In this document: piece after piece, positions 1-48,153 of the stretch
How the letters are laid out: each line of letters starts with the position of its first letter
Numbering within the stretch: position 1 is the stretch's first letter
Source of the DNA: Minisyncoccota bacterium
GTDB lineage: Bacteria > Patescibacteriota > Minisyncoccia > Phycocordibacterales > CAJBRS01
NCBI GenBank assembly: GCA_017881075.1
Contig: JADGRH010000006.1
Span: 1 to 48,153, forward strand
Direction of reading: 5' to 3'
DNA length: 48,153 bases
The notes under the pieces: model-generated
Databases searched by the model: none
What the model saw: the letters and a program-made list of their open reading frames with translations, nothing else
Told to the model about the DNA's origin: nothing
Program-made: the position numbers and the translations under genes

Positions 1-2165
<2,165 letters not shown>

Positions 2166-2346
2166 TTAGGAAATTTAAAAACCATCTCCTGAAAAAACAA
2201 CCACTGTTTCATCAGGATCATTTGTTTGCTTACTTAATTATTTTACCTGCCTGTCTCCACCGCTTAAAAGACCCTCAATAAAGGGACGGTGTGACAAGAA
2301 TTTATTTTTCAAATATCGGGCAATCGGAAGGCCTCGTTTTGAGACG

Positions 2347-2369
2347 AAAAAAAACCGCTTTCTAAGCGG
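2347..2369 (-). terminator. Rho-independent terminator-like hairpin upstream of 23S
   Basis: Minus strand reads CCGCTT-AGA-AAGCGG followed by TTTTTTTT. Confidence 0.6.
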
Positions 2370-2478
2370 CTTGTTAAGACAACAATCAAGAAGACGTCAT
2401 CTTTGCCGCTTTGAAAAAATGGTGTTTTTTAACATATCTGTGTAAGGCCTAGTATATACAACCGAGTGTAATTGTCAA

Positions 2479-2517
2479 ACACCCCCGACCGCCTTACGGC
2501 GGCCGGGGGTGTTTTTT
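2479..2517. terminator. Strong GC-rich hairpin, likely terminator of the 2546-3238 gene (possibly bidirectional)
   Basis: ACACCCCCGACCGCC-TTAC-GGCGGCCGGGGGTGT with T-run on + side. Confidence 0.7.
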
Positions 2518-2545
2518 CATATTTTCCTTATAGAATCCTGATTAT

Positions 2546-3238
2546 CTATCGATTCTTATCAGCAATTTCACCTCTAACTTTCTCAATATATCGGGCTGCG
2601 GCATCCTGGCCACCAAGACCAAAGGAAAGGCCAAAAGCCAACGACAGTGCTACCACTACTCCCATAAAGAGAGTTTGGATGAGCGAAACGGCAATACCAA
2701 GCTGAACCAAAGCGGTCAAAATGGCAAAGATCCAGATAGCCCATTTAGCAATACTGCCCATTAGATTGGCGTGGGCTAATCCGGCAGCCGAAGCCCCGGC
2801 GGCTACGATTTTCTGTACTGCTTGAGCAATGACTACAGCTACAAGCAGAATCAAGACAGCCACAATTACTTGCGGCAGATAGCTTAGGACAACACTCTTA
2901 AGAAAGAGGGTCACTTGAGTTAAGCCGAGAACCTCAAATGAAGCTAAAAGGAAGACTACAATTATAAACCATTTTACTAACCCGCCGACAAAGGCCCCTG
3001 AATTAAGAAGTACTCCTCCTTTGTTCAGTGTGCTCTCAACGCCTGCGCTTCGCAGAGCATGGTCAATTTTCATGGCCACAAAGGCCTGTCGGATTAGCTT
3101 ATCGATGAAGACACCGATGAGCCAGCCGATTATGAAAATGACTATGGCGATTACAATGTTGGGGATAAAGCTGACAATACCGTACCAAAGATTGGTAAAT
3201 GATTGCACCAGCACGTCTCCCCAGGTATTTACTACCAT
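2546..3238 (-). CDS. Small MscS-like / conserved TM-helix membrane protein
   Basis: 230 aa, multiple TM segments, C-terminal 'ALSLAFGLSFGLGGQDAAARYIEKV' resembling MscS-type channel pore/TM-helix families. Confidence 0.7.
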   Translation of the reverse strand: MVVNTWGDVLVQSFTNLWYGIVSFIPNIVIAIVIFIIGWLIGVFIDKLIRQAFVAMKIDHALRSAGVESTLNKGGVLLNSGAFVGGLVKWFIIVVFLLASFEVLGLTQVTLFLKSVVLSYLPQVIVAVLILLVAVVIAQAVQKIVAAGASAAGLAHANLMGSIAKWAIWIFAILTALVQLGIAVSLIQTLFMGVVVALSLAFGLSFGLGGQDAAARYIEKVRGEIADKNR

Positions 3239-3320
3239 GTTATTTATTATTAATGTTAATTATTAAGGATAGAACGACCTTCCTACCCCTTTCGCTTTCT
3301 GCCTATATTATATCAATTTT

Positions 3321-3908
3321 TTAGGATAAAAGGCCAAGTTTATCCAGGACCCCCTGGTGGGGGTAATCAAGGATGTCCCGTAGTAGTTTATCCCCCATAT
3401 TAAGGCGATATTGGAATTCAGCCGTTTCCAGAGCCACATATTTGATCTCCTTTCCGATTTCCGCTTCCAGATGTTTAATGAGATTCTCCAATGTCCTTTT
3501 CTTTATTCTATCGGCCACCACTAAAAGGTCGACTCGGCTTTCCCAATCCTGAATAAACACCCCGGCCAAGACCACTAATTTTAAACGGCCAATCTTACTG
3601 AGTTTCTTTAAGATGTGTTCTTGTTGTAAAGCAGTAATATTAATTAAAAGATTCTGAAGAGCTTCCAGGTATGAAAAATCTACGTTCAAAATCCAACCTG
3701 AGATTCTTTTGCCCTTCAGTTTGAAACTGCGTCGCTTGATTACTTTTGTCTTTTCCAGAAGCCTACACTCCCTTCGAACAATCGTTGACCGCACTTTAGT
3801 CCTGTCGGCGATCTCTCTCGCGTCAAATGGCAGATTGGGATTAAAGAGAAAGAGTCGCATGATCTTGACCTTGGCCTGACTGCCGAAGAGATTAGATAAG
3901 GTTTCCAT
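3321..3908 (-). CDS. Winged-HTH transcriptional regulator with C-terminal nucleotidyltransferase-like domain
   Basis: METLSNLFGSQAKVKIMRLFLFNP...FDAREIADRTKVRSTIVRRECRLLEKTKVIKRR; start at 3908 preferred over 3935 because the longer N-terminus runs into the rplL terminator. Confidence 0.6.
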   Translation of the reverse strand: METLSNLFGSQAKVKIMRLFLFNPNLPFDAREIADRTKVRSTIVRRECRLLEKTKVIKRRSFKLKGKRISGWILNVDFSYLEALQNLLINITALQQEHILKKLSKIGRLKLVVLAGVFIQDWESRVDLLVVADRIKKRTLENLIKHLEAEIGKEIKYVALETAEFQYRLNMGDKLLRDILDYPHQGVLDKLGLLS

Positions 3909-3924
3909 ATATAAATAATAAAAC

Positions 3925-3963
3925 AAAAAAGCCATTCCACCAAATGGCGGAATGGCTTTTTTT
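3925..3963. terminator. Terminator after rplL (bidirectional-looking)
   Basis: AAAAAAGCCATTCC-ACCAAATGGC-GGAATGGCTTTTTT. Confidence 0.85.
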
Positions 3964-3966
3964 AAG

Positions 3967-4434
3967 TTATTTCAGCTCAACCTTCCCTCCCGCTTCTTCA
4001 ATCCTTTTCTTGATTGTTTCTGCCTCCTCCTTCTTCATTCCTTCTTTAAGCATGGCTGGGGCGGCATCCACAAGGTCTTTAGCCTCCTTAAGCCCGAGAG
4101 CCAGGACTTCTTTCACCACCTTAATAACGGCAATCTTATTAGCACCGGAATCAGAAAGCTGAACATTAAAGAGACTTTTCTCTTCTACCGCAGGACCTGC
4201 TGCAGCCGGGCCGGCTACTGCTACGGCCTGGGCCGATACTCCGAACCTCTTTTCCAAAAACTTCACCAATTCATGAAGCTCGAGAACTGTCATTTTTTCA
4301 ATGCTCTCTACTAAAGTTTTGAACTCTTTCGGTGTTTCTACCTTTTCAGCAGGCTTTTTAGACTCTTCGGCTGGAGCCGGTGCTGGTGCTGCGGCTGGAG
4401 CAGGTGCTGCTGCGTTTGTATTTTCGTCTGCCAT
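3967..4434 (-). CDS. rplL: 50S ribosomal protein L7/L12 with Ala/Pro-rich N-terminal extension
   Basis: C-terminal domain '[72 protein letters not shown]'. Confidence 0.96.
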
Positions 4435-4459
4435 AATAATTTTGATTTAATTTTTAATT

Positions 4460-4948
4460 TTACTTCCCTTTCTCCGCAATTGCGTTGATCGCTACTACTA
4501 ATCCGGCAATTGGCGAATTAATGATATTTACGAATTGGCCGTAGAGGACTTCCAATGATGGAATGGAGGCAATAGAGACCATCTCCTCGGCATTTTTATA
4601 CTTTCCTTCAAAAATGCCGCCCAGAATTGCCCATTTCTTATCCAGCTTCTTTTGGAATTCATAAACTTCTCGAGATGGCGCCATAATATCGTCGCCGTAA
4701 GCAAGACCTAATTCCCCTTCCATCGCTGGCATTTCACCCTCAATCTTTTTTCCTTCCAAGACTTTCTTGGTAATAGTCTTCTTGGCCACCATGTAATTGA
4801 TCCCTTTGGCTCGCAACTCACGACGAATAGCGGTGGATTCAGATACCGGCAAACCATGAAAGTTAACGAATACTACCGACTTTGCTTTTCCAATAGCATC
4901 TTCAACTTTCTCAAATATTTCCTTCTTCTTATTTTTTGATATAGGCAT
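4460..4948 (-). CDS. rplJ: 50S ribosomal protein L10
   Basis: MPISKNKKKEIFEKVEDAIGKAKSVVFVNFHGLPVSESTAIRRELRAKGINYMVAKKTI; immediately upstream of rplL. Confidence 0.95.
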   Translation of the reverse strand: MPISKNKKKEIFEKVEDAIGKAKSVVFVNFHGLPVSESTAIRRELRAKGINYMVAKKTITKKVLEGKKIEGEMPAMEGELGLAYGDDIMAPSREVYEFQKKLDKKWAILGGIFEGKYKNAEEMVSIASIPSLEVLYGQFVNIINSPIAGLVVAINAIAEKGK

Positions 4949-4969
4949 TTTATGATTTGTCTTTAAAAC

Positions 4970-4991
4970 AAAAAACGACCTTTTCCGGCCG
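4970..4991 (-). terminator. Attenuator-like hairpin between L10 leader and rplJ
   Basis: Minus strand CGGCC-GGAAAA-GGTCG followed by TTTTTT, ~20 nt before the rplJ start. Confidence 0.5.
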
Positions 4992-5000
4992 CAATGAGAA

Positions 5001-5087
5001 ATACTAAATCTTAGTATTAAACCTCGAGAGGATCATTTTATGTAGTCCCTCGATTTTCTCGGAATCTACGACCTCTTGTCTTTGGCC
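5001..5087 (-). ncRNA. Ribosomal protein L10 leader (autoregulatory 5' UTR)
   Basis: Minus strand GGCCAAAGACAAGAGG...CCTCTCGAGGTTTAATAC resembles the L10-leader consensus; directly upstream of rplJ. Confidence 0.7.
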
Positions 5088-5127
5088 TTGTGAATAGAAG
5101 TCTACCTTTTTAGACCTTTTTGTCTAC

Positions 5128-5156
5128 TTGACGTATGGGCTAAAAGGTGATATAAT
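5128..5156 (+). promoter_or_regulatory. Sigma70-type promoter with extended -10
   Basis: TTGACG (5128-5133), 17-bp spacer, TATAAT (5151-5156), preceded by TGA (TGn extended -10). Confidence 0.8.
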
Positions 5157-5171
5157 TCCCACTGAATCGAA

Positions 5172-5241
5172 TTGGGTTTTTGTCGGGAGTAATCCCGGGC
5201 CTAGTTCATTGAAAACCACTAGTGATCTTGGGACTACCCAA
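5172..5241 (+). promoter_or_regulatory. Structured 5' UTR candidate
   Basis: TTGGGT (5172-5177) pairs with ACCCAA (5236-5241), enclosing CGGGA-GTAA-TCCCG hairpin (5184-5197) and CTAG...CTAG. Confidence 0.35.
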
Positions 5242-5264
5242 AACACAAAGAAGAAAGGTCAGTC

Positions 5265-5780
5265 ATGAGCATAAGATGCTTCGTTAACATACAAGAAAAT
5301 CAAAAATTTATTACCTCACCGAATGGATGCTTCAAGCTCCTCTTCGGTCACAGTCTTCAGGACGAAGAAGACCGTCCGTACATCGATCTTCATGTGGGTT
5401 TACCGGAGACGAAAAGTCTGCCGGCTAATATCGCCGAGATAACCACCGGCGTCAGTTACTATGAGCCAAATCTGATCGAATACGGAAGCGGGCGGAGAAT
5501 CACAGGAGAATACCGATACCGCTCGGCGTTTGGGGTGTTGGAAAATAATCAACACAACGGTATTAACAAACAAGGACTTCGAATCACCGCCGATAATATC
5601 GTCGATGCTTCGGAGCTCTATAGCCGGGTTCGTAGCGGAAGGATCTATCCCGCAGTTTCGTATGATGCCGCGCAGGTGCCGGTGCCAATGCGACGGTTCA
5701 AGGACCTCGCGCGCGAGTTCGCCGAAATGCTTGGCGACCTCCTCGATGACTGCCGATTCTGGTTCGCGAAAACAACTTAA
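5265..5780 (+). CDS. Hypothetical protein (171 aa), monocistronic
   Basis: Strong promoter upstream, AGAAAGG Shine-Dalgarno, terminator downstream; no family recognised. Confidence 0.65.
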   Translation: MSIRCFVNIQENQKFITSPNGCFKLLFGHSLQDEEDRPYIDLHVGLPETKSLPANIAEITTGVSYYEPNLIEYGSGRRITGEYRYRSAFGVLENNQHNGINKQGLRITADNIVDASELYSRVRSGRIYPAVSYDAAQVPVPMRRFKDLAREFAEMLGDLLDDCRFWFAKTT

Positions 5781-5802
5781 TCGGACGCACAACGTAACAA
5801 AT

Positions 5803-5834
5803 GCCGGGCTTGGAAACGAGCCCGGCGTTTTTTT
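5803..5834 (+). terminator. Rho-independent terminator
   Basis: GCCGGGCT-N8-AGCCCGGC followed by GTTTTTTTA. Confidence 0.85.
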
Positions 5835-5852
5835 ATTTAAATTTGAATTAAT

Positions 5853-6383
5853 CTACCCCCCTATCCTTTCATTCTCCTTTTCCAAAATCTCATATTTATT
5901 TCCGGCGATGTTGGTTAGAAGTTGGATGAAGGTGGCAACGCCAGAGATGGCGAAGATTAGAAGGACGAAATATGTAATGGGAGAAATAAAGTATAGGAAT
6001 AGTGAGATTAAAGTGGTCCAGAAGCCAATGCACCACGGACATTCCAGGGTGGTGTTAATAGCTCGACGAAATCCCGGTTTTACTAGCGTCTTAACGACCA
6101 TCTTTTCGCTTTCCCCTGGGCCTCCAACAATAGTTTTATCATATTTAAATAACTCCCTCTTCCAACGCGTGAGCTTATCATATGACGCCCCTCGGATCAT
6201 TCGAAAGCTCGCTAGGGCCACTAGAGCTGCCCCTCCAAAGCTGATGCTTCTAGGTAGTGATCCATTCACTTTCACTAATATCCAGCCCAAGATTATGGCC
6301 ACAACGACAAAGGCCGTACCTGGGATAGCCATGTTATAGAAGATTTGCCTGTCTTCGCCTAGAGACATTTTCTCTTCTTTCAT
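5853..6383 (-). CDS. DUF1360-like membrane protein
   Basis: 176 aa, TM segments and 'ECPWCIGFWTT' motif typical of DUF1360. Confidence 0.6.
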   Translation of the reverse strand: MKEEKMSLGEDRQIFYNMAIPGTAFVVVAIILGWILVKVNGSLPRSISFGGAALVALASFRMIRGASYDKLTRWKRELFKYDKTIVGGPGESEKMVVKTLVKPGFRRAINTTLECPWCIGFWTTLISLFLYFISPITYFVLLIFAISGVATFIQLLTNIAGNKYEILEKENERIGG

Positions 6384-6484
6384 TAACCTAAATGATAGAA
6401 GAAAACATTCCTAAAAACAATGGGCAGATAACCAGACGAAACCTACAAATCACCCCATTCGTAGGTGAGTCTGGGTATCTGATC

Positions 6485-6781
6485 CTAGCCGATAGGAATA
6501 CTTATTGGATCCTTTATCAGACTGATAATGAGAATAATGGAAGGAATAAGTAGAATTAAATTCCATAATATTATTTTTCTTATTCCCTTTCTTATTTCCA
6601 AATCTCGTCGATGATAAATAAAAACAACAACAAGAAAAACCAGAATTATGATAATGACCGGAAAAGAGCATAGTAGTCCATAAAACCCAAAAGAGGTATC
6701 ATAAAAACCGCTAAGAATTACCAGAGCGGTTAGTACGAGTTCAACTTTAAATATCCACTTCGTGATTTGATACAGCTTCAA
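6485..6781 (-). CDS. Small hypothetical membrane protein
   Basis: 98 aa, several predicted TM helices, close behind the 6786-8891 gene. Confidence 0.5.
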   Translation of the reverse strand: MKLYQITKWIFKVELVLTALVILSGFYDTSFGFYGLLCSFPVIIIILVFLVVVFIYHRRDLEIRKGIRKIILWNLILLIPSIILIISLIKDPISIPIG

Positions 6782-6785
6782 GATT

Positions 6786-8891
6786 TTATGGTGTAGCCAG
6801 ACTATTGAGTAATTTGGTAAGAAGATCAGTTAGAATGCTGATATCTTCCGGAGGAATATTCGAGTGATGTCCTCGGTGTTTATTTAATTTTTTCTCAAGG
6901 TTACGATTGAAGGCTTTTATCTTCTTGTTGGCATTTTTCACTTTCCCTTGAGACAATAAGTTTAATATATTATCTATTTTATTCAATATATTTGTTTTTA
7001 GGGGGTCGGCGATCGAAAAACCTTGTATCTCTTTTTTGATCAACAGTAGATAAGATGCAGGGCTGATCTCTGTGATCGACGTAGTTGTAGCATCCACCAC
7101 TCCGTCCCCATCAACATCAATGGAAAGAATGGGCGTAGTTGAGGAGGCATAAGAGCCTTCTTGTATGTCCAATTGGGCCGTCGTCATGGGAGTAACGGGG
7201 ATATCATTGAACACATTATCAGACATTTGAACATCTCCCTGTTTGATTTTCTCCTCGAGAGTAAAACTGCCCAGATCTAATCCGGTGATCTTCAGACTAT
7301 AACCTCCTCCGGGTAAATTTATATATTTCCCTTCGCCAACTTCTTCGTATCTACTATTCGGAATATTCTCTTCAATCAATTCGAGGTCGGAAGTTGGATC
7401 GGTATTAGTGGCAAGGCCAGTATGATTACCAGAGAGATCATAAGCATCAATGGAAACTGGTGAATGAACACCTATTTCAAAACCAGAAATGTCTCCCCCA
7501 GAAGGTTTGGTGGTAGAAAAATCTACTGGTAAAACATTGGGTGTATTTTTAATAATATTTCCAATTAGCTCTTCCATTGGTTCCGCTTCCATGATAGTGC
7601 TGTGACCAACATTTTTTCCATTTTCCTGATTGTAATCATGAATATTCAGATAGATCTTGGTGCTAGAGGCTGACATAACACTAGGACTAACTACTGTGCC
7701 ATCACCATCAATCGTTTTGAGCAAATCATGATCTAAAGTATACGGACAGACAGTTTGACCAATAAGACAATTCTCTTTGGCTGTGTATTCAATACCGCTC
7801 GTGGTAGGAATACCCCAGCCAGCGACTTCCGTGACTTGAAGACCGGAAGGTGGGAGCCAATTATCAATAGAATTGTGTGTGGCCTTGGCTTGATTAATTA
7901 AGGCCTGATTCAAGACATTTGGGCTATCGGTGTCTGCCGCATCCGGTTTTGGACGTTGATCTTTTTTTGCCAGAAGAAAATCGGAAAGACTGGAATAATT
8001 TTTAATATTGTTACCATATTTAGTGCGAAAATTATCAACATTGTCGACAGATGGATCAAACTGAATGACCGGCAAAGCAACTCTATCAAAATAATTTTTG
8101 GATGGAGCGAGATTATAAGCGGTTGGCATATTTTCTGAAAGACTACGAGCGGTGGGTTTGCTCATAAAAGTGTAGCCGAATTTTCTTATCTCTTGATCAT
8201 CACCATGAAGAAGAGCAGCAAGGCTCTCGGGAGTACCTAGTTCGGGTGGTGCAACCATAATTAACTTATCAATAAGCCCTGCTTCTCCTTGGGCTTGTAG
8301 AGCATTAATGAGAGTTTTTGCCAGTAGCCCTCCGTTGCTATGAGTAATAATTGTTACCTTGCCCGTTTTGGAAGAAGAAGCCATTCTTTCAATTTCCGGA
8401 ATCAGATAAACGTATCTATCCTGAAGCTTTATGCCATTCATTACTAGATCATTTAAATCTTTCCTCCAGTCGTAAGGGATTGCCTCCCAAGCATTAATTG
8501 TGTGATTTGCCACTAATTGATCCATTGAATCGGAAAAATGTTGATAGATATCTGTATCAAATAGACCTAAACTGATATTAGTTGTATTGATAATATCTCG
8601 AGTATAGACAGACTGATCAAGACTCTGGCCGTTTGGATCAAGAAATAACTTTTGGACATCGGCATTTCTATTTGGTTCCCAGAGTTGGTTTTCGCTTATT
8701 AAGCCCGGTTTATACAGTCGGCTTCCTTCAATACCTGGCAGGAAAATAACATTGGAACTGGGATTTTCTAATCCGGGGGGAATTTGAGCCCAAGCTAAAG
8801 CAGAAGTGGGAAAGAGGGTAAATACTCCGAATGATGCGCTAATAAAAAAGCTAATAAATATAACCGACTCCGATATAAATGTGTTTTTCAT
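6786..8891 (-). CDS. Secreted LCAT-like alpha/beta hydrolase (lipase/acyltransferase) with FIMAH-like C-terminus
   Basis: Signal peptide; 'NVIFLPGIEGSRLYKP' and nucleophile-elbow-like 'TIITHSNGGLLAKTLI', 'VAPPELGTPES'; C-terminal 'ILNKIDNILNLLSQGKVKNANKKIKAFNRNLE'. Confidence 0.75.
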   Translation of the reverse strand: MKNTFISESVIFISFFISASFGVFTLFPTSALAWAQIPPGLENPSSNVIFLPGIEGSRLYKPGLISENQLWEPNRNADVQKLFLDPNGQSLDQSVYTRDIINTTNISLGLFDTDIYQHFSDSMDQLVANHTINAWEAIPYDWRKDLNDLVMNGIKLQDRYVYLIPEIERMASSSKTGKVTIITHSNGGLLAKTLINALQAQGEAGLIDKLIMVAPPELGTPESLAALLHGDDQEIRKFGYTFMSKPTARSLSENMPTAYNLAPSKNYFDRVALPVIQFDPSVDNVDNFRTKYGNNIKNYSSLSDFLLAKKDQRPKPDAADTDSPNVLNQALINQAKATHNSIDNWLPPSGLQVTEVAGWGIPTTSGIEYTAKENCLIGQTVCPYTLDHDLLKTIDGDGTVVSPSVMSASSTKIYLNIHDYNQENGKNVGHSTIMEAEPMEELIGNIIKNTPNVLPVDFSTTKPSGGDISGFEIGVHSPVSIDAYDLSGNHTGLATNTDPTSDLELIEENIPNSRYEEVGEGKYINLPGGGYSLKITGLDLGSFTLEEKIKQGDVQMSDNVFNDIPVTPMTTAQLDIQEGSYASSTTPILSIDVDGDGVVDATTTSITEISPASYLLLIKKEIQGFSIADPLKTNILNKIDNILNLLSQGKVKNANKKIKAFNRNLEKKLNKHRGHHSNIPPEDISILTDLLTKLLNSLATP

Positions 8892-9122
8892 CCGGCCATT
8901 ATGGAGAAATGGCCATGAAGAACCGCTAAAAGAAAGTTAAAGTTTCGCTAAAAAAAGCAGTGGACAACAAATTATTGCGTACTGCAACAGATCAGATTTT
9001 CCGAATTAATACCCATTACTGGCCTATACCAGCCCAAGACAATAAAAAGAACAAAACTTAAAAGGAGAATGAAAAGAAAGGCGGTAATAAATTTGAAGGC
9101 GGTTTTGTCGAACATAGATACC

Positions 9123-9165
9123 AATGGTGCCCATTGGTATCCTTATTATACCAATGGGCACCATT
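9123..9165. repeat. Perfect 18-bp inverted repeat with 7-nt spacer, containing a nested palindrome
   Basis: AATGGTGCCCATTGGTAT-CCTTATT-ATACCAATGGGCACCATT; left side is itself ACCAATGG-TGC-CCATTGGT. Confidence 0.9.
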
Positions 9166-9174
9166 AAATAAAAC

Positions 9175-9206
9175 AAAACCCCCGCGCCTTTCGGCGCGGG
9201 GGTTTT
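9175..9206 (-). terminator. Rho-independent terminator
   Basis: AAAACCCCCGCGCC-TTTC-GGCGCGGGGGTTTT, downstream of the 9250-11343 gene. Confidence 0.85.
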
Positions 9207-9249
9207 GGACTCTACTATCAACTGAAACTATATCTTAAGCGATCGTAAA

Positions 9250-11343
9250 TTATACGGCGCTCAAGTATTGGCTTCCAGCTGAAGTGTGCTGCTCGTCAAG
9301 ACTGGATGTGTAGAACTGGTCAGGTGTGGTATCGGTGGTGGTTTCATCGTAGTTTACACCACTTAGCCATACCTCATGGAATGCATTATTACCAGTTACA
9401 ACCACGGAGAGTGTGAATGTTTCCGTATCACCCTCGTGGATTATCCAAGCACCGCTATCATCTGGATTGACATCCGCAGTTGAGGTTACATCACAAGAAT
9501 TAGTTGATGTACCGCTAACTGTGTAAGCCGTGCCAGAATCAGCAACTGACGGAGTAGATGAAGCATCACAGCCCTTATTGACACTGATGTCTTCACCGAA
9601 AGCAGTCAACTCGTATTTCAGAACATATGTTCCTATATCAGGAGAAGCGTCTGATGCTACAAGTGAATGTGTTCCGCTAACAAAGTTGAAGCTTAAGCCA
9701 TTAGACTGAAGAGTCTGGACTTTGCCTGTAACTGTGCCAGCGCCACTCATGTCAACGGTTTCTGTAGAATCTACGCCTTCAGCATCAATGGTTGTGCCAT
9801 TAATTGAAGCGTGTAATACCGTGCCGTTGTCGTAATTAGTCCCCTGTGGTCGAAGTTTGACCGTCACCTTAACATCCTCTGATCCCTTATTGCCAGGAAT
9901 AGTGATATCTCCACTATTGAAGCTGAAGTGATAGGTAGAGGTAGCGGTAGAACCATTGGTAAAGTTCGGAAGGTTATCGGTAACGCTGTCAGAAGAAAAA
10001 GTCTGGCCATTAACTGTAACCGTGACATCGTTAGCTATGCTGTTATCGATAGTAGTTGGCTGATTTCCGCCAGCTACGTCGGTAGCAGAGAGAACAAGGT
10101 CAAAGCTGTTAACTTGAATAGCTTCAGAGCTGGAGTTTGTCTTGAGTTTGAAATCAAAGACTTCTGCATCAGTGGAGTTATTCGCATCAACTTGAATGGA
10201 TCCTGCGGCAGGAGTAGCTGAAGAAGACAAAACATTTAGAGTGTTCTGTGCTCCGGCAGCATCAATGCTGAATGAGGCAGGATTTGTGCCTTCTCCAATA
10301 GAGGTGTCAACACCGGCACCGTCAGTAAATCTTAGGCCGTCATTACTACCTTCATTGGTAGCCGCATAGACATCCCAATCGGCGTCAGTGCCAGCTCCAT
10401 CAACGGAGGAAGCGACATCAACTTTAACCCAGAGATCTGCCTTGGCATTCTTTCGGAAAACGGCATTAACTCCGGTCAATCGAATGCGGTAGATATTGTT
10501 GTCTGAAGTTTCATTCCAGTCGCTCTTGGTATCAGCATTTGCATGAGCAAGAACTGTAGAACCATCCATCAGATAGACTTGAGTAAAGGTCTTCCATGGA
10601 CTTTTAGTTCCAGGAGAAGCATTACCTGATCCATCAAAGATAAGGTCTACGCGAGAAAGCGAAGCATCGGCATCATTGACGTCAAATTTGATTTCAGCTA
10701 CAGCCGCTTTGTTTTGACCTTCATTGAGAGTGGTGTCACTGGCATCCTTCAATTTGAAGTTGTCAATAGATGTTTCACCTCCCATCAGTGGGCCGCCGTT
10801 ATCAACGGTTGTGCCTCCACCGCCTGAAGTCATTGAATCACACTTCACTCCAGTTGTTGGGCTGAAACCTAATGTTGAGGTACATCCGGCTGGAAAGTTA
10901 GTTGTGGCTCCACTGTCACATCGTGCTCCAGTTGTAGAGCTGAAACCTGCTGTTGAGGTACAACCTGCTGGAAGATTCGTAGTCATGGTCATGTGGCTAT
11001 TGATATAAGCCATAGTGATAGGACCAAAATATCCAACTGAAGGTGTAATACCTACGCTAGCTTGATAGGCTCCGAGGGCGGCTTTGGTCAAATTACCAAA
11101 GTAACCCATAGCTGTGCCCGCAGGCATAACTAGGAAACCTTTCTCTACCAAGAAGCCTTGAAGGGCTACTACGTCTGCTCCGGTTGAACCGATGGTTAAA
11201 GATCGGCTGAACTGAGTCATGACGGTGCCAGGTGCGTTGAAGTTGTTGATTACTGTATCAGCGGCTACCAAAGTAGTCATGCTGAGAGCAAGAGCAAACA
11301 CGGCAACAACCACGGCAATATTTCTTACTTGTTTATTTATCAT
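9250..11343 (-). CDS. Exported surface (S-layer-like) protein with peptidoglycan-binding domain
   Basis: Signal peptide; 'LTIGSTGADVVALQGFLVEKGFLVMPAGTAMGYFGNLTKAALGAYQASVGI' PG_binding_1-like; long Ser/Thr/Asp-rich beta region. Confidence 0.75.
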   Translation of the reverse strand: MINKQVRNIAVVVAVFALALSMTTLVAADTVINNFNAPGTVMTQFSRSLTIGSTGADVVALQGFLVEKGFLVMPAGTAMGYFGNLTKAALGAYQASVGITPSVGYFGPITMAYINSHMTMTTNLPAGCTSTAGFSSTTGARCDSGATTNFPAGCTSTLGFSPTTGVKCDSMTSGGGGTTVDNGGPLMGGETSIDNFKLKDASDTTLNEGQNKAAVAEIKFDVNDADASLSRVDLIFDGSGNASPGTKSPWKTFTQVYLMDGSTVLAHANADTKSDWNETSDNNIYRIRLTGVNAVFRKNAKADLWVKVDVASSVDGAGTDADWDVYAATNEGSNDGLRFTDGAGVDTSIGEGTNPASFSIDAAGAQNTLNVLSSSATPAAGSIQVDANNSTDAEVFDFKLKTNSSSEAIQVNSFDLVLSATDVAGGNQPTTIDNSIANDVTVTVNGQTFSSDSVTDNLPNFTNGSTATSTYHFSFNSGDITIPGNKGSEDVKVTVKLRPQGTNYDNGTVLHASINGTTIDAEGVDSTETVDMSGAGTVTGKVQTLQSNGLSFNFVSGTHSLVASDASPDIGTYVLKYELTAFGEDISVNKGCDASSTPSVADSGTAYTVSGTSTNSCDVTSTADVNPDDSGAWIIHEGDTETFTLSVVVTGNNAFHEVWLSGVNYDETTTDTTPDQFYTSSLDEQHTSAGSQYLSAV
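10839..10994 (-). repeat. Two tandem 78-bp (26-aa) Cys-containing units inside the surface protein
   Basis: 'NLPAGCTSTAGFSSTTGARCDSGATT' / 'NFPAGCTSTLGFSPTTGVKCDS'; DNA period 78 bp. Confidence 0.8.
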
Positions 11344-11552
11344 TTTATAATTTAATTTAAACTTCTTCCAAGTTACTTAATAATAATTTTAATAATGCTG
11401 GAAAAAGTTGTTTTGAAGCTAATAACTTACTAATACTACCTTTATATTCATAGGATATTTAAGAGAACATCGACTGTTTTCTTGACATCTTCTGAACATC
11501 ACTCTAACAATTCCCCGCTTTATTTAATCGACACAAAGCGCAGGAAGGAGTT

Positions 11553-11681
11553 ATGAATTTAATACTGAATTTCTATCCTTTCAACAGTGGAAGAAAAAGG
11601 GTCGCAGAATTATGCGGTTTTCAAAGTACGCTAAAATTATATAATTTAGTGGCCTTTCCAGCAAATTACATTTGGGGATAA
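11553..11681 (+). CDS. Candidate small ORF (42 aa) absent from the supplied ORF track
   Basis: AGGAAGGAG Shine-Dalgarno 5-8 nt before ATG, upstream TTGACA-17-TAACAA; MNLILNFYPFNSGRKRVAELCGFQSTLKLYNLVAFPANYIWG. Confidence 0.35.
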   Translation: MNLILNFYPFNSGRKRVAELCGFQSTLKLYNLVAFPANYIWG

Positions 11682-11753
11682 ATCCCGATAAATATGACGT
11701 ATCCCTTATGCCTATATTACAGCAAGTAGGCCAAAAGGTCAAACTTTAAGGCT

Positions 11754-12497
11754 TTAAATTAAAGAGTACCTGCTCCAGCGGCGCTCGCCGGCTTTCTTTA
11801 GGCGTCCTTCTACCACCATCCTTTGAAGCTCTCTTTGAAGGGTCTTCTCGCTGCAGTCTTTAAAAACAGAGCTAATATCCTTAATGTTCAGATCACTCTT
11901 ATCTCTAAGCAGAGAGAGAATGGCTTCTTGGCGATTGTCCCTCGACTTCACTTGGGACATGTCCTTTAGGTGTCCTTGTCCTTTATCCCGAGCAAGTTCA
12001 AGGGATTGTCCTTTTGTATCTAGATTTGTCCTTTTATTCAAATTATCTGAAAGCCTGGGATCATTAGAAATTTTAAAGAGCTTTTCATCTAAAATAAAGT
12101 TGCTATCCATCAGATAAGGCTCTTCATGCTTCTCTATCATATTAATAAGGTTTTCAAACTCCCTATTTAAGATCTTAAAATTCATACTGGACATCAGGGC
12201 TGAATTTGAGCTCACTTCAGATAAAGAGACTATCTCCAAAACTTTGGCGGTAAAACCGCGTAGAATATTTTTACGTTCCGAAAATGCTTTAATGGGCAAT
12301 GACAAAATGTCTTCCAGAAGAGTAACGGCCTTAGCTCGAATGCCCCATTTAAGAGGTTCCGCTTCTGGAAATAGATTGGTGACCATGTAGATGGCATTAA
12401 TGAGACTCTGGGTCTTCTTATATATAAAAACTAAGTAATTATCACTCTTAAAAAGGCTTAGGCTTGCGATATTTAAATTGTCTTTTTGAGCGTCCAT
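11754..12497 (-). CDS. HTH transcriptional regulator (DeoR-like C-terminal winged helix)
   Basis: C-terminus 'RQEAILSLLRDKSDLNIKDISSVFKDCSEKTLQRELQRMVVEGRLKKAGERRWSRYSLI'. Confidence 0.7.
   Translation of the reverse strand: MDAQKDNLNIASLSLFKSDNYLVFIYKKTQSLINAIYMVTNLFPEAEPLKWGIRAKAVTLLEDILSLPIKAFSERKNILRGFTAKVLEIVSLSEVSSNSALMSSMNFKILNREFENLINMIEKHEEPYLMDSNFILDEKLFKISNDPRLSDNLNKRTNLDTKGQSLELARDKGQGHLKDMSQVKSRDNRQEAILSLLRDKSDLNIKDISSVFKDCSEKTLQRELQRMVVEGRLKKAGERRWSRYSLI
11936..12034 (-). repeat. Cluster of AAAGGACA motifs within the regulator coding sequence
   Basis: + strand TGTCCTTT at 11960, 11977, 12007, 12027; TGTCCTT at 11971; TGTCC at 11936; palindrome GGACATGTCC at 11955-11964. Confidence 0.8.
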
Positions 12498-12579
12498 GTC
12501 CTATAGGTTTATGTCTTTTAATTGTGTCCTTTATAAGGAAATTATTTGTCCATTATATATAGGACAGGCGCTTCGTCAA
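12497..12579 (-). promoter_or_regulatory. Promoter of the HTH regulator with operator-like palindromes
   Basis: Minus strand TTGACG (12574-12579), 16-bp spacer, TATAAT (12552-12557); TGTCC-N10-GGACA (12547-12566) covers the -10; TCCTT-TAT-AAGGA (12527-12539); TGTCCTATAGG at start codon. Confidence 0.6.
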
Positions 12580-12631
12580 CATGTTTTGTTAAATAGGTAT
12601 GTGGATAGATAATGTGTTAAAATATCTGAAA

Positions 12632-14791
12632 ATGGCGAAAAATAAGAAATATAAAGACAAGAAAGAGAAACGGAATTTCAATCTTTTTCGAGATCTGAAA
12701 GAAGACACCATGCGCGGAGTATGGTCAGTTTTATTTTTCGTTATTTCCCTCTTTTTTCTGCTCGCCTCAATGAATGTCGGCGGAGTGGCCGGCAATAAGA
12801 TCTATATTCTTTTCTCTTATCTTCTCGGTTTAGGTTATTTTCTCATTCCCCTTCTTTTGTGTTTGTTGGCAACTTCATTCATCAGAAGCGAACGTCGATC
12901 ATTTTCTTTATCCAAACTAGCTGGGGCGATTATTTTTTTGTTGGCCAGCTTAGGACTTTTAAATATGTTGGGTGAAAATGATGGAGGCGTAGTTGGCATC
13001 TTTGTTTCCAATCCTCTGATCAAACTCTTTGATGTTTATGCAAGCTACATTTTCTTAATCGGTTTAGTGATAATTTCCCTCTTCATTATCTTTGACACCA
13101 GTGTGAGGAAAGAGCATTTTTCGGCTGGATGGTTTCGACGGCTTTTTGGCAAGAAAGAAATGGGGGTGGCGCCAGTAAGTCTCTTCGAGTCATTACCAGA
13201 AGAGATTGTGGAGAAAGAAAAATCAGAGACTCTGAAAGAAAAAGTTTTTGGTAAACCGAAAGAGACACCGACACCCGGAGCGGAACCTGCCTTCGCCATT
13301 TCATCAAAAGGTTTCTCTCTTCTGGGCAAAAAGTTTGTGCCCCCTCCCCTCTCTATTCTAGAGAATGACCGAGGCAAGCCCGGCGTTGGTGACATCAAAG
13401 CCAATGCTAATATTATTAAACGGACTTTGCAGAACTTCGGCATTGATGTGGAGATGGATGAGATTTCCATCGGTCCGTCCGTCACCCGATATGCTTTGAA
13501 ACCGGCTGAGGGAGTAAAACTTTCTCGTATCCTTGGTCTTCAGAATAATTTAGCCCTAGCTTTGGCAGCTCACCCTATTCGTATTGAAGCGCCCATTCCC
13601 GGTAAATCTTTAGTCGGTATTGAAATACCAAACAGTATTAAAACTACGGTCGGCCTCGGCACACTTTTGGCCAATGAGGAATTTCAGAATTCCGACAAGC
13701 CTCTTCTGGTTTCATTAGGTAAAGGAATATCCGGACGATCTCATTTCGCCAATCTCGATAGGATGCCTCATCTTCTTATTGCTGGCGCCACCGGTTCGGG
13801 AAAATCGGTTACCATTCATGCCATCCTGACCTCTCTGCTCTATAGAAATTCTCCGGAAAATTTACGATTCATCATGATTGACCCAAAAAGAGTGGAGCTT
13901 ACGATGTATAACAAAATTCCTCACCTATTAACACCGGTCATCACCGACGCCAAAAAGGCCATTCTCTCCCTTAAATGGGCGGCCAAAGAAATGGAACGCC
14001 GTTACGACATCCTGGAAAAAAACTCTGTACGCGACATTCATTCCTATCATAAAAATATTTTGGCTAAGGACCCTAAAAAAGTGGAGGTCCTCCCATACAT
14101 TGTCATTGTCATTGACGAGTTGGCCGACATCATGAGCACCTACCCGAGGGAATTGGAATCAGCCATCGTGCGCTTGGCTCAGATGAGTCGGGCTGTTGGC
14201 ATTCATTTAATGCTCTCTACTCAACGCCCTTCCGTAAACATTATCACCGGCCTTATCAAAGCAAATATTCCGGCCCGAATCGCCCTGCAGGTTTCCTCGC
14301 AAATCGATTCACGCACCATCTTAGATACCTCCGGCGCCGAAAAACTCCTCGGCGCCGGCGACATGCTCTACCTTTCCGGCGAGATGTCCACTCCACAAAG
14401 AATTCAATCGGCTTTTATTACCGAGGGTGAAGTGAAAAAAGTGGTGAATTATCTGATTAATAATTACAAAGACGAGATACCGACATCGGAAATTAACCTT
14501 TCCGGCGAATCAGGAAGAAGCGCTGTTGGCGACCCTGTCTTTGATTCCGGTTTTGCCAAAGAAGATCTTGGGGACGATGATGATTTGTATGAGGAGGCCC
14601 GCGAGATCGTCCTTCATGCCGGTAAGGCTTCCACTTCTTACATCCAGCGAAAACTGCGAGTTGGCTATGCTCGAGCGGCGCGACTGATGGATATGCTTGA
14701 GGAACGCGGAATCATCGGGCCTGGTGATGGCGCCAAGCCGCGGCAAGTGATCGGTTACGACGCCAACCCGACAGCCGATGAAGAGGTCTAA
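12632..14791 (+). CDS. ftsK: DNA translocase FtsK/SpoIIIE
   Basis: 'HLLIAGATGSGKSVTIHAILTSLLYRNSPENLRFIMIDPKRVELTMYNKIPHLLTPVITD' and C-terminal gamma winged helix. Start 12632 (MAKNKK) preferred to 12599. Confidence 0.95.
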   Translation: MAKNKKYKDKKEKRNFNLFRDLKEDTMRGVWSVLFFVISLFFLLASMNVGGVAGNKIYILFSYLLGLGYFLIPLLLCLLATSFIRSERRSFSLSKLAGAIIFLLASLGLLNMLGENDGGVVGIFVSNPLIKLFDVYASYIFLIGLVIISLFIIFDTSVRKEHFSAGWFRRLFGKKEMGVAPVSLFESLPEEIVEKEKSETLKEKVFGKPKETPTPGAEPAFAISSKGFSLLGKKFVPPPLSILENDRGKPGVGDIKANANIIKRTLQNFGIDVEMDEISIGPSVTRYALKPAEGVKLSRILGLQNNLALALAAHPIRIEAPIPGKSLVGIEIPNSIKTTVGLGTLLANEEFQNSDKPLLVSLGKGISGRSHFANLDRMPHLLIAGATGSGKSVTIHAILTSLLYRNSPENLRFIMIDPKRVELTMYNKIPHLLTPVITDAKKAILSLKWAAKEMERRYDILEKNSVRDIHSYHKNILAKDPKKVEVLPYIVIVIDELADIMSTYPRELESAIVRLAQMSRAVGIHLMLSTQRPSVNIITGLIKANIPARIALQVSSQIDSRTILDTSGAEKLLGAGDMLYLSGEMSTPQRIQSAFITEGEVKKVVNYLINNYKDEIPTSEINLSGESGRSAVGDPVFDSGFAKEDLGDDDDLYEEAREIVLHAGKASTSYIQRKLRVGYARAARLMDMLEERGIIGPGDGAKPRQVIGYDANPTADEEV

Positions 14792-14853
14792 ATCAGAAAT
14801 ATCGTCAGGCCTTCTCCCTCAACCCCCTTCCTGTTTCTTGCCTCGCGAACTCG

Positions 14854-15069
14854 TCAATTGATTAACTTATGGTCTTCGAGCACCGCTTTGACAGTCGCTC
14901 GCCTGCGAACCAGGAAGGTGGTATCGGGATCCGCCTCTTGATTAATTAAAACATCATTCCGTGTTAAGACTTGTTTCGAAAAGTCCGGAAGACGCATTAG
15001 TATTTCGCCGCCGAGGATAGCGAAAGTACCATTAGGATTGCCTTTTCCAGAACGTCGCACCGCAGGCAA
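14854..15069 (-). CDS. Small hypothetical ORF (uncertain)
   Basis: 71 aa from a TTG start; fills an otherwise empty 300-bp gap; no family recognised. Confidence 0.3.
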   Translation of the reverse strand: MPAVRRSGKGNPNGTFAILGGEILMRLPDFSKQVLTRNDVLINQEADPDTTFLVRRRATVKAVLEDHKLIN

Positions 15070-15083
15070 GAAATACTAATGCG
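14993..15083. repeat. Perfect 14-bp inverted repeat with 63-bp spacer
   Basis: CGCATTAGTATTTC (14993-15006) / GAAATACTAATGCG (15070-15083). Confidence 0.85.
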
Positions 15084-15119
15084 GCTAGAGGGGTTTTCGG
15101 GTGATATATAATTAAAAAC

Positions 15120-15482
15120 ATGCAACACGACGCCAAACACTTATTCAGAATCGGCATGATTGTCCTACTCTTCCTGCTCATCACAGGATACGCCTTTTTT
15201 CAATCCCGAAAAATCCTCGAAGGTCCCGAAATTACCATTAGTGAGCCCAAAAATGGAGCCACCCTACTCGATCCATTAGTAGCAATAAAGGGCCAAGCTC
15301 GGAATATCAATTCCATCAGTTTGGATGACCGACCCATATTTATTGACGAGCAGGGTAATTTTGAAGAAAAATTGCTCCTCTACCCCGGTTATAATATAAT
15401 CAAATTTGAAGCAAAGGATAAATTTGGCAAGGAAAAAATAGTTAATCTTGAACTTAATTTTATAGAAAATTCATCAACTTAA
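15120..15482 (+). CDS. Membrane-anchored protein with Ig-like/glucodextranase-B-like domain
   Basis: N-terminal TM then 'PEITISEPKNGATLLDPLVAIKGQARNINSISLDDRPIFIDEQGNFEEKLLLYPGYNIIKFEAKDKFGK'. Confidence 0.65.
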   Translation: MQHDAKHLFRIGMIVLLFLLITGYAFFQSRKILEGPEITISEPKNGATLLDPLVAIKGQARNINSISLDDRPIFIDEQGNFEEKLLLYPGYNIIKFEAKDKFGKEKIVNLELNFIENSST

Positions 15483-15500
15483 TTCATAATTAAAACTAAT

Positions 15501-16523
15501 ATGGCATTCAAAAAGAAAGAAAAAGCAGAAGATAAGACGGTTGGTATAACCAATATCGAAGACACCTTAAGACAGATTCGTACCAAGTTCGGTGAAGATG
15601 CAATCATGAAGCTTGGGGATAAGCCTCGGGTTGATGTCAATGCTATTTCAACCGGTTCAATCGGTTTGGACGCCGCTCTTGGTGTCGGCGGTCTTCCCCG
15701 TGGCAGAATCATTGAAATCTTCGGACCAGAATCTTCAGGCAAAACTACTCTTTCTCTTCATGTTATTGCTGAAGCACAAAAGAAAGGCGGTATCTGTGCC
15801 TTCGTTGATGCGGAACACGCCATGGATCCGGAGTATTCTAAAAGACTGGGAGTAAAGATCGACGAACTGCTTATTTCCCAACCGGATACAGGAGAGCAAG
15901 GATTGGAAATTGTAGAGAGTTTGGTTCGCTCCGGCAAGATGGATGTGATCGTTGTTGACTCCGTCGCCGCACTTACCCCAAAAGATGAAATTGAAGGAGA
16001 TATGGGAGCTCATCATGTTGGTAAGCAGGCGCGATTGATGTCGCAGGCACTGCGCAAGTTGACCAGTATTGTGGCTAAGAGCAAGACCATCGTCATCTTC
16101 ATCAATCAGATCCGAATGCAGATCGGAGTGATGTTCGGAAATCCGGAAACAACACCGGGTGGTAAAGCTCTAAAATTCTATACTTCGGTTCGCTTGGATA
16201 TTCGTCGCATCGCCCAGATCAAGAAGGGAGAAGAGGTAATGGGAGGGCGAGTGCGAGTGAAGGTGGTGAAGAATAAAGTGGCGGCACCATTTAAACAAAC
16301 TGAATTTGACTTAATGTATAACGAGGGGATTTCCCGCGAAGGCGAGATCATCGCTCTCGGTGAGAAAATGGGGCTGATGCAAAAGAGTGGCACCTCCTAC
16401 TCATATGGCGATGTAAAACTCGGCCGCGGCTACGACGCTACGCGCCAATTCCTAAAAGAAAATAAAAAAGTGGCAGATGAGATTTTGAAGGAGATTAAGA
16501 AGAAGCTAAAAGAGGAGGTTTAA
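15501..16523 (+). CDS. recA: Recombinase RecA
   Basis: '[70 protein letters not shown]'. Confidence 0.98.
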
Positions 16524-16542
16524 TTCGCTGAAGATATCACGG

Positions 16543-16640
16543 GTGTGGCCCGCATCCTTTCCGTTCGTTTTTCTCCGCCGACTCCGAAGAAACGACCGTA
16601 AACTCTGCGGGAACAGCCTGGACGTTTGGGTATTACACAG
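16543..16640 (+). repeat. Copy A of a duplicated ~100-bp structured element
   Basis: Core CGGGAACAGCCTGGACGTTTGGGTATTACACAG (16608-16640) matches the reverse complement of 18586-18618 at 30/33 positions; flanking blocks also conserved. Confidence 0.7.
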
Positions 16641-16694
16641 TGTTTGGGTAGTGGTGCGGCGAAACTTAATTGACCGCGAATGAATCAAAAGAAA

Positions 16695-16723
16695 AGCCCG
16701 GCGCGCAAGTTCTGCGCCGGGCT
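16695..16723 (-). terminator. Rho-independent terminator
   Basis: AGCCCGGCGC-N9-GCGCCGGGCT, T-rich on the minus-strand 3' side. Confidence 0.8.
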
Positions 16724-16733
16724 ACCTAAAGAT

Positions 16734-17177
16734 TTAGGGTTTGTAAGTCTCAGTCATCGACTTCGATGCTAGAGAGAAAATTTCCCTGTCGTTCCGATCG
16801 ATACTGATATCCCACATTGCTGCCAAGATTGTGTTAGCAGCGGCATAGTTGACCAGATTTTCGCCAGACAAATACTTAAGCTTTTCTTCCGCCGATAGCA
16901 CTTGAGGTTCTATGCGCCATATGGATGTTCGACGTTGCGGGATAGAGTCGACATCCGAGAGGCCTTCATAAAGACCCAGAACCCCGATACGTCCTCGTGT
17001 CTGCGAAGTCATCTTTTTCACTTTTTCGTAGACCCGCACTCCATGCTTCATTCCGAACGCACTGGGACTACCCTCGCATTCCATGAATGCTGTGGCTAAA
17101 TTGATTCCGAGGTTCCCAGCCACGCTTCGAGCGATGTTTATAATGTACTGACTGCCTTCTTTTTTCCCTTTGCTCAT
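16734..17177 (-). CDS. Hypothetical protein (147 aa)
   Basis: Strong SD (GGAAAGGGAGAAA-ATG) and terminator; no recognised family. Confidence 0.6.
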   Translation of the reverse strand: MSKGKKEGSQYIINIARSVAGNLGINLATAFMECEGSPSAFGMKHGVRVYEKVKKMTSQTRGRIGVLGLYEGLSDVDSIPQRRTSIWRIEPQVLSAEEKLKYLSGENLVNYAAANTILAAMWDISIDRNDREIFSLASKSMTETYKP

Positions 17178-17319
17178 TTTTCTCCCTTTCCATTAGAGTT
17201 CCGATCACCATTATGGATCAAAGTATTTGTGTAAATACCAGATAGAGATTCGAGTAACCTCTTAACCGCCCACCGAACTTTCGATGATGGATGGATTATA
17301 TCACTTTTAAGCCAAGAAG

Positions 17320-17910
17320 TCAAATAGCTTTGTTTTTTGGCCTTCTAATGACAAAATAAATAATTATTACCGCAAGCAAAACAGCACTTAAGAGAAGGCC
17401 ACCGTTATGGACGTTGTTGCTGAGCTCGTTATAACTTTTGCCGTAGTAATAGCCGAGAAACATCAGAAAGACACTCTTTACTATGCTGACGCCGAGACAG
17501 ACCATCAGAAATTTAAAGAAATTCATGCAGGTAGCGCCGGCGACGATCATGGTCGGCCAGCCGAATCCGTGACCGATCTTCCCCGCCGCCACAGTCTTGC
17601 CGCCATGATCTTTAAAATGATCTTCAATCTTTACAAATCTTTCTTTGGTCAGACCGAATTTCGACCCCCATCTTGAAACTACTTTGAGACCGCCAAAACG
17701 GCCAACGCAGTAATAAAAAATATCGCCGGTAAGATCGGCTACTACTACTTCTATAAATAAAATCGGCAGATTCAAAATCTTATGTGCTGGCGAAGCTAGA
17801 AAAGCGGCAATGATAGTAACTACCGGTCCTTCTATCACTAGAAATGGAAAAAGGATCAGGTATTTATACTGAATGATGAGCAGAGTGATTTGATCAAGAG
17901 TAAAATGCAT
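17320..17910 (-). CDS. DedA/VTT-family membrane protein
   Basis: 'LFPFLVIEGPVVTIIAAFLASPAHKILN...ADLTGDIFYYCVGRFGG...VAGATCMNFFKFLMVCLGVSIVKSVFLMFLGYYYG'. Confidence 0.75.
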   Translation of the reverse strand: MHFTLDQITLLIIQYKYLILFPFLVIEGPVVTIIAAFLASPAHKILNLPILFIEVVVADLTGDIFYYCVGRFGGLKVVSRWGSKFGLTKERFVKIEDHFKDHGGKTVAAGKIGHGFGWPTMIVAGATCMNFFKFLMVCLGVSIVKSVFLMFLGYYYGKSYNELSNNVHNGGLLLSAVLLAVIIIYFVIRRPKNKAI

Positions 17911-17948
17911 TTTGAGATTATATCAAAATAAGGTAAGCTGAAAAAACC

Positions 17949-18536
17949 ATGCTTGAATACAATGAGATCACGGAAAGAAAATATATTATTTTAGACGGTG
18001 AGCCGTGGGAGGTGCTTTCGTCGCATGTTTTTAGAAAACAGCAGAGAAAACCTGTTAATGCTACAAAATTAAAAAATATGCTTACCGGCCGAGTGACTGA
18101 GCATTCATTTCACGTATCCGATAAAGCTGAAGAAGCTGATATTTCTACTCGCAAGATAAAATATCTATACACAGGTAAAGGAGAATATTGGTTCTGCGAG
18201 GAAAAAGATCCTGCTAAAAGATTCAAACTGGAAGAAGAAATGCTCGGACCTCAAATGAGATTTTTAAAACCAAATTCAATCGTGGATGCTTTAATATTTA
18301 CTGACGAAGACAACGAAGATAATGGAGGAAAAATTATTGGAGTAAAAGTGCCGATTACTGTAGATCTGAAAGTGACTGAAGCTTTTGATGCAGTGAAAGG
18401 AGACACCGCTACTGGCGGCTCAAAAGTGGTTACTCTCGAAACAGGAGTCACTATTAACGTTCCCCTATTTGTAAAAGAAGGAGACACGGTCCGCATCAAT
18501 ACCGAGAATGCGGAGTATCGGGAGAGAGTGAGTTAA
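17949..18536 (+). CDS. efp: Translation elongation factor P
   Basis: Three-domain EF-P: 'LDGEPWEVLSSHVFRKQQRKPVNATKLKNMLTGRVTEHSF...KGDTATGGSKVVTLETGVTINVPLFVKEGDTVRINTENAEYRERV'. Confidence 0.95.
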   Translation: MLEYNEITERKYIILDGEPWEVLSSHVFRKQQRKPVNATKLKNMLTGRVTEHSFHVSDKAEEADISTRKIKYLYTGKGEYWFCEEKDPAKRFKLEEEMLGPQMRFLKPNSIVDALIFTDEDNEDNGGKIIGVKVPITVDLKVTEAFDAVKGDTATGGSKVVTLETGVTINVPLFVKEGDTVRINTENAEYRERVS

Positions 18537-18585
18537 TTAAAATCGGAGCTGGTCCGCCTGGAGTAGCAGCGCCACAATAGATATG

Positions 18586-18687
18586 CTGTGCAATACCCAA
18601 TCGTCCAGGTTGTTCCCGAAGAGCTCGTGAACGACTCTTCCGAGTCAGCAGAGGAGGAAAGTCGGGCAGGAGCGATACGGGCGACAC
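18586..18687 (-). repeat. Copy B of the duplicated ~100-bp structured element (inverted relative to copy A)
   Basis: Core 18586-18618; flanking TCTTCCGAGTC (18636-18646) at the same 17-nt spacing as in copy A; GATACGGGCGACAC (18674-18687). Confidence 0.7.
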
Positions 18688-18711
18688 ACGTTATATAATG
18701 CGGCTGGAAGC

Positions 18712-18912
18712 TTACCTCGAGACAAATGGCAGTAAAGCCATAAAGCGGGCGCGTTTGATGGCGGCGGCTAGTTTTCGTTGATTCTTGGCGCTGGTGCCGG
18801 TGCGCTTCCTGGCGAACATTCGGGCATGAGGGTTGATGAATTTCTTCAAAAGTTCTACGTCCTTGTAATCAATGTGAGTGATATTATTTTGTGATAAAAA
18901 GTTTTGGTCCAT
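18712..18912 (-). CDS. rpsR: 30S ribosomal protein S18
   Basis: '[53 protein letters not shown]'. Confidence 0.95.
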
Positions 18913-18917
18913 AATTT

Positions 18918-19382
18918 TTAAAAAGGAATATCTTCCGGATTAATTTCCTCTTCAGGGTATTCAATGGTATCCATATTGTCCGCTTTTGGAGCCAGAGTAC
19001 TCTGATCCTCTCCTCCTGCGCTTGTTTTTGGTGAGTATACACCTGCGGCCCCACCAGCTCTCGGCCCGAATTGAACTCTATCAGCTACGATCTCTGTTCT
19101 GTAATTTTTCTTTCCATCGGCCCCTTCCCACGATCGGGTCTGCATTCTGCCTTCCACCATGGCTGAGCTTCCTTTCTTTAGATATTGAGCAGATGTTTCA
19201 GCCTGTCGGCCAAAGACTACCACATTGTGGTAATCGGTATTCTCTTGTTTAACTCCGTCTTTATTTTTCCAAACTCGATTGGTGGCAAGAGAGAAAGTGG
19301 CTACCTGAATGCCGGAAGGAAGAGATTTCAATTCCGGGTCCCGTGTCAGATTTCCATATATGATTGCTTTGTTTAAATACAT
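18918..19382 (-). CDS. ssb: Single-stranded DNA-binding protein
   Basis: '[43 protein letters not shown]...[10 protein letters not shown]' with acidic tail ending DIPF. Confidence 0.96.
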
Positions 19383-19389
19383 AATGATC

Positions 19390-19893
19390 TTAGCTAATTA
19401 CTAATTCTTCAATAGTTTTATCCAGTTCCGCTTCCGAGATCGGTTTCTCCGCTTTTTCTTTTTCTTCCTGGTTACGCTTGGCTATACGATTTGGATCTGA
19501 GCGAAGATAGGATGGTTTTGGAGTGTAGAGAGTGCTTTCCTTTATGGTTTTGATGATGATAAATCGCAAAATATTCTCCTGCACCTCTACCGCTTTTTTA
19601 ATTTCCAAAAGTGACTCGGGTTCCGCTTGAAATTTGATCCAACTGAAATAAGCCTGATCATATTTCTGTTTTCCCCCTCTTCCGGCTTTGGCGATTTGAT
19701 ATGCCAATGGTCGGAGTTTAGGAAATTCTTCGGAAATAAAATTGCCGCCTTTTTCTTCGATGATAGATTTCACTTTGGAAAATTCTGCGCCGATATCTTC
19801 AGATGTGATGGAAGGAATAATATGAAAACCAAGCTCATAGATTTTGAGCTCGTCGTTAATGGTAATATCTTGGTCAATTATTTCTTCTGCCAT
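19390..19893 (-). CDS. rpsF: 30S ribosomal protein S6
   Basis: 'YELGFHIIPSITSEDIGAEFSKVKSIIEEKGGNFISEEFPKLRPLAYQIAKAGRGGKQKYDQAYFSWIKFQ'; order rpsF-ssb-rpsR. Confidence 0.9.
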   Translation of the reverse strand: MAEEIIDQDITINDELKIYELGFHIIPSITSEDIGAEFSKVKSIIEEKGGNFISEEFPKLRPLAYQIAKAGRGGKQKYDQAYFSWIKFQAEPESLLEIKKAVEVQENILRFIIIKTIKESTLYTPKPSYLRSDPNRIAKRNQEEKEKAEKPISEAELDKTIEELVIS

Positions 19894-19983
19894 GCGTAGT
19901 TCTAGAGATTATCATAGGGTAGAAGCTAATGCAAATATGGGGTTTATGGGCTTTTTAGCTTAAATTCAGGTTAATTTTAAGCC

Positions 19984-20108
19984 GAAAGCCGTGCTCCATC
20001 ACAAGCCTTGCCTCAGCGGACATTCGCCGACTCATGTCCATGACGGCCACGACACTAAGGAAGTGTCCCGCAATGCTTCATCAAAGCTTATGATTCCGCC
20101 CAGCTTTC
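19984..20108 (-). ncRNA. Candidate structured RNA between tatD and rpsF
   Basis: Outer GAAAGC/GCTTTC pairing; inner GGACAT...ATGTCC and GACACT-AAGGA-AGTGTC hairpins within GCGG/CCGC; no good ORF. Folded by eye only. Confidence 0.3.
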
Positions 20109-20946
20109 AAATTCCGAATACCCGTTTTACGTTTTGAACTAATTGTTTTTTTACTTTCTCCAAATCTTCGCCACGAATCTCGGCAATCTTCTTGACAACT
20201 TCCTTGACATAGAGGGGTTCGTTGCGAGTGCCTCGATGGGGTTCGGGAGTGACGTAAGGGCAGTCAGTTTCGGACATGATCATATCGAGCGGAGTATTTT
20301 TGATTACTTCATCGTAATTGCGAGCGAAGGTGATTACTCCGGTAAATGAGAGAGTGAATCCTAAATCTAGAAATAATTTTGCCTCTTCAAGGTCGCCGGC
20401 GAAGAAGTGCACATCGCCAGCGACCTTTGAGTGAGCTTTTAAAATTTCGTGAGCGTCGCGGTAGGCACGGCGGGCTTCGCCGGCCGTACCGCATCTTATA
20501 TGTAACATCAGTGGCTTCCCCACTTCATTAGCCAATTCAATCTGCTGAATAAAGGCTTCTTTCTGCTTAGCGATCGACTCTTCTTCGAGTCTGTAATAAT
20601 CCAAGCCACACTCTCCAAGGGCCACTACTTTTTCATCTTTTAACAGGGTCCGATAAGAGTCGGCATCAATCTCTTCACCGCGAGAAGTGAAAGCTTTGCT
20701 CTCGGGACCCAGTTCATCTTCATCATGAAAAGATTTCGCGGTGTGTATCGGATGAAGCCCTACAATGGCGTAAACCCCTTTTTCATATTGATATGCCATC
20801 TCTACCGCCTTTTTTGAAGTGTCCACCTGGGTGCCGACATTTATCACCCAAACATTCTCATCTAATGCACGTTTAATAACCGCTTCCCTGTCTTCAGAGT
20901 AAGCATTGAAATTAACGTGTGCGTGGATATCTATATATTCGGGCAT
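20107..20946 (-). CDS. tatD: TatD family metal-dependent hydrolase
   Basis: 'IDIHAHVNFNAYSEDREAVIKRA', 'ALGECGLDYYR', 'MIMSETDCPYVTPEPHRGTRNEP'. Confidence 0.92.
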   Translation of the reverse strand: MPEYIDIHAHVNFNAYSEDREAVIKRALDENVWVINVGTQVDTSKKAVEMAYQYEKGVYAIVGLHPIHTAKSFHDEDELGPESKAFTSRGEEIDADSYRTLLKDEKVVALGECGLDYYRLEEESIAKQKEAFIQQIELANEVGKPLMLHIRCGTAGEARRAYRDAHEILKAHSKVAGDVHFFAGDLEEAKLFLDLGFTLSFTGVITFARNYDEVIKNTPLDMIMSETDCPYVTPEPHRGTRNEPLYVKEVVKKIAEIRGEDLEKVKKQLVQNVKRVFGI

Positions 20947-20994
20947 TTTTTAAATCGTATCATATGAGTATAATATAAATGGAATAAATAAAAT

Positions 20995-21351
20995 ATGATC
21001 TCTTTAACACTGCAACGAATGTCAGAAGAAGAGCGAGAATCAGTGAGAGCCGCTCTTCGAAAATACGATGAAGATTATAAATCGGAGCCGAAGAGTAGGA
21101 GGAAAACCAAGGAACGATATCGAGTGCGTCGCTCAGCAACAAGGGATGTTGAAGTTGAACGAGAAATCCAATCCGAAAAGGATTTCAAGCGACTTCATAT
21201 TCCAGAAGAGTGGGCGGAGTCTGTCTTTGAACCATATCTCTTCCTTCGAAGTGTCCGATTTCTACTGAAAAAATCGGCGGACAGTTTGGTCTTACGCATG
21301 TTGGAGCAAATTAAACAAGCCGACGCCAAAGCATTTCCTTCTAAGAAGTGA
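20995..21351 (+). CDS. Hypothetical protein (118 aa)
   Basis: Upstream TATAAT-like element, downstream terminator. Confidence 0.55.
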   Translation: MISLTLQRMSEEERESVRAALRKYDEDYKSEPKSRRKTKERYRVRRSATRDVEVEREIQSEKDFKRLHIPEEWAESVFEPYLFLRSVRFLLKKSADSLVLRMLEQIKQADAKAFPSKK

Positions 21352-21359
21352 TGCAACCT

Positions 21360-21389
21360 AACGGTGAGATTCTTCTCGCCGTTTTTTAT
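21360..21389 (+). terminator. Rho-independent terminator
   Basis: ACGGTGAGA-TTCT-TCTCGCCGT followed by TTTTT. Confidence 0.8.
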
Positions 21390-21392
21390 TTA

Positions 21393-22832
21393 TTATTTCC
21401 TGACAAAAAGAGAAGCCGGCATTTTGTTGGCCTTAATCGCCGCTCTTATTTTTTCGGAAGTTTCCGGCATTATCGGGTGGAGCATCTTGCCCACCACGAA
21501 AAGTCGAGATAATAGTTCTTTAATAATTGAAATGGCTTTCTCTTTATCTGTTTTGATCAATTTGAAGGGTTCGGTTTTCTGAATCTCGGCGTCAATGGCA
21601 GAAATCTCAGCCCAGACCATATCCATGGCTTTATTAAATTGAAATTTCTCCAGATATTCTTTGAATTCTGGTGCTATCTTCGCTTCTGAAATATGGAAGT
21701 CAGACTTCCCTATGGAAGTCTGACTTCCATATTTCTCTGCCATTTTTAAAATGCGGCTAGTCAAATTGCCCAACCCGTTAGCTAGATTGGCATTGTAGGC
21801 TTCCTTGAATTTCTCAATCGTAAAATCGCTGTCTTCGAATGGATGGGTTTCGCGAAGAAGATAATATCGCAAAGCGTCAGTGCCATATTCGTTCACCAGA
21901 TCAAGAGGATTGATGACATTTCCTAAACTTTTAGACATTTTCTGGCCGCCGCTAGTAAAAAATCCATGAATAAAAATCTGCTTGGAATTTGGCACTCCCG
22001 CAGACATGAGCATTGCCTGCCACATGGCGGCCTGTTGGCGAATGTTGTCCTTGCCGGCGACCTGAAGACCAGGCCAAAAGTCGGAGAATTTTCCCTCGAC
22101 TTTTGGCCATTCTAGGGTGGAGATGTAGTTAATGAGGGCGTCAAACCAGACATACATCACTTGGCTCTCATCGTCCGGAACCGGAATACCCCATGGCATT
22201 TTGGAAGCCAGTCGGGAGATGCTGAAATCCTCCAATCCCCTCTCCACAAAGCGCTTGATCTCGTTGAAGCGGAAATCGGGAACGACAAATTCCGGATTCT
22301 TCTCGTAAAATTCTAAGAGTGGCTTCTGATATTTCGAGAATCGAAAAAAATAATTCTCTTCTTCAATAATCTGGATCTCCAGATTGGGATGAATTAGACA
22401 GTGACCCTTTCCATCAAGCTCTGAATTAGTCTTCTCCAACTCGCAACCAACGCAATATTTAATTTTATAAAACTTTTTGTAAATGTCTCCATTTTTATCA
22501 CAGCGCCGCCAAAATTCCCGGGCGGCGCTCTCATGATCTTTATCCGTCGTCCGAATGAAATGAATCTCAGGATAAAGATTTAGGACTTTGGCCAATTCTT
22601 TAAATTTCTTGGCATATCTATCAACATATTTTTGAGGCTCTTCTTTATTTTCCTCGGCTTTAGCATAGACTTTCGCTCCATGTTCATCAGTGCCAGTATT
22701 GAAAAAAATCGCCTCTCCGAGGAGTGCATGGTACCGAGCCAAAACATCCGCTTGGACAATTTCCAAAGCAAAACCAATGTGGGGATCGGCGTTTACGTAT
22801 GGGAGGGTGGTGGTTATGTAAAAATGTTTCAA
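21393..22832 (-). CDS. metG: Methionyl-tRNA synthetase (short form)
   Basis: 'TTTLPYVNADPHIGFALEIVQADVLARYHALLG' (HIGF) and 'GQKMSKSLGNVINP' (KMSKS). Confidence 0.95.
   Translation of the reverse strand: MKHFYITTTLPYVNADPHIGFALEIVQADVLARYHALLGEAIFFNTGTDEHGAKVYAKAEENKEEPQKYVDRYAKKFKELAKVLNLYPEIHFIRTTDKDHESAAREFWRRCDKNGDIYKKFYKIKYCVGCELEKTNSELDGKGHCLIHPNLEIQIIEEENYFFRFSKYQKPLLEFYEKNPEFVVPDFRFNEIKRFVERGLEDFSISRLASKMPWGIPVPDDESQVMYVWFDALINYISTLEWPKVEGKFSDFWPGLQVAGKDNIRQQAAMWQAMLMSAGVPNSKQIFIHGFFTSGGQKMSKSLGNVINPLDLVNEYGTDALRYYLLRETHPFEDSDFTIEKFKEAYNANLANGLGNLTSRILKMAEKYGSQTSIGKSDFHISEAKIAPEFKEYLEKFQFNKAMDMVWAEISAIDAEIQKTEPFKLIKTDKEKAISIIKELLSRLFVVGKMLHPIMPETSEKIRAAIKANKMPASLFVRK
21688..21735. 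repeat. Perfect 22-bp inverted repeat (4-nt loop) inserted in frame in metG
   Basis: GAAATATGGAAGTCAGACTTCC-CTAT-GGAAGTCTGACTTCCATATTTC; each arm contains the near-palindrome GGAAGTCAGACTTCC. Confidence 0.95.
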
Positions 22833-22852
22833 GTTGTGAGCTTCGCGCTTAC

Positions 22853-23944
22853 CTATTCTAATTTAACTTTAATCGGCTCTTCTTTCGGTTTGGGATGCCT
22901 CTTTGTGCCCATGTCTTCAATATATTCCATCAGGGTTACCGAGATCGGCACAGACAGAAGAATGCCGAGAAAGCCGGCAAGCTCTCCTCCGGCGATAAGA
23001 GCAACGATTACTAGAAGTGGCGGAATACCGACGATCTTGCGAACCACTAGAGGATAGATGAGATGAGCTTCAAACTGCTGAACGATGATGTAAAGACCGG
23101 CCACCAGCAAGGCCAAGGTCCATCCGCCATCAAGAAAGGCCAGGAGAAAAGCCGGTATTCCCGCCATAGTCATGCCAAAAACCGGAATAAGTTCAAAGAC
23201 GCCGGCAAGAATAGCCAGAGTCAGCGGATGTTTAACTCCTAAAATGTTTAAACCGAGGAAAATCAAGACTGCCACAATCAGACCGAGTAGAAGCTGTCCC
23301 TGCATCCAGCGGCCAATTTTCAGGCGAGATCGTCTCCAGAGATCAATGATATATTTTTCGTACGCCGGCGGAATAACAATACCAAGAAAATCAGCCACGC
23401 CATCTTCGCGCACCGCTAGATAAAATGACAAAACTACAATCAAGATGAAGCTCACTACTCCGCCGAAGATACTGGAAACGGTACTAAAAAATCCCGACGA
23501 GAAACCGGCAACAGAAGAAGTGATATTACTTATTAGGCCATCGACAGAAATATTCTGGGGAATACCCGGTAGAGCCGAAGTGAAGCTTGCGAAAGAATCA
23601 TTATGAAAAGGATTGATGATATCAATAGTCTTCACATATTGGGGCAGATTATTGAGAAGTCCGGCCGTTTCTCCAAGAAGTGGCGGTAAAACAAAATAAA
23701 AGATGGAAAGGAGAATAAAAGCAATAAAAGCATAAATGGAAAGGGCCGCTAAAGGACGAGGAAATCTTCTTCGCACCAACCACTTTGTGCCAGGCTCAAC
23801 CGCCGACGCAATAGTGACCGCTACTAAGAGAATCATGACCAGCCCCCGAAGAATATAGAGAATATAACAAAGTAAGACCAAAAGAATGGCTTTAATTATG
23901 GTCCCGGCGGTAATATTGATGGTGATATTGGAAGATTCCTTCAT
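22853..23944 (-). CDS. AI-2E family transporter (PF01594-like)
   Basis: 363 aa, 'LGVKHPLTLAILAGVFELIPVFGMTMAGIPAFLLAFLDGG...HLIYPLVVRKIVGIPPLLVIVALIAGGELAGFLGILLSVP'. Confidence 0.85.
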   Translation of the reverse strand: MKESSNITINITAGTIIKAILLVLLCYILYILRGLVMILLVAVTIASAVEPGTKWLVRRRFPRPLAALSIYAFIAFILLSIFYFVLPPLLGETAGLLNNLPQYVKTIDIINPFHNDSFASFTSALPGIPQNISVDGLISNITSSVAGFSSGFFSTVSSIFGGVVSFILIVVLSFYLAVREDGVADFLGIVIPPAYEKYIIDLWRRSRLKIGRWMQGQLLLGLIVAVLIFLGLNILGVKHPLTLAILAGVFELIPVFGMTMAGIPAFLLAFLDGGWTLALLVAGLYIIVQQFEAHLIYPLVVRKIVGIPPLLVIVALIAGGELAGFLGILLSVPISVTLMEYIEDMGTKRHPKPKEEPIKVKLE

Positions 23945-23965
23945 CGTCTAAATAATAGAGCTTTA

Positions 23966-25234
23966 TTATATTTTCAGCAATGGCAGGAACTTTTTCTTAT
24001 TTTTGAATGGGCCAACTACGGCTAGATTCATCTTTGATGTTTTGAATATCTCTTTGGCCATCTTCTGGACATCACGAGCGGTGATTTTCTTTATTTTCTT
24101 GACCCACTCTTCGGGCCCAATTATTTTTTTATGAAAAAGTTCCTGAAAACCATAGAAAGTGGTGAAGTCATCGGAAGATTCGAGGCCAAGAAATAGGTGG
24201 CCAATAGAAAACTCTTTAGCTTTATTTAATTCTTCTTCACTTACTAATTCAGTGGTGGTTCTCTTAAGTTCTTTGATGATCGCCATGATGGCCTGATCAA
24301 CTTTATCTTTGTTTGATCCAATAGAGATCACAAATTGTCCGTGGTCCGTAGAACTTCTGTTTTGAGCATTAATGTAATAACAAAGACCAAGTTCATCTCT
24401 CATCTTCTGAAATAGTCGCGAGCTCATACCAGCGCCCAGAACTGTGCCGAGAACTGCCAAAGCCCAATTTTTCTCGCTGTAGAGATCATATGTTCTGAAA
24501 GCAAGTCGCAGATGCGCTTGATCAGTTTCTTTGTAATGAATTTGAACTGCCGGTCTTGATTGAGAGATTTTAGTTTTTGATTTAGGATGTTTTTTATTCT
24601 TAGGAATAAGGTGAAAAGCTTTTTCAATAGCTGGATAAAGAGTTTTCTCATTGATGTTCCCTGCCACTACCAATACCGTGCCCTTTGCGACGTAGTGTTT
24701 GCGGCGATATTCGACAAGGTCTTCTCTCTTAAGTTTCTGAATATTCTCCTTTGGTCCGGCAATAGAGAACCCGGCCGGCTGACCGCCGTATAATAGATTG
24801 TCTAAGACATCCTCCACCTTATGCTGAGGCATATCTTCGTACATATTAATCTCTTCGATAACTACACCTTTTTCTTTTTCCATTTCGTCTTTCGGTAATA
24901 GTGGGTTGAGGTAGAGATCAGAGACAAGGTCAAGTATCTTTGGTAAATGTTTTGAATGAGCCTTGGCATAATAGCTGGTGTAAACATTTCCGGTAAAAGC
25001 ATTACTTTCCGCTCCTATTTCATCAAATTTGGTGGAAATTATTTTCGCTCCCGGCCGCTTGGTAGTACCCTTGAAACACATGTGCTCCAGAAAATGTGAC
25101 AGACCATTTATTTTCTTATTTTCGTATTCAGAACCAGCTTCAACCATGACCATGACCGTCACAGTCTTGTTATCCTTCATCGGCACGGTGATAACACGCA
25201 TGCCGTTTTTGAGAACTTTTTTATGGAATTTCAT
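23966..25234 (-). CDS. M16 family zinc metallopeptidase
   Basis: HxxEH motif 'LSHFLEHMCFKGT', 'EKGVVIEEINMYEDMPQHKVEDVLDNLLYG'. Confidence 0.92.
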   Translation of the reverse strand: MKFHKKVLKNGMRVITVPMKDNKTVTVMVMVEAGSEYENKKINGLSHFLEHMCFKGTTKRPGAKIISTKFDEIGAESNAFTGNVYTSYYAKAHSKHLPKILDLVSDLYLNPLLPKDEMEKEKGVVIEEINMYEDMPQHKVEDVLDNLLYGGQPAGFSIAGPKENIQKLKREDLVEYRRKHYVAKGTVLVVAGNINEKTLYPAIEKAFHLIPKNKKHPKSKTKISQSRPAVQIHYKETDQAHLRLAFRTYDLYSEKNWALAVLGTVLGAGMSSRLFQKMRDELGLCYYINAQNRSSTDHGQFVISIGSNKDKVDQAIMAIIKELKRTTTELVSEEELNKAKEFSIGHLFLGLESSDDFTTFYGFQELFHKKIIGPEEWVKKIKKITARDVQKMAKEIFKTSKMNLAVVGPFKNKKKFLPLLKI

Positions 25235-25282
25235 AGAGTCTTAGCATAGTGTAGATAAAAAGAAAAGTCCAGAAAATACATT

Positions 25283-25317
25283 AAAAAGCGTCGATTTGCT
25301 ACCTAGCAAATCGACGC
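25283..25317 (-). terminator. Rho-independent terminator
   Basis: GCGTCGATTTGCT-ACCT-AGCAAATCGACGC with T-run on minus strand. Confidence 0.85.
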
Positions 25318-25331
25318 GTGACAGAGTGTAA

Positions 25332-25967
25332 CTAGACCGTCCTCATTGGTTTGAGGCACCTCCACAGATATCGCAGTTGTGTCCGGAATGCTCCGACAGG
25401 GCGTTGAACTTTGATCGCCCAAAGATTCTTCTCGCGCCAACTGCAGGCCTTTAAAAACCAAAATCGTCTCTTCCGCCACCTTCCAAAGAGAGTGGGAACG
25501 AGATCGACATAGAGCCTTCCACTTCCTACGGCCGGATGCTTGAATGTGACCGTGGGTGCAGAAGATTCATTCCGATAGAGGTCGGGTTCGTCTTGAAGCC
25601 ATTTGCGACGCAAGGCAGACAGATTGGAGAGAATGTAATCTTCTCCCAAATCAATGACTGATTCGAGGATCGGCTCATCGTTAGAATTGGCCTTCTTCAT
25701 CGCCCGTTCCGAGTTTCTGAAACGAGTAATGGGAATGAGGATTCCGTCGTCCTGTCCAACGAGAAAGATCATGCTGAAAAATGTTTTACCTCTCAAGACC
25801 TCCTCATCAGAGAGGTGATCAGAGGTGAGGAGAAAACTTTGTAGAAAGCTCGCCACATTTTTCATCTTCTCTCTTTTTTCGTCATCGAGAAAATACGAAC
25901 GGTCGATGGTTACTCCTAGAGTCAATCGAATAAGACTAAATTTTTGTTTTTGTCTTGGTAGAGCCAT
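25332..25967 (-). CDS. Hypothetical protein (211 aa)
   Basis: Good SD (AGAAAGGAGAGCCC-ATG) and terminator; no recognised family. Confidence 0.6.
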   Translation of the reverse strand: MALPRQKQKFSLIRLTLGVTIDRSYFLDDEKREKMKNVASFLQSFLLTSDHLSDEEVLRGKTFFSMIFLVGQDDGILIPITRFRNSERAMKKANSNDEPILESVIDLGEDYILSNLSALRRKWLQDEPDLYRNESSAPTVTFKHPAVGSGRLYVDLVPTLFGRWRKRRFWFLKACSWREKNLWAIKVQRPVGAFRTQLRYLWRCLKPMRTV

Positions 25968-26015
25968 GGGCTCTCCTTTCTGTTTTTTAGTTAAGGTTCA
26001 GGTTGCCTATTCCAT

Positions 26016-27248
26016 TTAGACACCTTTCAATCTAGAAGTCAACTCATCTATTTTCACTCTTTCCTGCTTCCCGGTATCTCTATCGCGGAGGGTGACCGTG
26101 TTATCTTCGAGGGTATCGAAATCAATAGTGACACAATGAGGTGTGCCGATTTCATCCTGCCGGCGGTAACGTTTGCCGATGTTGCCATTGTCGTCATAGA
26201 CAACATCGGCAATCTCCTTTTTTAGATTTTTGTAAACTTCTTGTGCTTTTTTAATTAACTCCGGTTTGTTTTTTAGAAGTGGAAAGACGGCGGCTTTTAT
26301 CGGCGCTATTTTAGGAGAGAATTTCAAGTAGGTTCTCTTTTCTCCGCCCAATTCATCTTCAGTGTAGGCATCCAACAATACGGCCAAAATCATTCTATCC
26401 AAACCAAATGAAGGTTCAATGCAATGGGGTGTAAATTTCTCCTTAGTTTCTTCGTCCAAGTAAGAAAAATCTGTCTGGCTTGCTTCAGCGTGGCTTTTCA
26501 GATCAAAATCGGTGCGATAAGCCAGACCGTACAATTCTTTGCGGCCAAAAGGATAATCGAATTCAAAATCAATGGTTCGTTTTGAATAATGGGCCCTATC
26601 TGCATCGGATACTTCCAATTCATGGATGTGCTTTGGATCGAGACCGATCTCTTTAGTCCAATCCAACATTTTCTTTCTGAATTCTTCAAAATATTTCTGC
26701 CAATCCTTTTCCTGTACAAAATATTCTATCTCCATCTGTTCAAATTCACGGACCCGAAAGAGAAAGTCGCGCGGAGCGATCTCGTTGCGAAAAGCTTTAC
26801 CTATTTGGGCCAAACCAAACGGAAGCTTTGGATGAAAAGAATCTACAATATTTTTAAAATTGACGAACATCCCTTGCGCCGTTTCCGGACGCAGGTAGGA
26901 AACGGCGCTTTCTTCTTCCGAAGCTCCGACATGAGTTTGAAACATGAGATTGAACTGCTTGCCAGTCTCAGCGATTGGATCTGAAAACCCCTTGACATGG
27001 CCGCTCGCTTTCCAGACATCCTGATTCATTAGAATGGCCGCATCCACACCATACATATCGTCTCGATCAAGAACAAAAATCTTCCACCAGAGATTCCTAA
27101 TATTGTTTTTGAGAGAAACTCCAAGCGGTCCGTAATCATAAGTGCCAGCAAGACCTCCGTATATCTCCGATCCCTGAAATACAAACCCCCTCCGCTTACA
27201 TAGCGACACTATTTTTTCCATCAAATTTTCTCCTTTTTCTGATTTCAT
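26016..27248 (-). CDS. glyS: Glycyl-tRNA synthetase (class II alpha2 type)
   Basis: 'LCKRRGFVFQGSEIYGGLAGTYDYGPLGVSLKNNIRNLWW', 'LRPETAQGMFVNFKN', 'PSFGLDRMILAVL'. Confidence 0.95.
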   Translation of the reverse strand: MKSEKGENLMEKIVSLCKRRGFVFQGSEIYGGLAGTYDYGPLGVSLKNNIRNLWWKIFVLDRDDMYGVDAAILMNQDVWKASGHVKGFSDPIAETGKQFNLMFQTHVGASEEESAVSYLRPETAQGMFVNFKNIVDSFHPKLPFGLAQIGKAFRNEIAPRDFLFRVREFEQMEIEYFVQEKDWQKYFEEFRKKMLDWTKEIGLDPKHIHELEVSDADRAHYSKRTIDFEFDYPFGRKELYGLAYRTDFDLKSHAEASQTDFSYLDEETKEKFTPHCIEPSFGLDRMILAVLLDAYTEDELGGEKRTYLKFSPKIAPIKAAVFPLLKNKPELIKKAQEVYKNLKKEIADVVYDDNGNIGKRYRRQDEIGTPHCVTIDFDTLEDNTVTLRDRDTGKQERVKIDELTSRLKGV

Positions 27249-27253
27249 TTATT

Positions 27254-29191
27254 TTATCTTACCACCTGATCTTCTCCATGATTAAAGTTCGGATCTGTCG
27301 GTAATTTAGTGCTAACTGCATTAATGGTTTGGAAAATGGGTACGTTAGCAAAATTATCCGTCCCACTGACGGTTGGAGCATTTACTAATATTGGAGCTTG
27401 ACCCACTTGACTGACGCTTGGAGTGAGAGCCACTTGGAAAGAGAGCATTTTGGGTGAATTAATAAATCCTGTACCTGGAGCAAGTTGTCCCACCTGCCAG
27501 CTAATCTGATTGCTGACCGAATTAAAGGAAACTTGTTCATCACTAGGAGAAATCTGTCCGAGCCACTTAACGTAAATCGGTAGAGTGGCCGTGACCACTA
27601 CATTATCGGCTCGATTATATGAATTGGTAACAGCCCAATTGACGGTATAGGTAGTAGTTTGATCAGCTTGAGGTGGCACAGGGCCGGTATTGGTAAATGG
27701 ACCAATAGAATAGACTGGATTTGCTGTTAGCTGAAGATTGGAAGCTACTTTAATAATGCGCGACAAAGTAGATTTAATAGTTTCCGGCACATTCGCTTCC
27801 GAGACACGTTTACCCTCCACATCTTCACTCAAAGTAATAGTTGGGTTTCTAAAACTTTGCTCCACATCAAATGAGGAGGCGTAAGTGTTGAAAGAAAATT
27901 GAACAGCGGCGCTCCCACCAGCTGGAATAGAAGCAAGGCCCGACACCTGGCTCTTATCCCAAATAATGCTGTTGTCCAACGATCGATAGAAACCTTTATC
28001 TGCCAAAACTGAAGTCTGATCAATCATTGGTCCGGTCAATTTTAAAATAATGGAAGCGTCATTGACATCGGTCGTCAGATTATTTCTCCATGTGATCTCT
28101 CCATGAACTATCTTACCGCTTTGGATGATATGAACATCTGATGTATCTCCGTCTAAAGTCAGTTGGCTGGAAAGGAATGGGATCTTAATAGCAACGGTCT
28201 GTGATGTATTTATAAAAATAGTGCTGATGTTGCTATCGTCGGCGGAAAGGGCTGTGCCAGTGAAGAAATGAAAGACTCGTTCTTCTCCATCCTGTCCCGT
28301 CACTTTGCCAGTGATAGTAATATCCTTACTTTGACCCGGAGAAAGATCGCCTAGACTCCAAATCTTGCCTTGGAAAGAGGGTGTCGGCGTGGAACTGGCG
28401 AAAGTGAAACCAAAAGGATAATCTACTCGCAACAAAAGGTTTTTGATATCAACGACGGCATTGGAAACAACGTGCACACGGAAAGTAAGATCTTGATTTG
28501 AAATCACTTCTTTTAATGTATCGATTGAAAGGCTGACCGGTGCTGAAGCGATAAGGACACTGTAGTCCGTAGTCTTAGTGAAGACGGCATTCGAACCGGG
28601 AATGCGGTAGTTCAGAGTAACCTTAATGGGCTCGTGAGTATTTTCTTCTCCGTATAAGATGGACTTGGAAATTTTGCGAATGGTTTCGCCTGGGGCGATT
28701 TTGTCAATCGGAATTTGATCTGACTTAAGAGGTAAATCCAAATTAATGGCACTCTTGGTGCCGTCGGGATAATCAAAAGTGATATCGGCGAGTTGAATTG
28801 GAGAATTATTTCTGTTGGTAATATCGGCATTTAATGAAAGAACCTCTCCCGCAGCCACCGATACGGGACCTATGACTGAGATAGTAATATTGTTGGGAGA
28901 AACAACATTGGAGCCGCGAAAATATACGACAGTCGCTACAACCAAAGAAAGAACGAAAAAGGCGGCGGCGAATATTAGAAGGCGTTTGAAAAGGGCACTG
29001 CGGCTGTGATAAACGGGCTCGGGCGTTGGTACTGCCGGGAGTTCTTCCTCTGGAATATCCCATTCTTCCTTTACATCGTGGGGTATCTCGTGAATTCGAC
29101 GCCGTTTGACCACGGCGGGGGTAGGGTTACTCTTTGAGTAAAGCTTTTTGCGCAATTCCTCAATCTTATTCTGCTCCTCGTTGCTTAACAT
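27254..29191 (-). CDS. Single-TM extracellular protein with repeat (DUF11-like) beta domains
   Basis: N-terminal cytosolic tail, TM 'LLIFAAAFFVLSLVVATVVYF', then beta-rich repeats. Confidence 0.6.
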   Translation of the reverse strand: MLSNEEQNKIEELRKKLYSKSNPTPAVVKRRRIHEIPHDVKEEWDIPEEELPAVPTPEPVYHSRSALFKRLLIFAAAFFVLSLVVATVVYFRGSNVVSPNNITISVIGPVSVAAGEVLSLNADITNRNNSPIQLADITFDYPDGTKSAINLDLPLKSDQIPIDKIAPGETIRKISKSILYGEENTHEPIKVTLNYRIPGSNAVFTKTTDYSVLIASAPVSLSIDTLKEVISNQDLTFRVHVVSNAVVDIKNLLLRVDYPFGFTFASSTPTPSFQGKIWSLGDLSPGQSKDITITGKVTGQDGEERVFHFFTGTALSADDSNISTIFINTSQTVAIKIPFLSSQLTLDGDTSDVHIIQSGKIVHGEITWRNNLTTDVNDASIILKLTGPMIDQTSVLADKGFYRSLDNSIIWDKSQVSGLASIPAGGSAAVQFSFNTYASSFDVEQSFRNPTITLSEDVEGKRVSEANVPETIKSTLSRIIKVASNLQLTANPVYSIGPFTNTGPVPPQADQTTTYTVNWAVTNSYNRADNVVVTATLPIYVKWLGQISPSDEQVSFNSVSNQISWQVGQLAPGTGFINSPKMLSFQVALTPSVSQVGQAPILVNAPTVSGTDNFANVPIFQTINAVSTKLPTDPNFNHGEDQVVR

Positions 29192-29209
29192 GGGGAAATT
29201 ATAACACAG

Positions 29210-29800
29210 CTAGAGTTGTGACTCCTTTAGAGAATTATTAATCGCGGAGACGACTTTTTTACTGATGGGGCCCATGTGCTCGATGAGTTCAATGTGCCAG
29301 ATTTGGGAAGCGAGAAACGGTTGGAAGGAAGAGTTGTCACCAAGATAGCCGAGGCTGTTCAAAATGCGCAAAACTAAAATGTATTCAAAATTGCTGAGAG
29401 TTTCGGCGGATAGCGGCGTTTCCTTCAAAAATAGAAACGCCGCTTTCAAGATATTAAAAAGCTCCTCGTTTTTCTCTTCCCCAGCCAAGAGCCGGCGAAG
29501 CAATAAAAAAACTTTACCAAAGACGGCAAATCGTTCTTTATCTTTTAGATCTTCATGAAGATTAAAAAGTTGGGACGCGCTGGTAATTCGCCAAACGTCT
29601 CTGCCTCGCACCAGAGACAAATGACTCAAGGAATAATTCTGAAGAGAGTAGCGTAATTTTGACTCCACTAAACGTACTCCTTGAGCAGTAGCCTGAATCA
29701 TTCCAAGATCCCGAGTGAAAATATGAAGATAGCGATTGGCCTCCCCTTTATTGGTGCTCGCTAAAACAAATCCATCTGTCTGATAGATGTGGTGGGACAT
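29210..29800 (-). CDS. recO: DNA repair protein RecO
   Basis: 'YQTDGFVLASTNKGEANRYLHIFTRDLGMIQATAQGVRLVESKLRYSLQNYSLSHLSLVRGRDVWRITSA'. Confidence 0.85.
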   Translation of the reverse strand: MSHHIYQTDGFVLASTNKGEANRYLHIFTRDLGMIQATAQGVRLVESKLRYSLQNYSLSHLSLVRGRDVWRITSASQLFNLHEDLKDKERFAVFGKVFLLLRRLLAGEEKNEELFNILKAAFLFLKETPLSAETLSNFEYILVLRILNSLGYLGDNSSFQPFLASQIWHIELIEHMGPISKKVVSAINNSLKESQL

Positions 29801-29856
29801 ATTGCAATTTTAACACGAATAACTAAGATGAATCCTAGAAAGAACCTAAACAACAT

Positions 29857-31341
29857 ATGCATTCACGATATATTGACTCCCGGATCAAACAGATCTGGAA
29901 CGACGAAAACAAACTCATGCTTTGGCAGGAAACCGAGTTGGCTGTGCTAAAGACTCGGGCAGACATGGGAGAAATCACGCAGGAAGAATACCGATCCATT
30001 GAGGGTGTTTTGAACATCACTCCAATCGACATGGGGTTCTGGCGTGAAAGAGACGCGGTCTTGAATCACGATCTCAATGCCTTCCTGGAAGAGCGCAGCA
30101 GGCACTTGCCGCTTGCGTTGAGAAAATATTTTCACAAGGACATGACCTCTTACGACACGGAGGAAGCGGCATTCACTCAAATGTTGCAGCGGTCGGCAAC
30201 ATTTGTTATCGATGAGGTTGTAAGTCTGATGGAAATTCTGCGACAAAAGGCTATGGAGTACCGTTACGTCCTCAAGATGGGACGCACTCATTGTCAACAA
30301 GCAGACCTTCAGACATTCGGGCAAGTGCTTCTGACTTGGTATCAGGATCAGTTCATATGCTTTGACATTCTGAAGTTCGCCAAATCATATTTGAGAGCTT
30401 CCAAACTCTCTGGAGCGATTGGAAATTACACCGGCCTCTCTCCTGAAATGGAGAGGAGGGCGTTGGAAATCCTTAAACTGACTCCGTGGTATGGCGCAAC
30501 TCAAATTATGCCTCGCCACCGTTTCTCTGTTCTTGCCATCAGCTTAGTTTCCACCGTGATGAGCTTGGACAAACTTGCGACCGAATTCAGATTGGGTAGT
30601 CGCAATCCATACCCTCTCTGGCAGGAACCTTTCGGTAAAAAGCAGAAGGGTTCGAGCGCCATGCCGCAGAAAAAGAATCCAATCGGCACCGAAAAGGTGG
30701 AAGGAATGGGAAGGATGGCTAAGGGATACTTGCTGATGCTGGTGGATAACATTCGGACGTGGGAGCAACGTGCAATCGAGCAATCCTGCGTCGAGCGAGT
30801 GGCCTGGCCAGATCTTTTCCATGTCACTATCCATACACTGAACACTATCAGAAAGGTGGTTAGTGGCATGCGAGTCTATCCCGAGAACATGTTGCGAGAT
30901 ATTGCCGAGTCGCGAGGATGCTACGCCGCGAGCGAAGCAAAAGAGCGTTTGGCCGATATTCTGACCCCTCACGGTCTGGAGCGAGAGGATGCTTACCGCA
31001 TCGTCCAATTGGCGGCTTTCAATGCCTTTGAGCCAGCTCCGAACATTCGGAAATACCACGACCAAAGACCGGGATCTTTGGCGGAAGCTAGAGACAGCCT
31101 GGAAGGGTTTGGGGGATTGGAATCTCCAGTTCCTCCTTCTCTGTTGTCCATCATTACCAATGGACACCTCGAGGTTTCGGATCAATTGGAACCCAATCGA
31201 AAGCAAGTGGTGCTATGGAATGCAATCTTGTTTGAGGTCTTCAAAGACAAGAACATTGACCAAAGCTTCAAAGAGGTCTTCTCGCCGGAGTACCTGCTTC
31301 GGCATGAGGCGACTCTCTACAAGGAGATTCTCGGAGTTTGA
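29857..31341 (+). CDS. purB: Adenylosuccinate lyase
   Basis: Fumarase/ASL superfamily signature 'GSSAMPQKKNPIGTEKVEGMGRM', 'MGRTHCQQADLQTFGQ'. Confidence 0.9.
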   Translation: MHSRYIDSRIKQIWNDENKLMLWQETELAVLKTRADMGEITQEEYRSIEGVLNITPIDMGFWRERDAVLNHDLNAFLEERSRHLPLALRKYFHKDMTSYDTEEAAFTQMLQRSATFVIDEVVSLMEILRQKAMEYRYVLKMGRTHCQQADLQTFGQVLLTWYQDQFICFDILKFAKSYLRASKLSGAIGNYTGLSPEMERRALEILKLTPWYGATQIMPRHRFSVLAISLVSTVMSLDKLATEFRLGSRNPYPLWQEPFGKKQKGSSAMPQKKNPIGTEKVEGMGRMAKGYLLMLVDNIRTWEQRAIEQSCVERVAWPDLFHVTIHTLNTIRKVVSGMRVYPENMLRDIAESRGCYAASEAKERLADILTPHGLEREDAYRIVQLAAFNAFEPAPNIRKYHDQRPGSLAEARDSLEGFGGLESPVPPSLLSIITNGHLEVSDQLEPNRKQVVLWNAILFEVFKDKNIDQSFKEVFSPEYLLRHEATLYKEILGV

Positions 31342-31349
31342 TTCAGATA

Positions 31350-31376
31350 GCTCGCCGCTTCGCGGCGAGCATTTTA
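31350..31376 (+). terminator. Rho-independent terminator
   Basis: GCTCGCCGC-TTC-GCGGCGAGC then ATTTTAATTT. Confidence 0.75.
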
Positions 31377-31925
31377 ATTTAAAAGATACTGAAATATTTC
31401 TTCATGAGTTTTTCCAAAATCATCCGAGAGATCAAAGTACTTAAGATTATATTGGGCACACTCATTTTTAATGTATTTACTATACTGAATCATTTGGTCG
31501 ATCATCTCTAGTAAAGCTTTATCATTGTGATTATCTGTCCAATCAATCTCTTGCTTGAAAGACCTAATTGTTCCTAATTTCTCTTCCGGTGTCATATCAA
31601 CATATCCGACAAAACAGGCTTTTGTTTGATTGGGATATTCTTTTAACATCTCAGCTGCTTGTTCTGGTAAAATCGCATCCCCTTCGACTAAGAAATTATC
31701 TTCTTCTTCTATAAAATAACCAAATAAAACTTTCGTGAATTTCCACAATTTTTTGGATTTCTCGATAAAGGGCACATCATGATTTATTTTGTATTCCGGA
31801 GCACTTTGAGACAGCACTCCGATCAAAGCATCGGTAGGAAAATACGAGATCTGTTTTTCTTTCAACATTTTTTTGGCTAAAATAGATTTTCCCGCACGAG
31901 GGGCGCCTCCTAATATGTATAGCAT
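31374..31925 (-). CDS. P-loop kinase-like protein
   Basis: Walker A 'GGAPRAGKS' at the N-terminus. Confidence 0.6.
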   Translation of the reverse strand: MLYILGGAPRAGKSILAKKMLKEKQISYFPTDALIGVLSQSAPEYKINHDVPFIEKSKKLWKFTKVLFGYFIEEEDNFLVEGDAILPEQAAEMLKEYPNQTKACFVGYVDMTPEEKLGTIRSFKQEIDWTDNHNDKALLEMIDQMIQYSKYIKNECAQYNLKYFDLSDDFGKTHEEIFQYLLN

Positions 31926-31937
31926 CTTAAAATAAGA

Positions 31938-34900
31938 TCAATCTTTTATTTTTAATTTGAAAACCAGATTATCGACCTTGATTTCTTCCCCATCGGTCTT
32001 TGTAAATTTAATTTCTTTCAATCCAGCAATTTTAGAAATCTCTTCCTTGAATTTATTTATCAGGGCTTCTCCTCCGCTCGCCACCTCAACGGCGAGCGAC
32101 GCTTTTTCTCCCATCTGCAATCCAGAAGTTTTACGTAGCTCCTGAATGGCGCGGATGAGTTCACGCACTTGCCCTTCTTCTTTTAATTGTGGAGTTATTT
32201 CGATGTTGAGTTCAATTTCCTTGTCAATACTTGCGTCAAGTATCGCTTCTTTTACATTCACTTCGTCTTTGATTAATTCCAGATAATCGGCATTTTCTGA
32301 AATATCGGATTCATCTGTCCTAAATTTTAGTTCGGCAAGTGGCTGACGAACCTTTATCCCCTCTTTGGCTCGCGCCTCAAGTCCTAATGAGACGATCTTT
32401 CTGACTTCTTCCATTTCTTTAAGCAAGCTGTCAGCTGATAGCTTATAGCTTATAGCTTTTGGTAGAGGCCATGACTCTAAGTGAACACTCTCTTTGTCAT
32501 TACCGACTTTCACCCTCTGATATATATCTTCAGCCAAAAACGGCATAAATGGAGCGATCAATTTCGATAATTCTTCTAAAACAAATCGTATAGTGGAAAG
32601 AGCTGCTTGCTTATCTGTCTCGTTATCACTCTTAAATCGATCACGAGAACGGCGCAAATACCAAGTGGAAAGATCGTCTACAAATTTATCGAGTGGAGCT
32701 AATGCTCGATAGATTTCATAGTTATTCATTCCTTCAGTGACCTGCATTACCACTTCATTCAAGCGCGCGATTATCCATTGATCCAAAATATTTTTACTTT
32801 CAACTCTTAGAATTCCAATCTTAGAACCTTTGTATAATTCATAAAAAGACACCACATTTTTCAACCGAAGTATAATTTTCTTATTAACCTCATCAACACT
32901 CTTTTCCGAAAAATTAATATCTTCTGCTTTCATAATGGGCGATGAAAACAGATAGAAACGGACAGCATCCACACTATATTTATTAAAAAGAATCCAAGGG
33001 TCAGGAAAATTACCTTTTGATTTAGACATCTTTTGACCATCACCTCCTAGAACATTGCCAGTTGTCACCACATTCTGAAAAGGAATACTATCAAATAGAA
33101 TAGTGGAGACAGTATGCATGTAATAGAACCATGTCCGAGTTTGAGCGATATATTCCGCCACGAATTGAGCCGGAAAATTTTCCTTGAACCACTCCTTATT
33201 CTCAAAAGGATAGTGTTTTTGAGCAAAAGGCATGGAGCCGGACTCAAACCAACCGTCTAAAACTTCTTTTACTCGTTTCATCTCTCCCCCGCAAACACAT
33301 TCAAACCGAACATCATCAATGTACGGTCGGTGATAATCGAGTTCGTAATTTTCATTGTGAGGAAAAGCAGCAAAAAGAAGTTCTGATGTTTCTCCATTTC
33401 GGATTGGAGTCTTCCAGTCAGGCGAAGCTGCCAAGACTTCAGGACTTTCGCCAGTACTACCTGATTGGAGACTATAGATTGTATCTTCATGGCTAACAAT
33501 TAAGATATTTTTATTTTGATACTTTTGATCGATATCAAAGAGAAAATCCATGGTTCGCTTCCTAACATCCATCAAATCTTCGCCTCCTTTAGGTTTTTTA
33601 TAAAAATAATCGACAGAGCTACCGTGAAAATCTAGATACTCGTTTAATTTTTTGCCTTCAAATTCTCCAACACTTATTTCTCTAAGCCTCTTATCATAAT
33701 TAATTTCTCCGTGGAAGCTCGTTTCCTTTTTTATTATCTCCGCAGTCTCCCGAGTACGCACAAAGTCTGATGAAAAGATGAGGTCAATTTTTTCCTTTTT
33801 TAATGCTCGAGCGGCTTCTTTTATTTCTTCCCTTCCTTTTTCGGTCAAACCGTGCGGATTGGTATAGACGGTACTGATGGTATTGGCGGCATTATTAATG
33901 CTTTCTCCGTGACGAATAGCCCAATACTTATTTCGCTTAGTGTGTTTCTTGATATCGTCTAGAGAGCCAACAGCTTCGATTTTGCCGCACTTTTCACATT
34001 TCCAAATCGGTAGAGGCGAGGCCCAATAACGATTGCGGGAAATATTCCAATCCGGCGCGCCTTCGGCACTTTTGCCAAAACGGCCATATTTTAAATGCTC
34101 GGGTACCCAATGAATTTTCTCATTCAATTTTAGGAATTTTTTCTTGCTCTTTTGGATATCAATAAACCATGCCGGAATAGCATAGTAGTAAAGAGGTGTA
34201 TCGCAACGGAAACAGTGAGGATAGGCGTGAACAATTTTTTCTTTGGCAAAAAGAGTTCCCTCATGAGCTAATTTTTTAATAATTAAAATATCGGCTGATT
34301 GATGAGCTTGTCCTGAGCTTGTCGAAGGATCCCCTTTTGGCTTCACTGGAATAGCGACAAAATCTGTTACTGCTTCCGTAAACTTCCCAGACTGATCAAC
34401 GTGATGGATCCATGGAATATTTTCCTTCTTGGCTAATTCCATATCTTCCTCACCATATCCGGGCGCAACATGAACGATACCAGTACCTTCGTTCGTGGTA
34501 ATAAAATCTCCGGCATAGATCTTCCAAGCATTTTTTTTATGATCAAGCTTAGCCTCCTTAAAATAATTAAATATTGGTTGATATGATTTGCCGACAAGTT
34601 TCTTTCCTTTAATTTCTTCAATTATTTTGTAATTCTCTTTAAGAACTTTGTCTGCTAGGTCTTTAGCAACAATATAATTGACCCCGTCTTTCTCCGCTTT
34701 GACATAGGATATCTTGGAATCAACCGCTAGAGCAAAGTTGCCCGGCAAAGTCCACGGAGTAGTAGTCCAGGCGAGAACGTAAGTGTTTGGTTCATCAAGC
34801 AACTGGAATTTGGCGTAAACCGAAATATCAGTAATGTCTTTATAGCTCTGATCCATGGCTATCTCGGAATTGGACACTGGCGTCTCACATCGCGGACAAT

Positions 34901-35459
34901 ACGGCAGAACCTTTGTGCTCTCATAGACTAATCCTTTGTCATAGATCTGCTTGAAAGCCCAGATCGTGGATTCAATAAAAGTGTTATCCATCGTCTTGTA
35001 GGAACCATCAAAATCAACCCAGCGTCCCATTCTCTCTATGGTTTTTTTCCATTCATGAACATATTCAAGAACCTTACTTCTGGCATAAGCATTGAATTTT
35101 TCAACACCATAGGCTTCGATCTCTTTTTTGCCGGAGATTTTCAGATCTTTCTCAACAATATTCTCGATTGGCAAACCGTGGCAATCCCAACCCCAGCGCC
35201 GCTCGACGTGCTTACCTCTCATACTTTGGTAACGTGGCACAGCATCTTTAATAGCACTGGCTAAAATATGACCATAATGAGGCAGCCCTGTCGCAAACGG
35301 CGGACCATCATAAAATACAAAATTGCCGCCTGGCGCATCTTTTGCCAAGCTTTTTTCAAAAATTTGATGGTCTTGCCAAAATTTCAGAATCTCCTCTTCC
35401 CTCTTGGCAAGATCACTTTTTATTCCGCCAGAGGCGGGGTTTCCCTCATTTAAAGCCAT
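31938..35459 (-). CDS. ileS: Isoleucyl-tRNA synthetase with inserted histidine-phosphatase domain
   Basis: 1173 aa; 'PPFATGLPHYGHILASAIKD' (HIGH-like), 'GDGQKMSKSKGNFPDP' (KMSKS); extra ~195 aa between GSLDDIKK and DYHRPYIDDVRF. Confidence 0.95.
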   Translation of the reverse strand: MALNEGNPASGGIKSDLAKREEEILKFWQDHQIFEKSLAKDAPGGNFVFYDGPPFATGLPHYGHILASAIKDAVPRYQSMRGKHVERRWGWDCHGLPIENIVEKDLKISGKKEIEAYGVEKFNAYARSKVLEYVHEWKKTIERMGRWVDFDGSYKTMDNTFIESTIWAFKQIYDKGLVYESTKVLPYCPRCETPVSNSEIAMDQSYKDITDISVYAKFQLLDEPNTYVLAWTTTPWTLPGNFALAVDSKISYVKAEKDGVNYIVAKDLADKVLKENYKIIEEIKGKKLVGKSYQPIFNYFKEAKLDHKKNAWKIYAGDFITTNEGTGIVHVAPGYGEEDMELAKKENIPWIHHVDQSGKFTEAVTDFVAIPVKPKGDPSTSSGQAHQSADILIIKKLAHEGTLFAKEKIVHAYPHCFRCDTPLYYYAIPAWFIDIQKSKKKFLKLNEKIHWVPEHLKYGRFGKSAEGAPDWNISRNRYWASPLPIWKCEKCGKIEAVGSLDDIKKHTKRNKYWAIRHGESINNAANTISTVYTNPHGLTEKGREEIKEAARALKKEKIDLIFSSDFVRTRETAEIIKKETSFHGEINYDKRLREISVGEFEGKKLNEYLDFHGSSVDYFYKKPKGGEDLMDVRKRTMDFLFDIDQKYQNKNILIVSHEDTIYSLQSGSTGESPEVLAASPDWKTPIRNGETSELLFAAFPHNENYELDYHRPYIDDVRFECVCGGEMKRVKEVLDGWFESGSMPFAQKHYPFENKEWFKENFPAQFVAEYIAQTRTWFYYMHTVSTILFDSIPFQNVVTTGNVLGGDGQKMSKSKGNFPDPWILFNKYSVDAVRFYLFSSPIMKAEDINFSEKSVDEVNKKIILRLKNVVSFYELYKGSKIGILRVESKNILDQWIIARLNEVVMQVTEGMNNYEIYRALAPLDKFVDDLSTWYLRRSRDRFKSDNETDKQAALSTIRFVLEELSKLIAPFMPFLAEDIYQRVKVGNDKESVHLESWPLPKAISYKLSADSLLKEMEEVRKIVSLGLEARAKEGIKVRQPLAELKFRTDESDISENADYLELIKDEVNVKEAILDASIDKEIELNIEITPQLKEEGQVRELIRAIQELRKTSGLQMGEKASLAVEVASGGEALINKFKEEISKIAGLKEIKFTKTDGEEIKVDNLVFKLKIKD
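33350..33935 (-). other. Histidine phosphatase (phosphoglycerate-mutase-like) domain embedded within ileS
   Basis: 'YWAIRHGESINNAANT...GLTEKGREEIKEAARALKKEKIDLIFSSDFVRTRETAEII...LREISVGEFEGKKLNEY...ILIVSHEDTI'; RHGE codons at 33903-33914. Confidence 0.9.
34304..34331. repeat. REP-like palindromic repeat inserted in frame in ileS
   Basis: GAGCTTGTCCTGAGCTTGTCGAAGGATC, translated on the minus strand as DPSTSSGQA. Confidence 0.75.
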
Positions 35460-35473
35460 GTATTAAAAGGATA

Positions 35474-37201
35474 TCACATCTTTTCCGGTACTTGGATGCC
35501 GAGTAGATAAAGACCATTTTTGAGAATAACGGAGACAGCCGATGTTAGTGCCAGACGATATTTTGAATTATCGTCTTTGGGATCAATGATGTGGGTATTG
35601 GCGTAAAAAGCGTTGAAGGCGGCAGCAACTTCGGTGAGGTAGGTAGTGAGGTGATGGGGTTCACATTCATTTAGAGAGCGGTCGACAATAGAGGGGAAAC
35701 GATAGAGGAGGCGCTCTAAATTTGTAACCTCACCCCCACCCTCTCCTTGAAGAAAAGGAGAGGGAGAAGGCGCCATCCCCTCTTCCTTTGCTTTTCGTAA
35801 AACAGACTCTGCTCGCGTATTGGCGTACTGAAGATACGGCCCCGAATCCCCTTCAAATGAAAGAGATTTTTCAATATCAAAAATAATATCCTTGCCCGTT
35901 TTTTGTTTCAGAATGGAATATTTGATTGCCCCTATCGAAACCATTTCTGCTACATTCTTTCTTTCTTCTTGCAAAAAATCCCGATCTTTCATCTTCTCCT
36001 CGGCTCTCTTCTTCGTTTCTTCAAGAAGAGATTCGGCAGTGACTATCTGTCCTGTGCGAGAGGACATTTTACCAGAAGGTAGGCGTAGCATGCCGTGCGA
36101 AATATGTTTGGTCTTATCCGCTAACTTCGGATTAGTAAATCCAAGAGCTTTCAAAAGCACTTTGAAATATTCATTAATCTCATTCGCAGTAACAACAATA
36201 GAAAGATCGTATGGAAATACTTCATATTTCATTTCGGCCAGAGCCAATTCTTTTGCCTCATATGTAGGCAGTCCCTGACTATTAATGAATACTCGAGTAT
36301 GCAGGCCGGATTTTGATTCAGGAAAAACAATGGCTCCGTCACTTTCTTCAAAGACTTTTTTATCCAAGAATCTATTGACTAATTCCTGTCCGCGCGGCGC
36401 AGCCGCGCTTTCAAAGAAATATTGATCAAATTTAGTGCCAAGTTTTTGATAGATCTCTTCAAAATATTCTAGGCTCCATTCACGCCCTTTATCATAGAGA
36501 TCATTCACTTCCGCATCGCTTCTATCGTAGATTTTTTGATTTATTTTCTTCACTTCGGCATCGTCGGCCAAAGCTTCCTTGTGTCGTGTGGCCCCCAAGG
36601 CATAAGCCTCCCCTAGATATTTGATCTTCTCGGATAAGGTCGCCGCTTCCCCCGGAAACGACTTATCCATAAGCCGAATGCCCCAAATGGTAAGAGCCAC
36701 ATGCCTGCCGACATCACCTTGATAGCAAACTCTTTTTACCTCTGCACCGGCAAAACCAATGATTCGGGAGATTGATTCGCCAATAGTATTACTCATTAAA
36801 TGACCAATATGGAATTGCTTGAATGGATTGGGATCGGTATATTCAACCAGAATAAGCTTACCTTTCAGTGTTTCGTTTCGGCCGAAATTCTCCGACTTCT
36901 GGAGAATTTCGGCCACACTCTCGGCAAAGAATTTTGGCGATAGATAAAAATTAATAAAACCCATTCCGGCCACTTCTACTTTTGAAATTTCCGGCGGAAG
37001 CTTTTCATTTATCTTCCCCACAATCTCAACTGCAAGAGATAAGGGTTCCCTTTTTAATTTCTTACCCAGAACCAGGGCGATATTCGAAGAATAATCCCCA
37101 TGAGTTAGATCGTCGGGATATTCCAATTGAATGTTGTCGGCCTCAAGATTTAGGCTTCGCAAGGAATCTTCAATCAAAGTCTTTAGTTTTTCCACTGCCA
37201 T
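35474..37201 (-). CDS. argS: Arginyl-tRNA synthetase
   Basis: 'LVEYTDPNPFKQFHIGHLMSNTIGESISRI', 'LQYANTRAESVLRKA'. Confidence 0.95.
   Translation of the reverse strand: MAVEKLKTLIEDSLRSLNLEADNIQLEYPDDLTHGDYSSNIALVLGKKLKREPLSLAVEIVGKINEKLPPEISKVEVAGMGFINFYLSPKFFAESVAEILQKSENFGRNETLKGKLILVEYTDPNPFKQFHIGHLMSNTIGESISRIIGFAGAEVKRVCYQGDVGRHVALTIWGIRLMDKSFPGEAATLSEKIKYLGEAYALGATRHKEALADDAEVKKINQKIYDRSDAEVNDLYDKGREWSLEYFEEIYQKLGTKFDQYFFESAAAPRGQELVNRFLDKKVFEESDGAIVFPESKSGLHTRVFINSQGLPTYEAKELALAEMKYEVFPYDLSIVVTANEINEYFKVLLKALGFTNPKLADKTKHISHGMLRLPSGKMSSRTGQIVTAESLLEETKKRAEEKMKDRDFLQEERKNVAEMVSIGAIKYSILKQKTGKDIIFDIEKSLSFEGDSGPYLQYANTRAESVLRKAKEEGMAPSPSPFLQGEGGGEVTNLERLLYRFPSIVDRSLNECEPHHLTTYLTEVAAAFNAFYANTHIIDPKDDNSKYRLALTSAVSVILKNGLYLLGIQVPEKM
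35739..35764. repeat. Inverted repeat in frame in argS
   Basis: CCCTCTCCTT-GAAGAA-AAGGAGAGGG, translated as PSPSPFLQGEGGGEV. Confidence 0.8.
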
Positions 37202-37230
37202 GAGACCATTATAAGGCTAAAAGAAGTATT

Positions 37231-37259
37231 AAAAAAACCGCTCAACTTTTTGAGCGGTT
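37231..37259 (-). terminator. Terminator whose stem contains the stop codon of the 37242-37922 gene
   Basis: AACCGCTCAA-CTTT-TTGAGCGGTT, T-run on minus strand; stop codon (TCA on +) at 37242-37244. Confidence 0.8.
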
Positions 37260-37922
37260 GGTCGGGACAATACCATACTGGGCAATCCAATCTTGGATAC
37301 GGGAAACTATGGCTTGTGGTGTGAAGTTTCCGTCAAGGATTTCACATTTCTCTTTTACTTTTTCGGCCATTTCTTCATATCCTATGAGAACTTGTTTCAA
37401 CCTTTCGATCTCCGAAAGTGTGACTATCTTTCGTTGATGCTGTTGCCACAGCATGTAACTTTGAATGGCTTGCTCCTCTGTCACCCGAAGATAGAAGACC
37501 TGATCGGCCCAAATGGCCGGGAAATTTCGACCAACTTCAGCTTTAAGATGCTGAAACCGTTGGCGCTCCTCCAAATCCAAATGAGAAGTGTAGTAAGCCC
37601 AAATCGACCAAGGTAATGATCGATAACTGAAAACAGCCTGACATTGGTGTCTCAAAGGATGAATCACTTTTTCCCACTCCTCGGCATAAAGATGAAGATA
37701 GTCCAAATGGGTCACCATTGGGAAACGGGTGTCTGGTGGAGAACTGATGGTAAAGAGATCAGGTCGGGTGGAGACAATGATCTGATTGCGATCGTCGGAG
37801 ATTTTCGCTCCGATAAATGCAAACTGATCGGTATATTTTCTCTGTAACAACTGAAAAACTAACCGCTTGGTAAATCCTGGCATTCCTTCCAGGGCCAAGT
37901 GAAGACTTTCATGTTCAATCAT
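37242..37922 (-). CDS. Divergent thymidylate-kinase-like P-loop protein
   Basis: 'LALEGMPGFTKRLVFQLLQRKY' resembles TMK 'EGIDGSGKST' with changed Walker A; downstream 'RSLPWSIWAYYTSHLD' and 'ADQVFYLRVTEEQAIQ' in TMK-like order. Confidence 0.5.
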   Translation of the reverse strand: MIEHESLHLALEGMPGFTKRLVFQLLQRKYTDQFAFIGAKISDDRNQIIVSTRPDLFTISSPPDTRFPMVTHLDYLHLYAEEWEKVIHPLRHQCQAVFSYRSLPWSIWAYYTSHLDLEERQRFQHLKAEVGRNFPAIWADQVFYLRVTEEQAIQSYMLWQQHQRKIVTLSEIERLKQVLIGYEEMAEKVKEKCEILDGNFTPQAIVSRIQDWIAQYGIVPTNRSKS

Positions 37923-37981
37923 TCAAACCTCCTTGTAATTTTCTATTTTATAAGATAGCACTATTTGGCCGAATTTTCATC

Positions 37982-39154
37982 TTATTTTTTAGCTCGCAAA
38001 ACCTTATCGATCTTTCTGGCAATCTTTCTCATATCGGCTTCTTTTCGGCCGCGAGTGGTTTCCGCGGCCGAACCGAGACGAATTCCTGACGGATCCATTG
38101 GTGAACGGCTCTCACCCGGAATAGTATTTTTATTAACAATGATACCGGCTCGTTCCAGTCGATCGCTTGCCTCCTTTCCTGGCAAACCTTTCCCGCCCAT
38201 CCAAGTGTCCACAAGAATTAAATGGCTGTCAGTACCACCGGAAATAATTCGCCAGCCAAGTTTTTTCAATTCATTGGAAAGAGCGGCGGCATTTTTGATC
38301 ACTTGCTTGGCATATTTTCTAAATTTCGGAGTATTAGCTTCACCTAAGGCAATAGCTACGGCCGCAATCTGATTTTCATGTGGGCCGCCCTGCATCCCAG
38401 GAAAAATAGCCTTATCAATCTTCGCCGCATGCTCCGGATTTTTGGAGAATATCATGGCCGAGCGCGGGCCGCGAAGAGTTTTGTGAACGGTAGTAGTCAC
38501 CACATCAGCGTAGTCGAAAGGTGAAGGATATGCCTTGCCTGCGACAAGACCGGCAAAGTGCGACATATCCACCATCAATATTGCTCCCACCGACTTGGCA
38601 ATCTTGCTAAACTTTTTGAAATCCACAATGCGAGGGTAAGCGGTAAAGCCAGCTACAATAATATTCGGTGCTTCTTTTTCAGCTAATTTTTGCAAGGATT
38701 TGTAATCCAATGTTTCAGTTTTTTCATCCACACCGAAGGGAACTTGTTTCCAGAAATTTCCACTAATAGAAACCTTATGACCGTGAGTGAGATGCCCACC
38801 GGCAGTGAGACTCATGCCCATAATTTTTCCGCCAACGGGCACCAAGGCAACATAAACGGCCACATTGGCTGGTGACCCAGAAAGCGGTTGAACATTTACA
38901 AACCACTTTCCTTTTTTCAAACCAAAAAGTTTTAGGGCTCGCTCCTTTGCCAACTTCTCAATCTTATCAATTATTTTATTGCCTCCGTAATATCTTTTGT
39001 CTGGATATCCTTCGGCATATTTATTAGTCAACTCCGAGCCCAATGCCTCAAGAACATCCGCCGAAACGATATTTTCCGAAGCGATCAGATTAATAACTTT
39101 TTTCTGTCTGGCTTTTTCTTCTTTGATTAATTTTGCTATTTGTTTGTCTTTCAT
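37982..39154 (-). CDS. glyA: Serine hydroxymethyltransferase
   Basis: 'LIASENIVSADVLEALGSELTNKYAEGYPDKRYYGG', 'DVVTTTVHKTLRGPRSAMI'. Confidence 0.96.
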   Translation of the reverse strand: MKDKQIAKLIKEEKARQKKVINLIASENIVSADVLEALGSELTNKYAEGYPDKRYYGGNKIIDKIEKLAKERALKLFGLKKGKWFVNVQPLSGSPANVAVYVALVPVGGKIMGMSLTAGGHLTHGHKVSISGNFWKQVPFGVDEKTETLDYKSLQKLAEKEAPNIIVAGFTAYPRIVDFKKFSKIAKSVGAILMVDMSHFAGLVAGKAYPSPFDYADVVTTTVHKTLRGPRSAMIFSKNPEHAAKIDKAIFPGMQGGPHENQIAAVAIALGEANTPKFRKYAKQVIKNAAALSNELKKLGWRIISGGTDSHLILVDTWMGGKGLPGKEASDRLERAGIIVNKNTIPGESRSPMDPSGIRLGSAAETTRGRKEADMRKIARKIDKVLRAKK

Positions 39155-39172
39155 TTTATTTGAGATTAATTT

Positions 39173-40141
39173 TTATTTCCTATCCTTCTCATCAAAACCA
39201 CCAGCAACGGTCATCTCGGCTTTTAATGCTGGATATGGGTCGTAGCCTTCAAGCGTGACCATCTCGGGTCGGAAACTATCCAGGTCTTTTGCTTCGTCGC
39301 TGATGATTAATTTCGGAAAAGGTTTTGGTTCACGGGTAATTTGTTCCTTTACTTGATCCATATGATTATAATAAATATGAGCATCACCTAAGGTGTGAAT
39401 AAATTCTCCCGGTTCATAACCACATATTTTAGCCAAGATCATGGTGAGAGCAGAGTAGCTTGCAATGTTGAATGGCACGCCGAGAAACATGTCACAACTT
39501 CGCTGATAGAGAAGACATGAGAGCTTACCACCGGCCACATTAAAATGAAAAAGGATGTGACAAAGAGGAAACGAGAGAGCCTCACCGGGCTTGGCCATAC
39601 CATATAAAAATTGAGGATTCCAAGCAGATAAAACGGCATGTTTTCTATCTGGGAAATTTTTCAAGGTATCTACTACCCAGGCTAACTGGTCAATTTTTCG
39701 TCCGTCTGCCGTCTGCCAGGCACGCCATTGCTCACCATAAATATGGGGCAATTCTCCATGATCTTTAGCAAACTGATCGTCTGTTTTTATCTTCTCAACA
39801 AATTCCTCTTTTGTGAGGGGTGGTAATTCTCCTTTGTCCGCCTTCTTCTTATAGATTTTGTAAGGATAGTCATTCCAAATAGGATTCTTGTGATCAATTA
39901 AATATTTAATATTCGTTTGTCCAGACATAAACCAGTAGAGCTCGCTTATAATACTATTCCACGGAACTTTCTTGGTGGTAAGAAGAGGAAATCCTTTAGA
40001 TAGGTCAAAGCGCATTTGACGACCAAAGACGCTGGTTAAGCCCATACCAGTATTATGATCATGCTTCACTACCCCGTTCTCCATAATATCCTTGAGGAGG
40101 TTGATATATTGATATTCGGGATGAGAGTTTTGCATATCCAT
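39173..40141 (-). CDS. thyA: Thymidylate synthase
   Basis: 'LPLCHILFHFNVAGGKLSCLLYQRSCDMFLGVPFNIASYSALTMI' as 'FPLCHILFHFNV...QRSCDMFLGVPFNIASYS'; ThyA active-site cysteine and QRS.D signature. Confidence 0.96.
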   Translation of the reverse strand: MDMQNSHPEYQYINLLKDIMENGVVKHDHNTGMGLTSVFGRQMRFDLSKGFPLLTTKKVPWNSIISELYWFMSGQTNIKYLIDHKNPIWNDYPYKIYKKKADKGELPPLTKEEFVEKIKTDDQFAKDHGELPHIYGEQWRAWQTADGRKIDQLAWVVDTLKNFPDRKHAVLSAWNPQFLYGMAKPGEALSFPLCHILFHFNVAGGKLSCLLYQRSCDMFLGVPFNIASYSALTMILAKICGYEPGEFIHTLGDAHIYYNHMDQVKEQITREPKPFPKLIISDEAKDLDSFRPEMVTLEGYDPYPALKAEMTVAGGFDEKDRK

Positions 40142-40144
40142 AAA

Positions 40145-40735
40145 TTATTTACTTTTTCTTTTTATCCTTAAAAGATTTCTCTTTAAAGCGGTGGATCGTT
40201 TTGGCGGAATGTAGCCTCGCATATTATCACTGGAGTATCTGCCCACTTTTTTATATTCCGTCATTGGAGAGCTAGAGAGGGTGGAGAAGGTCAGTTGGGC
40301 AATGGACATTCCGGGGTGGAGAATGATCGGTACGTTATTGAGGTTACAGAGCTCCAATGCCACATTCAGAAAATGCCCTGGATTGATGAGGCTAGCTGAA
40401 TTGTGGACCAAAAGACCAATTCTAGCGAGACTGGATTTTCCATTTACTTCCACCATATATTTACTTGAACCAAAATAATCTTTGGAGAAACCAAGAATGC
40501 TTAACCCCGGGTGAAGAACAAAAGTTTCTCCTTTGGTTAACTCAATATCGTGAGTCTTTGGAAAGATTTTATTGACTGGATCAATAAAAGCGGACCGGTA
40601 GGGATGATTGACGATAAATTTGTTGCCGAGCAAAATGTCATAGCTTGCTGGTCGAAGACGGCTAGGGTCAAAATCGGAGAGGACGATATCCCCTGCCTTA
40701 ACTGCTTTCTTTATATCAACGTCTGATAGAAACAT
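40145..40735 (-). CDS. dcd: dCTP deaminase
   Basis: 'RPASYDILLGNKFIV', 'VEVNGKSSLARIGLLVHNSASLINPGHFLNVALELCN'. Confidence 0.88.
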   Translation of the reverse strand: MFLSDVDIKKAVKAGDIVLSDFDPSRLRPASYDILLGNKFIVNHPYRSAFIDPVNKIFPKTHDIELTKGETFVLHPGLSILGFSKDYFGSSKYMVEVNGKSSLARIGLLVHNSASLINPGHFLNVALELCNLNNVPIILHPGMSIAQLTFSTLSSSPMTEYKKVGRYSSDNMRGYIPPKRSTALKRNLLRIKRKSK

Positions 40736-40743
40736 GATGGTTA

Positions 40744-41421
40744 TTATTCAATATTAAAGACTTTATCAGTTCCATAGTACTCGGGCCAGTGGCTGTTGTA
40801 AAAGGAGAACATTCTCTCCAGCCGATCTTGTTTAAGCTCTTCCACCCCGAAGTCGCTCATTAACGAAACCAAAGACTCCTTGGTTGCGGCCGTCTTGCTT
40901 TCATCGTCTACAACATTTTCAAATTCAGCCAGGTATCCGTAACCGGCATTCTTATCGATACAGATGGTCGTATCGCCCATTTTATACTCTTCCCTTTCTC
41001 TTGACCACTTGGCCTGGTATTCCAGACCGGAGACCAAAAGAAGTTGATCCAGAGCCTCCAAACTCATCTTCATCTCGGCTTCAAATTCTATTCTGGAGAC
41101 GCTATGCGTGCTTGAATGATCGTCAAGAGAAACTTTCATGACCAGTAAAACCTTTTCATTCGTCTGCCGAGTCCTGATGGAGAAATTTTTTCCGCGCGTG
41201 ACCAGGTCGGAAAAAATTTCTCTCTTCTCTTCCGGAATATGTAGCAAAACATCGTCATGAAATTTTTTCAGATCAGTGTAAGTAAAATAATGATTAAGCT
41301 GTTTGTCCTGAACCGTTGTCGCAAGCTTTCCGCCCTTCTCTGCGATCTTCTCTCGCAAAGCGTCCGCATTCTCCTTGCTCCCCAGCAGACTTTTTATCTC
41401 GATTTCGTATTTCTTGGACAT
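40744..41421 (-). CDS. CYTH-domain (class IV adenylate cyclase / thiamine triphosphatase-like) protein
   Basis: N-terminal 'YEIEIKSLLG' ExExK motif and alternating charged beta strands. Confidence 0.75.
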   Translation of the reverse strand: MSKKYEIEIKSLLGSKENADALREKIAEKGGKLATTVQDKQLNHYFTYTDLKKFHDDVLLHIPEEKREIFSDLVTRGKNFSIRTRQTNEKVLLVMKVSLDDHSSTHSVSRIEFEAEMKMSLEALDQLLLVSGLEYQAKWSREREEYKMGDTTICIDKNAGYGYLAEFENVVDDESKTAATKESLVSLMSDFGVEELKQDRLERMFSFYNSHWPEYYGTDKVFNIE

Positions 41422-41459
41422 GATGAATAGAGTATAGCAAAAATGTTATTATATAAGTT

Positions 41460-41972
41460 ATGATCAGACCATTTATCATTGCAGCAATGACGGCTGACGG
41501 TTTTATTGCCAAGGATGCCAATCATGCCGCTTTTTGGACGAGCAAGGAGGATAAGGCGCGCTTCGTGGAATTGACGAAGCGCGCCGGGGTGGTGGTGATG
41601 GGTTCGCAGACATATAAAACTCTTCCCAGACCACTCGCCGATCGAGTAAACATTGTTTATTCAAGAGATAAACATTTTGAGGGCACGGAAACGACTCAGG
41701 ACGAGCCGCGCGTGCTTCTGGCGAAGCTAGAAACACGCGGACTGAAAGAAGTAGCTATTTGCGGAGGCTCGCAAATCTACACCATGTTTATGAAAGCCAA
41801 AGTGGTAGATAAACTCTATCTCACTATTGAACCACTGATCTTTGGTAAGGGTATTACTTTATTTAAAGAAGATTTGCTTGCCGACCTAACTCTTTTATCT
41901 CACGTCAAAACAGAAAGTGGTACTTTGCTTCTGGAATATAAAGTGGAATATCACGGGGCACAAAAATTTTAA
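41460..41972 (+). CDS. folA: Dihydrofolate reductase / RibD C-terminal-like protein
   Basis: 'MIRPFIIAAMTADGFIAKD', 'VVMGSQTYKTLPRPLADRVNIVYSR', 'VAICGGSQIYTMFMKAKVVDKLYLTIEP'. Confidence 0.75.
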   Translation: MIRPFIIAAMTADGFIAKDANHAAFWTSKEDKARFVELTKRAGVVVMGSQTYKTLPRPLADRVNIVYSRDKHFEGTETTQDEPRVLLAKLETRGLKEVAICGGSQIYTMFMKAKVVDKLYLTIEPLIFGKGITLFKEDLLADLTLLSHVKTESGTLLLEYKVEYHGAQKF

Positions 41973-41975
41973 AAT

Positions 41976-41999
41976 AAAAACCGGACCTCAGGCGTCCGG
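41976..41999 (-). terminator. Terminator downstream of dut-like gene
   Basis: CCGGAC-N7-GTCCGG with T-run on minus strand. Confidence 0.6.
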
Positions 42000-42011
42000 A
42001 ATAGAAAGCAA

Positions 42012-42728
42012 TCAATAATAACCAGTGGAACCAAATCCACCTGAACCACGAATGGTTTTCGGCAAATCTTCGTATCGATCCACCTTGGTGACCGTAGGAA
42101 TTATCGCCCGTTGATAAATACTTTGGGCAATTTTCATATGAAGACCAATTTCGAATGAATAACTGTTGCGATTCAAAACAAGTACGCCAGCTTCGCCCCG
42201 GTAATCCGGATCAACGGTTCCTGGCGCATTAGTCACTGTTATATTCTTTCTTGAGGCGTAGCCGCTTCGAGGCGCAACCCAGTAGAACATTGGGAACTCC
42301 ATGGCAGTAACAATGCCGAGGCCTACGGTTACTGATTCATTAGGATCCATTCGATAAACCAGTCTTCCTTTATTTTCACGTTGAGTGCCCAGACCTATTT
42401 TCCGTGACAATTCGGAATCAGGCGGCATTAACTCATCAAAATTAAAGATGGTTTTGCGGAGATGTTTGTGGACTGGGTCCATCTCATCGGCAGAAACAAT
42501 GGACCGAATGAAGCCATCATAACCGATAGAGCCGTCTGTGCTTCTCTTTGGTTCTTTGCCTCCCTCTAAAACATGCATAAAGATATGATTTCTCCGAATT
42601 TCTTCTTCCTCAAGCTTGGCCTGAATGATGGGAAAGAGTATTTCTCCCACCATCTTCTTGTCCTGAAGGATTTCTCGAACGAGAACGGCTAGGTCTCTCT
42701 TAGTTGCTTTTTTAGCGATCTTTTTCAT
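42012..42728 (-). CDS. dut: dUTPase family protein with N-terminal extension
   Basis: 'APRSGYASRKNITVTNAPGTVDPDYRGEAGVLVLN' and C-terminal 'RGSGGFGSTGYY' dUTPase motifs. Confidence 0.85.
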   Translation of the reverse strand: MKKIAKKATKRDLAVLVREILQDKKMVGEILFPIIQAKLEEEEIRRNHIFMHVLEGGKEPKRSTDGSIGYDGFIRSIVSADEMDPVHKHLRKTIFNFDELMPPDSELSRKIGLGTQRENKGRLVYRMDPNESVTVGLGIVTAMEFPMFYWVAPRSGYASRKNITVTNAPGTVDPDYRGEAGVLVLNRNSYSFEIGLHMKIAQSIYQRAIIPTVTKVDRYEDLPKTIRGSGGFGSTGYY

Positions 42729-42777
42729 AAGGTGTTTCTACTTTCCACCTTACTGGTTTTTCAAAAATTGGCAAGAG

Positions 42778-42814
42778 AAAAGGCCCGGTCAACCTTCAGC
42801 TGACCGGGCCTTTT
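42778..42814. terminator. Terminator after rplK
   Basis: AAAAGGCCCGGTCA-N9-TGACCGGGCCTTTT. Confidence 0.85.
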
Positions 42815-42825
42815 CTAATATAAAA

Positions 42826-43248
42826 CTATTTCACCTCCACTCCCATTGACCTCGCACTCCCCTCAATAATCCGAGAAGCTGCTTCAATATCATTAGCATT
42901 TAGATCAACCATTTTCTTTTCGGCGATCTCACGAATCTTTGCTTTGGAAATAGTACCTACTTTTTTAGTAGTATTTGCGCCGGAACCTTTTTCAATACCA
43001 ATTGATTTTAATATCAGACTACTCGCCGGCTCGGTTTTGTAGATCATCTTGTAGCTTCGGTCTTCGTAAACCTCCACAATGGTCGGCACGGTTTCTCCTT
43101 TGCGATTTTTAGTCTCCTCATTGAAACGTTTGACGAATTCGCCAATATTAATACCGGCACCTCCAAGAGTCGGGCCCAATTGTTGACCCGGCACGGCAGC
43201 GCCTCCCGGGATCTGCATTTTTAAGATTTTGGTGATTTTTTTTGCCAT
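42826..43248 (-). CDS. rplK: 50S ribosomal protein L11
   Basis: 'MAKKITKILKMQIPGGAAVPGQQLGPTLGGAGINIGEFVKRFNEETKNRKGETVPTIVEVYEDRSY'. Confidence 0.97.
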   Translation of the reverse strand: MAKKITKILKMQIPGGAAVPGQQLGPTLGGAGINIGEFVKRFNEETKNRKGETVPTIVEVYEDRSYKMIYKTEPASSLILKSIGIEKGSGANTTKKVGTISKAKIREIAEKKMVDLNANDIEAASRIIEGSARSMGVEVK

Positions 43249-43263
43249 GGTTTGAAATGTACC

Positions 43264-43809
43264 TTAAATTTTTTTGACTTGCAAGAAATCGAGCTCTACC
43301 GGTGTCTCTCGTCCAAACATTGAAACCAGGACCTTTACCTTACCTCTCTCTTCATCCACCTCACTGACCTTTCCTTCCAACTCTTTAAACGGCCCATCGG
43401 CAATAATAATGGCGTCGCCTATATCAAGATCAATATTGTGCTTAACAGTATCAGTATTCATCCGCTTGAAAAGAGCCTCTACTTCATCCCTCTCCAAAGG
43501 CACCGGATAAATTCCAGAGCCGACAAAGCCAGTGACGCGAGGAGTATTACGTACCACGAACCAGGAATCATCTGTGACAATCATATCCACTAAAATGTAG
43601 CCCGGGTATATTTTTTCTTCTTCTTCCACTCGCTTACCACCCTTAATCTTTATTTTCTTCTCTGTTGGAACAAGAACACCAAAGATCTTGTCTTCCATAC
43701 CTAATGACTCAATGCGTTGTTTCAGATTTCTCATTACAGCATTTTCATAGCCGGCGTAAGTATGAATGGCGTACCAATTTCGTTCACTTTCTAATTGCTG
43801 TTTGCTCAT
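43264..43809 (-). CDS. nusG: Transcription termination/antitermination protein NusG
   Basis: 'NWYAIHTYAGYENAVMRNLKQRIESLGMEDKIFGVLVPTEKK', 'KYPGYILVDM'-like, KOW 'VEALFKRM...GDAIIIADGPFKELEGKVSEVDEERGKVKVLVSMFGRETPVELDF'. Confidence 0.97.
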   Translation of the reverse strand: MSKQQLESERNWYAIHTYAGYENAVMRNLKQRIESLGMEDKIFGVLVPTEKKIKIKGGKRVEEEEKIYPGYILVDMIVTDDSWFVVRNTPRVTGFVGSGIYPVPLERDEVEALFKRMNTDTVKHNIDLDIGDAIIIADGPFKELEGKVSEVDEERGKVKVLVSMFGRETPVELDFLQVKKI

Positions 43810-43812
43810 GTT

Positions 43813-43992
43813 TTAAATAAGAACCTTTTGAAGTAAATAGCTAAAAAGAGAATCAAAGAGTCCGAGATAGGCGGCGACAAATAAAGAAACGAGAATGACA
43901 ATAATCGTATAGTTAATGGACTGTGAGCGGGTTGGCCAACTCACATGCTTCATTTCTATTCTGGTTTCTTTTAAATAGTCTGTTAAACCCAT
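43813..43992 (-). CDS. secE: Preprotein translocase subunit SecE (59 aa, below the ORF-track cutoff)
   Basis: Hand translation: MGLTDYLKETRIEMKHVSWPTRSQSINYTIIVILVSLFVAAYLGLFDSLFSYLLQKVLI; directly upstream of nusG. Confidence 0.93.
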   Translation of the reverse strand: MGLTDYLKETRIEMKHVSWPTRSQSINYTIIVILVSLFVAAYLGLFDSLFSYLLQKVLI

Positions 43993-44003
43993 GTTTTTTT
44001 ACT

Positions 44004-44053
44004 AAAAAACCCCTCGGGGGGTATGGGAGAATCATACCCCCTCCGAGAAAAAA
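44004..44053. terminator. Hairpin terminator between SIMPL gene and secE
   Basis: CTCGGGGGGTATG-GGAGAAT-CATACCCCCTCCGAG flanked by A- and T-runs. Confidence 0.7.
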
Positions 44054-44061
44054 GTCAAATT

Positions 44062-44844
44062 TTATCTTATTTCGTAAGTAATTGTTACATCCGAAGTGAT
44101 TTTGTTTTGTCCAGTTTGAATATCAGGAGTTGGAGCGACACTGGCAGAGTCGGCGGAAGAGAGGGCTGTTTTTGCATACATAATGGGACTAGGACTATTG
44201 CCTGATTCAGTAAAGCTAATGACGCGCCCGAGGTGAACACCCAGGTCCTTAGCTAATTGTTTTCCTTCAGCTTGAGCCTTTTGAATTGCCATTTGGCGAG
44301 CTTGCTCCTTCAGAGCGTCAGGATTATCAATGGTAAACGAGAGACTGCTGATATTGCTTACTCCGAGTGATCCCACGCCAGATAAGATTGCTCCAGATTT
44401 TGATGGGTCGCGAAGTTTAACAGAGAGAGTCTCGGTCACTTCATAGCCACTAATGGTCTGGTTACCGGAAGGAGGACATGGGCCAAATTGTGGACAAGCA
44501 ACGTTAGTATATTTATAAGTAGGATTTACATTGTAATCGGTCGTTTGAATGTCTTTCTGATTAATGCCGTTCTTCTTCAAGAAATCAATGGCCATATTGG
44601 CAACCGTTGTCATCTTATTTTGAGCCTCCGGAACAGCCGCGGCCTGACCCAGAGCGCTAAAACTGAAAGTGGCAATGTCTGGAGAAGCGAAGACTTCACC
44701 GTGACCGACTACGTTTATGGCGTGAAGATTATTAGCATCACTTCTGTATCCGTAATCATGACCGTGACAGAAAATAATGGCTAAAATTATGACAACAATG
44801 ACGATTCCCCAAAATTTTTTACTTCTTAAGTGATCTTCGATCAT
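44062..44844 (-). CDS. SIMPL (DUF541) domain protein, membrane anchored
   Basis: 'INVVGHGEVFASPDIATFSFSA...DIQTTDYNVNPTYKY...SGYEVTETLSVKLRD'. Confidence 0.85.
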   Translation of the reverse strand: MIEDHLRSKKFWGIVIVVIILAIIFCHGHDYGYRSDANNLHAINVVGHGEVFASPDIATFSFSALGQAAAVPEAQNKMTTVANMAIDFLKKNGINQKDIQTTDYNVNPTYKYTNVACPQFGPCPPSGNQTISGYEVTETLSVKLRDPSKSGAILSGVGSLGVSNISSLSFTIDNPDALKEQARQMAIQKAQAEGKQLAKDLGVHLGRVISFTESGNSPSPIMYAKTALSSADSASVAPTPDIQTGQNKITSDVTITYEIR

Positions 44845-44870
44845 ATTTTTAATATTAATGATAATTAATT

Positions 44871-45752
44871 CTATCTTAGCAAATTTTGTTTCTTATAGGC
44901 ATCGATTAAATTCTGAAAAAGAGAGGCTACTGTCATCGGACCCACTCCTCCCGGTACTGGGGAAATTGCTTTGACTTTCTTTTCAACCGCTTGAAAATCC
45001 ACATCCCCTACCATCTTAGACGATGGAGTCTCTTCCTGTAGTTTTTTAACCGACCGCCTTACCATATTAATTCCTACATCGACGATTACCTGACCTTTAT
45101 TGACGTGCTTCGGGCCAATTAATTTCGGTACACCGGCTGCCACAATTAAAATCTCTGCTGCTTTGGTAAGTTCTCGAAGGTTCTTGCTGTGACTATGAGC
45201 AATAGTGACTGTGGCATTTTCGTTAAGCAAGGTAATAGCAATCGGTTTACCCACTAAAATGGATCGGCCAATGACTAAGACCTTTCTGCCGACTAATGGA
45301 ACTTTGTGGGATTTCAATAAATCTTTCACTCCGCGAGCGGTAGCTGGAATATAACCATCGTTTTGGGCGGCAAAAAGTTTCTGAACATTCTCGGAATGCA
45401 TACCGTCCACATCTTTCAGAGGATTCATTGATTCAATGATTTTATTCTTATTCAGCTGAGTCGGAATAGGAAGCTGGACAATTATGCCGTTAACCTTTCG
45501 ATCGGCATTAAGTTTTTTGATTATGGAGAGAATTTCTTTTTCTTTAACATTGACCGGTAGAGAAAAATGCCTGACCTTAGCCCCGATTCTTTCAGCAAAT
45601 AATTTCTTCTGGTTAATGTAAGCATTCGATTCGGAGAGTTTTCCTATTTGAATAATGGTCAAAGTCGGAATACTTTTAAAACTCCCGATTTCGCCTTTCA
45701 GTCGGGAAGCGATTCTATCTCGAATGATTTTGCCGCTTAATATTTTAGTCAT
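44871..45752 (-). CDS. folD: Bifunctional methylenetetrahydrofolate dehydrogenase/cyclohydrolase
   Basis: 'VNGIIVQLPIPTQLNKNKIIESMNPLKDVDGMH', 'VLVIGRSILVGKPIAITLLNENATVTIAHS', 'ISPVPGGVGPMTVASLFQN'. Confidence 0.96.
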   Translation of the reverse strand: MTKILSGKIIRDRIASRLKGEIGSFKSIPTLTIIQIGKLSESNAYINQKKLFAERIGAKVRHFSLPVNVKEKEILSIIKKLNADRKVNGIIVQLPIPTQLNKNKIIESMNPLKDVDGMHSENVQKLFAAQNDGYIPATARGVKDLLKSHKVPLVGRKVLVIGRSILVGKPIAITLLNENATVTIAHSHSKNLRELTKAAEILIVAAGVPKLIGPKHVNKGQVIVDVGINMVRRSVKKLQEETPSSKMVGDVDFQAVEKKVKAISPVPGGVGPMTVASLFQNLIDAYKKQNLLR

Positions 45753-47062
45753 GATTGTTTGGGAGAGATAAGAGGCCAGATAATTGACTTGGTCATCTTC
45801 AATACTTGTTTACCAAAAAAAGAGCCTGCTCGCAAGAATAAGATAAAAAAGGTCACCGCAAAAAGACCGAGAGCATATCCGCCAATAATATCACTTAACC
45901 AATGAACATTTAAGTAAAGACGGCTAAAACCAACAAGAAGTATTAAGACGATTACTCCGACAAGTAGTAACATTCTATGACTGTCCTTTTTTAAATCTCT
46001 TCGCAGACAATGAAAAAGAAGGATTCCAAAGATGGTAATGAAGGTGGCGTGGCCGCTCGGAAAACTAAAATTGGAAACACCGAGTAACGGTTCAAGTGGC
46101 CGAGGAACCCCAGTAATAAGTTTCAAAAAATATTGGGCCACGGTGCCAAAAGCCAGAGCCAGAAATGAGAGTAGGCTGTAATAATACTCTCGGCGAGATA
46201 ATAGATAGCCGATGAAAAGACAAGTTAAAAAGAAAACGCTGACCGGGTTTAGAAAATTAGTGATTACAATCATTATTTCAATCATGACAGGATTCCAGAG
46301 AGTGGAAATAAAGTGGTTGACCACGAAATCCACTCGATAAAACCACTCGTGGGCCAGAACATCTTCTAGGGCCTTGGCAAAAACATAGATGGAAAGAATA
46401 TTAAGAGCCAGAGCATAAATATGATATTTTTGAAAAAGATGCTGTTTTTTATTTACAAATCGATAACCGTAAAAAATAATAATGCTAAAAATGATGGCGG
46501 AAAGAAAAACTAAATTAATATAATGGGAAGCGGTTTGATAGCTTTGACTAAAAATGATACCGAGAAATACATGGCTGAAAGACCAAAGCAGAACGGAAAT
46601 GGCTTCAAGGCCGGCAAATTTCCAGATACTGATTTCAGATAGTCCCGCCAGAAATGGAGCCAGTGAACGAGTCAAGTAACTAAAGCGACCAATTATTAAT
46701 GCTTTAGCCTGATGAGTTTTTAAGAGCTGGCGACTCTTGTCAATATGTTCTTCTTTTAGGAAGAAATACTTACCATAACGAGAAAGAAGATGTTGTCCAT
46801 ATATTTTACCTATAATATAAGCCAAGAAATCACCTAAATATGCTCCCACAATTGCAAAGATAATAACCGGCCAAAACTCCAAGACCCCACCCCGAACTAG
46901 GACTCCACCCAGAATGACCGAGATTCCACCCGGTGAGATATATCCGAGTATAGGTAAGCCTTCTAAAAAAGAAGCTAGGATAATAATGAGATAACCCCAG
47001 TGACCGAAAAAAGGGATAAGAGTTTGAAAAAGATGAAGATAATGAAAATGATTTCTAAACAT
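45749..47062 (-). CDS. DedA-PAP2 fusion membrane protein
   Basis: N-terminal DedA/VTT 'GHWGYLIIILASFLEGLPILGYISPGG...GAYLGDFLAYIIG', C-terminal PAP2 'KLITGVPRPLEP...FPSGHATF...GFSRLYLNVHWLSDIIGG'. MFRN start at 47062 preferred. Confidence 0.88.
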   Translation of the reverse strand: MFRNHFHYLHLFQTLIPFFGHWGYLIIILASFLEGLPILGYISPGGISVILGGVLVRGGVLEFWPVIIFAIVGAYLGDFLAYIIGKIYGQHLLSRYGKYFFLKEEHIDKSRQLLKTHQAKALIIGRFSYLTRSLAPFLAGLSEISIWKFAGLEAISVLLWSFSHVFLGIIFSQSYQTASHYINLVFLSAIIFSIIIFYGYRFVNKKQHLFQKYHIYALALNILSIYVFAKALEDVLAHEWFYRVDFVVNHFISTLWNPVMIEIMIVITNFLNPVSVFFLTCLFIGYLLSRREYYYSLLSFLALAFGTVAQYFLKLITGVPRPLEPLLGVSNFSFPSGHATFITIFGILLFHCLRRDLKKDSHRMLLLVGVIVLILLVGFSRLYLNVHWLSDIIGGYALGLFAVTFFILFLRAGSFFGKQVLKMTKSIIWPLISPKQS

Positions 47063-47070
47063 ACAATATG

Positions 47071-47769
47071 CTAAATTTTTTCTTCTGTTTCTATACGACC
47101 ATAATCGTTCCAGACAACAAGATTCCAGCCGAGATTGGCTCGGGGCTCCTCCAGCCTTTTCCACTTCCACCATCCGATCTCGTCTTGCTCGTAAGTGCAG
47201 AGAGTGATACCGGCATTTTCGAGCGGATTAAGAAAAGTGAACTTGGCTAAATGAGAAGAGGTTAATTTCTCACCGAGTTCAATAAAACTGGCTACTGTAC
47301 GCAAGAAAATGTGATGAGTGACGCAGAGAATGCGACTCTCCGAACGATTTTCTAAAAAACGTAGTAGTGCACGCGCCCGATCTTTCAAATCGTCAAAATT
47401 TTCTTCATCCGAGTAGCGAAGGGCGTTGGTGTGAAAACTACGATCGATGCGATCAAGAATGTTTGCTACTTCCGGATCTTCGGAGGGTCGACCAATGATC
47501 TCCTTAGGGTTGCGTCGTTCGGCCAATAAGTCCGAGAGGATGAGCGGCGCATGGATCCTCTCGGAAATGATCTGCGCCGTCTCCTCAGCGCGGGTAAACG
47601 GACTGGCAATAATGATATCCACTGGAATATTAACAAAACGCTCGGCCACGAAGAGCGCCTGCTCGCGGCCGAGCGCACTTAAATGTCCCTCCGCCCCTTG
47701 ACGAATATTTCGAGCATTCAATTCGCTCTCTCCATGCCGAACAAAATAGATTTGTTTCTTCTTTATCAT
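47071..47769 (-). CDS. Histidine phosphatase family protein
   Basis: 'IYFVRHGESELNARNIRQGAEGHLSALGREQALFVAERF...ITHH'-type signature with RHGE and late His motif 'CVTHHIFLRT'. Confidence 0.9.
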   Translation of the reverse strand: MIKKKQIYFVRHGESELNARNIRQGAEGHLSALGREQALFVAERFVNIPVDIIIASPFTRAEETAQIISERIHAPLILSDLLAERRNPKEIIGRPSEDPEVANILDRIDRSFHTNALRYSDEENFDDLKDRARALLRFLENRSESRILCVTHHIFLRTVASFIELGEKLTSSHLAKFTFLNPLENAGITLCTYEQDEIGWWKWKRLEEPRANLGWNLVVWNDYGRIETEEKI

Positions 47770-47804
47770 CTGCTCTATTATACTAGATTGACTCTTCCAT
47801 TTTC

Positions 47805-48153
47805 ATGAATTTCATATCAATTCATTTTCTGCCGTTTCTGATAGTCTACAAGTATCCGGCCCTTTTTATTATCGTCTTCATCGCAGCCTTCGTCTTTCCT
47901 CTACCTTCGACCTGGAGTCTCATCATCGCCAGCGGTCTTGCCGCTCGTGGCTACATGAATATTTACGCCGTCATTGGCATAGGGCTGGCGGCCAATATTC
48001 TCGGAGATAACTTGGGTTATTTTATCGGACGCCTTTACGGCCGGAAATTCCTATATCAAATCGGTCTTGGTTGGATATTTAAGAAAGACTGGTTCCGACG
48101 TCTGCAGGTTAATTTCAAAAATCACACCGGCAAATCCATCTTTATCAGTCGTT
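47805..48153 (+). CDS. DedA/VTT-family protein, partial (runs off right edge)
   Basis: Hand translation MNFISIHFLPFLIVYKYPALFIIVFIAAFVFPLPSTWSLIIASGLAARGYMNIYAVIGIGLAANILGDNLGYFIGRLYGRKF. Confidence 0.8.
   Translation, partial: MNFISIHFLPFLIVYKYPALFIIVFIAAFVFPLPSTWSLIIASGLAARGYMNIYAVIGIGLAANILGDNLGYFIGRLYGRKFLYQIGLGWIFKKDWFRRLQVNFKNHTGKSIFISR

Follow-up and report, generated by a model that had tools for sequence, protein, structure and literature searches.

A candidate origin-binding regulator of Patescibacteria whose gene carries an array of its putative binding sites

Why should the gene of a DNA-binding protein carry, inside its own coding sequence, a cluster of the same short motif that lies at its promoter? 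The question is raised by a regulator gene of 247 codons for amino acids (11754–12497, − strand) in a 48,153-nucleotide stretch of a Minisyncoccota bacterium contig, which as a whole is called the window here (C5:1-48153). The original prediction placed four copies of an 8-mer in the gene and one upstream, and they are found exactly there: AAAGGACA occurs on the − strand at 11960, 11977, 12007, 12027 and 12525, and also at 3492 and 45982 of the window. The further core claimed at 11971 is present, and other GGACA/TGTCC cores lie at 11936, 11955, 12189, 12497, 12547 and 12562, with GGACATGTCC spanning 11955–11964. The intragenic array (11936–12034, − strand) comprises GGACA on the − strand at 11936, 11960, 11971, 11977, 12007 and 12027 and on the + strand at 11955, and its copies are spread over all three reading frames. 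An isolated GGACA core (12189–12193, + strand) lies in the region coding for the N-terminal domain, which is enriched in the motif among homologues (see below).

The clustering is far from that of random sequence. The gene with its upstream region (11754–12599) holds 12 GGACA/TGTCC cores against 1.4 expected, while among 300 dinucleotide-shuffled versions of the window no 860 bp had more than 8. Four AAAGGACA fall inside 75 bp, and no more than two did so in any of 300 dinucleotide shuffles. The genome-wide count, a test set beforehand in the original prediction, gave 32 copies of AAAGGACA in 716 kb (6 contigs) and 29 of the reversed control; the 8-mer is thus at chance frequency overall and its clustering at the regulator gene is the signal. 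The same count rules out a repeat spread over the genome, such as a DNA uptake sequence. The tandem pattern TGTCCNWTAN{0,30}TGTCC was found at 6 places in the genome, four of them at the regulator locus (control 0), and no enrichment was found at dnaA and parB as targets of the motif.

The upstream sites have the layout of an operator. A sigma-70-like promoter was predicted on the − strand at 12552–12579 (TTGACG, 12579–12574; N16; TATAAT, 12557–12552; 11/12 in a consensus scan), and the inverted repeat TGTCC-N10-GGACA, which the original prediction had seen over the −10 box, encloses TATAAT at 12547–12566. The TGTCC motifs claimed at the leader and start codon correspond to two − strand half-sites, TAAAGGACA at 12525–12533 in the leader and TATAGGACA at 12497–12505, which overlaps the start codon (GGACATG). 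Inverted repeats of the form TGTCCN{9,12}GGACA number only 3 in the genome (control 1). The two others, at 31145–31166 and 36048–36066 of the window, are isolated and probably due to chance.

Comparison with homologues revealed conservation of the motif at the DNA level. In the null model employed, codons were swapped for synonymous ones from local usage while each of 66 homologous proteins was kept fixed. In the linkers of these homologues GGACA was observed 121 times against 45.0 expected and TGTCC 36 times against 8.3, which are ranks 1 and 2 of the 1024 5-mers; the N-terminal domains gave the same two ranks, with 54 against 19.6 and 42 against 14.3, and GGACA ranked first in the helix-turn-helix (HTH) region (40 vs 15.9) and in the upstream DNA of homologue loci (76 vs 17). 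A held-out set of 26 genes gave 85 GGACA against 30.5 expected, rank 1 over the gene and rank 2 in the linker. The enrichment is limited to the gene, about 225 bp upstream and a short stretch past the gene end, and the coding sequence of the neighbouring ftsK, taken as control, has none (19 vs 28.9 expected). Flanking bases lengthen the half-site to TAWHGGACA. Among 80 named relatives (Zambryski-, Taylor-, Kaiser- and Nomurabacteria and other Paceibacterota/Parcubacteria), a set that may overlap with the earlier homologue sets, 66 have at least three cores in the gene, where 1.3 are expected. The inverted repeat is present in ten of the relatives, mostly enclosing TATAAT, in the same architecture as in the window.

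These counts bear on two readings in which DNA is not the functional form of the motif. The first is that the copies stem from repetition in the linker peptide, or from chance. The linkers are rich in [KNI]G[HQ] and [KS]D, and the recurrence of the frame-0 reading [KNI]G[HQ] is what a protein repeat would leave; the two peptides are nevertheless one DNA word read in different frames, and a linker glycine before His or Gln is encoded by GGA in 72 of 85 cases, compared with 52 of 185 elsewhere in the linkers. The original prediction argued from the three frames that protein repetition is a poor explanation, and the synonymous-codon null goes further and rules a protein repeat out in the 66 homologues and the held-out genes. 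With the enrichment on both strands, the held-out set and the shuffles also speaking against it, we give protein repetition or chance hardly any credence. In orthologues, moreover, the DNA motif persists while the linkers vary in residues and length, the pattern that had been proposed as a check: they run from 19 to 132 aa and are barely alignable. Only about half of the homologues have at least three sites in or near the linker proper, and some have sites near the start instead.

The second reading is that the motif acts in mRNA, either in a CsrA-like manner or through an mRNA bound by its own product. Proteins with the Avd fold, to which the N-terminal domain belongs in our model (see below), are able to bind RNA, and the in-gene sites are mainly sense-strand GGACA, as the linker counts reveal. 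The antisense TGTCC is, however, the more enriched of the two over the null (4.3x vs 2.7x), the promoter repeat encloses a −10 box, and arrays also occur in non-coding origin DNA, so regulation at the RNA level is very improbable. Enrichment of both motif strands with the protein held fixed points to double-stranded DNA as the functional form.

What kind of protein would read such sites? The 247-aa product falls under every Pfam and NCBIfam cut-off: the scores were 14.3 bits for PF22296 bAvd (cut-off 40), 13.0 for NF033474 Avd (cut-off 80) and 15.8 for HTH_DeoR (cut-off 21), although HTH_DeoR matches 41 of 48 homologues at E≤0.1 (best 4e-8). An AlphaFold2 model from the 48-sequence alignment (mean pLDDT 82, pTM 0.52) has a four-helix bundle at residues 20–123, a disordered linker and a winged helix at residues 181–247, all encoded on the − strand (12129–12440 for the bundle and 11757–11957 for the winged helix). 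The linker, residues 130–180 (11958–12110; pLDDT mostly <60), bears most of the array. Structural matches of the bundle are 2gsc (Z 15.9), 2rld (15.6) and Avd 4dwl (14.7), with unrelated bundles at 12.5 or less; by these matches the modelled N-terminal domain is an S23/Avd-like four-helix bundle, and the modelled C-terminal fold is a winged helix, in line with HTH_DeoR in relatives. The N-terminal fold is thus common to the regulator and the Avd/S23 (bAvd-like) proteins, and the regulator differs from them in that the bundle is joined via a disordered linker to a winged helix. Characterised Avd/S23 members are pentamers, and by analogy the regulator is probably a pentamer as well. A reading as an accessory protein of a diversity-generating retroelement was set aside, as the fold is the only feature seen to be in common. 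No sugar-effector domain was found in the regulator. No Rep/RctB initiator domain (Pfam/NCBIfam) was found in the window protein or among the matches listed for 48 relatives, and the window protein gave no ParB match (ParB_N).

Of 42 order genomes, 39 have a detected homologue, as do 122 of 285 genomes in the class. Going by sequence, the regulator is a conserved DNA-binding protein of Paceibacteria-type Patescibacteria, which are tiny and mostly uncultured. The ftsK gene (12599–14791, + strand) adjoins it in 28 of 28 order loci. Downstream of the regulator, window positions 9250–11343 encode a secreted-looking 697-aa protein with a peptidoglycan-binding-like N-terminus, and 44 of 71 class loci have a homologue of this protein near the regulator.

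The tandem pattern TGTCCDWTA-N0-30-TGTCCDWTA gave 124 arrays in the 42 order genomes; its reversal gave 2. Judged by known gene positions, about nine in ten lie either at the regulator gene or in the xerC-xthA-cca-tRNA-yraN neighbourhood; about one in ten fall outside both assignments, some because of short contigs. In the genome of the window, the second locus, which lies outside the window at C5:136-139 kb, has a triple array (C5:136338-136368) in the DNA separating the 3′ ends of xthA and cca, and a further site at C5:138429. Rfam revealed only tRNAs at the cca-yraN locus. Across the class, tandem arrays occur in 61 of the 70 genomes where a strong homologue was detected and in 14 of the 156 where none was (Fisher p 1.6e-31, the genomes not being independent). 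The arrays track the homologue, which ties the motif to the protein. The regulator is most likely the binder of the half-site TAWHGGACA. Tandem GGACA half-sites were also seen within the cca (tRNA nucleotidyltransferase) coding sequence (loci L142, L143, L144, L145, L155, L156). At the class level, single tandem matches lie in or near ftsA/ftsZ, smc, xerC, priA, uvrD, mutY and mur-like genes (L163, L164, L165, L166, L172, L174, L177, L178); these scattered matches may be chance or a wider regulon. A competence or DNA-repair regulon, considered for the class-level matches at yraN, xthA, uvrD, mutY and priA, was rejected, the order arrays being mostly at two loci.

The second locus bears marks of a replication origin. 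Its distance from dnaA, compared in five order genomes, is 28–38 kb. Cumulative GC skew reaches its lowest value at 83.5 kb in G287, a complete genome in which the array is at 83.1 kb and yraN at 84.2 kb; on the far side of this genome the skew becomes negative again. The minimum in the genome of the window, at 138.2 kb, is within 2 kb of the locus. The agreement is looser in G247, where the minimum (241.8 kb) is 4 kb off the array (237–238 kb) and a single changepoint fit (222.8 kb) is 15 kb off; in G044 the changepoint alone agrees (86.2 kb, array 85.8–86.7 kb), the skew minimum being near the edge of the stretch. Of 30 order genomes, 26 have a DnaA box upstream of yraN, where the DNA is 66–68% AT compared with ~59%. 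The aligned origin element reads AAAAC-TGTGGATAA-ctcTGTGgATAtgtgtaTAAA[GA]GACA, that is, a strong box, weaker boxes and a half-site abutting the last box, and [AG]GACA begins 29–32 bp from the strong DnaA box in 19 of 23 genomes. Palindromes resembling parS (at most 2 mismatches) adjoin the element, and in six whole genomes (G000, G287, G247, G044, G263, G192) such sites occur at the cca-yraN locus only. In the genome of the window, C5:138403-138470 (L141 5904-5971) packs a DnaA box, a second and weaker box, TAAAGGACATGTCTTTTA and the genome's single parS-like site into ~70 bp, and is the probable oriC. Elsewhere, parS-like palindromes lie inside the yraN coding sequence at codon positions ~+46, +161 and +188 (L142, L150, L167, L169, L175, L205, L209); as they recur at the same codon positions, parS seems to be codon-embedded too.

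On these sequence features, the origin of the order is probably at cca-yraN. A DnaA-box cluster is also present at dnaA, which is ordinary for an autoregulated dnaA; given this cluster, a bipartite origin is possible. The original prediction viewed the sites as a self-binding operator array, with cooperative or looping repression from inside the gene. The nucleotide-level array through the coding region stands, and its restriction to own-gene repression or looping is too narrow, because an array is also present at a second locus with replication-origin marks.

Could the protein still be an ordinary local transcription factor, repressing its own gene and cca/yraN, for which the overlap with an origin is incidental to the position of yraN? 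An inverted repeat that spans a −10 box, as here, is a classical operator. G117 belongs to another order of the class; there the array stays at yraN although the skew flips 70–150 kb from it, at a position closer to dnaA, and a search of that genome revealed no parS-like site. This mismatch means that the link between array and yraN extends beyond the demonstrated link between array and origin. What a local factor does not account for is the fixed spacing between DnaA box and half-site, the co-location of arrays with parS, and the position of arrays inside the cca coding sequence and, in the genome of the window, between the xthA and cca 3′ ends, away from promoters. We regard a purely local factor as unlikely.

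Less likely still is a role in segregation or in the nucleoid, where an autoregulated protein would organise the origin region or tether it, for instance together with ParB or FtsK, and would have no part in the timing of replication. Sites adjoining parS, a gene adjoining ftsK and a multivalent protein architecture would all suit such a factor. Nevertheless, a canonical ParB is already encoded separately in 41 of 42 genomes, and the conserved half-site abuts DnaA boxes, not parS. A centromere binder as such was rejected, since a separate ParB exists and the regulator has no ParB match.

The reading we prefer, and consider likely though well short of certain, is an autoregulated origin-binding regulator whose putative sites form inverted repeats across the −10 box of its promoter and arrays both within its gene and at oriC; it would probably be a previously unrecognised regulator of chromosome replication. 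The computation shows a conserved motif, a mostly two-locus distribution, origin-like marks and the domain structure. By analogy, binding to the inverted half-sites TGTCC-N10-GGACA over the −10 box would repress the promoter and make the level of the regulator self-limiting. The form that binds oriC would be an oligomer, probably a pentamer, in which several winged helices hang on long flexible tethers and could tolerate the variable spacing and orientation of the half-site clusters. Bound there, where a half-site follows the DnaA-box cluster at fixed spacing beside parS, it would control DnaA-dependent initiation. The intragenic array would be a second docking or titration site, which could repress, sequester or bridge to oriC, like control iterons. 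Somewhat less than evenly favoured is the wider proposal of a new, conserved replication gatekeeper family in this Patescibacteria order, which would sense its own level or gene copy via the linker-codon array, coupled to oriC beside the DnaA boxes.

No prior description of the protein, the motif or the origin was found in the open-licence literature, and essentially no studies of replication control in Patescibacteria were found in the literature searched. A recent study of these bacteria takes dnaA as origin marker (PMC12102498). With cca-yraN as probable origin and a named candidate regulator, the proposal becomes testable. The regulator would represent a new origin-binding family, its unusual feature being a site array encoded in its own linker. 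If true, a disordered linker whose codons double as the protein's own DNA-binding array would be an unusual overlap of coding and regulation, kept over class-level divergence.

The closest parallels are the iteron plasmid Rep proteins and RctB of Vibrio cholerae, which combine origin repeats, an operator at the initiator's own promoter, winged helices and inhibitory control sites; the own-promoter operators are inverted half-iterons in plasmids and a 29-mer before rctB (PMC5395669, PMC3688505). The candidate sites described here likewise comprise direct repeats at a probable origin and inverted half-sites at the regulator's own promoter. The regulator differs in that no Rep/RctB domain was found in it, in the S23/Avd fold of its other domain, in the presence of a DnaA-box origin, and in the extra array within its own coding sequence. 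CtrA of Caulobacter is an origin-binding transcription factor. AdpA of Streptomyces is likewise a transcription factor binding at oriC (PMC3411110). Like both, the regulator would be a transcription-factor-like protein acting at oriC beside DnaA boxes and at its own promoter; unlike them, it shows no sign in its sequence of kinship with their families, and it has far fewer target loci and an array embedded in its own gene. At incA of P1 and datA of E. coli, sites for an initiator or regulator are clustered at a distance from the origin, and the cluster can titrate the protein or pair with the origin, whereas the cluster described here lies in the reading frame of the regulator itself.

Follow-up and report, generated by a model that had tools for sequence, protein, structure and literature searches.

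The locus described here raises the question of what a histidine phosphatase (HP) domain is doing inside an isoleucyl-tRNA synthetase (IleRS). The window, i.e. the whole stretch of 48,153 nucleotides that was analysed, carries on its minus strand (as for all window features given below) an open reading frame of 1173 amino acids at 31938..35459, the translation of which contains no internal stop. The frame is assigned to a type 2-like IleRS on the basis of its match to the NCBIfam ileS model TIGR00392 (854.9 bits for a cut-off of 621.4), the class I HxGH motif, present as HYGH at residues 61-64 (35268..35279) with a nearly invariant H64, the KMSKS motif at residues 810-814 (33018..33032) and an anticodon-binding domain (PF08264) at residues 893-1041. 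By sequence, its body is closest to the type 2 or eukaryote-like enzymes and not to type 1, scoring 760 bits against IleRS2 and 277 bits against IleRS1 of P. megaterium. The type 2 enzyme (PDB 8c8u, 8c8v, 8c9d; PMC10485003) is the best match of the body in both sequence and fold, is the best solved fold for the whole protein, and likewise displays HxGH, KMSKS, the CP1 region and the zinc knuckle. The TIGR00392 match is broken into two pieces, as is that of Pfam tRNA-synt_1, with His_Phos_1 found between the latter at residues 513-674 (112.7 bits for a cut-off of 21.7). An HP domain inside an uninterrupted 1173-residue IleRS had been proposed in a preliminary description, together with a profile scan for His_Phos_1 as a check, and is borne out by both the translation and the Pfam scan.

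The alignment to P. megaterium IleRS2 breaks at residue 508 of the query (479 of the chain) and restarts at residue 705 (484 of the chain), in agreement with the earlier statement that the two flanks are nearly contiguous in ordinary IleRSs. About 196 residues replace here the approximately five found in other IleRSs, four in the case of P. megaterium IleRS2, which is devoid of any phosphatase. The N-terminal part of the enzyme (residues 1-509, 33933..35459) comprises the first catalytic half, the CP1 editing region and the first half of the zinc knuckle, CEKC (residues 488-491, 33987..33998). The C-terminal part (residues 706-1173 and the stop codon, 31938..33344) begins shortly before the second half of the knuckle, CVC (residues 721-723, 33291..33299), and the insert is located between these halves, in the context WKCEKC and FECVC. 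Many IleRSs have kept the insert but lost the zinc-knuckle cysteines flanking the site (L014, L036, L040, L048 and others). Going by the domain ranges of IleRS2, where residues 513-632 form the second part of the catalytic core (PMC10485003), the insert falls in the connective region, some 30 residues ahead of that part. This position would suit a phosphatase that removes a phosphate or pyrophosphate from the 3' end of the synthetase-bound tRNA after damage or modification by a toxin. The remainder of the case for such a caretaker role is drawn by analogy from general knowledge; no tRNA-specific features were seen and a restriction to isoleucine and valine enzymes, described below, would not be expected, which makes this role improbable.

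HPs split phosphomonoesters via a phosphohistidine intermediate, a chemistry established for the family. The insert covers residues 510-705 (33345..33932), including a conserved C-terminal linker FPHNxxYE; the span of 33350-33935 given previously correctly placed an HP there, with boundaries that are now refined, and all the HP motifs then quoted are present. The alignment of 89 inserts, taking in single, tandem and other-class copies, contains only six fully occupied invariant columns, namely R516, H517, S564, R568, E594 and H657, for a median column conservation of 0.42 (42%). Five of these residues make up the HP catalytic set (R, H, R, E, H), the sixth being a serine. R516 and H517, invariant in 89/89 inserts, belong to the RHG motif (residues 516-518, 33906..33914), followed by the second catalytic arginine R568 (33756..33758), the catalytic acid E594 (33678..33680) and the second catalytic histidine H657 (33489..33491). 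The catalytic set is kept even in three members of the order whose cap is shortened by about 30 residues. The linker PHNxxYE connects the HP to the IleRS, with P700 found in 48/54 sequences; standalone HP copies lack it and most of them terminate near GELRKL.

The predicted structure is consistent with these observations. The AlphaFold model of the whole protein displays a pLDDT of 89.4 and a pTM of 0.82, and the insert, the separate folding of which had been proposed as a point to check by structure prediction, is predicted to form a compact unit (pLDDT of 96.5 when modelled alone) sitting in the zinc-knuckle loop. The closest solved relative of this unit, in sequence and in fold (TM-score of 0.78 to 1h2e), is PhoE of Geobacillus stearothermophilus (PDB 1h2e, 1ebb), a broad-range phosphatase sharing the same catalytic set. 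PhoE is however free-standing and only 26% identical, whereas the insert is embedded in a synthetase and extended by a C-terminal linker. The next solved folds are the mycobacterial hydrolase 6s2q, of the glucosyl-3-phosphoglycerate phosphatase family, followed by PspA. The phosphoserine phosphatase PspA and the alpha-ribazole phosphatase CobC belong to the same superfamily and are the next-best solved relatives; the corresponding NCBIfam cut-offs are missed by the insert (62.7 bits for 350 and 78.9 for 162.9, respectively). Taken on PF00300, the catalytic residues and the modelled fold, the insert is assigned to branch 1 of the histidine phosphatase superfamily and appears to be a complete, apparently active PhoE-like HP. 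The closest pair compared (L149, L150) yields a dN of 0.064 and a dS of 1.64 for the insert and a dN of 0.111 and a dS of 1.39 for the remainder of the gene, a ratio indicating that the insert is under purifying selection; in some more distant pairs, the insert diverges faster than the IleRS body.

The family assignment brings up the glycolytic phosphoglycerate mutases, as dPGM_arch is among the top non-synthetase NCBIfam models with 82 bits. This score is however far below the cut-off of 225, and the source genome (97% complete) encodes neither enolase nor iPGM. Since the insert persists there nevertheless, a glycolytic mutase fused to IleRS is refuted for the source genome. About half of 30 relatives from the order also lack enolase, and the relatives that do possess iPGM carry the insert too, so that the likelihood of a mutase role is negligible.

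The same insertion point, for which a survey of relatives had been proposed, is widely used. In the order, 59 relatives were searched and the site was readable in 58 proteins, counting that of the window; 53 of the 58 carry an insert at the same site. In four members (L061, L062, L064, L065) the site is empty, with about 10 residues, and, in one further IleRS, the contig end falls within the insert. At the class level, at least 239 of 384 genomes match a profile of the region (E < 1e-60), essentially the whole profile being covered in one long frame among the matches listed, and at least 8 additional genomes contain inserts that are diverged, shortened or cut by a contig end. Among 180 genomes from elsewhere in the phylum, about 17 have the insert. 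The named bearers include Wolfebacteria, Nomurabacteria, Yanofskybacteria, Kerfeldbacteria and Peregrinibacteria. None of the named matches from other phyla has an insert in IleRS, save one titled Spirochaetia (L070), which looks like a mislabelled Patescibacterium. The names of the bearers suggest that the window derives from a Patescibacterium, probably of the class Paceibacteria. Some members of the class have neither an insert nor a neighbouring HP, and the function is therefore dispensable.

This distribution rules out a chimeric assembly, the same insert being present in hundreds of genomes, and a dead structural spacer is ruled out by the invariant catalytic residues and the low dN/dS. 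No support was found for either explanation and, taken together, they retain scarcely any likelihood. The preliminary description had regarded a lack of the insert in all close relatives, combined with degenerate catalytic residues, as evidence against a genuine domain; most of the relatives carry the insert and the residues are intact.

The class also contains the two proteins as separate genes. A standalone HP is encoded directly upstream of ileS in 19 insert-free genomes from 8 families, comprising a first set of 11 loci (L185-L192, L195-L197) and a second set of 8 (L257, L258, L264-L269). The HP gene shares a 4-nucleotide stop/start overlap with ileS in 5 of the first 11. The gene order is argS-HP-ileS, followed by recO in several cases, and matches the neighbourhood of the window, where argS (35474..37201), assigned by Pfam and neighbourhood comparison, lies directly upstream of the fused ileS. 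In family f99, the HP is found roughly 0.5 to 1.8 kb upstream of ileS. In the HP tree, all 11 adjacent copies tested belong to the clade of the inserts (83 rows, SH-aLRT 95), where they are nested within those of the class. In the tree of the IleRS bodies, fusion, adjacency and absence are interleaved, which implies repeated conversions or transfers. Because genomes without the insert often have an HP just upstream of ileS, HP and IleRS are very probably working partners. Two of these loci (L257, L258) have kept the HP beside a strongly diverged type of IleRS (L257:2634-5450 and L258:1391-4138), the HxGH region of which reads NNPMGVHHAWGR.

Other genes were noted close to ileS. An HD-domain, ppGpp-hydrolase-like frame is located between the standalone HP and ileS in one genome (G099, L193:2045-2548). 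Outside the Patescibacteria, an HP gene begins a few nucleotides past the ileS stop in Urinicoccus massiliensis (L135:2660-6367), a closeness that may reflect chance or a wider association. In the window, a P-loop kinase-like protein without Pfam match is encoded directly downstream of ileS (31374-31925). Some relatives of the HPs act upon proteins, and the insert could in principle dephosphorylate IleRS, ValRS or a partner protein. No conserved kinase partner accompanies ileS, however; the P-loop kinase-like gene was rejected as a partner, being absent beside ileS in the other loci, and a regulatory role is highly improbable.

HPs were also found in a second synthetase. Nine valyl-tRNA synthetases (ValRS; L222, L223, L224, L225, L259-L262 and L275) contain an HP insert in the equivalent zinc-knuckle loop, originating from other HP lineages than the IleRS insert. 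The ValRS of L222 contains two copies and the insert of L223 has lost the second histidine. Three genomes (G475, G425, G110) have an HP in both IleRS and ValRS. Within IleRS, tandem HPs, two per protein, are found in a Peregrinibacteria-like family (L217-L220, L083, L086), L221 carries an HP at a different site, and a second HP type (8 rows, SH-aLRT 99) occupies the usual site while being scattered over the IleRS body tree, for which an exchange of cassettes would be the simplest reading of the trees. The hypothesis that all IleRS inserts share one origin is not rejected at the 0.05 level (AU p = 0.057). Multiple captures within IleRS are therefore suggested, not proven; the inserts of ValRS, the tandem arrangement and the copy at a different site in L221 point the same way.

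As a specificity control, 83 genomes of the class were scanned with Pfam PF00300, a query free of synthetase sequence. An HP was detected in 55 frames longer than 700 residues, 54 being IleRSs and one a ValRS, as identified from coordinates, frame length or sequence and not annotated one by one. At E <= 1e-10, 28 of these genomes have no HP other than the IleRS insert, and 17 have none. One frame of 486 residues (G102, L277:1222-2679) is a fusion of a mutase-type HP to a pyruvate kinase-like domain. In another fusion, an HP is joined to a C-terminal part resembling a family 2 glycosyltransferase (G381, L270:1784-3514), possibly a glucosyl-3-phosphoglycerate synthase/phosphatase fusion. The second, standalone HP reported earlier at 47071-47769 of the window is real (98.1 bits with Pfam). 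The tie to the insert implied at that time is not supported, however: in the HP tree, this protein is of a different lineage and groups with other standalone HPs, and its gene overlaps that of a VTT-PAP2 protein, near folD.

These counts bear on the main rival explanation, according to which a housekeeping phosphatase, e.g. for nucleotide or sugar-phosphate salvage, is simply carried by a highly expressed IleRS, the loop being merely permissive to insertion and the place in the operon a matter of expression only. Out of 83 genomes, 28 indeed have no HP found besides the embedded copy, the site is shared by different HP lineages and the solved structures closest to the insert are those of broad-range phosphatases; the variety of lineages at one site fits a broad substrate as well as a merely tolerant loop. 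The domain nevertheless recurs in IleRS and ValRS and not in other large proteins, and the pairing of HP and ileS survives both unfused and with very diverged IleRSs (L257, L258). Passive carriage, together with its corollaries on loop and operon, is on balance rather unlikely.

The explanation favored here is that the insert is probably an active phosphatase coupled to the charging of isoleucine and valine, as suggested by sequence comparisons and structural models; both its activity and the connection of its substrate with this charging are inferred. The earlier proposal of a phosphatase acting on a product or an analogue of the synthetase reaction stands as regards a complete, phosphomonoesterase-type HP with conserved residues, and its functional tie to the synthetase is reinforced by the HP genes neighbouring ileS and by the ValRS inserts; the hydrolysis itself remains a proposal. 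A folded and catalytically active PhoE-type HP would work with IleRS and, by separate acquisitions, with ValRS, eliminating a phosphate monoester formed at the synthetase or close to it. In the course of their heavy proofreading, isoleucyl and valyl synthetases turn an excess of ATP into AMP and PPi. The candidate substrate would be 5'-AMP, a by-product made in excess during proofreading by editing synthetases, which would be converted to adenosine and phosphate via a phosphohistidine on H517, the removal of this product pulling charging forward. AMP is common to all synthetases, and leucyl-tRNA synthetase (LeuRS) edits too; the recurrence of HP covers IleRS and ValRS only and was not seen in LeuRS. 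AMP is therefore the leading guess but a weakly held one, although a restriction to editing enzymes fits. AMP excess is a standard, diagnostic measure of IleRS editing (PMC4861432). The conversion of AMP to adenosine would seem wasteful for a cell with a small biosynthetic capacity. In broader terms, it is plausible, if somewhat short of probable, that Patescibacteria repeatedly recruited HPs into or beside their isoleucyl and valyl synthetases, where the target would be a product or substrate of charging or proofreading.

No description of an HP in IleRS or in any other synthetase was found in the open-licence PMC papers. A precedent in name for an enzyme domain on IleRS is provided by NCBIfam NF040702, an IleRS with an N-acetyltransferase (GNAT) domain; the appended enzyme is a different one, and the IleRS of the window scores 289.4 bits for a cut-off of 1999. 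Both domains were already known; the novelty lies in their arrangement, its extension throughout the class, the occurrence of HP and ileS as a pair of separate genes and the parallel cases in ValRS. Few enzymes are as conserved as the synthetases, and the Patescibacteria, tiny uncultured bacteria, reduce their genomes severely; most of this huge class nevertheless keeps an active-looking HP in IleRS. Its recurrence over several HP lineages, two synthetases and an unfused pair points to a step in the charging of isoleucine and valine that has been missed. If phosphatase-coupled aminoacylation is true, it would represent a hitherto undescribed enzymatic activity of synthetases. Should the domain be only a hitch-hiker, it would still constitute a striking class-wide architecture, which annotation pipelines label simply as ileS.
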